Shown one piece after another: positions 1 to 44,432 of a DNA stretch of 44,432 nt. The notes below the pieces were generated by a model, which was not told the origin of the DNA, made no database searches, and saw only the letters and a program-made list of their open reading frames with translations. Where the stretch lies: the NCBI GenBank assembly GCA_030426945.1, contig JAUHXL010000006.1, positions 1 through 44,432 on the forward strand. The letters run 5' to 3'. Source of the stretch: a bacterium (GTDB lineage: Bacteria > Myxococcota_A > Bradymonadia > UBA7976 > UBA1532). Made by a program: the position numbers and the translations under genes. Numbering within the stretch: position 1 is the stretch's first letter; each line of letters starts with the position of its first letter.

Positions 1-2
1 AG

Positions 3-353
3 CCGCTGCTGGAGATCGAAGAGGTGTTCCCGCTGCCGCTCGCCGACGCCCTCGCCGAGCTGCGCGACCGCCTGCTGAGCCGGCGGCAGGACGTGCTCGA
101 GGCGTCGGGCGATCTCAGCCGGGTGCTTGCCGAGCGCGTCGTCGAGGCCCGCGACGGCGGGCGGCCGGAGGCGCTCGCGGATCTCGGCCATTTCGTCGAG
201 CGGCTGGAGCAGGCTGCCGAGGCGCGGTCGAGCCGAGGCCTGCGCGCGGACGCCAAGAACCGCCTGCTGCAGCCCCTCGAGCCGGCGCCTGCGCCCGATC
301 CCGCCGCCGTCGCTCACGGCGCCGCCTTCCTGGCTCACTTGACCGCCCGCTGA
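3..353 (+). CDS. C-terminal part of an unknown protein (5' end outside window)
   Basis: The frame is open from base 3, so the gene begins before the window. A GTG at 24 is available but nothing marks it as a start. The visible 116 residues are mostly charged and helical (repeated Arg, Glu, Ala, Leu), with a Pro/Ala-rich stretch near the end and a TGA stop at 351-353. No family is recognised. The helical character would fit the C-terminal tail of a cytoplasmic protein. Coding is supported by the strong GC third-position bias shared with neighbouring genes. Confidence 0.6.
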   Translation, partial: PLLEIEEVFPLPLADALAELRDRLLSRRQDVLEASGDLSRVLAERVVEARDGGRPEALADLGHFVERLEQAAEARSSRGLRADAKNRLLQPLEPAPAPDPAAVAHGAAFLAHLTAR

Positions 354-433
354 GCCCGTCGGCGCGTCAAACCCCCGCCCCTGGCCGCCCGGAGCCCCGC
401 GCGCACGATCTATCGGTCGGTGTGCGCAGGTTC

Positions 434-461
434 TTGACATGCGCCGTTCACGATCTAAAGT
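434..461 (+). promoter_or_regulatory. Candidate sigma-70 promoter P1 of the lipoprotein gene
   Basis: A perfect -35 TTGACA (434-439) is followed after 16 bases by TAAAGT (456-461). It lies about 135 bases upstream of the lipoprotein start, in the 242-base gap after the truncated gene. Confidence 0.5.
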
Positions 462-492
462 GCGCTTTCATCGTGCCAGGCGGCTGGCGTCT

Positions 493-522
493 TTGACTCG
501 CTCGGCCGGTTTTGCATACAAC
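493..522 (+). promoter_or_regulatory. Candidate second promoter P2 of the lipoprotein gene
   Basis: TTGACT (493-498), an 18-base spacer, then TACAAC (517-522). The inverted repeat at 503-528 covers its spacer and -10. Use of P2 would leave a leader of about 65 bases with a small hairpin (TCGGCC/GGCCGA, 552-568). Confidence 0.4.
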
Positions 523-528
523 CGGCCG
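503..528. promoter_or_regulatory. Perfect inverted repeat overlapping promoter P2 (operator candidate)
   Basis: CGGCCGGTT (503-511) and AACCGGCCG (520-528) are perfect 9-base arms around an 8-base AT-containing centre. The layout suits a dimeric DNA-binding regulator, since it covers the spacer and -10 of P2. In a P1 transcript it would instead form a leader hairpin. No T-run follows, so it is not a terminator. Confidence 0.4.
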
Positions 529-595
529 CGTCCTGGTGAAGCCGGGCGGGATCGGCCTTCGCGGCCGAAGCAGACAACGGGGAGGAATCTCTTTC

Positions 596-1267
596 ATGAA
601 CGAGCTCAAGAAGCTTCTGGTGTGTGCGCTGGGCCTGACCGTGGCCTTCACCGTGGTCGCCTGTGACGTCGACGACGACGAGGAGACCTGCAACGAGGCC
701 GGCGTCTGTGGCGCCGGCGGCGGCGGCGGCGGCGGCGGTGCCGGCGGCATGGGCGGCATGGGCGGTGCCCCGATGGGCGCCGAGTACAAGTACGTGATCA
801 TCGTCGACAACTCGACCGATGAGAACATGCAGGGTACGCCCGGCGCCGACATCTGCGGCGTGATCGCCGAGTGCGATGGCGTCGAGTCGACCGCGACCTC
901 GGCGGCGATCACCGTCGGTCAGGGTCTGGTCTGCGACGGCAGCACGACCGAGGCGCCCTGCGAGAGCGGCACGAACCGCCAGGACGGCGACGCGGCCCGT
1001 GACCGCGGCGACAACTGCGAGCCCGGCTCGAGCCCGAGTGACTACGCGTCGCTGGGCCTCTCGGGCGAGCTGGCCCTCGGCTTCGCTGGCGACCTGCAGG
1101 GCTGCAGCGTCACCATCACCGAGCTGACCGGCAACGACGTCGAGGGTTACGACGTCTACGTCTGCCAGACCGCGGTGCTCGACGCCGCGACCTGCATCGG
1201 TGGCGCCGTGCTGCAGTCGGCCGACATGGGCGGCGCGATCAGCGTCGCGGTGCCCGCCGCGCAGTGA
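596..1267 (+). CDS. Secreted Cys-rich lipoprotein with poly-Gly linker
   Basis: The product has 223 residues. An in-frame ATG lies at 512, but the ATG at 596 has GGAGG 10 bases upstream and gives a textbook lipoprotein signal: two Lys, a hydrophobic core, then lipobox VVAC with the lipidated Cys at residue 23. An acidic stretch follows, then a Gly/Met-rich linker coded by a GGC run. The mature globular part carries about ten Cys in an even number, suggesting disulfides in an exported, membrane-anchored protein. Asp follows the lipidated Cys, which in enterobacteria signals inner-membrane retention; whether that rule holds here is unknown. No family is recognised. Two candidate promoters precede it and a strong terminator follows, so it is probably monocistronic. 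Confidence 0.85.
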   Translation: MNELKKLLVCALGLTVAFTVVACDVDDDEETCNEAGVCGAGGGGGGGGAGGMGGMGGAPMGAEYKYVIIVDNSTDENMQGTPGADICGVIAECDGVESTATSAAITVGQGLVCDGSTTEAPCESGTNRQDGDAARDRGDNCEPGSSPSDYASLGLSGELALGFAGDLQGCSVTITELTGNDVEGYDVYVCQTAVLDAATCIGGAVLQSADMGGAISVAVPAAQ

Positions 1268-1305
1268 TGCGCGCTGCGCGCGTCGCGTCCAGCGCGTGAC
1301 GTGAG

Positions 1306-1337
1306 AAAGGGGGCGCCTTCGGGCGCCCCTTTTTTTT
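1306..1337 (+). terminator. Rho-independent terminator of the lipoprotein gene
   Basis: Perfect 8-base stem GGGGCGCC (1310-1317) and GGCGCCCC (1322-1329) closed by a TTCG tetraloop, then eight T (1330-1337). It begins about 40 bases after the lipoprotein stop. Confidence 0.92.
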
Positions 1338-1366
1338 GGCCTGGCTTTCCGCTTTGATCCCCCGGG

Positions 1367-1393
1367 GGAGCCGGCGCGACGCGCACCGGCTCC
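1367..1393 (+). other. Leader hairpin upstream of the HEAT-repeat gene
   Basis: GGAGCCGG (1367-1374) pairs with CCGGCTCC (1386-1393) around an 11-base loop, about 40 bases before the ATG at 1432. A CCCCCGGGGG palindrome overlaps its left side. There is no T-run; function unknown. Confidence 0.3.
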
Positions 1394-1431
1394 GCGCGCC
1401 GGGCCTGGGGCCCCGCGCCCAGAGGAGCACG

Positions 1432-3348
1432 ATGGCCGACGAGCGCACGCCCGCCGCCCCCACCGGCGGCGGCGCCGACATCATGCGGATGTTCGAGGGC
1501 CCCGGCGAGGAGGCCCTCGAACAGGACCAGCGGCTGCTGGTCGCGGCGGCGCGCAACGCCTTCCGCGAGCTCGAGAAGCTCGTGAAGAACATCGGCCTCT
1601 ACGGGGCGGCCCACAAGAGCATCGACCGCTTCCGTGAGCGCCTCTTCGTCGCGCTGACCGAGGTGCTCGAGCTCGCGCCCGAGGTCGAGGTGGTGCTCGG
1701 GCCCTACGAGTTCACCTTGTTCGACCAGGTCATCTACGAGAACCCGAACGTCGAGCGGAACTTCATCTACAAGTTCTACATGGACGGTATCCGCCGCATC
1801 ACGTTCTCGGCGGGGCTGGCCTACGAGGAGATCAACGACTTCGTCGACGTGCTGTTGACCGACTGGGCCGATCCGAGCCTTTTCGAGGACGACGCGGTGA
1901 CGATGCTGTGGGGCAAGGATCTGCCCCACGTGCACTACGTCGTGATCGACAGCTTCGCCGACGACACGGCCGAGGACGAGCAGCACGCCTACACGGTCGA
2001 AGGCGTCATCGAGCGGGTGCGGACCGGCGCCGACAGCGAGGCCCTGCAGGCGCAGGCCACGGGCGGCGGGGCCGGCGGGGCCGGCGGCGGGCGGCGCTCG
2101 CGCCGGTCGATCGGTCAGATCGCGCCCGTCGTCCGCCTCAGCGAGATCGATCTCGACCGCTTCGAGGAGGCCCCGTTCGCGATGGACGAGGCCGAGTTCC
2201 ACACGCTGAAGTCGGTGATCCACACCACTGATCGCGAGACGCTCGAGAAGTTCATCGAGATCCTCTTCAAGGTGAACCTGGCCGAGGCCGTGTCGGCGGC
2301 CGACCGCCAAGGCCGGATCGTCAACCTCTTCGACCGCATCGCCGATCTGCTGCTCAGTCAAGGGCGCATCGGTGATCTCGAGCGGCTGCTCCGCAAGGTG
2401 CGCCGTCTGACCGGGCCCGGCGGCACGGTCATCGAAGAGAACCTGGCCGCCATCGAGCGCATCTTCGATCACTGGACCCACGCCGAGTTCGTCGACCGCG
2501 TGATGCAGGGGCTGTCCGATCCCGAGTTTGGCTATACCGCCTCGGCGCTGGCCATCGCCGGCCTGCTGAACGCGGGGGCGGTGCCGCACCTGGCCATGGC
2601 GGCCGGGCACGTGACCATCCCCGAGCGCCGCCAGGCGCTCTTCGATCTGGTCGGTCGGCGCCTGGCCGGGCAGGAGCGGGCGGTGGCCCAGCTGCTGCGC
2701 ACCGTCGAGGCGGCACACGCCCACGATCTGGTGCGCATCCTGCGCCCGGCGTGCGTCCGCGACGATCTGACGGCGGCCGTGCGCTACGCGATGGGCAGCC
2801 CCCACGAGGCGGTGCGCCTCGAGGGCCTGTCGCTGCTGCCCCACGAGGAGACCCCGCGCCACCTCGATCTGCTCTACAAGGCGCTGAAGGATCCCGGGCG
2901 GACGGTGCGCGGCAAGGCCTTGCACCTGCTGACCCGCGTGGGCGGCCCGGACGTCCACGCGCACATCATGGGCAGCATCCAGGATCGCGACTTCACCAGC
3001 TACACGCTGGACGAGAAGCGCCGGTACTTCGCCGCCGCGGCGCTCACCGGGGACGCGCGCGGCTTCTTCCTGGAGACCTTCCACCAGGGCGGCCTGTTCG
3101 GGAAGGGCAACGACGCGGTGCGCCACTGCGCGGCCATCGCGCTGGGCATTCGGCTGCACCGCGACGCGGTGCCGCAGTTCGAGAAGGAGACCAAGCGGCG
3201 GCTGAAGCACGAGCTCGTGGCCGACGCCTGCGCGTGGGCGCTGCAGCACATGGCCTGTGATCGCGAGGAGCGGACCCGCCAGCTGTACGACATCTTCTTC
3301 CAGGGCGAGCTGCGCTTCGCCCCGCAGCCGACCGAGAGGGCGCCATGA
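1432..3348 (+). CDS. HEAT-repeat protein with novel N-terminal domain
   Basis: The product has 638 residues. The start is the ATG at 1432, behind AGAGGAG; an upstream in-frame start at 1336 lies in the terminator T-run and is unlikely. Residues about 40-165 form a helical/beta domain (motifs NIGLYGAAH, GPYEFTLFDQ, RRITFSAGL). A Gly-rich linker spans about 209-225, and the rest is helical and HEAT-like, including LEGLSLLPHEETPRHLDLLY and GRTVRGKALHLL. No signal peptide or membrane segment is seen, so it is probably cytoplasmic. The stop overlaps the next gene by ATGA, implying translational coupling, and the N-terminal domain resembles the start of that protein. HEAT solenoids are scaffolds; the specific role is not known. 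Confidence 0.85.
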   Translation: MADERTPAAPTGGGADIMRMFEGPGEEALEQDQRLLVAAARNAFRELEKLVKNIGLYGAAHKSIDRFRERLFVALTEVLELAPEVEVVLGPYEFTLFDQVIYENPNVERNFIYKFYMDGIRRITFSAGLAYEEINDFVDVLLTDWADPSLFEDDAVTMLWGKDLPHVHYVVIDSFADDTAEDEQHAYTVEGVIERVRTGADSEALQAQATGGGAGGAGGGRRSRRSIGQIAPVVRLSEIDLDRFEEAPFAMDEAEFHTLKSVIHTTDRETLEKFIEILFKVNLAEAVSAADRQGRIVNLFDRIADLLLSQGRIGDLERLLRKVRRLTGPGGTVIEENLAAIERIFDHWTHAEFVDRVMQGLSDPEFGYTASALAIAGLLNAGAVPHLAMAAGHVTIPERRQALFDLVGRRLAGQERAVAQLLRTVEAAHAHDLVRILRPACVRDDLTAAVRYAMGSPHEAVRLEGLSLLPHEETPRHLDLLYKALKDPGRTVRGKALHLLTRVGGPDVHAHIMGSIQDRDFTSYTLDEKRRYFAAAALTGDARGFFLETFHQGGLFGKGNDAVRHCAAIALGIRLHRDAVPQFEKETKRRLKHELVADACAWALQHMACDREERTRQLYDIFFQGELRFAPQPTERAP

Positions 3349-4838
3349 GCGAACTGCAGGGCCTCGGCAGCGCCCTCGACTTCCTCAGCGGCCTCGACGC
3401 CGGACAGGACGAGCGCTTCGAGCATCTGTCGCGCAGCGTGGTCAACCACCTGTTCGTGCTGCTCCGCTCCGCGGGCATGTACGACCTGCAGAACGACGCC
3501 ATGGAGCGGCCCTTCGCGCAGATGGCCGCCACGGCCAACGAGCTGCTCGCGCTCTTCAACGAGGAGGTCTCGCTCACGCTGGTCGACGGCAACTTCTTCG
3601 TCAACCGGCGCCTCGTGAAGCTGGACTTCAGCACCTTCCAGAACGTGCGCTATCTGCGCCGCATCTTCGACTACCTGGGCATCAACGAGATCCTCTTCAC
3701 CGAGCAGCTCGACCGCGAGCTGCTGACCCGCTTCGTGCGCGCGTTCCTCGAGGTGGTGCAGACCAAGCAGGGCAGCATCAGCGACTACCCGCTGACCGGG
3801 CTGCGCCTGCGCTGGCTCGAGGCCGGCGACTTCGACGAGCTGCGACACGATGATGATCCGCGGCGCCACATCATCACGGTCTACGCGTCGGGCCTGTTGA
3901 TGCTGCGGCAGTTCGTCAATGACCTGCGCAAGGGGCGCTCGCCCCGCCACGCGAAGGTCAAGCGCCTGTGCCTCGAGCTGATCGACATGGAGCCGCGCTA
4001 CCACAACATGCTGTTGGCGCTGGTGCACCTCGAGACCTACAAGGGCAACCTGTTCTGCCACATGCTGAACACGGCGGTGCTGGCCATCGCCTTCGGCCAG
4101 CGCCTGGGCCTGCGGCGGGATCAGCTGACCGACCTGGGCATGGCCGCGTTCCACCACGACCTGGGCTGGGCGTTGATGGGTACGCTCGACGGCGAGCACA
4201 GCGACGCGGTCGCGCTGACGATGGAGGGCATCAACTACATCCGCGACGACCGCGACACCGAGATGGACAAGATGCGGGTCAAGGTGGCCCGGAGCCTCGT
4301 GCGCCTCGGTGGGTTCAACGAGCTGGTCATCAACCGGCTGATCGTCGCCTACGAGTGCCAGATCCCCGAGGACGCGCCGGCCCGCGGCCTGTACTACGGC
4401 GAGATCGACGCCTCGTTCATGACCCACGTGGTGCGCATGGCGTCGACGTACGACGAGCTGACGACGCCGCGCAACGGTCAACCCGGGCTGCTGCCCGACC
4501 AGGCGATGAAGCGCATCTTGGACGACGGCGGGCAGACCTACGATGTCTTCCTCGCCAAGCTCTTCGCCAACAGCATCGGCGCCTACCCCGTCGGGACGAT
4601 GGTCGAGCTCGACACGACCGAGATCGGGCTGGTGGTGAACCTCCCGCTCAACCCGATCAACTTCCACCGGCCACAAGTGAAGCTGCTGATCGACCGCATG
4701 GGTCGTCCGCTCGAGGACGGGCCCATCGTCGACCTCGACGAGACGGTGCGCGGGGGCAGCAAGTACGTTCGGACGATCGAGCGCACCCTCGACAGCCGCG
4801 AGTACGGCGTCAGCATCACCCGGTTCTTCTTCGGCTGA
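3345..4838 (+). CDS. Degenerate HD-GYP-like protein
   Basis: The product has 497 residues, translationally coupled to the HEAT gene by ATGA. Residues about 30-140 resemble the N-terminal domain of that upstream protein (GMYDLQN, LVDGNFFVNRRLV, GINEILFTEQL). Residues about 215-460 follow the HD-GYP order: FCHMLNT (His239), FHHDLGW (269-275) in place of HDxGK, STYDELTTPR in place of ADxYDAMT, then IGAYPVGTMVEL and the usual C-terminal beta region. The HHE and GYP motifs and the metal-binding Asp of ADxYD are missing, the latter replaced by Ser367. Cyclic-di-GMP phosphodiesterase activity is therefore unlikely; a pseudoenzyme acting as a sensor or scaffold is the inference. No membrane segment is seen. 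Confidence 0.85.
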   Translation: MSELQGLGSALDFLSGLDAGQDERFEHLSRSVVNHLFVLLRSAGMYDLQNDAMERPFAQMAATANELLALFNEEVSLTLVDGNFFVNRRLVKLDFSTFQNVRYLRRIFDYLGINEILFTEQLDRELLTRFVRAFLEVVQTKQGSISDYPLTGLRLRWLEAGDFDELRHDDDPRRHIITVYASGLLMLRQFVNDLRKGRSPRHAKVKRLCLELIDMEPRYHNMLLALVHLETYKGNLFCHMLNTAVLAIAFGQRLGLRRDQLTDLGMAAFHHDLGWALMGTLDGEHSDAVALTMEGINYIRDDRDTEMDKMRVKVARSLVRLGGFNELVINRLIVAYECQIPEDAPARGLYYGEIDASFMTHVVRMASTYDELTTPRNGQPGLLPDQAMKRILDDGGQTYDVFLAKLFANSIGAYPVGTMVELDTTEIGLVVNLPLNPINFHRPQVKLLIDRMGRPLEDGPIVDLDETVRGGSKYVRTIERTLDSREYGVSITRFFFG

Positions 4839-4857
4839 CCCCGCCGCGGGAAAAACC

Positions 4858-4886
4858 TTTGGCGCCGCGCGCGGCGGCGCTAGCAT
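4858..4886 (+). promoter_or_regulatory. Candidate promoter of the tail-anchored protein gene
   Basis: TTTGGC (4858-4863), 17 bases, TAGCAT (4881-4886), directly after the HD-GYP-like gene. The form resembles other candidates in this window at 27103 and 42538. Confidence 0.35.
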
Positions 4887-4940
4887 GGCCGCGATCGGGC
4901 CCGTCGGGTCCGCCGTGCCGTGAAAGCCAGGAGCGCATCG

Positions 4941-5906
4941 ATGCAGCACTCGGCGCTCGCCGATCGATTCAACGAAGCCAGCCGCGGCCTCGAGACCAAG
5001 GGGCATCGCGTGGTGGTGCGCCGGGCGCGCGCGCTGCTCGAGGCGGGGGACGCCGCGGGCGCCGTCGACTTCCTCGACGACGCCGGCAGCCGGATGATCG
5101 ACGCTGATCTGCAGGGGTTGGCGGACGCTCTGCGGGCGTGGCAGCGCGGCGGCGGTGACGCCCGCGCGCTGGTCACGCTGCCGGCGTGGGTGGAGGGGGT
5201 GGCGCACGAGCAGCGCCTCGGCCGCTTCATCGCGCACGCGACGGCCCACGCCGATCTCGGCGTCCTCGCCGAGCGCCTGGCGGAGCAGCAGGCCGGGCTC
5301 GCGAGCGGCGCGCCCCTGCCCGCGGAGCCACCGGCTCAGGTGGCCCCCGATCAGCTGCCTCCGCTGCCCGGCAAGGACGCGGAGCGCCCCGGCGCGGCGA
5401 TCGCGAACATCTTCCCCGACGCGCGGCGCCCGCGCGCCGCCGTCGAGGCGCCCAGCGATCTCACCGAGCGGCCCCTCGACCTCGACGGCGCGCTGCCCCC
5501 CGCGGTGGCCGAGCCGAGCGAGCCGTCGGCGCCGCCGCGCGCGTTCGAACCCTCGGCGCCCCCCCCGAGGGTGGAGCCCTCGGCGCCGCCGCGCGCGCTC
5601 GAGCCCTCGGCGCCGCCCCCCGCGGTGGCCGGCCCGACGCTGGGGACGCTCGACGACGCGGCCGCGGACCCCTTCGACGCGCCGCCCGCGCAGCCCGCGG
5701 CGCCGGCGCCGGCGCCGGCCCTGCAGCCCGCCCCGTCGGACGCCATCACGCGCACCGGGTTCGAGAACCTGCCCGAGCTGCACGCGCCCCCCTCGCTGCC
5801 GGAGGCCCCGAAGGAGGCGCCGAGCAAGAAGGGCCCGCTCTATGCGGTCATCGGGCTGGTGGTGGCCGCGGCCGCGGCCGCAGCGTGGTTCTTCTTCGGG
5901 CAGTGA
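4941..5906 (+). CDS. Pro/Ala-rich tail-anchored protein
   Basis: The product has 321 residues. ATG 4941 is preferred over GTG 4920 because AGGAG lies 7 bases upstream of it. Residues 1-120 are a helical, soluble-looking domain. The middle is disordered and Pro/Ala-rich, with four copies of a nine-residue unit beginning EPSAPP. A basic KK then precedes one hydrophobic segment of about 20 residues, ending in FFFGQ at the C terminus. There is no signal peptide, so the N-terminal bulk should stay in the cytoplasm, anchored in the inner membrane by its tail. No family is recognised. It follows the HEAT/HD-GYP pair on the same strand but has a promoter candidate of its own. Confidence 0.75.
   Translation: MQHSALADRFNEASRGLETKGHRVVVRRARALLEAGDAAGAVDFLDDAGSRMIDADLQGLADALRAWQRGGGDARALVTLPAWVEGVAHEQRLGRFIAHATAHADLGVLAERLAEQQAGLASGAPLPAEPPAQVAPDQLPPLPGKDAERPGAAIANIFPDARRPRAAVEAPSDLTERPLDLDGALPPAVAEPSEPSAPPRAFEPSAPPPRVEPSAPPRALEPSAPPPAVAGPTLGTLDDAAADPFDAPPAQPAAPAPAPALQPAPSDAITRTGFENLPELHAPPSLPEAPKEAPSKKGPLYAVIGLVVAAAAAAAWFFFGQ
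5520..5627 (+). repeat. Four in-frame 27-base repeats (EPSAPP units)
   Basis: GAG/GAA-CC(C/G)-TCG-GCG-CC units begin at 5520, 5547, 5574 and 5601, an exact 27-base period coding nine-residue units in the disordered linker. Copy-number change would keep the frame. Confidence 0.8.
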
Positions 5907-5999
5907 CGCGCGCGCGCCGCCAGGGCGCCCGGCGGGTGTCTCCTTGAGGAAGGGCGTCGCCGCGCCAGCGGATCCGCGCTTCCTTGGGGGATGGCCTGC

Positions 6000-6353
6000 T
6001 CAGCCGAGGATACGGTTGAGGTCGGCCTCGAGGCCGGGCGGCTTCGGTGCGCCGCCCACGGCGGCCAGATAGCAGCTCGACAGGCCCACCTCGAAGGGCC
6101 AGACCTGCAGGGCCGCGCCCCGCGTCACCAGGCCGAGCAGCCCATCGCTGCACGCGGGCTGGGCGTCCGCCGCCAGGGGCGCGATGGCCGCCAAGGCCTC
6201 GATGTCGGGCCCCCGAGTCGTCCCCGCGAGCAACAGACCGTCGGCGTCGGCCAGCGCGAGCGCGTCGTGCGCCCCGCGTCGGGCCACCGCGTCGAGGTAC
6301 AGCCCGGCGGCTTTGATCGGATGGGCGCTTCGCTGCACTCGCCGCTCGTTCAT
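6000..6353 (-). CDS. Small Roadblock/LC7-like protein
   Basis: The product has 117 residues. The ATG at 6353 has a purine-rich GGGGGGAA site upstream. The centre reads ALALADADGLLLAG followed by DIEALAAIAPLAA, the beta-hairpin and helix pattern of Roadblock/LC7 (MglB-like) proteins, which bind or regulate small GTPases. A second strand pair (ALQVWPFEVG, SCYLAAVGG) fits the fold. No small GTPase gene is next to it in this window. It is convergent with the tail-anchored protein gene and lies downstream of the Trm112-like gene on the same strand. The family call is by pattern only. Confidence 0.65.
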   Translation of the reverse strand: MNERRVQRSAHPIKAAGLYLDAVARRGAHDALALADADGLLLAGTTRGPDIEALAAIAPLAADAQPACSDGLLGLVTRGAALQVWPFEVGLSSCYLAAVGGAPKPPGLEADLNRILG

Positions 6354-6429
6354 GGATTCCCCCCTGTGACCAGCGTGCGGGGAACATGATGTAGGCAAGT
6401 GTGGGCGAGCGCAAAAAAAGCGCCGACGA

Positions 6430-6690
6430 CTACTCGAACGCGTCGAGGGGGATGGCCTCGTCGACGAGCAGGTTGGGGATGTCGTCGTTGACGGCATAGA
6501 GCATCTTGCCGTCGGCCCGCACCAAGCCGCTGTCGAGGGGCGTCGTGACCGGCTTGCCGGCACGATTGACCGCCGTCCCCGCGGCGATGGCGGCGTTGAT
6601 CTTCTCGACGAGCGCGGTGCTGGCGGGCGCCAGCTTCTCGCGCGAGTCGGGGCACACCAGCAGGTCGAGCAGCGTGCTGTCGAGGGCCAT
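6430..6690 (-). CDS. Trm112-like small protein
   Basis: The product has 86 residues. The ATG at 6690 sits behind a near-ideal GGGAGGTGA. The start LLDLLVCPDSREKL and the end DGKMLYAVNDDIPNLLVDEAIPL match the Trm112/YcaR family (UPF0434), small proteins that activate methyltransferases in eukaryotes and are poorly understood in bacteria. Only one Cys (residue 13) remains, so the four-Cys zinc site of classical Trm112 is absent. About 32 extra residues between the first helix and the C-terminal strand make it longer than the usual 60-residue YcaR. It is divergent from ftsK. Confidence 0.8.
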   Translation of the reverse strand: MALDSTLLDLLVCPDSREKLAPASTALVEKINAAIAAGTAVNRAGKPVTTPLDSGLVRADGKMLYAVNDDIPNLLVDEAIPLDAFE

Positions 6691-6771
6691 GATTCACCTC
6701 CCGTCTGCGTTGGCCGCAGGATGCGGGGCCTCGCTTCGAGGCGCAAGGGGCAGGGTGCGTCGACGCGGGGG

Positions 6772-6799
6772 TTGAATCTGTCCCACATCCCCATACAAT
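6772..6799 (+). promoter_or_regulatory. Candidate sigma-70 promoter of ftsK
   Basis: TTGAAT (6772-6777), 16 bases, TACAAT (6794-6799), 27 bases upstream of the ftsK ATG. Both hexamers match consensus at five of six positions. Confidence 0.6.
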
Positions 6800-6826
6800 G
6801 GGCGAAAAGGGTGACATGGGGGTTCC

Positions 6827-9800
6827 ATGGCGGCGACCAAAGCCGAGTTGATCGCCGGCGGCACGCGCAAGCGCAGCGCCGGCTCGAAGAGCAAGGCCGA
6901 GACGCCGCGCCGGCGCGCCGCGGACCGTGAGGCGGACGCCCTGCGCAACGAGGTGCTGGGCATCGGCATCCTCGCCGCGAGCCTGTGCCTGATGCTGGCG
7001 CTGGCGTCCTTCCACCTGTCGGACGTCTCGGCCACGGGGCTCGCGGCCGAGACCGGCCAGACGCACAACCTGATCGGCCCGGTGGGCGCCTCCATGGCGG
7101 ACGTCCTGCTGTCGATCTTCGGCGTGGCCGCGTTCCTCCTGCCGCTCACGCTGGCGCTGCCGGGCATCTGCTTCGTCACCGGACGACCCGTGCGGCTCGC
7201 GGTGTCCGACGCCGTCGGCTATCCCGTGCTGGTGCTGTTCTGCGCCATGGCCGGCCACCTGTGGATGGACGGTGCCGCAGTCATGGGCCACGACGCGGGC
7301 GGGGTGATCGGCGCCTACGGGGCCGAGGTGCTGCGGGCCCTCTTCGGGCGTACCGGCGCGTACATCCTGATCTACTCCGTGATCGCGCTGACCTTCGTGC
7401 TCACCACGCGGGTCAGCATCGTGCGCCTCGCGGGCAAGGCGGCCACACCGCTGGCGCGCTCGGCCCACTCGGCGCGGAGCGGGGTGGCGCAGGGGGCGGG
7501 GTCGCTGGTCGAGCAGGCCGGCGGGCGCTTCGGGGCCTGGCGGATGGCCAGGGCGGAGGCCCGCGCGGCCCGGCGCGAGGCGCGCGACGCGGACCGCGCC
7601 GCCAAGGCAGAGGCGAAGGCCGCGCGGCGCGAGCGCGCGGAGCGTGAGCCCCCAGTCGAGCGCGACGCGGAGGCCGCGGTCGCTGACCACGAGGCGGTCG
7701 ACGCGGCGCCCGAGCCGCGGACGTCCGGGGCCGGCCTGCGCGGCCTGCTGGGTCGGCTGCGCGGGGCGCGTCGCCGGCCGGTTGATCGACTCAGCCCCAC
7801 CGAGATGGCGCTCGGTCGGGACGAGGGCTTCACCCTCGGCGCCGTCGCGGGCGAGCCGTCGGACGCCGTCGTCGATGTCGACCACGCCGGCGCGGAGCTG
7901 GAGGATCCCCTCGACCGCGCCGCGCTGGCGGGGCAGGGGGACACGATGCTGGCCCCCGCCCTCAGCGACGCGCCGGCCCCCCAGGTTCGGGCACGCCGCG
8001 CGGCGCCCGCGCCGGCGCCCGTCGAGGTCGAGCACCCGGAGGAGGCGCTCGAGGCGCCGTTCGACGAGGACGACCTGGCGGACGAGGAGGACCCGGTCGC
8101 CGCCGACGCGTGGGACGACGCTCCCGAGGCGGCGGTCGACGTCGCGCCCGCGGCCCCCGAGAAGCCCGTGGTGAAGCAGCGCAGGCTGCGCGACGAGGCC
8201 GAGCAGCTCGACATCCCCCTGCCCGAGGTGCAGCAGTACGACGGCTACATCAAGCCCCCGCTCAGCTTCCTCGACTACGACGACAGCTCGCAGATCGAGG
8301 TGGACGCGGCGTTCCTGCAGGACCAGGCCGAGCGGCTGGTCGAGTCGCTCAAGACGTTCCGCATCGACGGCCGGGTCACCGAGATCCACCCCGGACCGGT
8401 CGTCACGATGTTCGAGTTCGAGCCGGCGCCCGGCGTACGCATCAGCAAGATCGCCGGCCTGGCCGACGACCTGGCCATGGCTCTCAAGGCGATCAAGGTG
8501 CGCATCGTCGCGCCCATCCCGGGCAAGGGCGTGGTGGGCTTCGAGGTGCCGAACAAGCAGCGCGAGATGGTCTACCTCAAGGAGGTCATCGGGGCCGCGG
8601 TCTTCCAGAGCAAGAAGAACCAGCTGCCCATGGCGCTCGGCAAGGATATCCACGGGGCGCCCACGCTGACCGATCTGGCGAAGATGCCCCACCTGCTGGT
8701 CGCCGGCACCACCGGATCCGGCAAGTCGGTGGGCGTCAACTGCATGATCACCAGCCTGCTGTACCACGCCACGCCCGAGGACGTGCGCTTCATCATGGTC
8801 GACCCCAAGATGCTCGAGCTGAGCATCTACGAGGGCGTCCCGCACCTTCTGCTGCCGGTCGTGACCGACGCCAAGAAGGCGGCCGCGGCGCTGAAGTGGG
8901 CCGTCGACGAGATGGAGCGGCGCTACGAGCTGATGAAGGACGCGGGCGTGCGCGATCTGCGGGGGCACAACCGCAAGCTCGAGAAGCAGCGGGACGACCT
9001 CGCCCTGCGGGTGGAGCAGCTGCGCCTCGAGGCCGAGGCCGCGTGGGCGGCCGCCGAGGCGGCCGCGGTGGTCGATCCCGAGACCGGGGCCGTCCGCAAC
9101 CCGCCCGAGGACGATCCGCGCGCGCGCCGCGCCCGCGAGGATTTCGTCGAGGCGAGCATCGAGCTCGACGAGGTGCCCCGCAAGGTGCCCTACATCGTGG
9201 TGGTCATCGACGAGTTCGCCGATCTGATGATGGTGGCGGGCAAGGAGGTCGAGTACTGCGTCGCGCGCATCGCGCAGAAGGCGCGCGCGGCGGGCATTCA
9301 CCTGATCCTGGCGACCCAGCGGCCCTCGACCGATGTCATCACCGGCGTCATCAAGGCGAACTTCCCCACGCGCATCGCGTTCCAGGTGTCGTGCGGCATC
9401 GACAGCCGCACCATCCTGTCGACGAACGGCGCGGAGAACCTGCTCGGCAAGGGCGACATGCTGTTCCTGCCGCCGGGCACCTCGCGGCTGACCCGCGTGC
9501 ACGGCGCCTTCGTCAGCGAGGAGGAGATCCACCAGGTCGTGGAGTTCATCAAGGCGCAGCAGGAGCCGGACTACCTCGACGAGTCGGTGCTCGACCTCGG
9601 CGAGGAGGGCGGCGAGGACGACGAGGACACCGGCGACCTCGATCCGATGTACGAGGAGGCCGTGCGCGTCGTGTTCCGCGACGGCCGCGCCAGCACCAGC
9701 CACCTGCAGCGGCGGCTGTCGCTGGGCTACAACCGCGCGGCGCGCATCGTCGATCAGATGGAGCGGGACGGGCTGGTGGGGCCGTCGAACGGCGCCAAGC

Positions 9801-9859
9801 CGCGGTCGGTGAACAAGCCGGTGATGACCGAGCTGATCGAGCGCTGGGACAGCGTGTGA
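6827..9859 (+). CDS. ftsK: DNA translocase FtsK
   Basis: The product has 1010 residues. It pumps DNA at the division septum and activates XerCD recombination for chromosome dimer resolution. Residues about 43-200 hold several hydrophobic membrane helices, followed by an Ala/Glu/Asp-rich linker to about 460. The motor has Walker A GTTGSGKS (about 627-634) and Walker B IVVVIDEFADLMM (about 790). The C-terminal gamma winged helix (about 945-1010) has the usual YNRAARIVDQMERDGLVG. Between GVRDLRGHN and PYIVVVIDE lie 71 charged residues rich in Leu/Glu/Arg, about twice the length of the E. coli loop and probably coiled coil. A promoter and a terminator bracket the gene. Confidence 0.96.
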   Translation: MAATKAELIAGGTRKRSAGSKSKAETPRRRAADREADALRNEVLGIGILAASLCLMLALASFHLSDVSATGLAAETGQTHNLIGPVGASMADVLLSIFGVAAFLLPLTLALPGICFVTGRPVRLAVSDAVGYPVLVLFCAMAGHLWMDGAAVMGHDAGGVIGAYGAEVLRALFGRTGAYILIYSVIALTFVLTTRVSIVRLAGKAATPLARSAHSARSGVAQGAGSLVEQAGGRFGAWRMARAEARAARREARDADRAAKAEAKAARRERAEREPPVERDAEAAVADHEAVDAAPEPRTSGAGLRGLLGRLRGARRRPVDRLSPTEMALGRDEGFTLGAVAGEPSDAVVDVDHAGAELEDPLDRAALAGQGDTMLAPALSDAPAPQVRARRAAPAPAPVEVEHPEEALEAPFDEDDLADEEDPVAADAWDDAPEAAVDVAPAAPEKPVVKQRRLRDEAEQLDIPLPEVQQYDGYIKPPLSFLDYDDSSQIEVDAAFLQDQAERLVESLKTFRIDGRVTEIHPGPVVTMFEFEPAPGVRISKIAGLADDLAMALKAIKVRIVAPIPGKGVVGFEVPNKQREMVYLKEVIGAAVFQSKKNQLPMALGKDIHGAPTLTDLAKMPHLLVAGTTGSGKSVGVNCMITSLLYHATPEDVRFIMVDPKMLELSIYEGVPHLLLPVVTDAKKAAAALKWAVDEMERRYELMKDAGVRDLRGHNRKLEKQRDDLALRVEQLRLEAEAAWAAAEAAAVVDPETGAVRNPPEDDPRARRAREDFVEASIELDEVPRKVPYIVVVIDEFADLMMVAGKEVEYCVARIAQKARAAGIHLILATQRPSTDVITGVIKANFPTRIAFQVSCGIDSRTILSTNGAENLLGKGDMLFLPPGTSRLTRVHGAFVSEEEIHQVVEFIKAQQEPDYLDESVLDLGEEGGEDDEDTGDLDPMYEEAVRVVFRDGRASTSHLQRRLSLGYNRAARIVDQMERDGLVGPSNGAKPRSVNKPVMTELIERWDSV

Positions 9860-9909
9860 GGGCCTGCGGAGCGCTTCGGTTCGTCCCGGTGCGCTCCGCA
9901 GAAAAGAAA

Positions 9910-9944
9910 AAGCCCCGAGGCGTGAACCTCGGGGCTTATTCTTC
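9910..9944 (+). terminator. Terminator after ftsK
   Basis: AAGCCCCGAGG (9910-9920) pairs perfectly with CCTCGGGGCTT (9927-9937) around CGTGAA, followed by ATTCTT. The A-rich left flank means it could also stop minus-strand transcription leaving tRNA-Asp. Confidence 0.9.
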
Positions 9945-9954
9945 CAGACGATTC

Positions 9955-10031
9955 TGGCGGAGCGGACGGGACTTGAACCCGCGGCCTCTGGCTTGACAGG
10001 CCAGCGTTCTAACCGACTGAACTACCGCTCC
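9955..10031 (-). tRNA. tRNA-Asp (GTC)
   Basis: 77-base cloverleaf including an encoded CCA (complement of 9955-9957). The acceptor is GGAGCGG/CCGCTCC with discriminator G, the anticodon loop is CTGTCAA, and the T arm contains GGTTCAA. It closely matches E. coli tRNA-Asp. Its own promoter candidate lies at 10053-10081, and the ftsK terminator lies downstream. Confidence 0.97.
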
Positions 10032-10052
10032 AGACGGCTTCAGTGAGGCGGG

Positions 10053-10081
10053 AGATTACAGACGCTCCCGGGCGAGGTCAA
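10053..10081 (-). promoter_or_regulatory. Candidate promoter of tRNA-Asp
   Basis: On the minus strand TTGACC (10076-10081), 17 bases, TAATCT (10053-10058), about 22 bases before the mature tRNA 5' end. The CGGGAG/CTCCCG inverted repeat (10049-10070) overlaps it. Confidence 0.55.
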
Positions 10082-10089
10082 CAGAAAAA

Positions 10090-10608
10090 ATGATCGAAGT
10101 CGATCGAGCCTGGCGGCTGTTGGCGACCGGGCAGGGCGCCGCCGCGGTGTGGACCGGCTTGGTCGAGGGGCAGGGTCCGCTCGCGCTGGCCGTCGCGCCC
10201 CTGCACGGCGTCAACGGGCGGCTGTGGGCGCTCGAGGAGGCCGTGCGCGACCGCGCCCTCGCCGACATCGAGATCGTCCGCCTCAAGCGCGCCATCGACG
10301 CCGAGAACCTCGCTCGACACGACGCGGTGCACACCATCGACCGCGCCGTCGACGCCTGCTTCGGTCTGCAGCGGGCGCCCGACGACGAGGCGGCGGTCGT
10401 CGACTCGCAGTCGGTGGGGCAGATGGTGGATCGTCTGTCGGTGCTGGCCCTGAAGGTGGCGGCGTGGGCCGGCGCACCGGCGCGCCGAGCCGCGCTCGAG
10501 GGCCAGCGGCTGCGGGTGGGCCGCTGCCTCGACCGCGTCGGCTGGGCGCTCGCCCGGGGCGAGGGCACCGCGCAGGCTTTCGACGAGGCGAAGACCTACT
10601 CGGCGTGA
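10090..10608 (+). CDS. DUF4254 family protein
   Basis: The product has 172 residues. The sequence APLHGVNGRLWALEEAVRD, then DIEIVRLKRAIDAENLARHD and AVHTIDRAVD, matches the DUF4254 signature (an H-x-x-N-x-x-L-W-x-x-E region followed by K-R-x-I-D-x-x-N). The family is all-helical and often lies near sugar-transfer genes, but its function is unknown and no such genes are adjacent here. The ATG at 10090 has only a weak GAGG about 12 bases upstream. The gene overlaps the convergent nuclease-like gene by 13 bases at the 3' ends. Confidence 0.8.
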   Translation: MIEVDRAWRLLATGQGAAAVWTGLVEGQGPLALAVAPLHGVNGRLWALEEAVRDRALADIEIVRLKRAIDAENLARHDAVHTIDRAVDACFGLQRAPDDEAAVVDSQSVGQMVDRLSVLALKVAAWAGAPARRAALEGQRLRVGRCLDRVGWALARGEGTAQAFDEAKTYSA

Positions 10609-11804
10609 CGTAGGCGCAGGCGGACGGGCAGGTGATCGCTGTAGCCCTCACCGCTGCGCACGTCGTAGCTGTTCGGCTGGCCCGCGCCGGTCAGCAGGAA
10701 GCCCGGCGCCACCGCGCCCATCGAGCCGGGCACCAGCTGCCAGGGGGCCTCGCCGCCCGGCCGCATGTTGCCGCTCAGCACCAGGTGGTCGAGGCGCGTC
10801 CAGTCACCGCGGAAGTTGTACGAGCTGTTCTGGGCGTCGTTCCAGTCGTTGCTGTTGCGGTCGCGCAGCACGACGCCGGCGTCGCCCCAGGCGTTGAACA
10901 GGTCCATCGGCCCCGTGACCGCGGCGAGGTCGAGCCCCGCCTGCAGCGCCTCGGCCAGCGGCGGCTCGAACTCGAAGGTGTTGAAGTCGCCGAGCGCCAC
11001 GACGGGCAGCGTGGGATCCTGGCCGAGCAGGGTGTCGAAGACGTCCCGAAGCTGCAGCGCCGAGCGCAGCCGGTGCTCCTCGTCCGCGCAGGGCAGCGAG
11101 TTGTTCGTCTTCGCTTTCCAGTGGTTGCCCAGCAGCAGCAGATCGGTGACGTCGTCGCCCTCGAAGTCGATCTCGACCTGGAAGATGGGGCGCGCCTCCG
11201 GCCGTGAGCCGTCGAGGGTGGTGAAGCCCTCGGGCGTCATGCACCGGTGCTCCCAGCCGATGGGCCGGCCGGCCGCCTGGCGGACCGGAAAGCGGCTGAG
11301 GACGCCGATGCCGATGCCGCGCGGATCGCGCGTGGGCACCACGTGCACCTCGATGTAGTCCGGCCCGCCCGCGGCGCGGACGGCGTCGCGCAGATCGGTC
11401 AGCACATCCTCGGTCTCGATCTCGTTGAGCAGCAGCACGTCGGCGTCGAGCGCCTGCAGCACCTGCACGAGGCGCTGCAGGCGGTTCGTGAGGCGGGCGG
11501 CGTCCCACTGCCCGGCGGCGGGGGTGAACTCGCCCTCATCGGTGGTCGGGTCGTCGACGAGGTCGAACAGGTTCTGCACGTTGTAGGTGGCCAGCACGAT
11601 CTCGTCGGGGCGCTGACCGGCGAAGGCGTCGGGGCCGTCGTCGCCGGCGTCCTCCGGGCCAGCGTCGGCGGGGAGGCCGAGATCGCTCGGGGCGCCCCCA
11701 TCGAACATGAAGACGGGCAGGCGGCGGCCGCTCGGATCGTCCTGACAGGCGGTCAGGCCGGCGACCATCATCAGCGGCGCGAGCAGGCGAGGGCGTCGAA
11801 TCAA
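10596..11804 (-). CDS. Endonuclease/exonuclease/phosphatase-family lipoprotein
   Basis: The product has 402 residues. The likely start is TTG at 11804, nine bases after GGAG; it gives basic residues, a hydrophobic core and lipobox LTAC with Cys20. An Asp/Pro/Gly-rich linker follows. The EEP fold then begins at LATYNVQNLFDLVDD, with metal ligand Glu in LLLNEIETED, the His-containing LLLGNHWKAK, GDFNTFEFEP and the terminal SDHLPVRL. These are the catalytic landmarks of DNase I-like enzymes, so it is probably active outside the cytoplasm on nucleic acid or a phosphoester; the substrate is unknown. The gene lies downstream of tRNA-Val with no clear promoter in the 47-base gap. Confidence 0.85.
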   Translation of the reverse strand: MIRRPRLLAPLMMVAGLTACQDDPSGRRLPVFMFDGGAPSDLGLPADAGPEDAGDDGPDAFAGQRPDEIVLATYNVQNLFDLVDDPTTDEGEFTPAAGQWDAARLTNRLQRLVQVLQALDADVLLLNEIETEDVLTDLRDAVRAAGGPDYIEVHVVPTRDPRGIGIGVLSRFPVRQAAGRPIGWEHRCMTPEGFTTLDGSRPEARPIFQVEIDFEGDDVTDLLLLGNHWKAKTNNSLPCADEEHRLRSALQLRDVFDTLLGQDPTLPVVALGDFNTFEFEPPLAEALQAGLDLAAVTGPMDLFNAWGDAGVVLRDRNSNDWNDAQNSSYNFRGDWTRLDHLVLSGNMRPGGEAPWQLVPGSMGAVAPGFLLTGAGQPNSYDVRSGEGYSDHLPVRLRLRHAE

Positions 11805-11851
11805 GGCGCTGGGCTCCAGGCGGTCGAGGCGCGCGAGGGGAGAACAGGCTG

Positions 11852-11924
11852 TGGGCGGGACAGGGCTCGAACCTGCGACCGGCGGCATGTAAGGCCGCTG
11901 CTCTACCAACTGAGCTACCCGCCC
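11852..11924 (-). tRNA. tRNA-Val (TAC)
   Basis: 73-base cloverleaf without encoded CCA. Acceptor GGGCGGG/CCCGCCC, discriminator A, anticodon stem GCGGC/GCCGC with loop CTTACAT. It sits 32 bases downstream of the lon stop and 47 bases upstream of the nuclease-like gene, all on one strand, so it may be processed from a lon read-through transcript. Confidence 0.96.
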
Positions 11925-11956
11925 AACGGATCCCCCGCGCGCGCCGCCCTCTCGGA

Positions 11957-14401
<2,445 letters not shown>

Positions 14402-14435
14402 GGGCCTCCCAGGGAGCGCAACCGGTACGGGGCGC

Positions 14436-14441
14436 AGTCTA
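14436..14441 (-). promoter_or_regulatory. Candidate -10 element of the lon promoter
   Basis: Minus-strand TAGACT within GCTAGACT, about 35 bases before the lon ATG. The best -35 (TTCTCG, 16 bases further upstream) is weak, and a GGGCTTC/GAAGCCC hairpin covers that side. No heat-shock sigma-32 consensus or CIRCE element is visible. Confidence 0.35.
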
Positions 14442-14534
14442 GCACGGGGCTTCGCGGCGAGAAGCCCGCGACGCTGCTTCGATCATCAACGGGATGAGCC
14501 GGGCCGGGTGGGCGTCGCGCGGGGCGCGCCCGCC

Positions 14535-15791
<1,257 letters not shown>

Positions 15792-15829
15792 CGAGCCTCC
15801 CCTGTTCGGTGGGTCAGTCGGCCGGTAGG

Positions 15830-16456
15830 TCAGTCGACGCCGTGGACGCGCGCCATGACCTCGTCGACCAAACCGTACTCCTTCGCGTCGTCCGCCGTCA
15901 TGTAGCGGTCGCGGTCCGTGTCGGTGGCGATGCGCTCGAGGGGCTGCCCGGTGTTCTTCGCGAGGATGTTGTTGAGGATGTCCCGCAGGCGCAGGATCTC
16001 CTTGGCCTGGATCTCGATGTCCGACGCCTGGCCCTGCGCGCCGCCGAGGGGCTGGTGCACCATGATGCGCGCGTGGGGCAGCGCGAAGCGCCGACCCTTC
16101 TCGCCGCTCGACAAGAGGAAGGCGCCCATGCTGGCCGCCTGCCCGATGCAGATGGTGCTGACCGGGCTCTTGACGTGGTTCATCGTGTCGTAGATCGCCA
16201 TGCCGCTGGTGATCACGCCGCCCGGCGAGTTGATGTAGAGGGCGATGTCCTTGTCGGGATCCTCGCTCTCCAGGTACAGCAGCTGCGCGATGATGACGTT
16301 GGCGACCCGATCATCGATCGGCGTCCCCAAGAAGATGATCCGGTCCTTGAGCAACCGACTGAAGATGTCCCACCCCCGCTCCCCCCGGTGCGTCTGCTCG
16401 ACGACGGTCGGGATCAGGTTGGTGGGCACGAACTCCATCCAGTCGGGGTAGGCCAT
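15830..16456 (-). CDS. clpP: ClpP, proteolytic subunit of Clp protease
   Basis: The product has 208 residues, the standard length. The serine-protease triad is visible: Ser109 in QAASMGAF, His134 in IMVHQPLGG and Asp183 in TDRDRYM. The N-terminal region [20 protein letters not shown] is typical of the processed family. The start lies 7 bases after the tig stop, implying co-transcription with trigger factor. It forms the tetradecameric chamber used by ClpX, encoded next. Confidence 0.97.
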
Positions 16457-16463
16457 CAGAACC

Positions 16464-17807
16464 TCAGTCGTGGTCGTGGGCGTGATCGCCGTCGTCGTCG
16501 TGGACGTGCATCGGCACCTCCCGCTCGACGGTGGCCACGTTAGCCTTGGTCAAGAGAAAATCAAGCACCTTGTCCTGGCGCATTCGACGCCGCAGGCCGG
16601 CCCGGCGATTCGGATCGCGGTAGGCCTGCCGCAGGCGCGCGCCGTACTGGCCCATCACCCGCACCATCTGCTCGATCTGCGCGTTGACCTCGTGCGCCTC
16701 GACGTCCATGGCCTCCTTGTCGGCCATGGCGTCGAGCACGAGCTCGACCCGCACGTCGCGGATGACCTCGTCGCGCAGCGTGGGCGCCTTCGAATCGGCC
16801 TCGGCCCGCGCGGCCGCGAAGTCGCTGCCGCCCTTCACCGCCTCGCTGATCAGCTCGCTCTTCTTGTCCTCGACCGCCGCGCTGACGAGCGCCTCGGGCA
16901 CCTCGAAGTCGTAGGTGTCGGCGATCTTGGCCTTCAGCTGGCGCTTCGCCTCGTCGCTGGCGGCGCCGTTGAACCGCCCCTCGATGCGCGCCTTGAGCTG
17001 CGCCTTGACGGCGTCGAGGTTCTCCTCGCCCAGCTGATCCGCCAGGGGCTGCCCGATCTCGGGGATGACCTTGGCCTTGATGTCCTTGATCGTGCAGGCG
17101 AACTGGGCGGTCTTGCTCGCCAGGTGCTCCGCCGGGTAGTCGGCCGGGAACTCGACCTCGACGGTGAAGGCCTCGCCGACCGTCTTGCCCACGAGCTGGG
17201 GCTCGAAGCCGGGGATGAAGCGGCCGCTGCCCAGCTCGAGCTCGGCGTCCTCGGCGGTGCCGCCGGCGAAGGCCTCGCCGTCGATGCTGCCCGCGTAGTC
17301 GAGCACCACCATGTCGCCGTCCTGCGTCACGGTGCGATCCTCGACGGGCTCCCACGACGCGAGCTGCTCGGCGAGGTGCTCGAGTTCGTGCTCGACGACG
17401 GCGTCGCTGGCGGTGAAGGTCTCGAGGTTCGCCTCGAGCTCGGCGTAGGGCCGCACCTCGATGTCGGGGGTGACCTCGACGGTGAAGGTGAAGACGAAGT
17501 CGTGTCCCTGCTGCACCCGATCAGCCGCGTCGAAGTCGGGCTGGCCCACGGGGGTCAGCGCGAGATCGTCGAGGGCCTTGCCCCACGCCTCACCGACGAG
17601 CTGCTCGGTGACGTCCGCCGTCGCCTGGGCGCCGAAGCGCTTGCGCAGGTGGCTCATCGGCACCTTGCCGCGGCGGAAGCCGGGCAGGCTGGTGCGCTGA
17701 GCGATGCGGTTGTAGGTCTTCGAGAAGGCCGAGTCCACCTGGGGGGCAGGCACGGTGATCCGCACGCGCTTGCGAACCGGGCTGAGCTCTTCGATGTCAA
17801 GCTGCAT
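16464..17807 (-). CDS. tig: Trigger factor
   Basis: The product has 447 residues. It is a ribosome-bound chaperone and prolyl isomerase for nascent chains. The ribosome-binding signature GFRRGKVP is at 43-50. The FKBP-like domain runs from about 155 ([17 protein letters not shown] to [14 protein letters not shown]), followed by the helical C-terminal arms. The ATG at 17807 begins [10 protein letters not shown], typical of the family; upstream frame is not conserved-looking, and no strong ribosome site is seen. The extreme C terminus is an unusual His/Asp-rich tail ([14 protein letters not shown]) that could bind metal. The gene follows tRNA-Leu by 84 bases with no clear promoter, so it may be read from the tRNA transcript. 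Confidence 0.95.
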
Positions 17808-17860
17808 GGTCGTCTCGAGGCGCACGTGCGCCGGGTCGGTGGGTGGGGGCCAGAGGGCGC

Positions 17861-17881
17861 CGGGTGCACGGTGTGCGCCCG
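17861..17881 (-). other. Hairpin between tRNA-Leu and tig
   Basis: CGGGTGCAC (17861-17869) and GTGCGCCCG (17873-17881) pair with one mismatch around three bases. No T-run follows; it may be an RNA processing or stability element. Confidence 0.4.
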
Positions 17882-17891
17882 AGCCGGTCGG

Positions 17892-17973
17892 TGCGAGGAG
17901 GGGGAGTCGAACCCCCACGGTGAAAACCGCTGGAACCTAAATCCAGTGCGTCTGCCAATTCCGCCATCCTCGC
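17892..17973 (-). tRNA. tRNA-Leu (TAG)
   Basis: 82-base class II tRNA with long variable arm. Acceptor GCGAGGA/TCCTCGC, discriminator A, anticodon stem CTGGA/TCCAG with loop TTTAGGT, T arm GGTTCGA. CCA is not encoded. It is the last tRNA before tig. Confidence 0.96.
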
Positions 17974-18010
17974 CCGGGGTCGCCGGCATCGCCGGGGTCG
18001 CCGGGCACGG

Positions 18011-18040
18011 CCCGTCCACTCGCCGAGGCGAGTGGATGGG
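18011..18040 (-). other. Perfect 30-base hairpin between tRNA-Lys and tRNA-Leu
   Basis: The arms 18011-18024 and 18027-18040 pair along the full 14 positions (one G-T) around two bases; the core is CCACTCGCC/GGCGAGTGG. It fills the middle of the 84-base spacer and has no T-run. Confidence 0.7.
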
Positions 18041-18057
18041 TCGACCGTGCTGCGCGG

Positions 18058-18130
18058 TGGGCCATGAAGGAATCGAACCTTCAACCTGCGGATTAAGAGT
18101 CCGTTGCTCTGCCGATTGAGCTAATGGCCC
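18058..18130 (-). tRNA. tRNA-Lys (CTT), copy 1
   Basis: 73 bases, identical to the copy at 18219-18291. Acceptor GGGCCAT/ATGGCCC, discriminator A, anticodon loop CTCTTAA, CCA not encoded. Position 27-43 is an A-C mismatch at the top of the anticodon stem. Confidence 0.96.
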
Positions 18131-18169
18131 GCGGGGCGCGAGGATGGTGGTCGGTCCGAGCACGTGCCC

Positions 18170-18191
18170 GCCGAGCGTCGAGACGCTCGGC
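18170..18191 (-). other. Perfect hairpin in the tRNA-Lys/tRNA-Lys spacer (1)
   Basis: GCCGAGCGTC (18170-18179) pairs with GACGCTCGGC (18182-18191) around GA: ten perfect pairs, no T-run. Confidence 0.7.
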
Positions 18192-18195
18192 AGGC

Positions 18196-18213
18196 CGAGG
18201 GGTGTACCCCTCG
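18196..18213 (-). other. Perfect hairpin in the tRNA-Lys/tRNA-Lys spacer (2)
   Basis: CGAGGGGT (18196-18203) pairs with ACCCCTCG (18206-18213) around GT: eight perfect pairs, four bases from the preceding hairpin. Confidence 0.65.
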
Positions 18214-18218
18214 TCGGG

Positions 18219-18291
18219 TGGGCCATGAAGGAATCGAACCTTCAACCTGCGGATTAAGAGTCCGTTGCTCTGCCGATTGAGCTAATGGCCC
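18219..18291 (-). tRNA. tRNA-Lys (CTT), copy 2
   Basis: 73 bases, identical to the copy at 18058-18130, the only duplicated tRNA in the cluster. The spacers around the two copies differ in sequence, so the duplication is not a simple recent tandem copy of the whole interval. Confidence 0.96.
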
Positions 18292-18380
18292 GGCGGTGTG
18301 CTCGGTAGGACCGGGTCACGCCGCGCCCGGCTGCACGACGAGCACGGGGCTCGAGGCGCAGCTGGGTGCGTCGGACAGGT

Positions 18381-18396
18381 CGTCTCGGTCGAGACG
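18381..18396 (-). other. Hairpin in the tRNA-Arg/tRNA-Lys spacer (1)
   Basis: CGTCTC (18381-18386) and GAGACG (18391-18396) around GGTC: six perfect pairs. Confidence 0.45.
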
Positions 18397-18418
18397 TCGG
18401 CGGCGCGAGGAACCTCTC

Positions 18419-18433
18419 CATGGCGCCGCCATG
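18419..18433 (-). other. Hairpin directly 3' of tRNA-Arg(TCG)
   Basis: CATGGC (18419-18424) and GCCATG (18428-18433) around three bases, abutting the mature 3' end of tRNA-Arg on the transcript. It is a possible 3'-processing signal. Confidence 0.45.
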
Positions 18434-18507
18434 CGCGCCCGGCAGGATTCGAACCTGCGACCTGCGGATTCGAAGTCCGACGCTCTATCCGGCTGAGCTA
18501 CGGGCGC
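18434..18507 (-). tRNA. tRNA-Arg (TCG)
   Basis: 74 bases. Acceptor GCGCCCG/CGGGCGC, discriminator G, anticodon stem CGGA/TCCG with loop CTTCGAA, T arm GGTTCGAA. CCA not encoded. Seven bases separate it from tRNA-His upstream. Confidence 0.96.
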
Positions 18508-18514
18508 ATTGAAG

Positions 18515-18587
18515 GGAGGATAACGGGGCTCGAACCCGTGACATTCGGTACCACAAACCGACGCTCTACCGACTGAGCTATATCCTC
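18515..18587 (-). tRNA. tRNA-His (GTG), no encoded G-1
   Basis: 73 bases. Acceptor GAGGATA/TATCCTC, discriminator C73, anticodon loop TTTGTGG. The base before position 1 in the transcript is C (complement of G at 18588), not the G-1 normally encoded in bacterial tRNA-His genes and used as the HisRS identity element. CCA is not encoded. Confidence 0.94.
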
Positions 18588-18595
18588 GACGAGGG

Positions 18596-18669
18596 CGCGC
18601 CTGGGTGGACTCGAACCACCGACCGGCGGATTAGAAGTCCGCTGCTCTATCCGGCTGAGCTACAGGCGC
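18596..18669 (-). tRNA. tRNA-Arg (TCT)
   Basis: 74 bases. Acceptor GCGCCTG/CAGGCGC, discriminator G, anticodon stem GCGGA/TCCGC with loop CTTCTAA. CCA not encoded. It lies eight bases upstream of tRNA-His. Confidence 0.96.
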
Positions 18670-18730
18670 TCGGACGGGCAGCCTCGACCGACCAGCTGTC
18701 AAAGACCCCGCTTCGATGGCCCTTTGGGGG

Positions 18731-18804
18731 TCGGGGTGAGAGGATTCGAACCTCCGACCACCAGTACCCAAAACTGGTGCGCTACCAGACTGCGCTACAC
18801 CCCG
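18731..18804 (-). tRNA. tRNA-Pro (TGG)
   Basis: 74 bases. Acceptor CGGGGTG/CACCCCG, discriminator A, anticodon stem CCAGT/ACTGG with loop TTTTGGG. CCA not encoded. It is the first tRNA of the Pro-Arg-His-Arg-Lys-Lys-Leu series, close to the promoter at 18830-18858. Confidence 0.96.
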
Positions 18805-18829
18805 TCCGGGGGGCCCTCGAAGACGCAGC

Positions 18830-18858
18830 AAGCTAGCGGCCGGCCGCAGGGCGGTCAA
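18830..18858 (-). promoter_or_regulatory. Candidate promoter of the seven-tRNA cluster
   Basis: Minus-strand TTGACC (18853-18858, overlapping the rdgB stop), 17 bases, TAGCTT (18830-18835). The mature tRNA-Pro 5' end follows 26 bases after the -10. Same -35 as the tRNA-Asp promoter. Confidence 0.5.
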
Positions 18859-19472
18859 CCAAAAAGTTGCCTCAGCAACGGCTCGATGGCGCGCGCCGCG
18901 CGGCCGCGGTGGCTGACGGCGTGCTTCTCGTCGGCCGCCAGCTCGGCGGTCGTGCGCCCGTCGGGCAGGGCGAAGATGGGATCGTAGCCGAAGCCGTCGG
19001 CGCCGCGCGGCGCCCGGGTGAGGGCACCTTCGACGACGCCGCGCGTGCAGACGCAGCCGTCCTGCCGCCAGGCGCCGGGCGGCAGCGCGGCGTCCGCGGG
19101 CAGCCCGGCGACGGCGATGACCGCGGTGAAGCGCGCGCGGCGGTCGGTGGCGTCGGCGGTGGCGGCCAGCAGCGCCTCGAGGCGATCCCGGTCGCTGCCC
19201 TCGACGTAGCGGGCGCTGCGCACGCCGGGCGCCCAGCCGAGCGCGGCCACCTCGATGCCGCTGTCGTCGGCCAGGCAGGGCGCGCCGGTGTGCGCGTGGG
19301 CCGCGCGCGCCTTCAGCACCGCGTTGCCGGCGAAGTCGGGCGCGTCCTCGACCACCTCGGGCATGGGTGGGAAGTCGGCCAGCGAGGCCAGGGGCAGCCC
19401 CGGCAGGAGCTGGCGGAACTCGCCCAGCTTGTGGGCGTTGCCGGTGGCGACGACGAGCCGGGGCGCGCTCAC
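18855..19472 (-). CDS. rdgB: RdgB/HAM1 inosine/xanthosine triphosphate pyrophosphatase
   Basis: The product has 205 residues. It hydrolyses dITP, ITP and XTP to monophosphates, keeping deaminated purines out of nucleic acids. The substrate signature TGNAHK is at 10-15, the catalytic acidic motif is CLADDSGIEVAAL, and FGYDPIFALPDGRT and HRGRA near the end complete the family pattern. The start is GTG 19472, overlapping the rph stop by GTGA; this matches the expected N terminus and implies translational coupling. The rph-rdgB arrangement is common in bacteria. Confidence 0.95.
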   Translation of the reverse strand: MSAPRLVVATGNAHKLGEFRQLLPGLPLASLADFPPMPEVVEDAPDFAGNAVLKARAAHAHTGAPCLADDSGIEVAALGWAPGVRSARYVEGSDRDRLEALLAATADATDRRARFTAVIAVAGLPADAALPPGAWRQDGCVCTRGVVEGALTRAPRGADGFGYDPIFALPDGRTTAELAADEKHAVSHRGRAARAIEPLLRQLFG

Positions 19473-20197
19473 GCGGTCACCCCCGCGGCGGCCAGCGCCT
19501 CGCGCTGCAGGGCGAACAGCACCTGGCAGGCGGCGTCGGCGTGCTCGACCATCTCGAGCAGCTGATCGTGCGAGAACACCTTGCCCTCGGCGGTGCCCTG
19601 GATCTCGACGAGGCCGTCGGGGCGCGCGACGTAGTTGAGGTCGACCTCGGCGGCGCTGTCCTCGCGGTAGTCGAGGTCGGTGACGACGCGCCCGTCGACC
19701 ACGCCCACCGACACCGCGGCCACCTGTGGCGGCAGGACGAACTTCACCGCGTCGGCGCGGGCCGCCTCGCGCGCGGCGAGGGCCGCGGCCACCCAGCCCC
19801 CGGTGATCGAGGCGCAGCGGGTGCCGCCGTCGGCCTGCATCACGTCGCAGTCCACCCACATCGTGCGGCTGCCGAGGCGATCGAGATCGATGGCCGCGCG
19901 CAGGCTGCGCCCGATGAGGCGCTGGATCTCGGCGGTGCGGCCGGCGATCTTCTGGCGCTCGCGCCGGTACCGGCCGCGGGTGGCCGCGGGCAGCATCGCG
20001 TACTCGGCGGTCAGCCAGCCGCCGCCGGATCCCTGGCGGTGGGCGGGCACCTTGTCGTCGAGGGTGGCGGCGCACAGCACGTGGGTGTGGCCCCAGCGGA
20101 CGAGGACCGAGCCGGCGGCGTCGCGCTGCAGGCCGGTCTGGAACTCGACGGACCGCAGCGCGGCGGGGGCGCGGCCGTCAGGGCGCGGGCTTGCCAT
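19469..20197 (-). CDS. rph: Ribonuclease PH
   Basis: The product has 242 residues. It is a phosphorolytic 3'-5' exoribonuclease that trims tRNA precursors. The conserved N terminus is RPDGRAPAALRSVEF; GWLTAEYAMLPAAT and the Arg-rich GRYRRERQKIAGRTAEIQRL region are typical, as is the phosphate-site block CDVMQADGGTRCASI. Full length is normal. The start at 20197 overlaps the end of the amidase gene by 20 bases. Its place between tRNA-Thr and a tRNA cluster whose members mostly lack encoded CCA fits its job, though that is inference. Confidence 0.95.
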   Translation of the reverse strand: MASPRPDGRAPAALRSVEFQTGLQRDAAGSVLVRWGHTHVLCAATLDDKVPAHRQGSGGGWLTAEYAMLPAATRGRYRRERQKIAGRTAEIQRLIGRSLRAAIDLDRLGSRTMWVDCDVMQADGGTRCASITGGWVAAALAAREAARADAVKFVLPPQVAAVSVGVVDGRVVTDLDYREDSAAEVDLNYVARPDGLVEIQGTAEGKVFSHDQLLEMVEHADAACQVLFALQREALAAAGVTA

Positions 20198-20981
20198 GGG
20201 GCTCCTGACTGAGCTGGCGGGGGGCGAGCACGAGGCGGCCGAAGTCGAGCACGCCGTCGGCGAGGGCGCGGGCGATCTTCGCCTGCCCGGCCTCGCTCGT
20301 GATGTAGCGCCCCTCCCGGTAGTGGTTGATGAAGCCGACCTCGCAGACGACGGCCGGCATGGCGGCCCCCATCAGAACATAGAAGGGCGCCTGTTTGACG
20401 CCCCGGTTCTTGAACGGGCTGGCCGGCACCATGCGCTGCTGGATGAGCGCGGCGAGGCGCTCGGCGTCGGCGTGGGCGCGCTCGCGGGTGAGGTCGAGCA
20501 AGATGTCCTGCACCACGTCGTCGCCCACCGGGGCGCCGGCGGCCGTCGAGACGGCCGTGGGGTCGGCGTTCTCGAAGACGGCCAGGCGGCGGGCGGCCTC
20601 GTCGGTCGCGCTCAACGCGAGGAAGAAGGTCTCGTGGCCGCTGGGGCCGGGCTTCTCGGTGGCGTTGAGGTGGATGCTGACGAAGACGTCGGCGGCGAGG
20701 CGGTTGGCGAGGCCGATGCGCGCCTTGAGCGACAGGTCGCGATCGTCGGTGCGGGTGAGCACGACCTCGACGCCGGCGGCGCGCAGGTGCGCCGCCATCT
20801 GGGTCGCGAGGCGGAGCGAGTGCTGCTTCTCCCACCGGCCGGGTCGGTGGCGGTCCGGCGCGCCCTGGTTGGTGCCGCCGTGGCCGGGATCGATCACCAC
20901 CAGGCGCAGGCCGGGCGCGGCGGAGGCGGGCGCCGCCGCGAGACCCAGGGCCAGGGCGAGAGAGGAGAGGCTGCCGCGCAC
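20178..20981 (-). CDS. N-acetylmuramoyl-L-alanine amidase (Amidase_3)
   Basis: The product is about 267 residues. It is an exported zinc amidase that cuts the peptide from MurNAc in peptidoglycan. After a signal peptide ending APASA come IDPGHGGTNQGA (first zinc His), DVFVSIHLNA (second His) and AVVCEVGFINH (catalytic Glu), the AmiC/CwlM-type order. The start is uncertain: GTG 20981 is the only start codon between the signal peptide and the tRNA gene, but the GGAGG before it is very close. A longer reading into tRNA-Thr is rejected. The gene probably shares its transcript with tRNA-Thr, rph and rdgB. Confidence 0.88.
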   Translation of the reverse strand: MRGSLSSLALALGLAAAPASAAPGLRLVVIDPGHGGTNQGAPDRHRPGRWEKQHSLRLATQMAAHLRAAGVEVVLTRTDDRDLSLKARIGLANRLAADVFVSIHLNATEKPGPSGHETFFLALSATDEAARRLAVFENADPTAVSTAAGAPVGDDVVQDILLDLTRERAHADAERLAALIQQRMVPASPFKNRGVKQAPFYVLMGAAMPAVVCEVGFINHYREGRYITSEAGQAKIARALADGVLDFGRLVLAPRQLSQEPHGKPAP

Positions 20982-21000
20982 ACCTCCACGTCGCGCGCGA

Positions 21001-21014
21001 CCCCCGAACGGGGG
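21001..21014 (-). other. Hairpin between tRNA-Thr and the amidase gene
   Basis: CCCCCG and CGGGGG around AA, in the 74-base gap between tRNA-Thr and the amidase. There is no T-run on either side, so termination is not expected; processing is possible. Confidence 0.35.
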
Positions 21015-21055
21015 ACGCTGGCCGGGGCCGTGACGACGCGGAAGGTGCGGTGCGT

Positions 21056-21131
21056 TGGAGCCGACAGTCGGACTTGAACCGACGACCTGCTCATTACGAG
21101 TGAGCTGCTCTACCAACTGAGCTATGTCGGC
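21056..21131 (-). tRNA. tRNA-Thr (CGT)
   Basis: 76 bases including encoded CCA (complement of 21056-21058). Acceptor GCCGACA/TGTCGGC, discriminator T, anticodon stem GCTCA/TGAGC with loop CTCGTAA. It is the first unit downstream of the promoter at 21156-21184. Confidence 0.96.
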
Positions 21132-21155
21132 GCTGCAAGGAACGACAGCCGCGAG

Positions 21156-21184
21156 ACGTTAGCAGCGGCCCCCGAGCCCGTCAA
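21156..21184 (-). promoter_or_regulatory. Candidate promoter of tRNA-Thr and downstream genes
   Basis: Minus-strand TTGACG (21179-21184), 17 bases, TAACGT (21156-21161), 25 bases before the mature tRNA. No other promoter is evident before the amidase-rph-rdgB genes. Confidence 0.5.
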
Positions 21185-21246
21185 CGGTTTTGCCCCCGAG
21201 GCCGGTCTATCTGCTATGAAGGGCGCGGACGTGGGGGAGGTCGCGC

Positions 21247-23601
21247 ATGCGCAGGGGCTGGCTGGCCGCGCTGGTGGTCGCGCTCGGGGGGTGCGCCGAG
21301 GGCGGCGGCGCGCGCGTGGCCGCGCGCGGCGACTGTACGGAGACCGCCGAGTGCCCGCGGGGCCGCACCTGCGTGAACAACCTGTGCGTGCTGGGGCCCG
21401 AGGACGCGACGGCGCCCGACGCCGAGGCCGACGCGGCGCTCGACGCGGCCACGCCGGACGACGCCACGCGGCCCGCCGTCGACGCCGCGCCCGATGGGGC
21501 GACCGCCGAGGACGCCGCGCCCGTGGAGGACGGGGCGGCGCCCGCGGACGCCGCGCCCCCGGGCCCCGACGCCGCCGAGCCCCCCTGCCAGCCGGGCGCG
21601 CGGCGCGACTGCGGTCGCAGCGTGGGCCTGTGCCGACGCGGAACGCAGAGCTGCGCCGAGGGGGGCACCTGGGGCCCCTGCGAGGGGGGCGTGCAGCCCA
21701 CCGACGAGGTCTGCAACCTGGCCGACGACGACTGCAACGGCGTGGTGGACGACGGCTTCGGGGTGGGCGACGCCTGCGAAGGCGTCGGCGCCTGCGGCGC
21801 GGGCGTGGTCGAGTGCCGCAACACCATCCGCACGCGGTGCAGCACCGATCCCGGCGGCAGCCAGGACGCCTCGCGGGTCGAGTCGTGCAACGGCGAGGAC
21901 GACGACTGCGACGGCATGGCCGACGAGGGGCTGCGGGTCGGCGGCGACTGCGAGGGCATGTGCGGACCCGGCGACCTCGAGTGCGACGACGCCGGCGGCG
22001 TGCGCTGCAGCACGGATCCCGGCGGCAGCGACAGCGTGCCGCGCGCCGAGGTGTGCAACGGGCGCGACGACGACTGCAACGGGATGATCGACGACACCTT
22101 CGAGCTGGGCGCGGCCTGCGACGGCGAGGGCGCCTGCGGCGCCGGCGTGCGCGAGTGCGACGGCGCGGGCGGGGTGCGCTGCAGCAGCGACGCGGGCGGC
22201 AGCGCCAGCCAGGCGATCGACGAGGCCTGCAACGCGGCGGACGATGACTGCGACGGGACGATCGACGAGGGCTTCGACCTGGGCGCGGCGTGCGACGGCG
22301 AGGGGGCCTGCGGCGCCGGGGTGCTGGAGTGCGACGCGCAGGGGATGATCCTGTGCAGCACGGATCCCGGCGGCAGCATGTCGGGGGCGCGGGCCGAGGC
22401 CTGCAACGAGGCCGACGACGACTGCGACGGCGCGGTGGACGAGGGGCTGAACCTGGGCGCGGCCTGCCCCGGCGTCGGGCGCTGCCCGGCGGGCGTGCTG
22501 GCCTGCGGATCGGACGCGTCGGTCGTGTGCAGCACCTTCCCCGGCGGGCCGGATGATCGCTCGCGCGACGAGCTGTGCGACGGCGCCGACGACGACTGCG
22601 ACGGCACGGCCGACGAGGGCTTCGACCTGGGCATGGCCTGCATGGGGCTGGGGGCGTGCGGTGGCGGCGTGGCCGAGTGCGACGCGGCGGGCGGCGCGCG
22701 CTGCAGCACCGCGCCGGGCGGCAGCGAGGATGCGTCGGGGCCCGAGGCCTGCAACGGGGTGGACGACGACTGCGACGGGACCATCGACGAGGACGGCGGC
22801 TGCGGCGGGGACACCTGCGACACCGCGCCGCCCCTGCCGCCGGACGCGGTGGTGACGGGGAACTCGGCGCAGCTCGAGAACGACTACGGCGACTCGACCT
22901 GCGTGGGTCAGTCGCCGGGGCGCGATCAGATCTTCCGTCTGGACGTGCCGGCGGCCGGATCCTACGCGGTCGCGGTGGCGCCGACCGGCGCCGGCTTCGA
23001 TCCGATGTTCTGGGTGACCAGCGGCAGCGCCTGCGATCCGGCGTCGGTGCGCACCTGCCTGTCCGGCCGGGCGATCGAGGCGGCCGGGCGGCCCGAGGCG
23101 CGGCTGATCAACTTCCTGCGGGGCGACACCTTCTACCTGGTGGTCGACGGCCGCGGGGATCTGGCCGGCGGTCCCTTCGTGGCCACGGCGCAGCCGGTGG
23201 CGCGGGGCGAGACCTGCGGCACGGCCATCCCGCTGACCGTGCCGGCCCAGTTCCCGGGCACCACGGAGGGGCGGGGGCGCGATCTGGCCGGGCAGCAGTG
23301 CCCGGGGGGCACGCTGACCACCGGTCCGGAGCAGGTGTTCCGGTTGGATCTCGAGGCGGCGGCTGCGCTGCGCATCACGGTGCTGCCGGCGGCGACCGGC
23401 AGCCCGGCGCCCGATCCGGTCATCTACGTGACGAACGACTGCGTGAACGTGGATCAGGGCTGCGCCGGCGGACGCAACGCCGCCGGCGCCGGCGGGGCCG
23501 AGACCCTGGACGTCGATCTCGCCGCGGGCACCTGGTTCGTGGTGGTCGACCACCCGAACAACGCGGGCGGCGCCTTCTTCCTCGAGATCACGGAGCGGTA
23601 G
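21247..23601 (+). CDS. Lipoprotein with seven CNGxDDDCDGxxDE repeats and two PPC-like domains
   Basis: The product has 784 residues. GGGGGAGG lies six bases before the ATG. The signal ends at lipobox LGGC (Cys16). Then come a Cys-rich start (TETAECPRGRTC), an Ala/Asp/Pro linker of about 80 residues, and seven units of 56-58 residues, each with a CNxxDDDCxGxxDE acidic/Cys motif like the putative metal-binding (MopI-type) repeats of myxobacterial surface proteins. The Asp clusters suggest calcium binding. Two beta domains of about 120 residues follow, with pre-peptidase C-terminal character (DQIFRLDVPAAGSYAVAV and EQVFRLDLEAAAALRITV). It is probably an outer-surface, disulfide-rich protein; no catalytic domain is seen and the partner is unknown. 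Confidence 0.88.
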   Translation: MRRGWLAALVVALGGCAEGGGARVAARGDCTETAECPRGRTCVNNLCVLGPEDATAPDAEADAALDAATPDDATRPAVDAAPDGATAEDAAPVEDGAAPADAAPPGPDAAEPPCQPGARRDCGRSVGLCRRGTQSCAEGGTWGPCEGGVQPTDEVCNLADDDCNGVVDDGFGVGDACEGVGACGAGVVECRNTIRTRCSTDPGGSQDASRVESCNGEDDDCDGMADEGLRVGGDCEGMCGPGDLECDDAGGVRCSTDPGGSDSVPRAEVCNGRDDDCNGMIDDTFELGAACDGEGACGAGVRECDGAGGVRCSSDAGGSASQAIDEACNAADDDCDGTIDEGFDLGAACDGEGACGAGVLECDAQGMILCSTDPGGSMSGARAEACNEADDDCDGAVDEGLNLGAACPGVGRCPAGVLACGSDASVVCSTFPGGPDDRSRDELCDGADDDCDGTADEGFDLGMACMGLGACGGGVAECDAAGGARCSTAPGGSEDASGPEACNGVDDDCDGTIDEDGGCGGDTCDTAPPLPPDAVVTGNSAQLENDYGDSTCVGQSPGRDQIFRLDVPAAGSYAVAVAPTGAGFDPMFWVTSGSACDPASVRTCLSGRAIEAAGRPEARLINFLRGDTFYLVVDGRGDLAGGPFVATAQPVARGETCGTAIPLTVPAQFPGTTEGRGRDLAGQQCPGGTLTTGPEQVFRLDLEAAAALRITVLPAATGSPAPDPVIYVTNDCVNVDQGCAGGRNAAGAGGAETLDVDLAAGTWFVVVDHPNNAGGAFFLEITER
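21712..22806 (+). repeat. Seven-copy tandem coding repeat, 174-base period
   Basis: The TGC that opens each CNxxDDDC motif lies at 21712, 21886, 22054, 22228, 22402, 22576 and 22750. Spacing is 174 bases except for one 168-base step between copies 2 and 3. Each unit also carries a CSTDPGGS-type block. Confidence 0.92.
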
Positions 23602-23610
23602 GGCGCCGCC

Positions 23611-24792
23611 TCAGCGCAGCCAGGCATCGCCCTGCAGGCGGTAGGTCACGCCGCCCTTCTCTTCCCAGGGCACCGGCAGCGGCTCGTGCGGCACGACGCC
23701 GGGCGGATCCACCCGGTAGTAGCTGCCCTCGTTGATCGCACCCTCCAGCGTCGCCGCCTCGACCTTGAAGCGGCGGGCGCCGCTGCCCTTCAGGATGCGG
23801 AACTTCGCGACCGCCGCACCGCCGCGTTTCACGAAGCGTTCCGCGGTCTTGGCCGCGAACATGCGGCGCAGGATCCCGTCGCGCACGCCGAACACCTCGA
23901 CGACGTCCACCTGCACCTCGCCGGGCACGGCCCACTCGCGGTGCTCGACGAACAGCTCCTTGCCCGGCCGCCCGTCGAGCTCCATCAGATCGCTGCGCAG
24001 CACTTCCGCGCCGCTGCGCCAGCCGTGGGTGAAGTACAGATAGGCCGCGTCGCCGGGCAGGCGGCCGAGCACGACGATGTCCTCGTTGGTGATCAGCAGC
24101 GCCTCGTTGAGCGGATCGCCGGTCAGCTGCCCCTGGTGGCGCGCGAGCACCGTCGGGCTGCCCCGATCGCTCAGGTACAGGCGCTCGGCGTCGCCGGTCG
24201 GATCGAGGCGGAAGGTGGCCAGCGTGGGCCGACGCTCGGCGTCGACCGGCCCGTTGGCCACCGTCGCTTCGATGCGCACCGAGTCCGCGTCGGCGTCGTC
24301 GATCAGCGCGACGATGGGCACGTCGGATCCCACGACGCCCGGCAGATCCTGCAGGCGCACCTGCGCCTCGATCGCCCAGCCGTCGCGCCGCGTGGTGCCC
24401 ACCACCTTCCCGTGACGGTAGGGCTTGCCGTCCAGCTCGAGGGCCGGCGCGACGCCCAGCTCGAGCTGGTTGAGCAGCACGCGCAGCCGGCGCGGCGCTC
24501 TGCCCTCGGGCGCGAAGACGATCTCCAGGCGGTCGCCGGTGGTGGCCGCGCCCGGCTGGAAGACGTCGTCCACCGCCTGCACCGCGACGAACAGGTGGTC
24601 GGCGTCGAAGGCGATCTGCAGCCGGGCAGACAGATCCTTGGGCCCGCCGTGATCGCCCTTCACGGCGCGGTCGACGAGCGCCACCGGCCGCCCGTCCCAC
24701 TCCTGGAAGAAGGCGTCGACGGCGATGTCGCCGGGGGCGGAGGGGCCGACGACGAGCGGCGCGGCGAGGAGGATCGCGGCGACGACGCTCAT
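23611..24792 (-). CDS. Exported protein with N-terminal CBM9-like domain
   Basis: The product has 393 residues. It starts at ATG 24792 behind GGGAG, two bases after the stop of the FHA regulator. The N terminus is a signal peptide (SVVAAILLAAPLVVGPSA). Residues about 20-170 follow the family 9 carbohydrate-binding/DOMON-like pattern: an initial IAVDAFFQEWDG, then LQIAFDADHLFVAVQAVDD, GDRLEIVFAP and DGWAIEAQVRLQDL. The C-terminal half is beta-rich and not recognised. No catalytic motif is seen, so binding of a sugar or other ligand in the periplasm is the best inference. It is co-transcribed with the regulator, suggesting a functional link. Confidence 0.75.
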   Translation of the reverse strand: MSVVAAILLAAPLVVGPSAPGDIAVDAFFQEWDGRPVALVDRAVKGDHGGPKDLSARLQIAFDADHLFVAVQAVDDVFQPGAATTGDRLEIVFAPEGRAPRRLRVLLNQLELGVAPALELDGKPYRHGKVVGTTRRDGWAIEAQVRLQDLPGVVGSDVPIVALIDDADADSVRIEATVANGPVDAERRPTLATFRLDPTGDAERLYLSDRGSPTVLARHQGQLTGDPLNEALLITNEDIVVLGRLPGDAAYLYFTHGWRSGAEVLRSDLMELDGRPGKELFVEHREWAVPGEVQVDVVEVFGVRDGILRRMFAAKTAERFVKRGGAAVAKFRILKGSGARRFKVEAATLEGAINEGSYYRVDPPGVVPHEPLPVPWEEKGGVTYRLQGDAWLR

Positions 24793-24794
24793 GG

Positions 24795-26225
24795 TCACTC
24801 CCGCTCGGGCAGCTGGATGTCGTACTTCTGCATCAGCCGGTAGACGTGGCGCCGGTCGATGCCCGCCTCGCGGGCCACGCGGCTGATGTTCATGTTGAAG
24901 CGCTCGAGCAGGGTGACCAGGTAGTCGCGCTCGAACTGCGCGACCATGGCCTCCTTGGCCTCCTTCAGACCGGCGCCCGGATCGAGCTGCGCGACGACCG
25001 CGGCGCGCTTGCTCGGCCGCCCCATGCGCGCCTGCAGATCGCCGGGCAGGTCGCTGGCGTCGATGATCTCGTGCTCGCAGAAGGTGGCGGCGCGCTCGAC
25101 CACGTTGCGCAGCTCCCGCACGTTGCCCGGCCAGTCGTAGTCGGCCATCGCCCCGAGGGCGTCGTCCGAGAAGCCGCGCGCGTGCAGCGTCGGCTGGCGC
25201 TCGCGCAGCCCGCGCAGGAAGTGGTTGACCAGCAGCGGCACGTCCTCGAGGCGCTCGCGCAGGGGCGGCAGCTGCATGCGCACCTTGGCGAGGCGGTAGT
25301 AGAGGTCCTGCCGGAAGGCGCCCTCCTCGACCATCGTCTGCAGGTCGCGGTTGGTCGCGGCCACGACGCGGCAGTCCACCCGGATGGTGCGCTCGCCGCC
25401 CACCCGCCGGATCTCGCCGTTCTCGAGGGCGCGCAGGAACTTGGGCTGCAGCGGCAGCGACATCTCGCCGAGCTCGTCGAAGAAGATCGTGCCGCCCTCG
25501 GCGCGCTCGAAGACGCCCCGGTGGGTGCGGTGCGCGCCCGAGAAGGCGCCCTTCTCGTGCCCGAACAGCTCGCTCTCGAGCAGGTTCTCGGGGAAGGCCG
25601 AGCAATCGAAGATCACCAGCGGTCGTCGGCGCCGGCGCGAGTGATCGTGGATGGCGCGCGCGACGAGCTCCTTGCCGGTGCCCGTCTCGCCCTGCACCAC
25701 CACCGACAGCTCGCTGGGCGCGACCTTGTCGATGACGCCGTAGATGTCGCGCATGCGCGGCGACGCCCCGATGAGCGCGCCGTACTGGCTGCGGCGGATC
25801 GGGTAGACGGGGATCTCTTCGATCAGGGGCACGAAGCGGATGAGCGAATTGCCGACGAGCAGCTCGCAGTTGGGGAACAGGAAGGCCTCGCGGATGCGCA
25901 GGTTGCCGACGTAGGTGCCGTTGGTCGAGTCATGGTCGACCAACAGGTACTCGTCCCCGATGTGGCGGATCTCACAATGGAATCGGCTGACCGTGTTGTC
26001 GTCCAGCACCAGATCGCAGCCCTCGTTGGTGCCGATGCGGACGATGTTCTTCGAGACGATCATCTCGACGCCCGTGCTGGGCCCGTCGACGACGACGAGC
26101 TTGCACTTCTCGACCTGGATCATCTCGGTGATCGCGTTGACGTTCACCTCGACGGTGCGCTGCCGGTCGTCGTGCTCCTGCTCGGGGGGCAGGTCGTCGA
26201 TGCTGGGCTCGCGGGGCTGTGACAT
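24795..26225 (-). CDS. FHA-domain sigma-54-dependent transcriptional activator (GAFSGA variant)
   Basis: The product has 476 residues. The FHA phosphothreonine-binding domain covers about 42-132 (RIGTNEGCDLVL, VSRFHCEIR, DHDSTNGTYV). The AAA+ domain has Walker A GETGTGKE at 179-186, the sigma-54 contact loop GAFSGA at 226-231, Walker B GGTIFFDE at 244-251, then VAATNRDL and YDWPGNVRELRNVVE. A Fis-type helix-turn-helix ends it (ISRVAREAGIDRRHVYRLMQKY). Ser replaces the usual Thr of GAFTGA; such variants occur but are less common. ATG 26225 is chosen because it gives MSQPREPS and lies about eight bases after a -10, so the mRNA may be nearly leaderless; no ribosome site is seen. Ser/Thr kinase input through FHA is the inference. 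Confidence 0.95.
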   Translation of the reverse strand: MSQPREPSIDDLPPEQEHDDRQRTVEVNVNAITEMIQVEKCKLVVVDGPSTGVEMIVSKNIVRIGTNEGCDLVLDDNTVSRFHCEIRHIGDEYLLVDHDSTNGTYVGNLRIREAFLFPNCELLVGNSLIRFVPLIEEIPVYPIRRSQYGALIGASPRMRDIYGVIDKVAPSELSVVVQGETGTGKELVARAIHDHSRRRRRPLVIFDCSAFPENLLESELFGHEKGAFSGAHRTHRGVFERAEGGTIFFDELGEMSLPLQPKFLRALENGEIRRVGGERTIRVDCRVVAATNRDLQTMVEEGAFRQDLYYRLAKVRMQLPPLRERLEDVPLLVNHFLRGLRERQPTLHARGFSDDALGAMADYDWPGNVRELRNVVERAATFCEHEIIDASDLPGDLQARMGRPSKRAAVVAQLDPGAGLKEAKEAMVAQFERDYLVTLLERFNMNISRVAREAGIDRRHVYRLMQKYDIQLPERE

Positions 26226-26232
26226 GCGAGTC

Positions 26233-26261
26233 AAGTTAAGGGGGCCGGTGGGGTGCGTCAA
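26233..26261 (-). promoter_or_regulatory. Candidate promoter of the FHA activator (near-leaderless)
   Basis: Minus-strand TTGACG (26256-26261), 17 bases, TAACTT (26233-26238). Expected transcription start is about 26225-26227, at the ATG itself. Confidence 0.55.
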
Positions 26262-26358
26262 TCGGGTCACGGTGAATGGCGATCCCCTCGGGTCGTCGCT
26301 TGACGCGGCGCGGGCCGGGGGCCAAGGTGCCCGCGGCGATCGCGTCCGAGGAGGCGAG

Positions 26359-27066
26359 ATGACACGCTCGATGATGTTCTTCGCTGCGGTGGCGCTCCTG
26401 GGCGCGGGCGCCGCCGAGGCCCAGACGCCGACCCCCGCGCCGGCGGGCGCCGCCGAGCCGAAGGCGCCTGCGCCGGCGGCGGCCGATGGGGTGGACGCGG
26501 TGGTCGACGGCGTCCAGAAGTTCTACGCCGACGCCCACGATCTGAAGGCCCGCTTCACGCAGACCTACACCTACAAGGTGTACGACCGGAAGCAGGTGTC
26601 GACGGGCACCGTGTACTTCAAGAAGCCCCGGCGCATGCGCTGGGACTACACGACGCCGCAGGCCAAGGTCTTCGTCGCCGACGGCCAGACGCTGTGGGTC
26701 TACGAGCCCGAGGAGAACCAGGTCTTCAAGCGCTCGCTGAAGGCCGCGCAGCTGCCGGTGGCGCTGACCTTCATGAGCGGTGAGGGCGATCTGAAGGCGG
26801 CCTTCCACACCCAGCTGCTGCCGTCCAAGGACGCCGACCGCTACGTGGTCGAGCTGGTGCCCAAGAAGCACGAGGGCGACTACCAGAAGCTGCTCTTGCA
26901 CGTGGACAAGGCGACCTTCGCGGTGCGCGCCAGCACCGTGATCGATCCGGTGGGCAACACCAACCACGTCCGCTTCGAGGACGTGTCGACCAGCGTGGGC
27001 TTGCCCGACGCCGGCTTCCAGTTCACGCCGCCCGCGGGCGTGCGCGTCATCACCGACGCGAAGTAG
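26359..27066 (+). CDS. lolA: Outer-membrane lipoprotein carrier LolA
   Basis: The product has 235 residues. It is the periplasmic chaperone that carries lipoproteins from LolCDE to the outer membrane. A signal peptide ends at about AEAQ, followed by an Ala/Pro linker. The LolA fold is marked by DLKARFTQTYTYKVYDRKQVSTGTV, then KPRRMRWDY and DGQTLWVYEPEENQV, and by the hydrophobic LPVALTFMSGEGDL. GAGGAGG precedes the ATG. It is divergent from the FHA regulator. A -35-like TTGACG at 26300-26305 lies upstream but its -10 is poor. No other lol gene is in the window. Confidence 0.92.
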   Translation: MTRSMMFFAAVALLGAGAAEAQTPTPAPAGAAEPKAPAPAAADGVDAVVDGVQKFYADAHDLKARFTQTYTYKVYDRKQVSTGTVYFKKPRRMRWDYTTPQAKVFVADGQTLWVYEPEENQVFKRSLKAAQLPVALTFMSGEGDLKAAFHTQLLPSKDADRYVVELVPKKHEGDYQKLLLHVDKATFAVRASTVIDPVGNTNHVRFEDVSTSVGLPDAGFQFTPPAGVRVITDAK

Positions 27067-27102
27067 CGCCGCCGCCCGCCGCCGCGCGCTCCCGAGCCTC
27101 GC

Positions 27103-27131
27103 TTTACGGCCCCCGGGCCGGCTGCTACCCT
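27103..27131 (+). promoter_or_regulatory. Candidate promoter of rimO
   Basis: TTTACG (27103-27108), 17 bases, TACCCT within GCTACCCT (27126-27131), 26 bases before the rimO GTG. Confidence 0.4.
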
Positions 27132-27157
27132 CCCGCGCTTTCGTGCGGAGGTGGCCC

Positions 27158-28495
27158 GTGGCCCAGAAGAACGTGCACTTCGTGTCGCTCGGTTGCCCCA
27201 AGAACCGCATCGACACCGAGACGATGCTCGCCGGCCTGCCCGGCGACTCCTACCGCATCACCGGCGACGTCGACGAGGCGCACGTGGTGGTGGTCAACAC
27301 CTGCGCCTTCGTCGAGTCGGCCAAGAAGGAGAGCATCGACGCGATCCTCGAGGCGGCCGAGCTGCGCGACAGTGGACGCATCGAGAAGCTGCTGGTCACC
27401 GGCTGCCTCGCCCAGCGCTACCCCGAGGAGCTGGCGAAGGAGCTGCCCGAGGTCGACCACTTCGTCGGCACCAACGACCTGAACCTGGTGACCGAGATCC
27501 TCGACGGGCGCACGGGCTCGCGCGTGCTGGTGGGCAACCCGGATCGGCGCGACTTCGACTGGGAGGCGCCGCGCTTCAACTCGATGGGCGGCTTCCAGGC
27601 CTACCTGAAGGTGGCCGAGGGCTGCTCGAACCAGTGCGCCTTCTGCATCATCCCCACCCTGCGCGGGCCGCAGCGCAGCCGGGCCATCGAGTCGGTCGTG
27701 CGCGAGGCGGAGGCGCTGGTGGGGCAGGGCGCCGTCGAGCTGACGCTGGTGGCGCAGGATCTCACCGCCTACGGCTACGACCTCACGCCGCGCTCGAACC
27801 TGACCGCGCTGCTCGAGGCCCTGGCCGCGGTGGACGGCGTGCGCTGGATCCGCCTGCTGTACGCCTACCCGCGCAGCTTCCCCAAGGGGCTGGTCGATCT
27901 GATGGCGCGCGAGCCGAAGATCGTGCCCTACCTCGACATGCCGCTGCAGCACATCTCGGACGACGTGCTGAAGGCGATGAAGCGCGGCACCAACGGCGAG
28001 ACCATCCGGCGGCGCGTGGCCGAGCTGCGGGAGCGCCTGCCCAACCTCGCCCTGCGCACCACCTTCCTCGTGGGCTACCCCGGCGAGACCGAGGCCGACT
28101 TCGAGGCGCTGCTCGCCTTCGCGCGGGAGGCGAAGTTCGAGCGCATGGGCGCCTTCGCGTACAGCCGCGAGGAGGGGACGCCCAGCCACGACCTGCCGAA
28201 CCAGGTGCCCGAGACGGTGAAGGCCCGGCGCCTCGACGCGCTGATGTACCAGCAGCGCGACATCAGCCGCGCGCACAACGAGGCGATGATCGGCCGCACG
28301 GTCGAGGTGCTGGTCGAGAAGCAGAGCGAGGAGTCGGAGCTGGTGTGGATCGGCCGCACGGCGCAGCAGGCGCCGGAGATCGACGGCATCACCTGGCTGG
28401 GGTCGGCCGATCACGTGCGGCCGGGGGTGATCGTGCCCGCGGTCGTCACGCAGGTGACCGACTACGACCTGGTGGCCGAGCCGCTGACGGACTGA
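27158..28495 (+). CDS. rimO: Ribosomal protein S12 methylthiotransferase RimO
   Basis: The product has 445 residues. It is a radical-SAM enzyme that methylthiolates the conserved Asp of ribosomal protein uS12. The N-terminal MTTase domain has LGCPKNRIDTE and two further Cys (NTCAFVESAKKES, VTGCLAQRYPEEL). The radical-SAM cluster motif is CSNQCAFC, and a TRAM-like C-terminal domain follows. GTG 27158 is preferred to the GTG at 27143 because GGAGG lies six bases before it and the protein then starts as the family does (AQKNVHFVSLGCPKN). It is separated from lolA by 91 bases. Confidence 0.95.
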   Translation: MAQKNVHFVSLGCPKNRIDTETMLAGLPGDSYRITGDVDEAHVVVVNTCAFVESAKKESIDAILEAAELRDSGRIEKLLVTGCLAQRYPEELAKELPEVDHFVGTNDLNLVTEILDGRTGSRVLVGNPDRRDFDWEAPRFNSMGGFQAYLKVAEGCSNQCAFCIIPTLRGPQRSRAIESVVREAEALVGQGAVELTLVAQDLTAYGYDLTPRSNLTALLEALAAVDGVRWIRLLYAYPRSFPKGLVDLMAREPKIVPYLDMPLQHISDDVLKAMKRGTNGETIRRRVAELRERLPNLALRTTFLVGYPGETEADFEALLAFAREAKFERMGAFAYSREEGTPSHDLPNQVPETVKARRLDALMYQQRDISRAHNEAMIGRTVEVLVEKQSEESELVWIGRTAQQAPEIDGITWLGSADHVRPGVIVPAVVTQVTDYDLVAEPLTD

Positions 28496-28510
28496 GCGGG
28501 GGGCGAGGGG

Positions 28511-28536
28511 CGCCCCGGCGCACAGCGGCCGGGGCG
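28511..28536. terminator. Hairpin between rimO and the convergent zinc-ribbon gene
   Basis: CGCCCCGGC (28511-28519) and GCCGGGGCG (28528-28536) form nine perfect pairs around eight bases, between two convergent genes. There is no T-run, so termination is only plausible. Confidence 0.4.
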
Positions 28537-28553
28537 ACGGGGTCGGCGGTCGA

Positions 28554-28730
28554 CTACTTGGTCGAACGCTCGAACCCGCACTTGTCGCACAGCCAGAAGA
28601 AGCCGCTGGCGCGGCTCTGGCGCACGAACTTCACCACCTGCATCTTGGGGTTCTGGCACGACGGGCAAGCCTTGGTCTTGCCGGCGTCGCGGTCGGTACG
28701 GATGGCCAGCTTCGCGGGACGCGCGCCCAT
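28554..28730 (-). CDS. Small zinc-ribbon protein (58 residues)
   Basis: Short gene with ATG at 28730, AAGGAG seven bases upstream, and stop TAG. Two Cys pairs, CPSC (residues 22-25) and CDKC (48-51), are 22 residues apart, with a beta-type segment between (KMQVVKFVRQSRASGFFW) and a basic N terminus. This is the zinc-ribbon layout of TFIIS-like or ribosomal-type ribbons. Nucleic-acid or ribosome binding is likely but unproven. It is not bL33 or bL36 by sequence. A near-consensus promoter directly upstream suggests strong expression. Confidence 0.85.
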   Translation of the reverse strand: MGARPAKLAIRTDRDAGKTKACPSCQNPKMQVVKFVRQSRASGFFWLCDKCGFERSTK

Positions 28731-28766
28731 GGGTCGCTCCTTTTGGACGAGGTCGAAAGGCGGCGA

Positions 28767-28795
28767 AATCTAGTGGAGCTCGCGCACTCTGTCAA
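28767..28795 (-). promoter_or_regulatory. Strong candidate promoter of the zinc-ribbon gene
   Basis: Minus-strand perfect TTGACA (28790-28795), 17 bases, TAGATT (28767-28772), in the gap after ptsI. It is among the best sigma-70-like sites in the window. Confidence 0.7.
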
Positions 28796-28815
28796 GTCGG
28801 GGGGCGCCGCGCGCC

Positions 28816-30630
28816 TCAGGTCGGCGTCGCCTCGGGGGGCAGGCTGGGGTTGACCACCTCCGCGGCGTCGGTGCCCGCGAGCATCTCGTCGACCGTGGCC
28901 CGCACCCGCGCCTCGATCTGATCGGCGCAGACGAGATCGCGGACACCCCGGAAGAGGGCCTCGCAGGCGTCGATGGACACCGCGCGCACCACCGACTTGA
29001 TGATCGGGATGCTGACGGTGTTCATCGACAGCTCGCGCAGGCCGAGGCCCAGGAGCACCGGCACGAACAGGGCCTCACCCGCCATCTCGCCGCACATGCT
29101 GACCCGGATGCCCGCCGCGTCGGCCGAAGACACGATGAACTCGAGCATGCGCAGCAGCGCCGGGTGCAGCGGCCGGTACAGGTGAGCGACGTGCTCGTTC
29201 GCGCGGTCGATGGCCAGGGTGTACTGGATGAGGTCGTTGGTGCCGATCGCGAAGAAGTCGACCTCGCGGGCGAGGAGGTCGGCGATGGCCGCCGCGCTCG
29301 GCAGCTCGATCATGATGCCGAGCGGGATGTCCTGCGCCATCGGCTGGCCCTCGAGCTCCAGCTGGCGGCGGCAGTCGGCGAGGATGGCGCGGGTCTGCCA
29401 GACCTCTTCGATGCTGCTGATCAGGGGCAGCATCATGCGCAGGTTGCCGTGGACGCTGGCGCGCAGCAGGGCGCGGAGCTGCGTGCGGAAGATGCCCTGC
29501 TCGCGCAGGCAGAAGCGGATGGCCCGCAGGCCCATGACGGGGTTCAGCTCCCGGTTCAGCCGCAGGGGCTCGATGAACTTGTCGCCCCCCAGATCCAGCG
29601 TCCGGATGGTCGCCCCGGCGGCGCCCGCGGTCTCGAGCACCTGGCGGTAGTGCTCGTACTGCTCCTGCTCGTCGGGCAGCGTCTCGCGGTTCATGTAGAG
29701 GTACTCGGTGCGGTACAGGCCGACGCCCTCGGCGCCGTACTCGAGCACGACGCTGGTCTCCTCCGGCAGCTCGATGTTGCCGGCGATGCGCACCGTCGTG
29801 CCGTCCATGGTCATCGAGGGCTCGTGCCGCGCCTCGTCGAGCTTGGCCCGGTGCGCCGAGTACACCATCTGCTGGCGCTGATAGCGCTTGACCTCCTCGG
29901 GCGGCGGGTTGATCAGCACCCGCCCGAGGGTGCCGTCGAGCACCAGCACGTCGCCGGTACCGACGAGCTCGGTGATGCGCTCGAGCCCCACGACGGCCGG
30001 CAGCTCGAGCGAGCGCGCCATGATGGCGGTGTGGCTGGTCTTGCCCCCCACGTCGGTGGCGAAGCCGAGCACCGCCGTGCGCATCAGGAAGGCGGTGTCG
30101 GCCGGCGAGAGATCGTGGGCGATGACGATGGCCGAGTGCCCCACCTGGCTGAGCGAGGGGTGCGCGCCGCCGAGCAGGTTGCGCAGGATGCGGTCGCCCA
30201 CGAAGTCGACGTCCGAGCGCCGCTCGCGGAAGTACTCGTCGTCGATGTTGTCGAAGATCTGCTTGATGCTGCGCACGACCTTCTTGAGGGCCCACTCCGC
30301 GTTGATGTTCTGCTCGCGGATCAGCTGGCGGGTACCCTCGACGAGCATCTCGTCGCGCATCATCAGCTGGTGGGCCTCGAGGATCAGCACCTGCTCCTCG
30401 CCGGCGCTGACCAGCTTGCCCTTGATGTCCTGAATCTGGGCCTCGCTCTGCGCGAGGGCCTCGGCGAAGCGCTGCAGCTCCGCCTTCGCCTGCCCCGCGG
30501 ACAGGTGGTACTTGGGCACCCGCACGCGCCGCCGGTCCACGAGGTGGGCCCGCCCGATCGCGTAGCCGGGCGAGACGCCGATGCCCTCGAGCACCCGCGT
30601 TTCTCGCTCGTTGGGGCCCCGACCCGGCAT
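28816..30630 (-). CDS. ptsI: PTS enzyme I
   Basis: The product has 604 residues. It autophosphorylates with phosphoenolpyruvate and passes phosphate to HPr. The phosphorylated His is about residue 200 in GGKTSHTAIMARS. The PEP-binding C-terminal half has GVGLYRTEYLYMNRETLPDEQE and the signature DFFAIGTNDLIQYTLAIDR with VSMCGEMAG. There is no N-terminal GAF domain, so it is the sugar-type EI rather than EI-Ntr. ATG 30630 lies behind GGGGAGGAG and shares one base with the HPr stop (TGATG), so an upstream in-frame ATG at 30660 is not used here. It is the last gene of the large operon. Confidence 0.95.
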   Translation of the reverse strand: MPGRGPNERETRVLEGIGVSPGYAIGRAHLVDRRRVRVPKYHLSAGQAKAELQRFAEALAQSEAQIQDIKGKLVSAGEEQVLILEAHQLMMRDEMLVEGTRQLIREQNINAEWALKKVVRSIKQIFDNIDDEYFRERRSDVDFVGDRILRNLLGGAHPSLSQVGHSAIVIAHDLSPADTAFLMRTAVLGFATDVGGKTSHTAIMARSLELPAVVGLERITELVGTGDVLVLDGTLGRVLINPPPEEVKRYQRQQMVYSAHRAKLDEARHEPSMTMDGTTVRIAGNIELPEETSVVLEYGAEGVGLYRTEYLYMNRETLPDEQEQYEHYRQVLETAGAAGATIRTLDLGGDKFIEPLRLNRELNPVMGLRAIRFCLREQGIFRTQLRALLRASVHGNLRMMLPLISSIEEVWQTRAILADCRRQLELEGQPMAQDIPLGIMIELPSAAAIADLLAREVDFFAIGTNDLIQYTLAIDRANEHVAHLYRPLHPALLRMLEFIVSSADAAGIRVSMCGEMAGEALFVPVLLGLGLRELSMNTVSIPIIKSVVRAVSIDACEALFRGVRDLVCADQIEARVRATVDEMLAGTDAAEVVNPSLPPEATPT

Positions 30631-30905
30631 CACTCCTCCCCGAACTTGCCGGCGATGCACTCACCGATGGCGGTCAGGGCGGCCTCCTGGTCGTCGCCCG
30701 TGGCGGTCACGTGGATGCACGAACCCTTGGCGGCCGCCAGGGTCATCATCCCCAGGATGCTCTTGCCGTTGACCGCGTGGCCGTCCTTGGTGATGGTCAC
30801 CTCGGACCGGAAGCGGCTGGCGACGCGCACCAAGGTCGCCGAGGCGCGCGCGTGCAGCCCCAGGGTGTTCTCGATCCGGAACTCCTTCGTGATCCCCTCA
30901 CTCAT
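30630..30905 (-). CDS. ptsH: Phosphocarrier protein HPr
   Basis: The product has 91 residues. His18 (in LGLHARASATL) is the equivalent of His15, the EI acceptor. Ser49 in NGKSILGMM is the equivalent of the regulatory Ser46 phosphorylated by HPr kinase, encoded five genes upstream. The ATG at 30905 has GGGGGA upstream. It is the only HPr paralogue seen, so it may serve both the mannose-type EII and the nitrogen-type EIIA encoded in the same operon. Confidence 0.95.
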   Translation of the reverse strand: MSEGITKEFRIENTLGLHARASATLVRVASRFRSEVTITKDGHAVNGKSILGMMTLAAAKGSCIHVTATGDDQEAALTAIGECIAGKFGEE

Positions 30906-30922
30906 CGAGCGTCCCCCTTCGG

Positions 30923-31741
30923 TCATCCTATCAGCGGGAACAGGGCGTTGAGCCCACACACCAGCCCCACGCAGGCGGCAGCGAAGCCGTAGAGCAGCAA
31001 CAACATGGGCATCTTGCGCTTGAGGCAAAGCAGGAAGATCACCGCGAGCAGCACCATCAGCACCGGCTCGAGCCCGTCCCCGAGCGCGGCGGACGACCGC
31101 ATCGCATCGTCGGCCAACAGCGCGGCGCCGATGCCCAGGAACGCGCCGGCCAGGTAGTGGCTGCGATCCGAGAAGCGCGGCAGCTCGAAGCGGTTGAGCT
31201 GCTCGACCACCCGCTCGCCGTGCTGGTAGCCGGCGAAGAGCCCGTACACGCGCATGCTCAGGTGGAACATGTTGTACAGCGCGAGGAAGGCCAGCGGCGC
31301 CCAGGCGATGCCGCTCAGCACGCCGGCGATGGCCCAGGCCGCGCCGAAGGGCTTCAGGCTGGACCAGAAGAAGCTGTCGCCGATGGCGGCCATCGGCCCC
31401 ATCATGCAGCGCTTGAACCGCTGGACGTTCGCCGGCGCGAGCCGCCCCGCGGCGATCTGCTCCTCGAGCTTGATCGAGGCGCCGAGCAGGGCGTCGGCCA
31501 TGTACGGGTGGCTGTTGAAGAACTCGAGGTGTCGCGTCATCGCCGCCTGCAGCGCGTCGCCGCGGTACAGGCGGGTGAGCGCGGGCAGCATGCAGTACGC
31601 GAAGCCGACGTTCTGCATCCGCTCGTAGTTGGTGGCGCTCTGGAAGAAGAAGCTGCGCCACAGCACCCGGCAGAGGGTCAAGAAGCCCACGGTGCGCACG
31701 GCCGCGCTCGCGCCGGCGTCGAGGGGGGCGGCGGCGGCCAT
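30923..31741 (-). CDS. PTS mannose-family EIID membrane component
   Basis: The product has 272 residues. The family pattern is clear: FLTLCRVLWRSFFFQSATNYERMQNVGF, then LEFFNSHPYMADALLGASIKLEE and CMMGPMAAIGDSFFWSSLKPF. Hydrophobic segments in the last 100 residues anchor it in the inner membrane with EIIC. The start overlaps the EIIC stop by one base (TGATG). Sugar specificity cannot be read from sequence; mannose-family names are nominal. The length is slightly below E. coli ManZ. Confidence 0.92.
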   Translation of the reverse strand: MAAAAPLDAGASAAVRTVGFLTLCRVLWRSFFFQSATNYERMQNVGFAYCMLPALTRLYRGDALQAAMTRHLEFFNSHPYMADALLGASIKLEEQIAAGRLAPANVQRFKRCMMGPMAAIGDSFFWSSLKPFGAAWAIAGVLSGIAWAPLAFLALYNMFHLSMRVYGLFAGYQHGERVVEQLNRFELPRFSDRSHYLAGAFLGIGAALLADDAMRSSAALGDGLEPVLMVLLAVIFLLCLKRKMPMLLLLYGFAAACVGLVCGLNALFPLIG

Positions 31742-32454
31742 CAGCCGCGCCCCTGCAGGATGGCGGTCATGACCAAGGTGAACGAGAGGGCGGCCAGCGC
31801 GACACCGCGGCGGCGCCGCACCACCGACAGGGCGACCGCCAGCCCGAGGGCGGGCAGCAGGTAGCGCCCGACCGTCTGCAGGGCCACCTCGAAGGCGCCC
31901 TCGATCTGCCCGCGGATGGCGGCGAGCAGCCCCAGCCCGACGGTCGCGGCCACCACCACGAGCCCCGCGTTGAGCACGAACGCGCGGCCGAGCCCGAGCC
32001 AGGGCAGGCGGTCGAGCGCGGCGGGCTCGCCGGCCCGGGCGGCCTCGTCGGCCCGGTCGGCGAGCACCTGGTTGGCGCGGTCGAGGCGCACCTCGAGCCA
32101 CCGACCGGCGAGCGAGAGGGGCGCGCCGATCAGGATCGCCAGCGTCCACACCGTCGCGTCGGGCGGGCTGACGTACTTGCCGAAGAGCAGCACCATGGCG
32201 CCGATGGCGACCGAGGCGACCGTCTCGTTGGGCGGCACGTTGGCCCCGTGCAGCACCGAGCTCATCCAGAGGAGCTGCAGCAGGGTGCCCAACCACAGGC
32301 CGGTGTGCGGATCGCCCAGCACGACGCCGAGCGCCGGCACCACGACCAGCGGCTGAGACACCATCAGCTGGAACGCACCCCGGCGATCGAGCGCGGCCGC
32401 GCCACCCACGGTGGCCACGAGCCCCAGATCCATCGCCAGGATGCTGCCGTCCAC
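31741..32454 (-). CDS. PTS mannose-family EIIC membrane component
   Basis: The product has 237 residues. It is a polytopic membrane protein with typical blocks GGAAALDRRGAFQLMVSQPLV and LGDPHTGLWLGTLLQLLWMS, then VPPNETVASVAIGAM. GTG 32454 is chosen because GGAG lies eight bases upstream, at the EIIB end; ATG 32433 is the alternative and would remove seven residues. It is shorter than E. coli ManY. It is separated by one base from the EIIB stop and overlaps EIID by one base. Confidence 0.9.
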   Translation of the reverse strand: MDGSILAMDLGLVATVGGAAALDRRGAFQLMVSQPLVVVPALGVVLGDPHTGLWLGTLLQLLWMSSVLHGANVPPNETVASVAIGAMVLLFGKYVSPPDATVWTLAILIGAPLSLAGRWLEVRLDRANQVLADRADEAARAGEPAALDRLPWLGLGRAFVLNAGLVVVAATVGLGLLAAIRGQIEGAFEVALQTVGRYLLPALGLAVALSVVRRRRGVALAALSFTLVMTAILQGRG

Positions 32455-32455
32455 C

Positions 32456-32935
32456 TCAGGCGCTCCGCAGCGCGGCGCGCAGGTCGGCGGGCGTCTCGTC
32501 GGGCAGGCTGCGCACCTCGATGGCCACGCCGCGGTCGGCCAGCTTGCGCAGCTGGTGCAGATCGTCGTCACCCAGGTAGACGGCGTTGGTCACCGCTCGG
32601 CGGCCGGGCGCGTGGTGGACGTTGCCGATGTTCAGCGTCGGGAAGGGGTGGCCCGACGCGAACAGGCGGATGGCGTCGTCCACCGTCTCGAGCAGCACCA
32701 TCGTCGGATCGTTGCCGAACCGGCGCGCGTTCAGCCAGGCGGCCGCCTGCTGGATGGGCAGGGCGTCGAAGGCGACGCCCTCGGGGATGGCCATCCGGTA
32801 CATGCTCATCTGCAGCGTGCTGTCGGGGATGGCGTCGTTGGCGATCACGATCCGGCGCAGGCGCAGGTGGGGCATCCAGGTCGAGATGATCTGGCCGTGC
32901 ACCAGCCGGTTGTCGACGCGGTAGAAGGGGTTCAC
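32456..32935 (-). CDS. PTS mannose-family EIIB
   Basis: The product has 159 residues. The N terminus FYRVDNRLVHGQIISTW holds the phosphorylated His13, followed by IVIANDAIPDSTLQ and the usual VLLETVDDAIRL. The GTG start at 32935 overlaps the EIIA stop by GTGA and has AAAGGAAAG upstream. It receives phosphate from EIIA and hands it to the sugar at EIIC/EIID, if transport occurs. Confidence 0.94.
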   Translation of the reverse strand: MNPFYRVDNRLVHGQIISTWMPHLRLRRIVIANDAIPDSTLQMSMYRMAIPEGVAFDALPIQQAAAWLNARRFGNDPTMVLLETVDDAIRLFASGHPFPTLNIGNVHHAPGRRAVTNAVYLGDDDLHQLRKLADRGVAIEVRSLPDETPADLRAALRSA

Positions 32936-33339
32936 GCCGTCTTTCCTTTGCCGTGCAGCAGCTCGCCGGCGACCAGGATGTTCTGTCGACCGTGCTCGCG
33001 GGCGAGCGCGGCGACGACCCCCAGATCGCCCTCGCGGCTGGTGAACAGCTTCAGCAGCATGGGCAGGTTCACGCCGGTCACCACCTCGACGTCGTCGCCG
33101 AGGAGCGAGAGGCTGAGGTTCGAAGGCGTCCCGCCGAACATGTCGCACAACAAGACCACCCCGTCGCCGGCCTGCACCGCGCGCACGGCGGCTCGCAGGT
33201 CGGCGAGGATGGTGTCCATGCCGTCGCCCTGGCGCACCGACACGGTGGCGCACGCGGGGAACTCGCCGACGATCATCTTGGCGGTCTCGAGCAGCGCGTC
33301 GGCCAAGGGGCCGTGCGTGCAGACGACGACGCCGATCAT
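32932..33339 (-). CDS. PTS mannose-family EIIA
   Basis: The product has 135 residues, a stand-alone EIIA. His9 in VVVCTHGPLADALL accepts phosphate from HPr. The conserved VVLLCDMFGGTPSNLSL and VVTGVNLPMLLKL are present. The ATG at 33339 overlaps the rapZ stop by ATGA. In E. coli, EIIA and EIIB are fused in ManX; here they are separate, as in several other groups. Confidence 0.95.
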   Translation of the reverse strand: MIGVVVCTHGPLADALLETAKMIVGEFPACATVSVRQGDGMDTILADLRAAVRAVQAGDGVVLLCDMFGGTPSNLSLSLLGDDVEVVTGVNLPMLLKLFTSREGDLGVVAALAREHGRQNILVAGELLHGKGKTA

Positions 33340-34214
33340 GTCGTCTCCTTGTCGATGTCTCGGTGGCGCACCTTCGGGCGAATGCCCGCGTCACGCAGGT
33401 GCTCCGCGACGCGCTCGGCGATGGCCACCGAGCGGTGGCGACCGCCCGTGCAGCCGAACGCCAGGGTCAGGTAGCTCTTGCCCTCACGCTCGTAGGCGGG
33501 CAGCACCTCGTCGAGCAGGGGGATGAAGCGCTCGATGAAGTGCCCGGTGACCTCCTTCTCGAGCACGTAGTCCCGCACCGCGGCGTCGAGGCCCGAGTGG
33601 GGCCGCAGGTGCGGGATGAAGTGGGGGTTGGGCAGGAAGCGCACGTCCCAGATGATGTCGGCCTCGGTGGGCACGCCGTGGCGGAAGCCGAAGCTCTGGA
33701 TCGACACGACCAGGCCGGTGTGACGATCGCCCTTGGCCCACGCCTGCACCAGCCGCTTGCACTCGTGGACGTTGATGTCCGACGTGTCGACGCGCTGGGT
33801 GGCGACCTCGCGGAAGGGGTGCATCGCCTGGCGTTCGACGCGGATGGCCTCGGGCAGCAAGAGCCCCCCGCGGCTCAACGGGTGCGGGCGCCGCGAGGCG
33901 CTGAACCGGCGGAGGAGCACGGCGTCGCTGGCCTCGAGGAAGAGGATCTCGATGGCCAGCCCCGTGGACCGCAAGACCTCGAGCGTCTCGACGACCGCCT
34001 CGGCGTCGCGCACGTTGCGCGCGTCGAGGCCCACCGCAAGGGTGCGGTACTTGTCGGTCTCGCGCGCGAGATCGATCAGCTTGGGCAGCAGCGGCGGCGG
34101 CAGGTTGTCCACGCAGAAGAAGCCCGCGTCTTCGAGGGCGTTGGTCGCGGTGGTGATGCCCGAGCCGCTCAGCCCGGTGACCACGATCAGGTGAAGGCCG
34201 CCCTCGTCACTCAC
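33336..34214 (-). CDS. rapZ: RapZ-family protein with altered Walker A
   Basis: The product has 292 residues. In enterobacteria RapZ binds small RNA GlmZ and controls glucosamine-6-phosphate synthesis; elsewhere the family (YvcJ) is a nucleotide-binding protein of unclear role. The N terminus keeps the frame of the P loop, but reads TGLSGSGITTA: Ile20 (ATC) stands where Lys is expected in GSGKS. FFCVDNLPPPLLPKL and the C-terminal FGCTGGRHRSVAIAE are intact, so this is not a decaying gene. ATP binding may be weakened. GTG 34214 overlaps the hprK end by eight bases; EIIA follows by ATGA. Confidence 0.93.
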   Translation of the reverse strand: MSDEGGLHLIVVTGLSGSGITTATNALEDAGFFCVDNLPPPLLPKLIDLARETDKYRTLAVGLDARNVRDAEAVVETLEVLRSTGLAIEILFLEASDAVLLRRFSASRRPHPLSRGGLLLPEAIRVERQAMHPFREVATQRVDTSDINVHECKRLVQAWAKGDRHTGLVVSIQSFGFRHGVPTEADIIWDVRFLPNPHFIPHLRPHSGLDAAVRDYVLEKEVTGHFIERFIPLLDEVLPAYEREGKSYLTLAFGCTGGRHRSVAIAERVAEHLRDAGIRPKVRHRDIDKETT

Positions 34215-35220
34215 TGCCTGCGCCTCCCGGCCCGGTGTGCCGCCAGGGATCGTCGCCCTTCGCGAGGTGATCGTCCAGCCGATCGGCGAAGGCGCGGGCC
34301 GAGAACGTGCCGCCGAGCTCGAGCAGGTGGTTGCGGGCGGCGATCTCGATCAACAGCGACATCGACCGCCCCGGGCGCGCGGGCAGCGCGATCAGCTTCA
34401 CCGCGACGTCGGCCACCGTCGTCTCGCGCGTGTCGAGCCCGAGGCGCTCATAGTCGCCGTGCGGATCCCACTCGACGAGCTCGACGACGATCTCCACCCG
34501 CTTGCGATCGCGCACCGAGGCGGCGCCGAAGAGGTCGCGGACGTTGATGATGCCCAGCCCGCGGATCTCCATGTGGTGCCGGGTCAGCTCCGGGCAGGTG
34601 CCGACGACGACCGCGGGCGACTCCTGCTCGAGCAGCACCAGATCGTCCGCCACCAGCCGGTGCCCTCGGGTGACGAGCTCGAGCCCGACCTCGCTCTTGC
34701 CGATGCCCGCCTTGCCGGTGATCAGCACGCCCACGCCGTAGACGTCCACCAGCACCGCGTGGTGGCTCTCGCGGGGCAGCAGGCAGCGACCGAGGGCCTC
34801 GTTGAGGCGGGCGGTGGCCGGCGTCGACTCGAGGTCGGTGGTCAGCAGGGCGCAGCCGTGCTCGTCGCAGAGCACCCGCAGGGCGTCCGGCGGGGGATGC
34901 GCGGCGGTGAGCACCAGGGCGGGGATGCCGGTGCTCATCAGGCCGGTCAGCAGGGCGTGCTGGGCGTCGGGCGGCAGGGTGCTCAGATAGCCGCTCTCCG
35001 AGCGGCCCATCATCTGCACCCGGTCGTGCTCGAGGTGCTCGACGTAGCCGGTCATCGCCACGCCCAGCCGTTGGACGGTGGGCTGGCCAATGACCCGGTC
35101 GAGCCCCCGGACGCCGCCCGCCTCCACCTGGAAGTGCGTGCGGGCGGTCAGGTGCTCGAGCACCTCGCCGACCGTCGCCCCGGCGGGGCCCTGGGGGCGC
35201 AGCTCGTTCACGGCCCACAC
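34207..35220 (-). CDS. hprK: HPr kinase/phosphorylase
   Basis: The product has 337 residues. It phosphorylates or dephosphorylates the regulatory Ser of HPr. The N-terminal domain is followed by Walker A GKAGIGKS (169-176), the HPrK loop VADDLVLLEQ and the signature EIRGLGIINVRDLFG. GTG 35220 is taken as start; a second in-frame GTG at 35211 is possible. The 63 bases after ptsN hold no clear promoter. Presence with HPr Ser49 supports a working regulatory loop, as in many proteobacteria that use the PTS mainly for signalling. Confidence 0.94.
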   Translation of the reverse strand: MWAVNELRPQGPAGATVGEVLEHLTARTHFQVEAGGVRGLDRVIGQPTVQRLGVAMTGYVEHLEHDRVQMMGRSESGYLSTLPPDAQHALLTGLMSTGIPALVLTAAHPPPDALRVLCDEHGCALLTTDLESTPATARLNEALGRCLLPRESHHAVLVDVYGVGVLITGKAGIGKSEVGLELVTRGHRLVADDLVLLEQESPAVVVGTCPELTRHHMEIRGLGIINVRDLFGAASVRDRKRVEIVVELVEWDPHGDYERLGLDTRETTVADVAVKLIALPARPGRSMSLLIEIAARNHLLELGGTFSARAFADRLDDHLAKGDDPWRHTGPGGAGSE

Positions 35221-35283
35221 ACCCCACCGCGCGCGGGCGGGTCGACGGTGGCGGCGGTGAGACGGGGGACGTTCATGGCGTCG

Positions 35284-35745
35284 TCAGAGCTTCGCGTCCT
35301 CCGCCATCAGCAGGTCGAACATCGCGTCGGCGTCCTCGGCGTCGAGCAGGGCCTGGCGGATGGGCGGCTCCTTCAGCAGGCGCGTCACCCGGGCGAGCGC
35401 CTTGAGGTGCATGCCGTGCTGCTTCTCGGGCACCAGCAGCGTGAAGAACAGGTGGGTGGGCAGCCCATCGAGGCTCTGGAAGTCCACGCCCTGGCGGCTA
35501 CGCCCGACGCAGGCGACGATGTCGTCCACCGCGTCGGTCTTGCCGTGGGGGATGGCCACCCCGTCGCCGATGCCGGTGCTCTGCAGCTTCTCGCGCCGCA
35601 TCAGGGTCTCGACGAGCTGGTTGGGGTCCAGATCGCCGTCCACCTTCAGCGCCAGGCCCACGAGCTCGCGCAGCACGCCGGGTTTGTTCGATGCGCCCAG
35701 GTCGGCTTCGACCGCGGCGCGTTGCAGGAAATCGGAGATGCGCAT
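35284..35745 (-). CDS. ptsN: Nitrogen-type PTS EIIA (PtsN-like)
   Basis: The product has 153 residues. His67 in GDGVAIPHGKTDAV is the phosphorylation site; FTLLVPEKQHGMHLKALARV is typical of the EIIA-Ntr/fructose family. The ATG at 35745 is preceded by GAGGAA, 16 bases after rpoN. It is a regulatory EIIA with no EIIBC partner of its own, next to rpoN as in many proteobacteria; no hpf gene lies between, unlike E. coli. Confidence 0.93.
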   Translation of the reverse strand: MRISDFLQRAAVEADLGASNKPGVLRELVGLALKVDGDLDPNQLVETLMRREKLQSTGIGDGVAIPHGKTDAVDDIVACVGRSRQGVDFQSLDGLPTHLFFTLLVPEKQHGMHLKALARVTRLLKEPPIRQALLDAEDADAMFDLLMAEDAKL

Positions 35746-35761
35746 GATTCCTCGAAGCGGG

Positions 35762-37219
35762 TCAGAACAGGCACTTACGCTTGGAGCTCGGCAGGATGCC
35801 CATCGCCTCGCGGTACTTGGCCACGGTGCGCCGGGCGATCTTGACGTTGTCCTTCTTGAGCAGCTCGACCAGCTTCTGGTCGCTGTGGGGCCGCTTGGGA
35901 TCCTCGTGAGCCACCAGCACGCGAATCTTGCTCTTGACCGCTTCACTGGCCAGGTCGCCCTGGGTGCCGGTGCCCTGAATGGACGAGTTGAAGAAGTACT
36001 TGAGCTCGAAGATGCCGCGCGGGGTGTGCACGTACTTGTTGGTCGTCACCCGACTGACCGTCGACTCGTGCATGCCGATGTCCTCGGCGACATCGCGCAG
36101 GATCAGCGGCTTGAGGTGCTCGACGCCCTTGTCGAAGAACTCGCGCTGAAACTTGATGATGCTCTCGGTGACCTTGACGATCGTGCGCTGCCGCTGCTGG
36201 ATGCTCTTGATCAGCCACTGGGCGGAGTTGAGCTTCTCGGTGACGTACTTCTTCGCCTCCGAGGTGTCCTCCTGCTTGAGGGCGTTGCGGTAGAACTGTG
36301 AGATGCGCAGCCGCGGCATGCCGTCCTCGTTGAGGAAGGCCGAGTAGCCGCCGTCGTCGGTCTTGCGGATGTAGATGTCGGGCGTGATGTAGCGGGGCTC
36401 GTCGCCCACGAAGGGGCGGCCGGGCCGCGGCTCGAGCTGGCTGATCAGCTTCGCCGCCTCGATGACCTCCTCGAGCTCGATGTCCATGGCGCGCACGATC
36501 GCGCCGTAGTTCTTCTTCTCGAGGTTGTCGAGGTGGTCGCGGATGATGTCCTCGACGATGGCGCCGAGCTCGAGGTGGCGCGCCTGGATGAGCAGGCACT
36601 CGCGCAGATCCCGTGAGCCGACCCCGAGCGGATCGAACTCCTGGACCATCTCGAGCACCTCTTCGACGTACTCGGGATCCTGGTCGAGCTCCTCGGCGAC
36701 CTGCTGCAGCGTGACGCCCTTGAGGTAGCCGTCGTCGTCGATGTTGCCGATCAGCCCCCAGGCGACGCGCTCCTCCTGCTCGGTGAAGTCGGACACCTGC
36801 AGCTGCCACAGCAGATGATCCATCAGCGTCGTCGGGCGGGTGAGCGTGGCCTCGTAGCCGGGCAGATCATCGTCGCGCAGGCGCTGGGTGCCGGTGCCCG
36901 GCGTGGGCGCCGTGTAGTTCTCGAAGTAGCTGTCCCAGTCGATCTGTTCGCGCGTGCTCTCGGCCTCGGCGTCGCCGGTCGCCTCCTTGGCCTCTTCCTT
37001 CTTCTCGCGCTTGGCGACCTCTTCTGCGCCCTCCACCCGCGCCGCGTGGGCGTCGATCTCGGTGAGCTCCTCGAGGAGCGGGTTCTCCATCAGCTCGTCA
37101 CGGACCGCGTCGATGAGATCCATGCGCGACAGCTGGAGCAACTTGATCGCCTGCTGCAGCTGGGGCGTCATCACCAGCTGCTGGCTCATCTTGAGATCGA
37201 GTCTCAGGTCAAGCGCCAT
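35762..37219 (-). CDS. rpoN: RNA polymerase sigma-54 factor
   Basis: The product has 485 residues. The Gln/Leu-rich activator-interacting N terminus (LRLDLKMSQQLVMTPQLQQA) is followed by an acidic linker (about 60-105), the core-binding domain and the DNA-binding end with the RpoN box ARRTVAKYRE. ATG 37219 gives the canonical N terminus and overlaps the lptB end by 11 bases; its ribosome site is weak, so it probably depends on translation of lptB. It recognises -24/-12 promoters together with activators such as the FHA protein in this window. Confidence 0.96.
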   Translation of the reverse strand: MALDLRLDLKMSQQLVMTPQLQQAIKLLQLSRMDLIDAVRDELMENPLLEELTEIDAHAARVEGAEEVAKREKKEEAKEATGDAEAESTREQIDWDSYFENYTAPTPGTGTQRLRDDDLPGYEATLTRPTTLMDHLLWQLQVSDFTEQEERVAWGLIGNIDDDGYLKGVTLQQVAEELDQDPEYVEEVLEMVQEFDPLGVGSRDLRECLLIQARHLELGAIVEDIIRDHLDNLEKKNYGAIVRAMDIELEEVIEAAKLISQLEPRPGRPFVGDEPRYITPDIYIRKTDDGGYSAFLNEDGMPRLRISQFYRNALKQEDTSEAKKYVTEKLNSAQWLIKSIQQRQRTIVKVTESIIKFQREFFDKGVEHLKPLILRDVAEDIGMHESTVSRVTTNKYVHTPRGIFELKYFFNSSIQGTGTQGDLASEAVKSKIRVLVAHEDPKRPHSDQKLVELLKKDNVKIARRTVAKYREAMGILPSSKRKCLF

Positions 37220-37997
37220 CGGTGTCTCGCTGCAAGAAGCCCTCTTCCGTGATTCGCGCCGGTCGACTGGGTGTCGCCGGCCAACCTCCCCCGAGATACC
37301 GCGCCCGGACGCGGGCGTCGGCGGCCACCTGGGCCGGCGTGCCGTCTGCAAGCAGCACGCCGTCGGCAAGTATATAGACGCGATCACACGTCTCCAAGGA
37401 CTGACGCGCGTCGTGGTCGGTCAGCAGCACTCCGACGCCTGTTCGGGTGAGGGCGCGCAGCTGCGCCGCGACCCGCTCCCGGGCCAGCGGATCGAGGCCG
37501 GCGAAGGGCTCGTCCACCAGCAGGACGCGCGGCTCCGCGGCCAGGGCCCGCACGATCTCGACCCGGCGGCGCTCGCCCCCGCTGAGCGTGGCGCCCCGGG
37601 CGCGGGCGAGGTGGGCCAGGTCGTGGGCCGCCAGCAGGGCGTCCCGGCGGGCTGAGCGCGCCGCCCGGGCGTGCCCGCGGCGGGCCAGGGCCACGTCGAC
37701 GTTGCCCGCGACGGTCAGCCGGCGGAAGACCGTGGGCTGCTGTGGCAGGTAGCCCAGACCGGCGCGCGCGCGGCGCCACAAGGGCCACCCGCTGACGTCC
37801 ACGTCGTCCAGGGTGACGCTGCCCGCGGCGGCGCGCAGCAGGCCGGTCAGCAGCCGAAAGGTGGTGGTCTTGCCGGCGCCGTTGGGGCCCAGGAGGCCCA
37901 CGACCTCGCCGGGCGCCACCGTCAGCGACAGATCGTGCACGACGACGCGGCCCCGGAAGGCGCGGCGCAGGCCGATCGCGGCGAGACCGGCGCCCAT
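37209..37997 (-). CDS. lptB: LPS export ABC transporter ATPase LptB
   Basis: The product has 262 residues. It powers LPS extraction from the inner membrane. Walker A GPNGAGKTT is at 37-45, LGYLPQQPTVFRRLTV covers the Q loop, the signature is LSGGERRRVEI, and Walker B is RVLLVDEPFAGLDP. The end has about 23 residues beyond the YLGGG that usually closes LptB. ATG 37997 lies one base after the lptA stop. Its membrane partners LptF and LptG are not in the window. Confidence 0.94.
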   Translation of the reverse strand: MGAGLAAIGLRRAFRGRVVVHDLSLTVAPGEVVGLLGPNGAGKTTTFRLLTGLLRAAAGSVTLDDVDVSGWPLWRRARAGLGYLPQQPTVFRRLTVAGNVDVALARRGHARAARSARRDALLAAHDLAHLARARGATLSGGERRRVEIVRALAAEPRVLLVDEPFAGLDPLARERVAAQLRALTRTGVGVLLTDHDARQSLETCDRVYILADGVLLADGTPAQVAADARVRARYLGGGWPATPSRPARITEEGFLQRDTDGA

Positions 37998-37998
37998 C

Positions 37999-38460
37999 TC
38001 AGCGACGGGGCAGCGCGCGTTCGAGATCGGCGGCCACCCGCGGCGCGCGCAGGCGGCCTCGGGCGCCCTCGACCACGACGCGGCCCGCGTCGGGCCAGAA
38101 GACGATGCGGCGGCCCGTGAGGTGATCGGCACCCCGGGTGACCACCGGATCGTCGGTCAGCTCGAGGGTGCCCTGGGCGGCGGACCAGGCGGCGCGCCCG
38201 GCGGTGGCGCTCAGCTCGCCGCTCTCCACCCGCACGGCCCCCTCCGCGGTGAGCGACGCCACCTGGCCGTCCTCGCGGTAGCGCGCCACGAGGCGGCGGC
38301 AGGTGAGCCGCAGATCTGCCTGCTGGGCGCGCACGTTGCCCTCGAACACGACCTCGCCCGACCGCTGATCGAGCACCAGGCGATCCGCCTCGACGTCGAG
38401 CGGGGCCTCGGTGGCCGCGGGCGGCGCGGCCAACAGCAGGCAGGTCAGCAGGGCGAGCAT
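37999..38460 (-). CDS. lptA: LPS transport periplasmic protein LptA
   Basis: The product has 153 residues. A short signal peptide (MLALLTCLLLAAPPAA) is followed by the OstA-like beta-jellyroll repeats: LDVEADRLVLDQRSGEVVF, then GNVRAQQADLRLTC and LTAEGAVRVESGEL with LTGRRIVFWPD. It bridges the periplasm for LPS. Position next to lptB confirms the call. No lptC is found beside it. Confidence 0.9.
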   Translation of the reverse strand: MLALLTCLLLAAPPAATEAPLDVEADRLVLDQRSGEVVFEGNVRAQQADLRLTCRRLVARYREDGQVASLTAEGAVRVESGELSATAGRAAWSAAQGTLELTDDPVVTRGADHLTGRRIVFWPDAGRVVVEGARGRLRAPRVAADLERALPRR

Positions 38461-38469
38461 CGCGGCAGC

Positions 38470-39305
38470 CTACCGAGGCACGGGGTCGGCGCGCCAGCGG
38501 TCGTGCAGCCAGATCCACTGGGTGGGGTGGGCGCGCACCAAGGCCTCGACGCGGGCGGTCAGCCAGTCCAGGGGCGGGGCGCCGGGGGGCACCGGTTCGA
38601 GGTGGACGGCGTGGTCTCCGTCGGCCTGGCGCGCCGTCCAGGCGAACAGGGGCGTGGCGCCGCTGGCGACCAGCAGGCGCTCGAAGGTGGCCGGGGTGGG
38701 GGCCGGCCGGCCGAAGAAGGGCACCGCGCGGCCGCGCTCGCCGGTCGCCTGATCGACGAACAGGGCGACGTGGCGGCCCGCCCGCAGGTGGGCCAGCGCC
38801 GCGCGGGCGCCGCCGCCGGGCGCGAGGGTGGTGACGCCGAGGCGGGCGCGGGCGCGGGCGAGCCAGGCGTGCAGGGGCCCGCCGCGGGGTCGCGCGGCCA
38901 CGGCGGCGAAGGGCAGGCCGTCGCGGGCGAAGGCGGCGGCCATCAGCTCCCAGTTGCCCAGGTGCGCGGTCGCGACGAGGGCGGGCCCGCGGGTGGCCTC
39001 GATGAGCGCCCGGGCCTCGGCGGTCAGCGCGACGTGGGGCAAGACGCGATCAGCGCAGGCCAGCTCCACCACGCGGCGCCCGAGATCGGCCCAGCAGGCC
39101 CCCACGGGGGGCGGCGCGTCGAGCACCTGGAGCTGCGCCGCCATGCGCCGCCGGTCGGTCCGGGCGAAGCACCCGATGACTCGGCCGAGCGTGGCGCCGA
39201 TCCCGAGCGCCCCGGACAGGGGCAGCAGGCGGAGGGCGCCGACCAGGGCGCGCAGCGCGACGTAGGCGAGGGCGTGGCGCGCCGGGCGGGTGGCGCGGCG
39301 CAGGC

Positions 39306-39309
<4 letters not shown>
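38470..39309 (-). CDS. LpxL/HtrB-type lipid A acyltransferase
   Basis: The product has 279 residues. The N terminus is amphipathic and hydrophobic (HALAYVALRALVGALRLLPL). The catalytic HX4E is in TAHLGNWELMA; VALFVDQATGERGRAVPFFGRPA and ATFERLLVASGATPLFAW match the lysophospholipid acyltransferase family that adds secondary acyl chains to lipid A. It is a little shorter than E. coli LpxL. GTG 39309 overlaps the kdsA stop by GTGA. Which chain and position it acylates cannot be told. Confidence 0.9.
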
Positions 39310-43851
<4,542 letters not shown>

Positions 43852-43860
43852 TCGCCGCCG

Positions 43861-44432
43861 TCAGTCGAGCAGGGCGTCGAGCTCGTCGGGCCAAGGCGCC
43901 TGGAAGCGTCGGACCTCGCCCCGCCACTCGAGCTCGATGGCCGCCGCGTGAAGCGCCTGCCGCGGGTGGCCCAGGCGCGCGAGCGTGTCCGCGTCGAGGG
44001 GGCCTTCGAGCGACGCGAGGAAGATCCCCTCGTCCGGGCCGTACAGCTTGTCGCCCACGATCGGGTGGCCGGCCAGCGCCAGGTGCACCCGGATCTGGTG
44101 CTGGCGTCCGGTGCGCGGGCGGGCCTCCACCAGGGCGCGCCTTCGTCCGTGGCGCAACACCCGGAAGCAGGTCTCGGCCGGCAGCGCGCCCGGGCCCATC
44201 TTCAGGCGCACCGCGCTCGTCGCGTCGAACCCGAGGGGGGTCTCGTCGACCCACTGCGGGCGGGCGGGTCGACCCTCGACCACCGCCCAGTAGGTCTTCT
44301 GGATCGCGTCCTCGGCGAAGGCGGCCTTCAGCTGGCGATCCGCCAGGGCATGGCGGGCGCAGACCAGCACGCCCGAGGTCTCGACGTCGAGGCGGTGCGC
44401 CGGCCGGGGTACGGGCTGCCCCTCCGGCGTGA
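43861..44432 (-). CDS. RluA-family 23S rRNA/tRNA pseudouridine synthase (5' part outside window)
   Basis: The visible C-terminal part is about 190 codons; the frame is open to the window edge. Near the edge it reads PRPAHRLDVETSGVLVCAR, which holds the RluA catalytic Asp in HRLDxxTSG. Then come KTYWAVVEG, the GRQHQIRVHLALAGHPIVGDKLYG block and LHAAAIELEW. These mark the RluA/RluC/RluD branch; the exact target uridine cannot be assigned. It is convergent with the LytR_C gene, with nine bases between. Confidence 0.93.
   Translation of the reverse strand, partial: TPEGQPVPRPAHRLDVETSGVLVCARHALADRQLKAAFAEDAIQKTYWAVVEGRPARPQWVDETPLGFDATSAVRLKMGPGALPAETCFRVLRHGRRRALVEARPRTGRQHQIRVHLALAGHPIVGDKLYGPDEGIFLASLEGPLDADTLARLGHPRQALHAAAIELEWRGEVRRFQAPWPDELDALLD

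Follow-up and report, generated by a model that had tools for sequence, protein, structure and literature searches.

An isoleucine in place of the P-loop lysine is fixed in the RapZ proteins of one order of Myxococcota

RapZ is a regulator of the cell envelope. In Escherichia coli it is an RNase adapter (structures 5o5o and 8b0i) that needs both of its domains to form a tetramer, and its Walker motifs point away from the RNA and make no contact with it (PMC9841335). Its P-loop binds sulfate mainly through backbone amides (PMC5737377). The C-domain pocket (H190, C247, T248, G249, H252, and R253) accommodates sulfate, malonate, or probably GlcN6P, and the N-domain may act, as has been proposed, as an allosteric switch that responds to an unknown ligand (PMC9841335). 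In Bacillus subtilis YvcJ, the K22A substitution abolished ATP binding and hydrolysis, UDP-GlcNAc binding was lost, and the partner protein GlmR was still bound (PMC7525490). In Mycobacterium tuberculosis Rv1421, whose P-loop carries Arg in this position, UDP is the best ligand and binds strongly, and binding of ATP is weak (PMC11229554). EcpK of Myxococcus xanthus, a P-loop kinase relative, has lost all Walker motifs and is a proposed scaffold (PMC12004946).

Here we describe a RapZ protein, from an order of uncultured Myxococcota, with isoleucine at the site of the Walker A lysine, the P-loop residue that ordinarily contacts the phosphates of a nucleotide. The window, i.e. the whole stretch of 44,432 nucleotides that was analysed, contains a full-length rapZ gene (Table 1). 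The translation begins VSDEGGLHLIVVTGLSGSGITTATNALEDAGFFCVDNLP, and the P-loop reads TGLSGSG-I-TTA. Both Pfam domains score far above their cut-offs: 138.5 bits for the N-terminal RapZ-like domain (PF03668; cut-off 25.4) and 157 bits for the C-terminal RapZ domain (PF22740). Its ends overlap the neighbouring genes, hprK upstream by 8 bp (34207-34214) and the one for EIIA-Man downstream by 4 bp (33336-33339). Membership of the RapZ/YvcJ family stands despite the isoleucine, because the Pfam match is independent of the P-loop residue, and the protein falls inside the RapZ family tree and has the conserved rpoN-ptsN-rapZ neighbourhood. This membership does not imply a functional Walker A NTPase.

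Table 1. Features of the rapZ locus, in window coordinates
Feature	Coordinates	Strand	Basis and remarks
EIIA-Man, phospho-His kept (CTHGP), 4-bp rapZ overlap	32932..33339	-	Pfam, motif
rapZ	33336..34214	-	292 aa, GTG start, stop included; Pfam RapZ-like_N + RapZ C-terminal domain
C-terminal domain PF22740, sugar-phosphate/RNA pocket GCTGGRHRS kept	33351..33710	-	Pfam; AlphaFold2 match to 5o5s
N-terminal kinase-like domain PF03668	33738..34193	-	Pfam; AlphaFold2 match to 9m1v
Lid motif R102-R103-FSAS-R108-R109-P-H111, basic residues kept	33882..33911	-	Alignment
P-loop G14-L-S-G-S-G-I20-T-T22	34149..34175	-	Translation + alignment
Ile20 codon ATC, Walker A lysine site (E. coli RapZ K14, B. subtilis YvcJ K22)	34155..34157	-	Translation, alignment
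hprK, HPr kinase/phosphorylase, own P-loop lysine intact (GKAGIGKSE)	34207..35220	-	Pfam, motif
ptsN-like EIIA, phospho-His kept (IPHGK)	35284..35745	-	Pfam, motif
rpoN, sigma-54	35762..37387	-	Pfam; ORF as listed, true start probably internal

The closest described relatives differ from this protein in distinct ways. E. coli RapZ is about 42% identical in a structural alignment and has the same two domains, C-domain GlcN6P/sulfate pocket residues, P-loop glycines, and lid arginines, but its Lys14 and K170 are replaced by Ile and Arg, respectively, in the Ile-type RapZ. The basic residues of the enterobacterial sRNA adaptor are not retained as a set: RNA-binding K270 and R282 are not conserved in the order to which the window belongs, the K281 site is Lys in 15 of 16 proteins, and position 283 lies past the aligned end. 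K22 of YvcJ, a member of the same family, is the site of the isoleucine; unlike B. subtilis, the order and its class lack GlmR/YvcK above the family cut-off. No GlmR/YvcK match (TIGR01826) above cut-off was present in 58 relatives, and none whatever in the order's 16 genomes. Loss of GlmR was rejected as the cause of the isoleucine, since GlmR is missing class-wide, including from Lys-type members. A search for the glmS ribozyme in the same 16 genomes (G000-G015) found none. Rv1421, also of the same family, still binds UDP with a non-lysine P-loop (Arg30; PMC11229554), but Arg keeps the positive charge and Ile does not. EcpK comes from the same phylum and is likewise a P-loop kinase relative without catalytic motifs that is proposed to be a scaffold (PMC12004946), but it belongs to another family and has lost all Walker motifs, whereas the Ile-type RapZ lacks only the lysine.

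The order was represented by 16 genomes from 11 genera of two families (f1 and f2). A RapZ match was found in each, and all 16 carry GLSGSGI[ST]T. The isoleucine is encoded by ATC in 13 genomes, ATT in two, and ATA in one, so the nucleotide sequence has diverged under an unchanged residue; either Lys codon is two substitutions away from ATC. The window rapZ is the sole PF03668 gene detected in its source MAG (∼76% complete), which is spread over 772 contigs, an origin that leaves room for an assembly or base-calling error, or for a decaying gene. Against this stand 16 independent genomes, three synonymous codons, and ORFs that are intact and operonic, which together rule out both error and decay; the chance that either explains Ile20 is practically nil. 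The earlier note on this DNA, which had read an isoleucine in the Walker A site of an intact gene embedded by overlaps and had judged decay unlikely, was right on these points, and the base-calling error that it had allowed for did not materialise. The Ile20 codon also lies within the range that the note had given (34150-34180).

An alignment of RapZ across Myxococcota, which the same note had proposed, confined the isoleucine to the window's order. With the order's 16 Ile proteins set apart, the P-loop residue in other taxa is Lys in 66 aligned proteins, Arg in 21, and Met in one, i.e. the column is 75% Lys. Lys or Arg is present in all RapZ proteins that were read from the rest of the class and phylum, and a hydrophobic residue was absent from the 25 further RapZ proteins read from class and phylum. 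Scanning 379 Myxococcota genomes for a hydrophobic-codon pattern gave matches in 11, all in the window's order; the order's remaining five genomes escape the pattern through variation at other positions. Outside Myxococcota, the frequency of hydrophobic P-loop residues was judged from 80 loci (one Met). Plasmid records yielded only distant relatives of RapZ. In a tree of 104 RapZ proteins, the 16 Ile proteins form a single clade (SH-aLRT 100) that requires one change, and exchanges between Lys and Arg at this site are more frequent than the change to Ile. The tree is a quick one with the P-loop column left out, and its support concerns the Ile clade and not its sister group. Ile-type RapZ is a real, clade-wide, single-origin Lys-to-Ile (or Arg-to-Ile) variant of a known regulator.

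Elsewhere the protein has changed little. Of 51 near-invariant positions (identity of 95% or more in other taxa; the P-loop column was counted apart), 46 are kept in the order. Clear departures, in window numbering, are L131M, L152C, and K178R, with small drops at positions 100 and 144. Residues G14, S16, G17, S18, G19, T22, D64, R66, R103, R108, R109, and H111 are present in all 16 proteins, with either Ser or Thr at position 21. In the C-domain pocket, C247, T248, G249, H252, and R253 are kept in 16 of 16, and H198 (E. coli H190) in 15 of 16. The N-domain diverges slightly faster relative to the C-domain, with an N-/C-domain identity ratio of 0.93 compared to about 0.98 in three other groups.

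Nucleotide binding and turnover could in principle be normal despite the isoleucine, if the missing charge were supplied by the lid arginines, by R115 or R154, or by a neighbouring subunit. The lid arginines are indeed present, and positions 115 and 154 are richer in Arg/Lys than in other taxa, with K/R/H in 75% and 88% of the order's proteins, respectively. However, neither gain is fixed, both positions already carry Arg or Lys in many Lys-type RapZ proteins, and the lid arginines are common to all RapZ. A search of the alignment for a compensating Lys or Arg in the N-domain showed no basic residue that is both new and fixed in the order, so that the substitute lysine from another position, which the earlier note had named as a possible refutation, did not turn up. 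We regard normal turnover as improbable.

The AlphaFold2 model of the window RapZ (mean pLDDT 91) keeps the strand-loop-helix of the P-loop. Its N-domain superposes on 9m1v, the ligand complex of the Rv1421 N-domain and the closest N-domain structure, with an rmsd of 1.9 Å over 156 columns, and its C-domain on that of E. coli RapZ (5o5s) with an rmsd of 1.2 Å. Full-length superpositions are poor (about 14 Å), as expected if the domain layout differs from that of the domain-swapped E. coli tetramer; at a pTM of 0.60 the domain arrangement of the model is untrustworthy.

From published work on the P-loop together with the conservation pattern, we infer that Ile-type RapZ runs no NTPase cycle. 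That nucleotide sensing has been lost or changed, as previously suggested for this protein, is a natural conclusion in light of the YvcJ K22A result (PMC7525490). We propose, with confidence that is evenly poised, that Ile-type RapZ may be a non-hydrolysing sensor, with a phosphate-anion pocket in the N-domain and metabolite sensing in the C-domain. The N-domain would have lost the usual binding and hydrolysis of ATP/GTP and would still hold a phosphate-bearing or anionic ligand, e.g. a UDP-sugar or another diphosphate, via the backbone amides of the P-loop, the hydroxyl of Ser/Thr, and the lid arginines that it has kept. It would then set oligomer conformation with no cycle of hydrolysis, and the C-domain would continue to sense an amino-sugar phosphate via the intact GCTGGxHRS pocket. 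Several observations are consistent with such a sensor: the isoleucine is fixed and of single origin, the rest of the P-loop/lid pocket and the C-domain pocket are kept, and the predicted P-loop fold is intact in a domain that matches the Rv1421 ligand complex. In addition, E. coli RapZ holds sulfate through backbone amides (PMC5737377), and the Arg-bearing Rv1421 binds UDP (PMC11229554). The slightly faster evolution of the N-domain speaks against it, as does the failure of YvcJ K22A to bind UDP-GlcNAc, by which loss of the lysine may end all ligand binding (PMC7525490).

These last two observations favour a different role, in which the N-domain would bind no ligand and serve as a pure scaffold that only builds the tetramer, with regulation through the C-domain pocket and the P-loop kept for folding. 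YvcJ K22A, which retained GlmR binding without binding ATP or UDP-GlcNAc (PMC7525490), is a precedent. E. coli RapZ needs both domains for its tetramer and keeps its Walker motifs off the RNA (PMC9841335), and in Myxococcus the Walker-less EcpK is itself a proposed scaffold (PMC12004946). However, the remaining phosphate site, including the sequence-distant lid arginines, is invariant in 16 divergent genomes, whereas EcpK lost all of its motifs. Conservation of the lid arginines and of the P-loop backbone favours a phosphate-bearing ligand over a scaffold. A pure scaffold is possible, although we would not expect it. The idea that the isoleucine has retuned the P-loop for a non-NTP ligand (e.g. 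a UDP-sugar or a sugar phosphate), making the N-domain a hydrolysis-independent metabolite switch throughout the lineage, is tentative and rather unlikely to hold as stated. That an entire order has fixed the loss of the P-loop lysine with the rest conserved suggests that the conserved role of the RapZ N-domain is something other than NTP hydrolysis, and Ile-type RapZ offers a natural protein for separating ligand sensing from hydrolysis.

The genes around rapZ bear on another proposal of the earlier note, namely that the adjacent HprK/PTS relay may have taken over nucleotide sensing. In the window's family, the gene order is lptA-lptB-rpoN-ptsN-hprK-rapZ-EIIAMan-...-HPr-EI, so that genes for HprK, HPr, EI, and EIIA proteins adjoin rapZ, as they do in the window. 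The active-site residues of HprK, PtsN, and EIIA-Man are intact, and all HprK proteins read from this family retain the lysine of their own P-loop. However, most of this gene order also surrounds Lys-type and Arg-type RapZ of other taxa, as an rpoN-ptsN-hprK-rapZ-EIIAMan/HPr neighbourhood, and it therefore cannot alone explain the isoleucine. Moreover, HprK, HPr, and EI were not detected in any of the three genomes of the sister family f2 (G013, G014, and G015; 88-91% complete), all of which have Ile-type RapZ. There, rapZ lies directly 3' of ptsN. In the two genomes of genus g10 of this family, the IPHG motif of PtsN is replaced by FPF[IV], and the EIIA-Man-like ORF after rapZ also lacks its phospho-histidine; with the phosphorylatable histidines lost, these EIIA relatives must, if they act at all, do so without phosphorylation. 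An intact PTS relay in f2 is very unlikely, given the joint absence of three genes from all three genomes and the loss of histidines in two, although three incomplete genomes cannot prove absence. A handover to HprK/PTS as the general cause is contradicted by the shared operon order and by f2, and we give it hardly any credence. The retention of Ile-type RapZ in f2 without a detected PTS phosphorelay suggests that RapZ does not rely on the PTS with which it is usually co-encoded. The f2 loci that keep rpoN-ptsN-rapZ are L148 9260-12278 (G014), L149 3065-6167 (G015), and L150 8084-11874 (G013).

Some further variation was seen in the lid and at the P-loop site. The acidic residue of the lid at position 106 (RR[FY]S-E-TRR; Table 1) is present in 48 of 66 Lys-type, 19 of 21 Arg-type, and 3 of 16 Ile-type RapZ proteins; its loss in 13 of the latter falls within one clade and is not independent evidence. 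In a large group of RapZ proteins from Myxococcota, Arg occupies the P-loop lysine site, as in Rv1421, and most members are encoded near hprK, HPr, and EI (L040, L055, L058, L059, L068, L076, L077, L082, L083, L085, L088, L095, L100, and L111). Lujinxingia vulgaris (L048) and G032, a genome of the window's class, encode identical RapZ proteins, which ties this class to a named organism. In another phylum, a Desulfobacterales RapZ (L080 6001-6843) reads GSG-Met-ST, an independent hydrophobic replacement in the P-loop.
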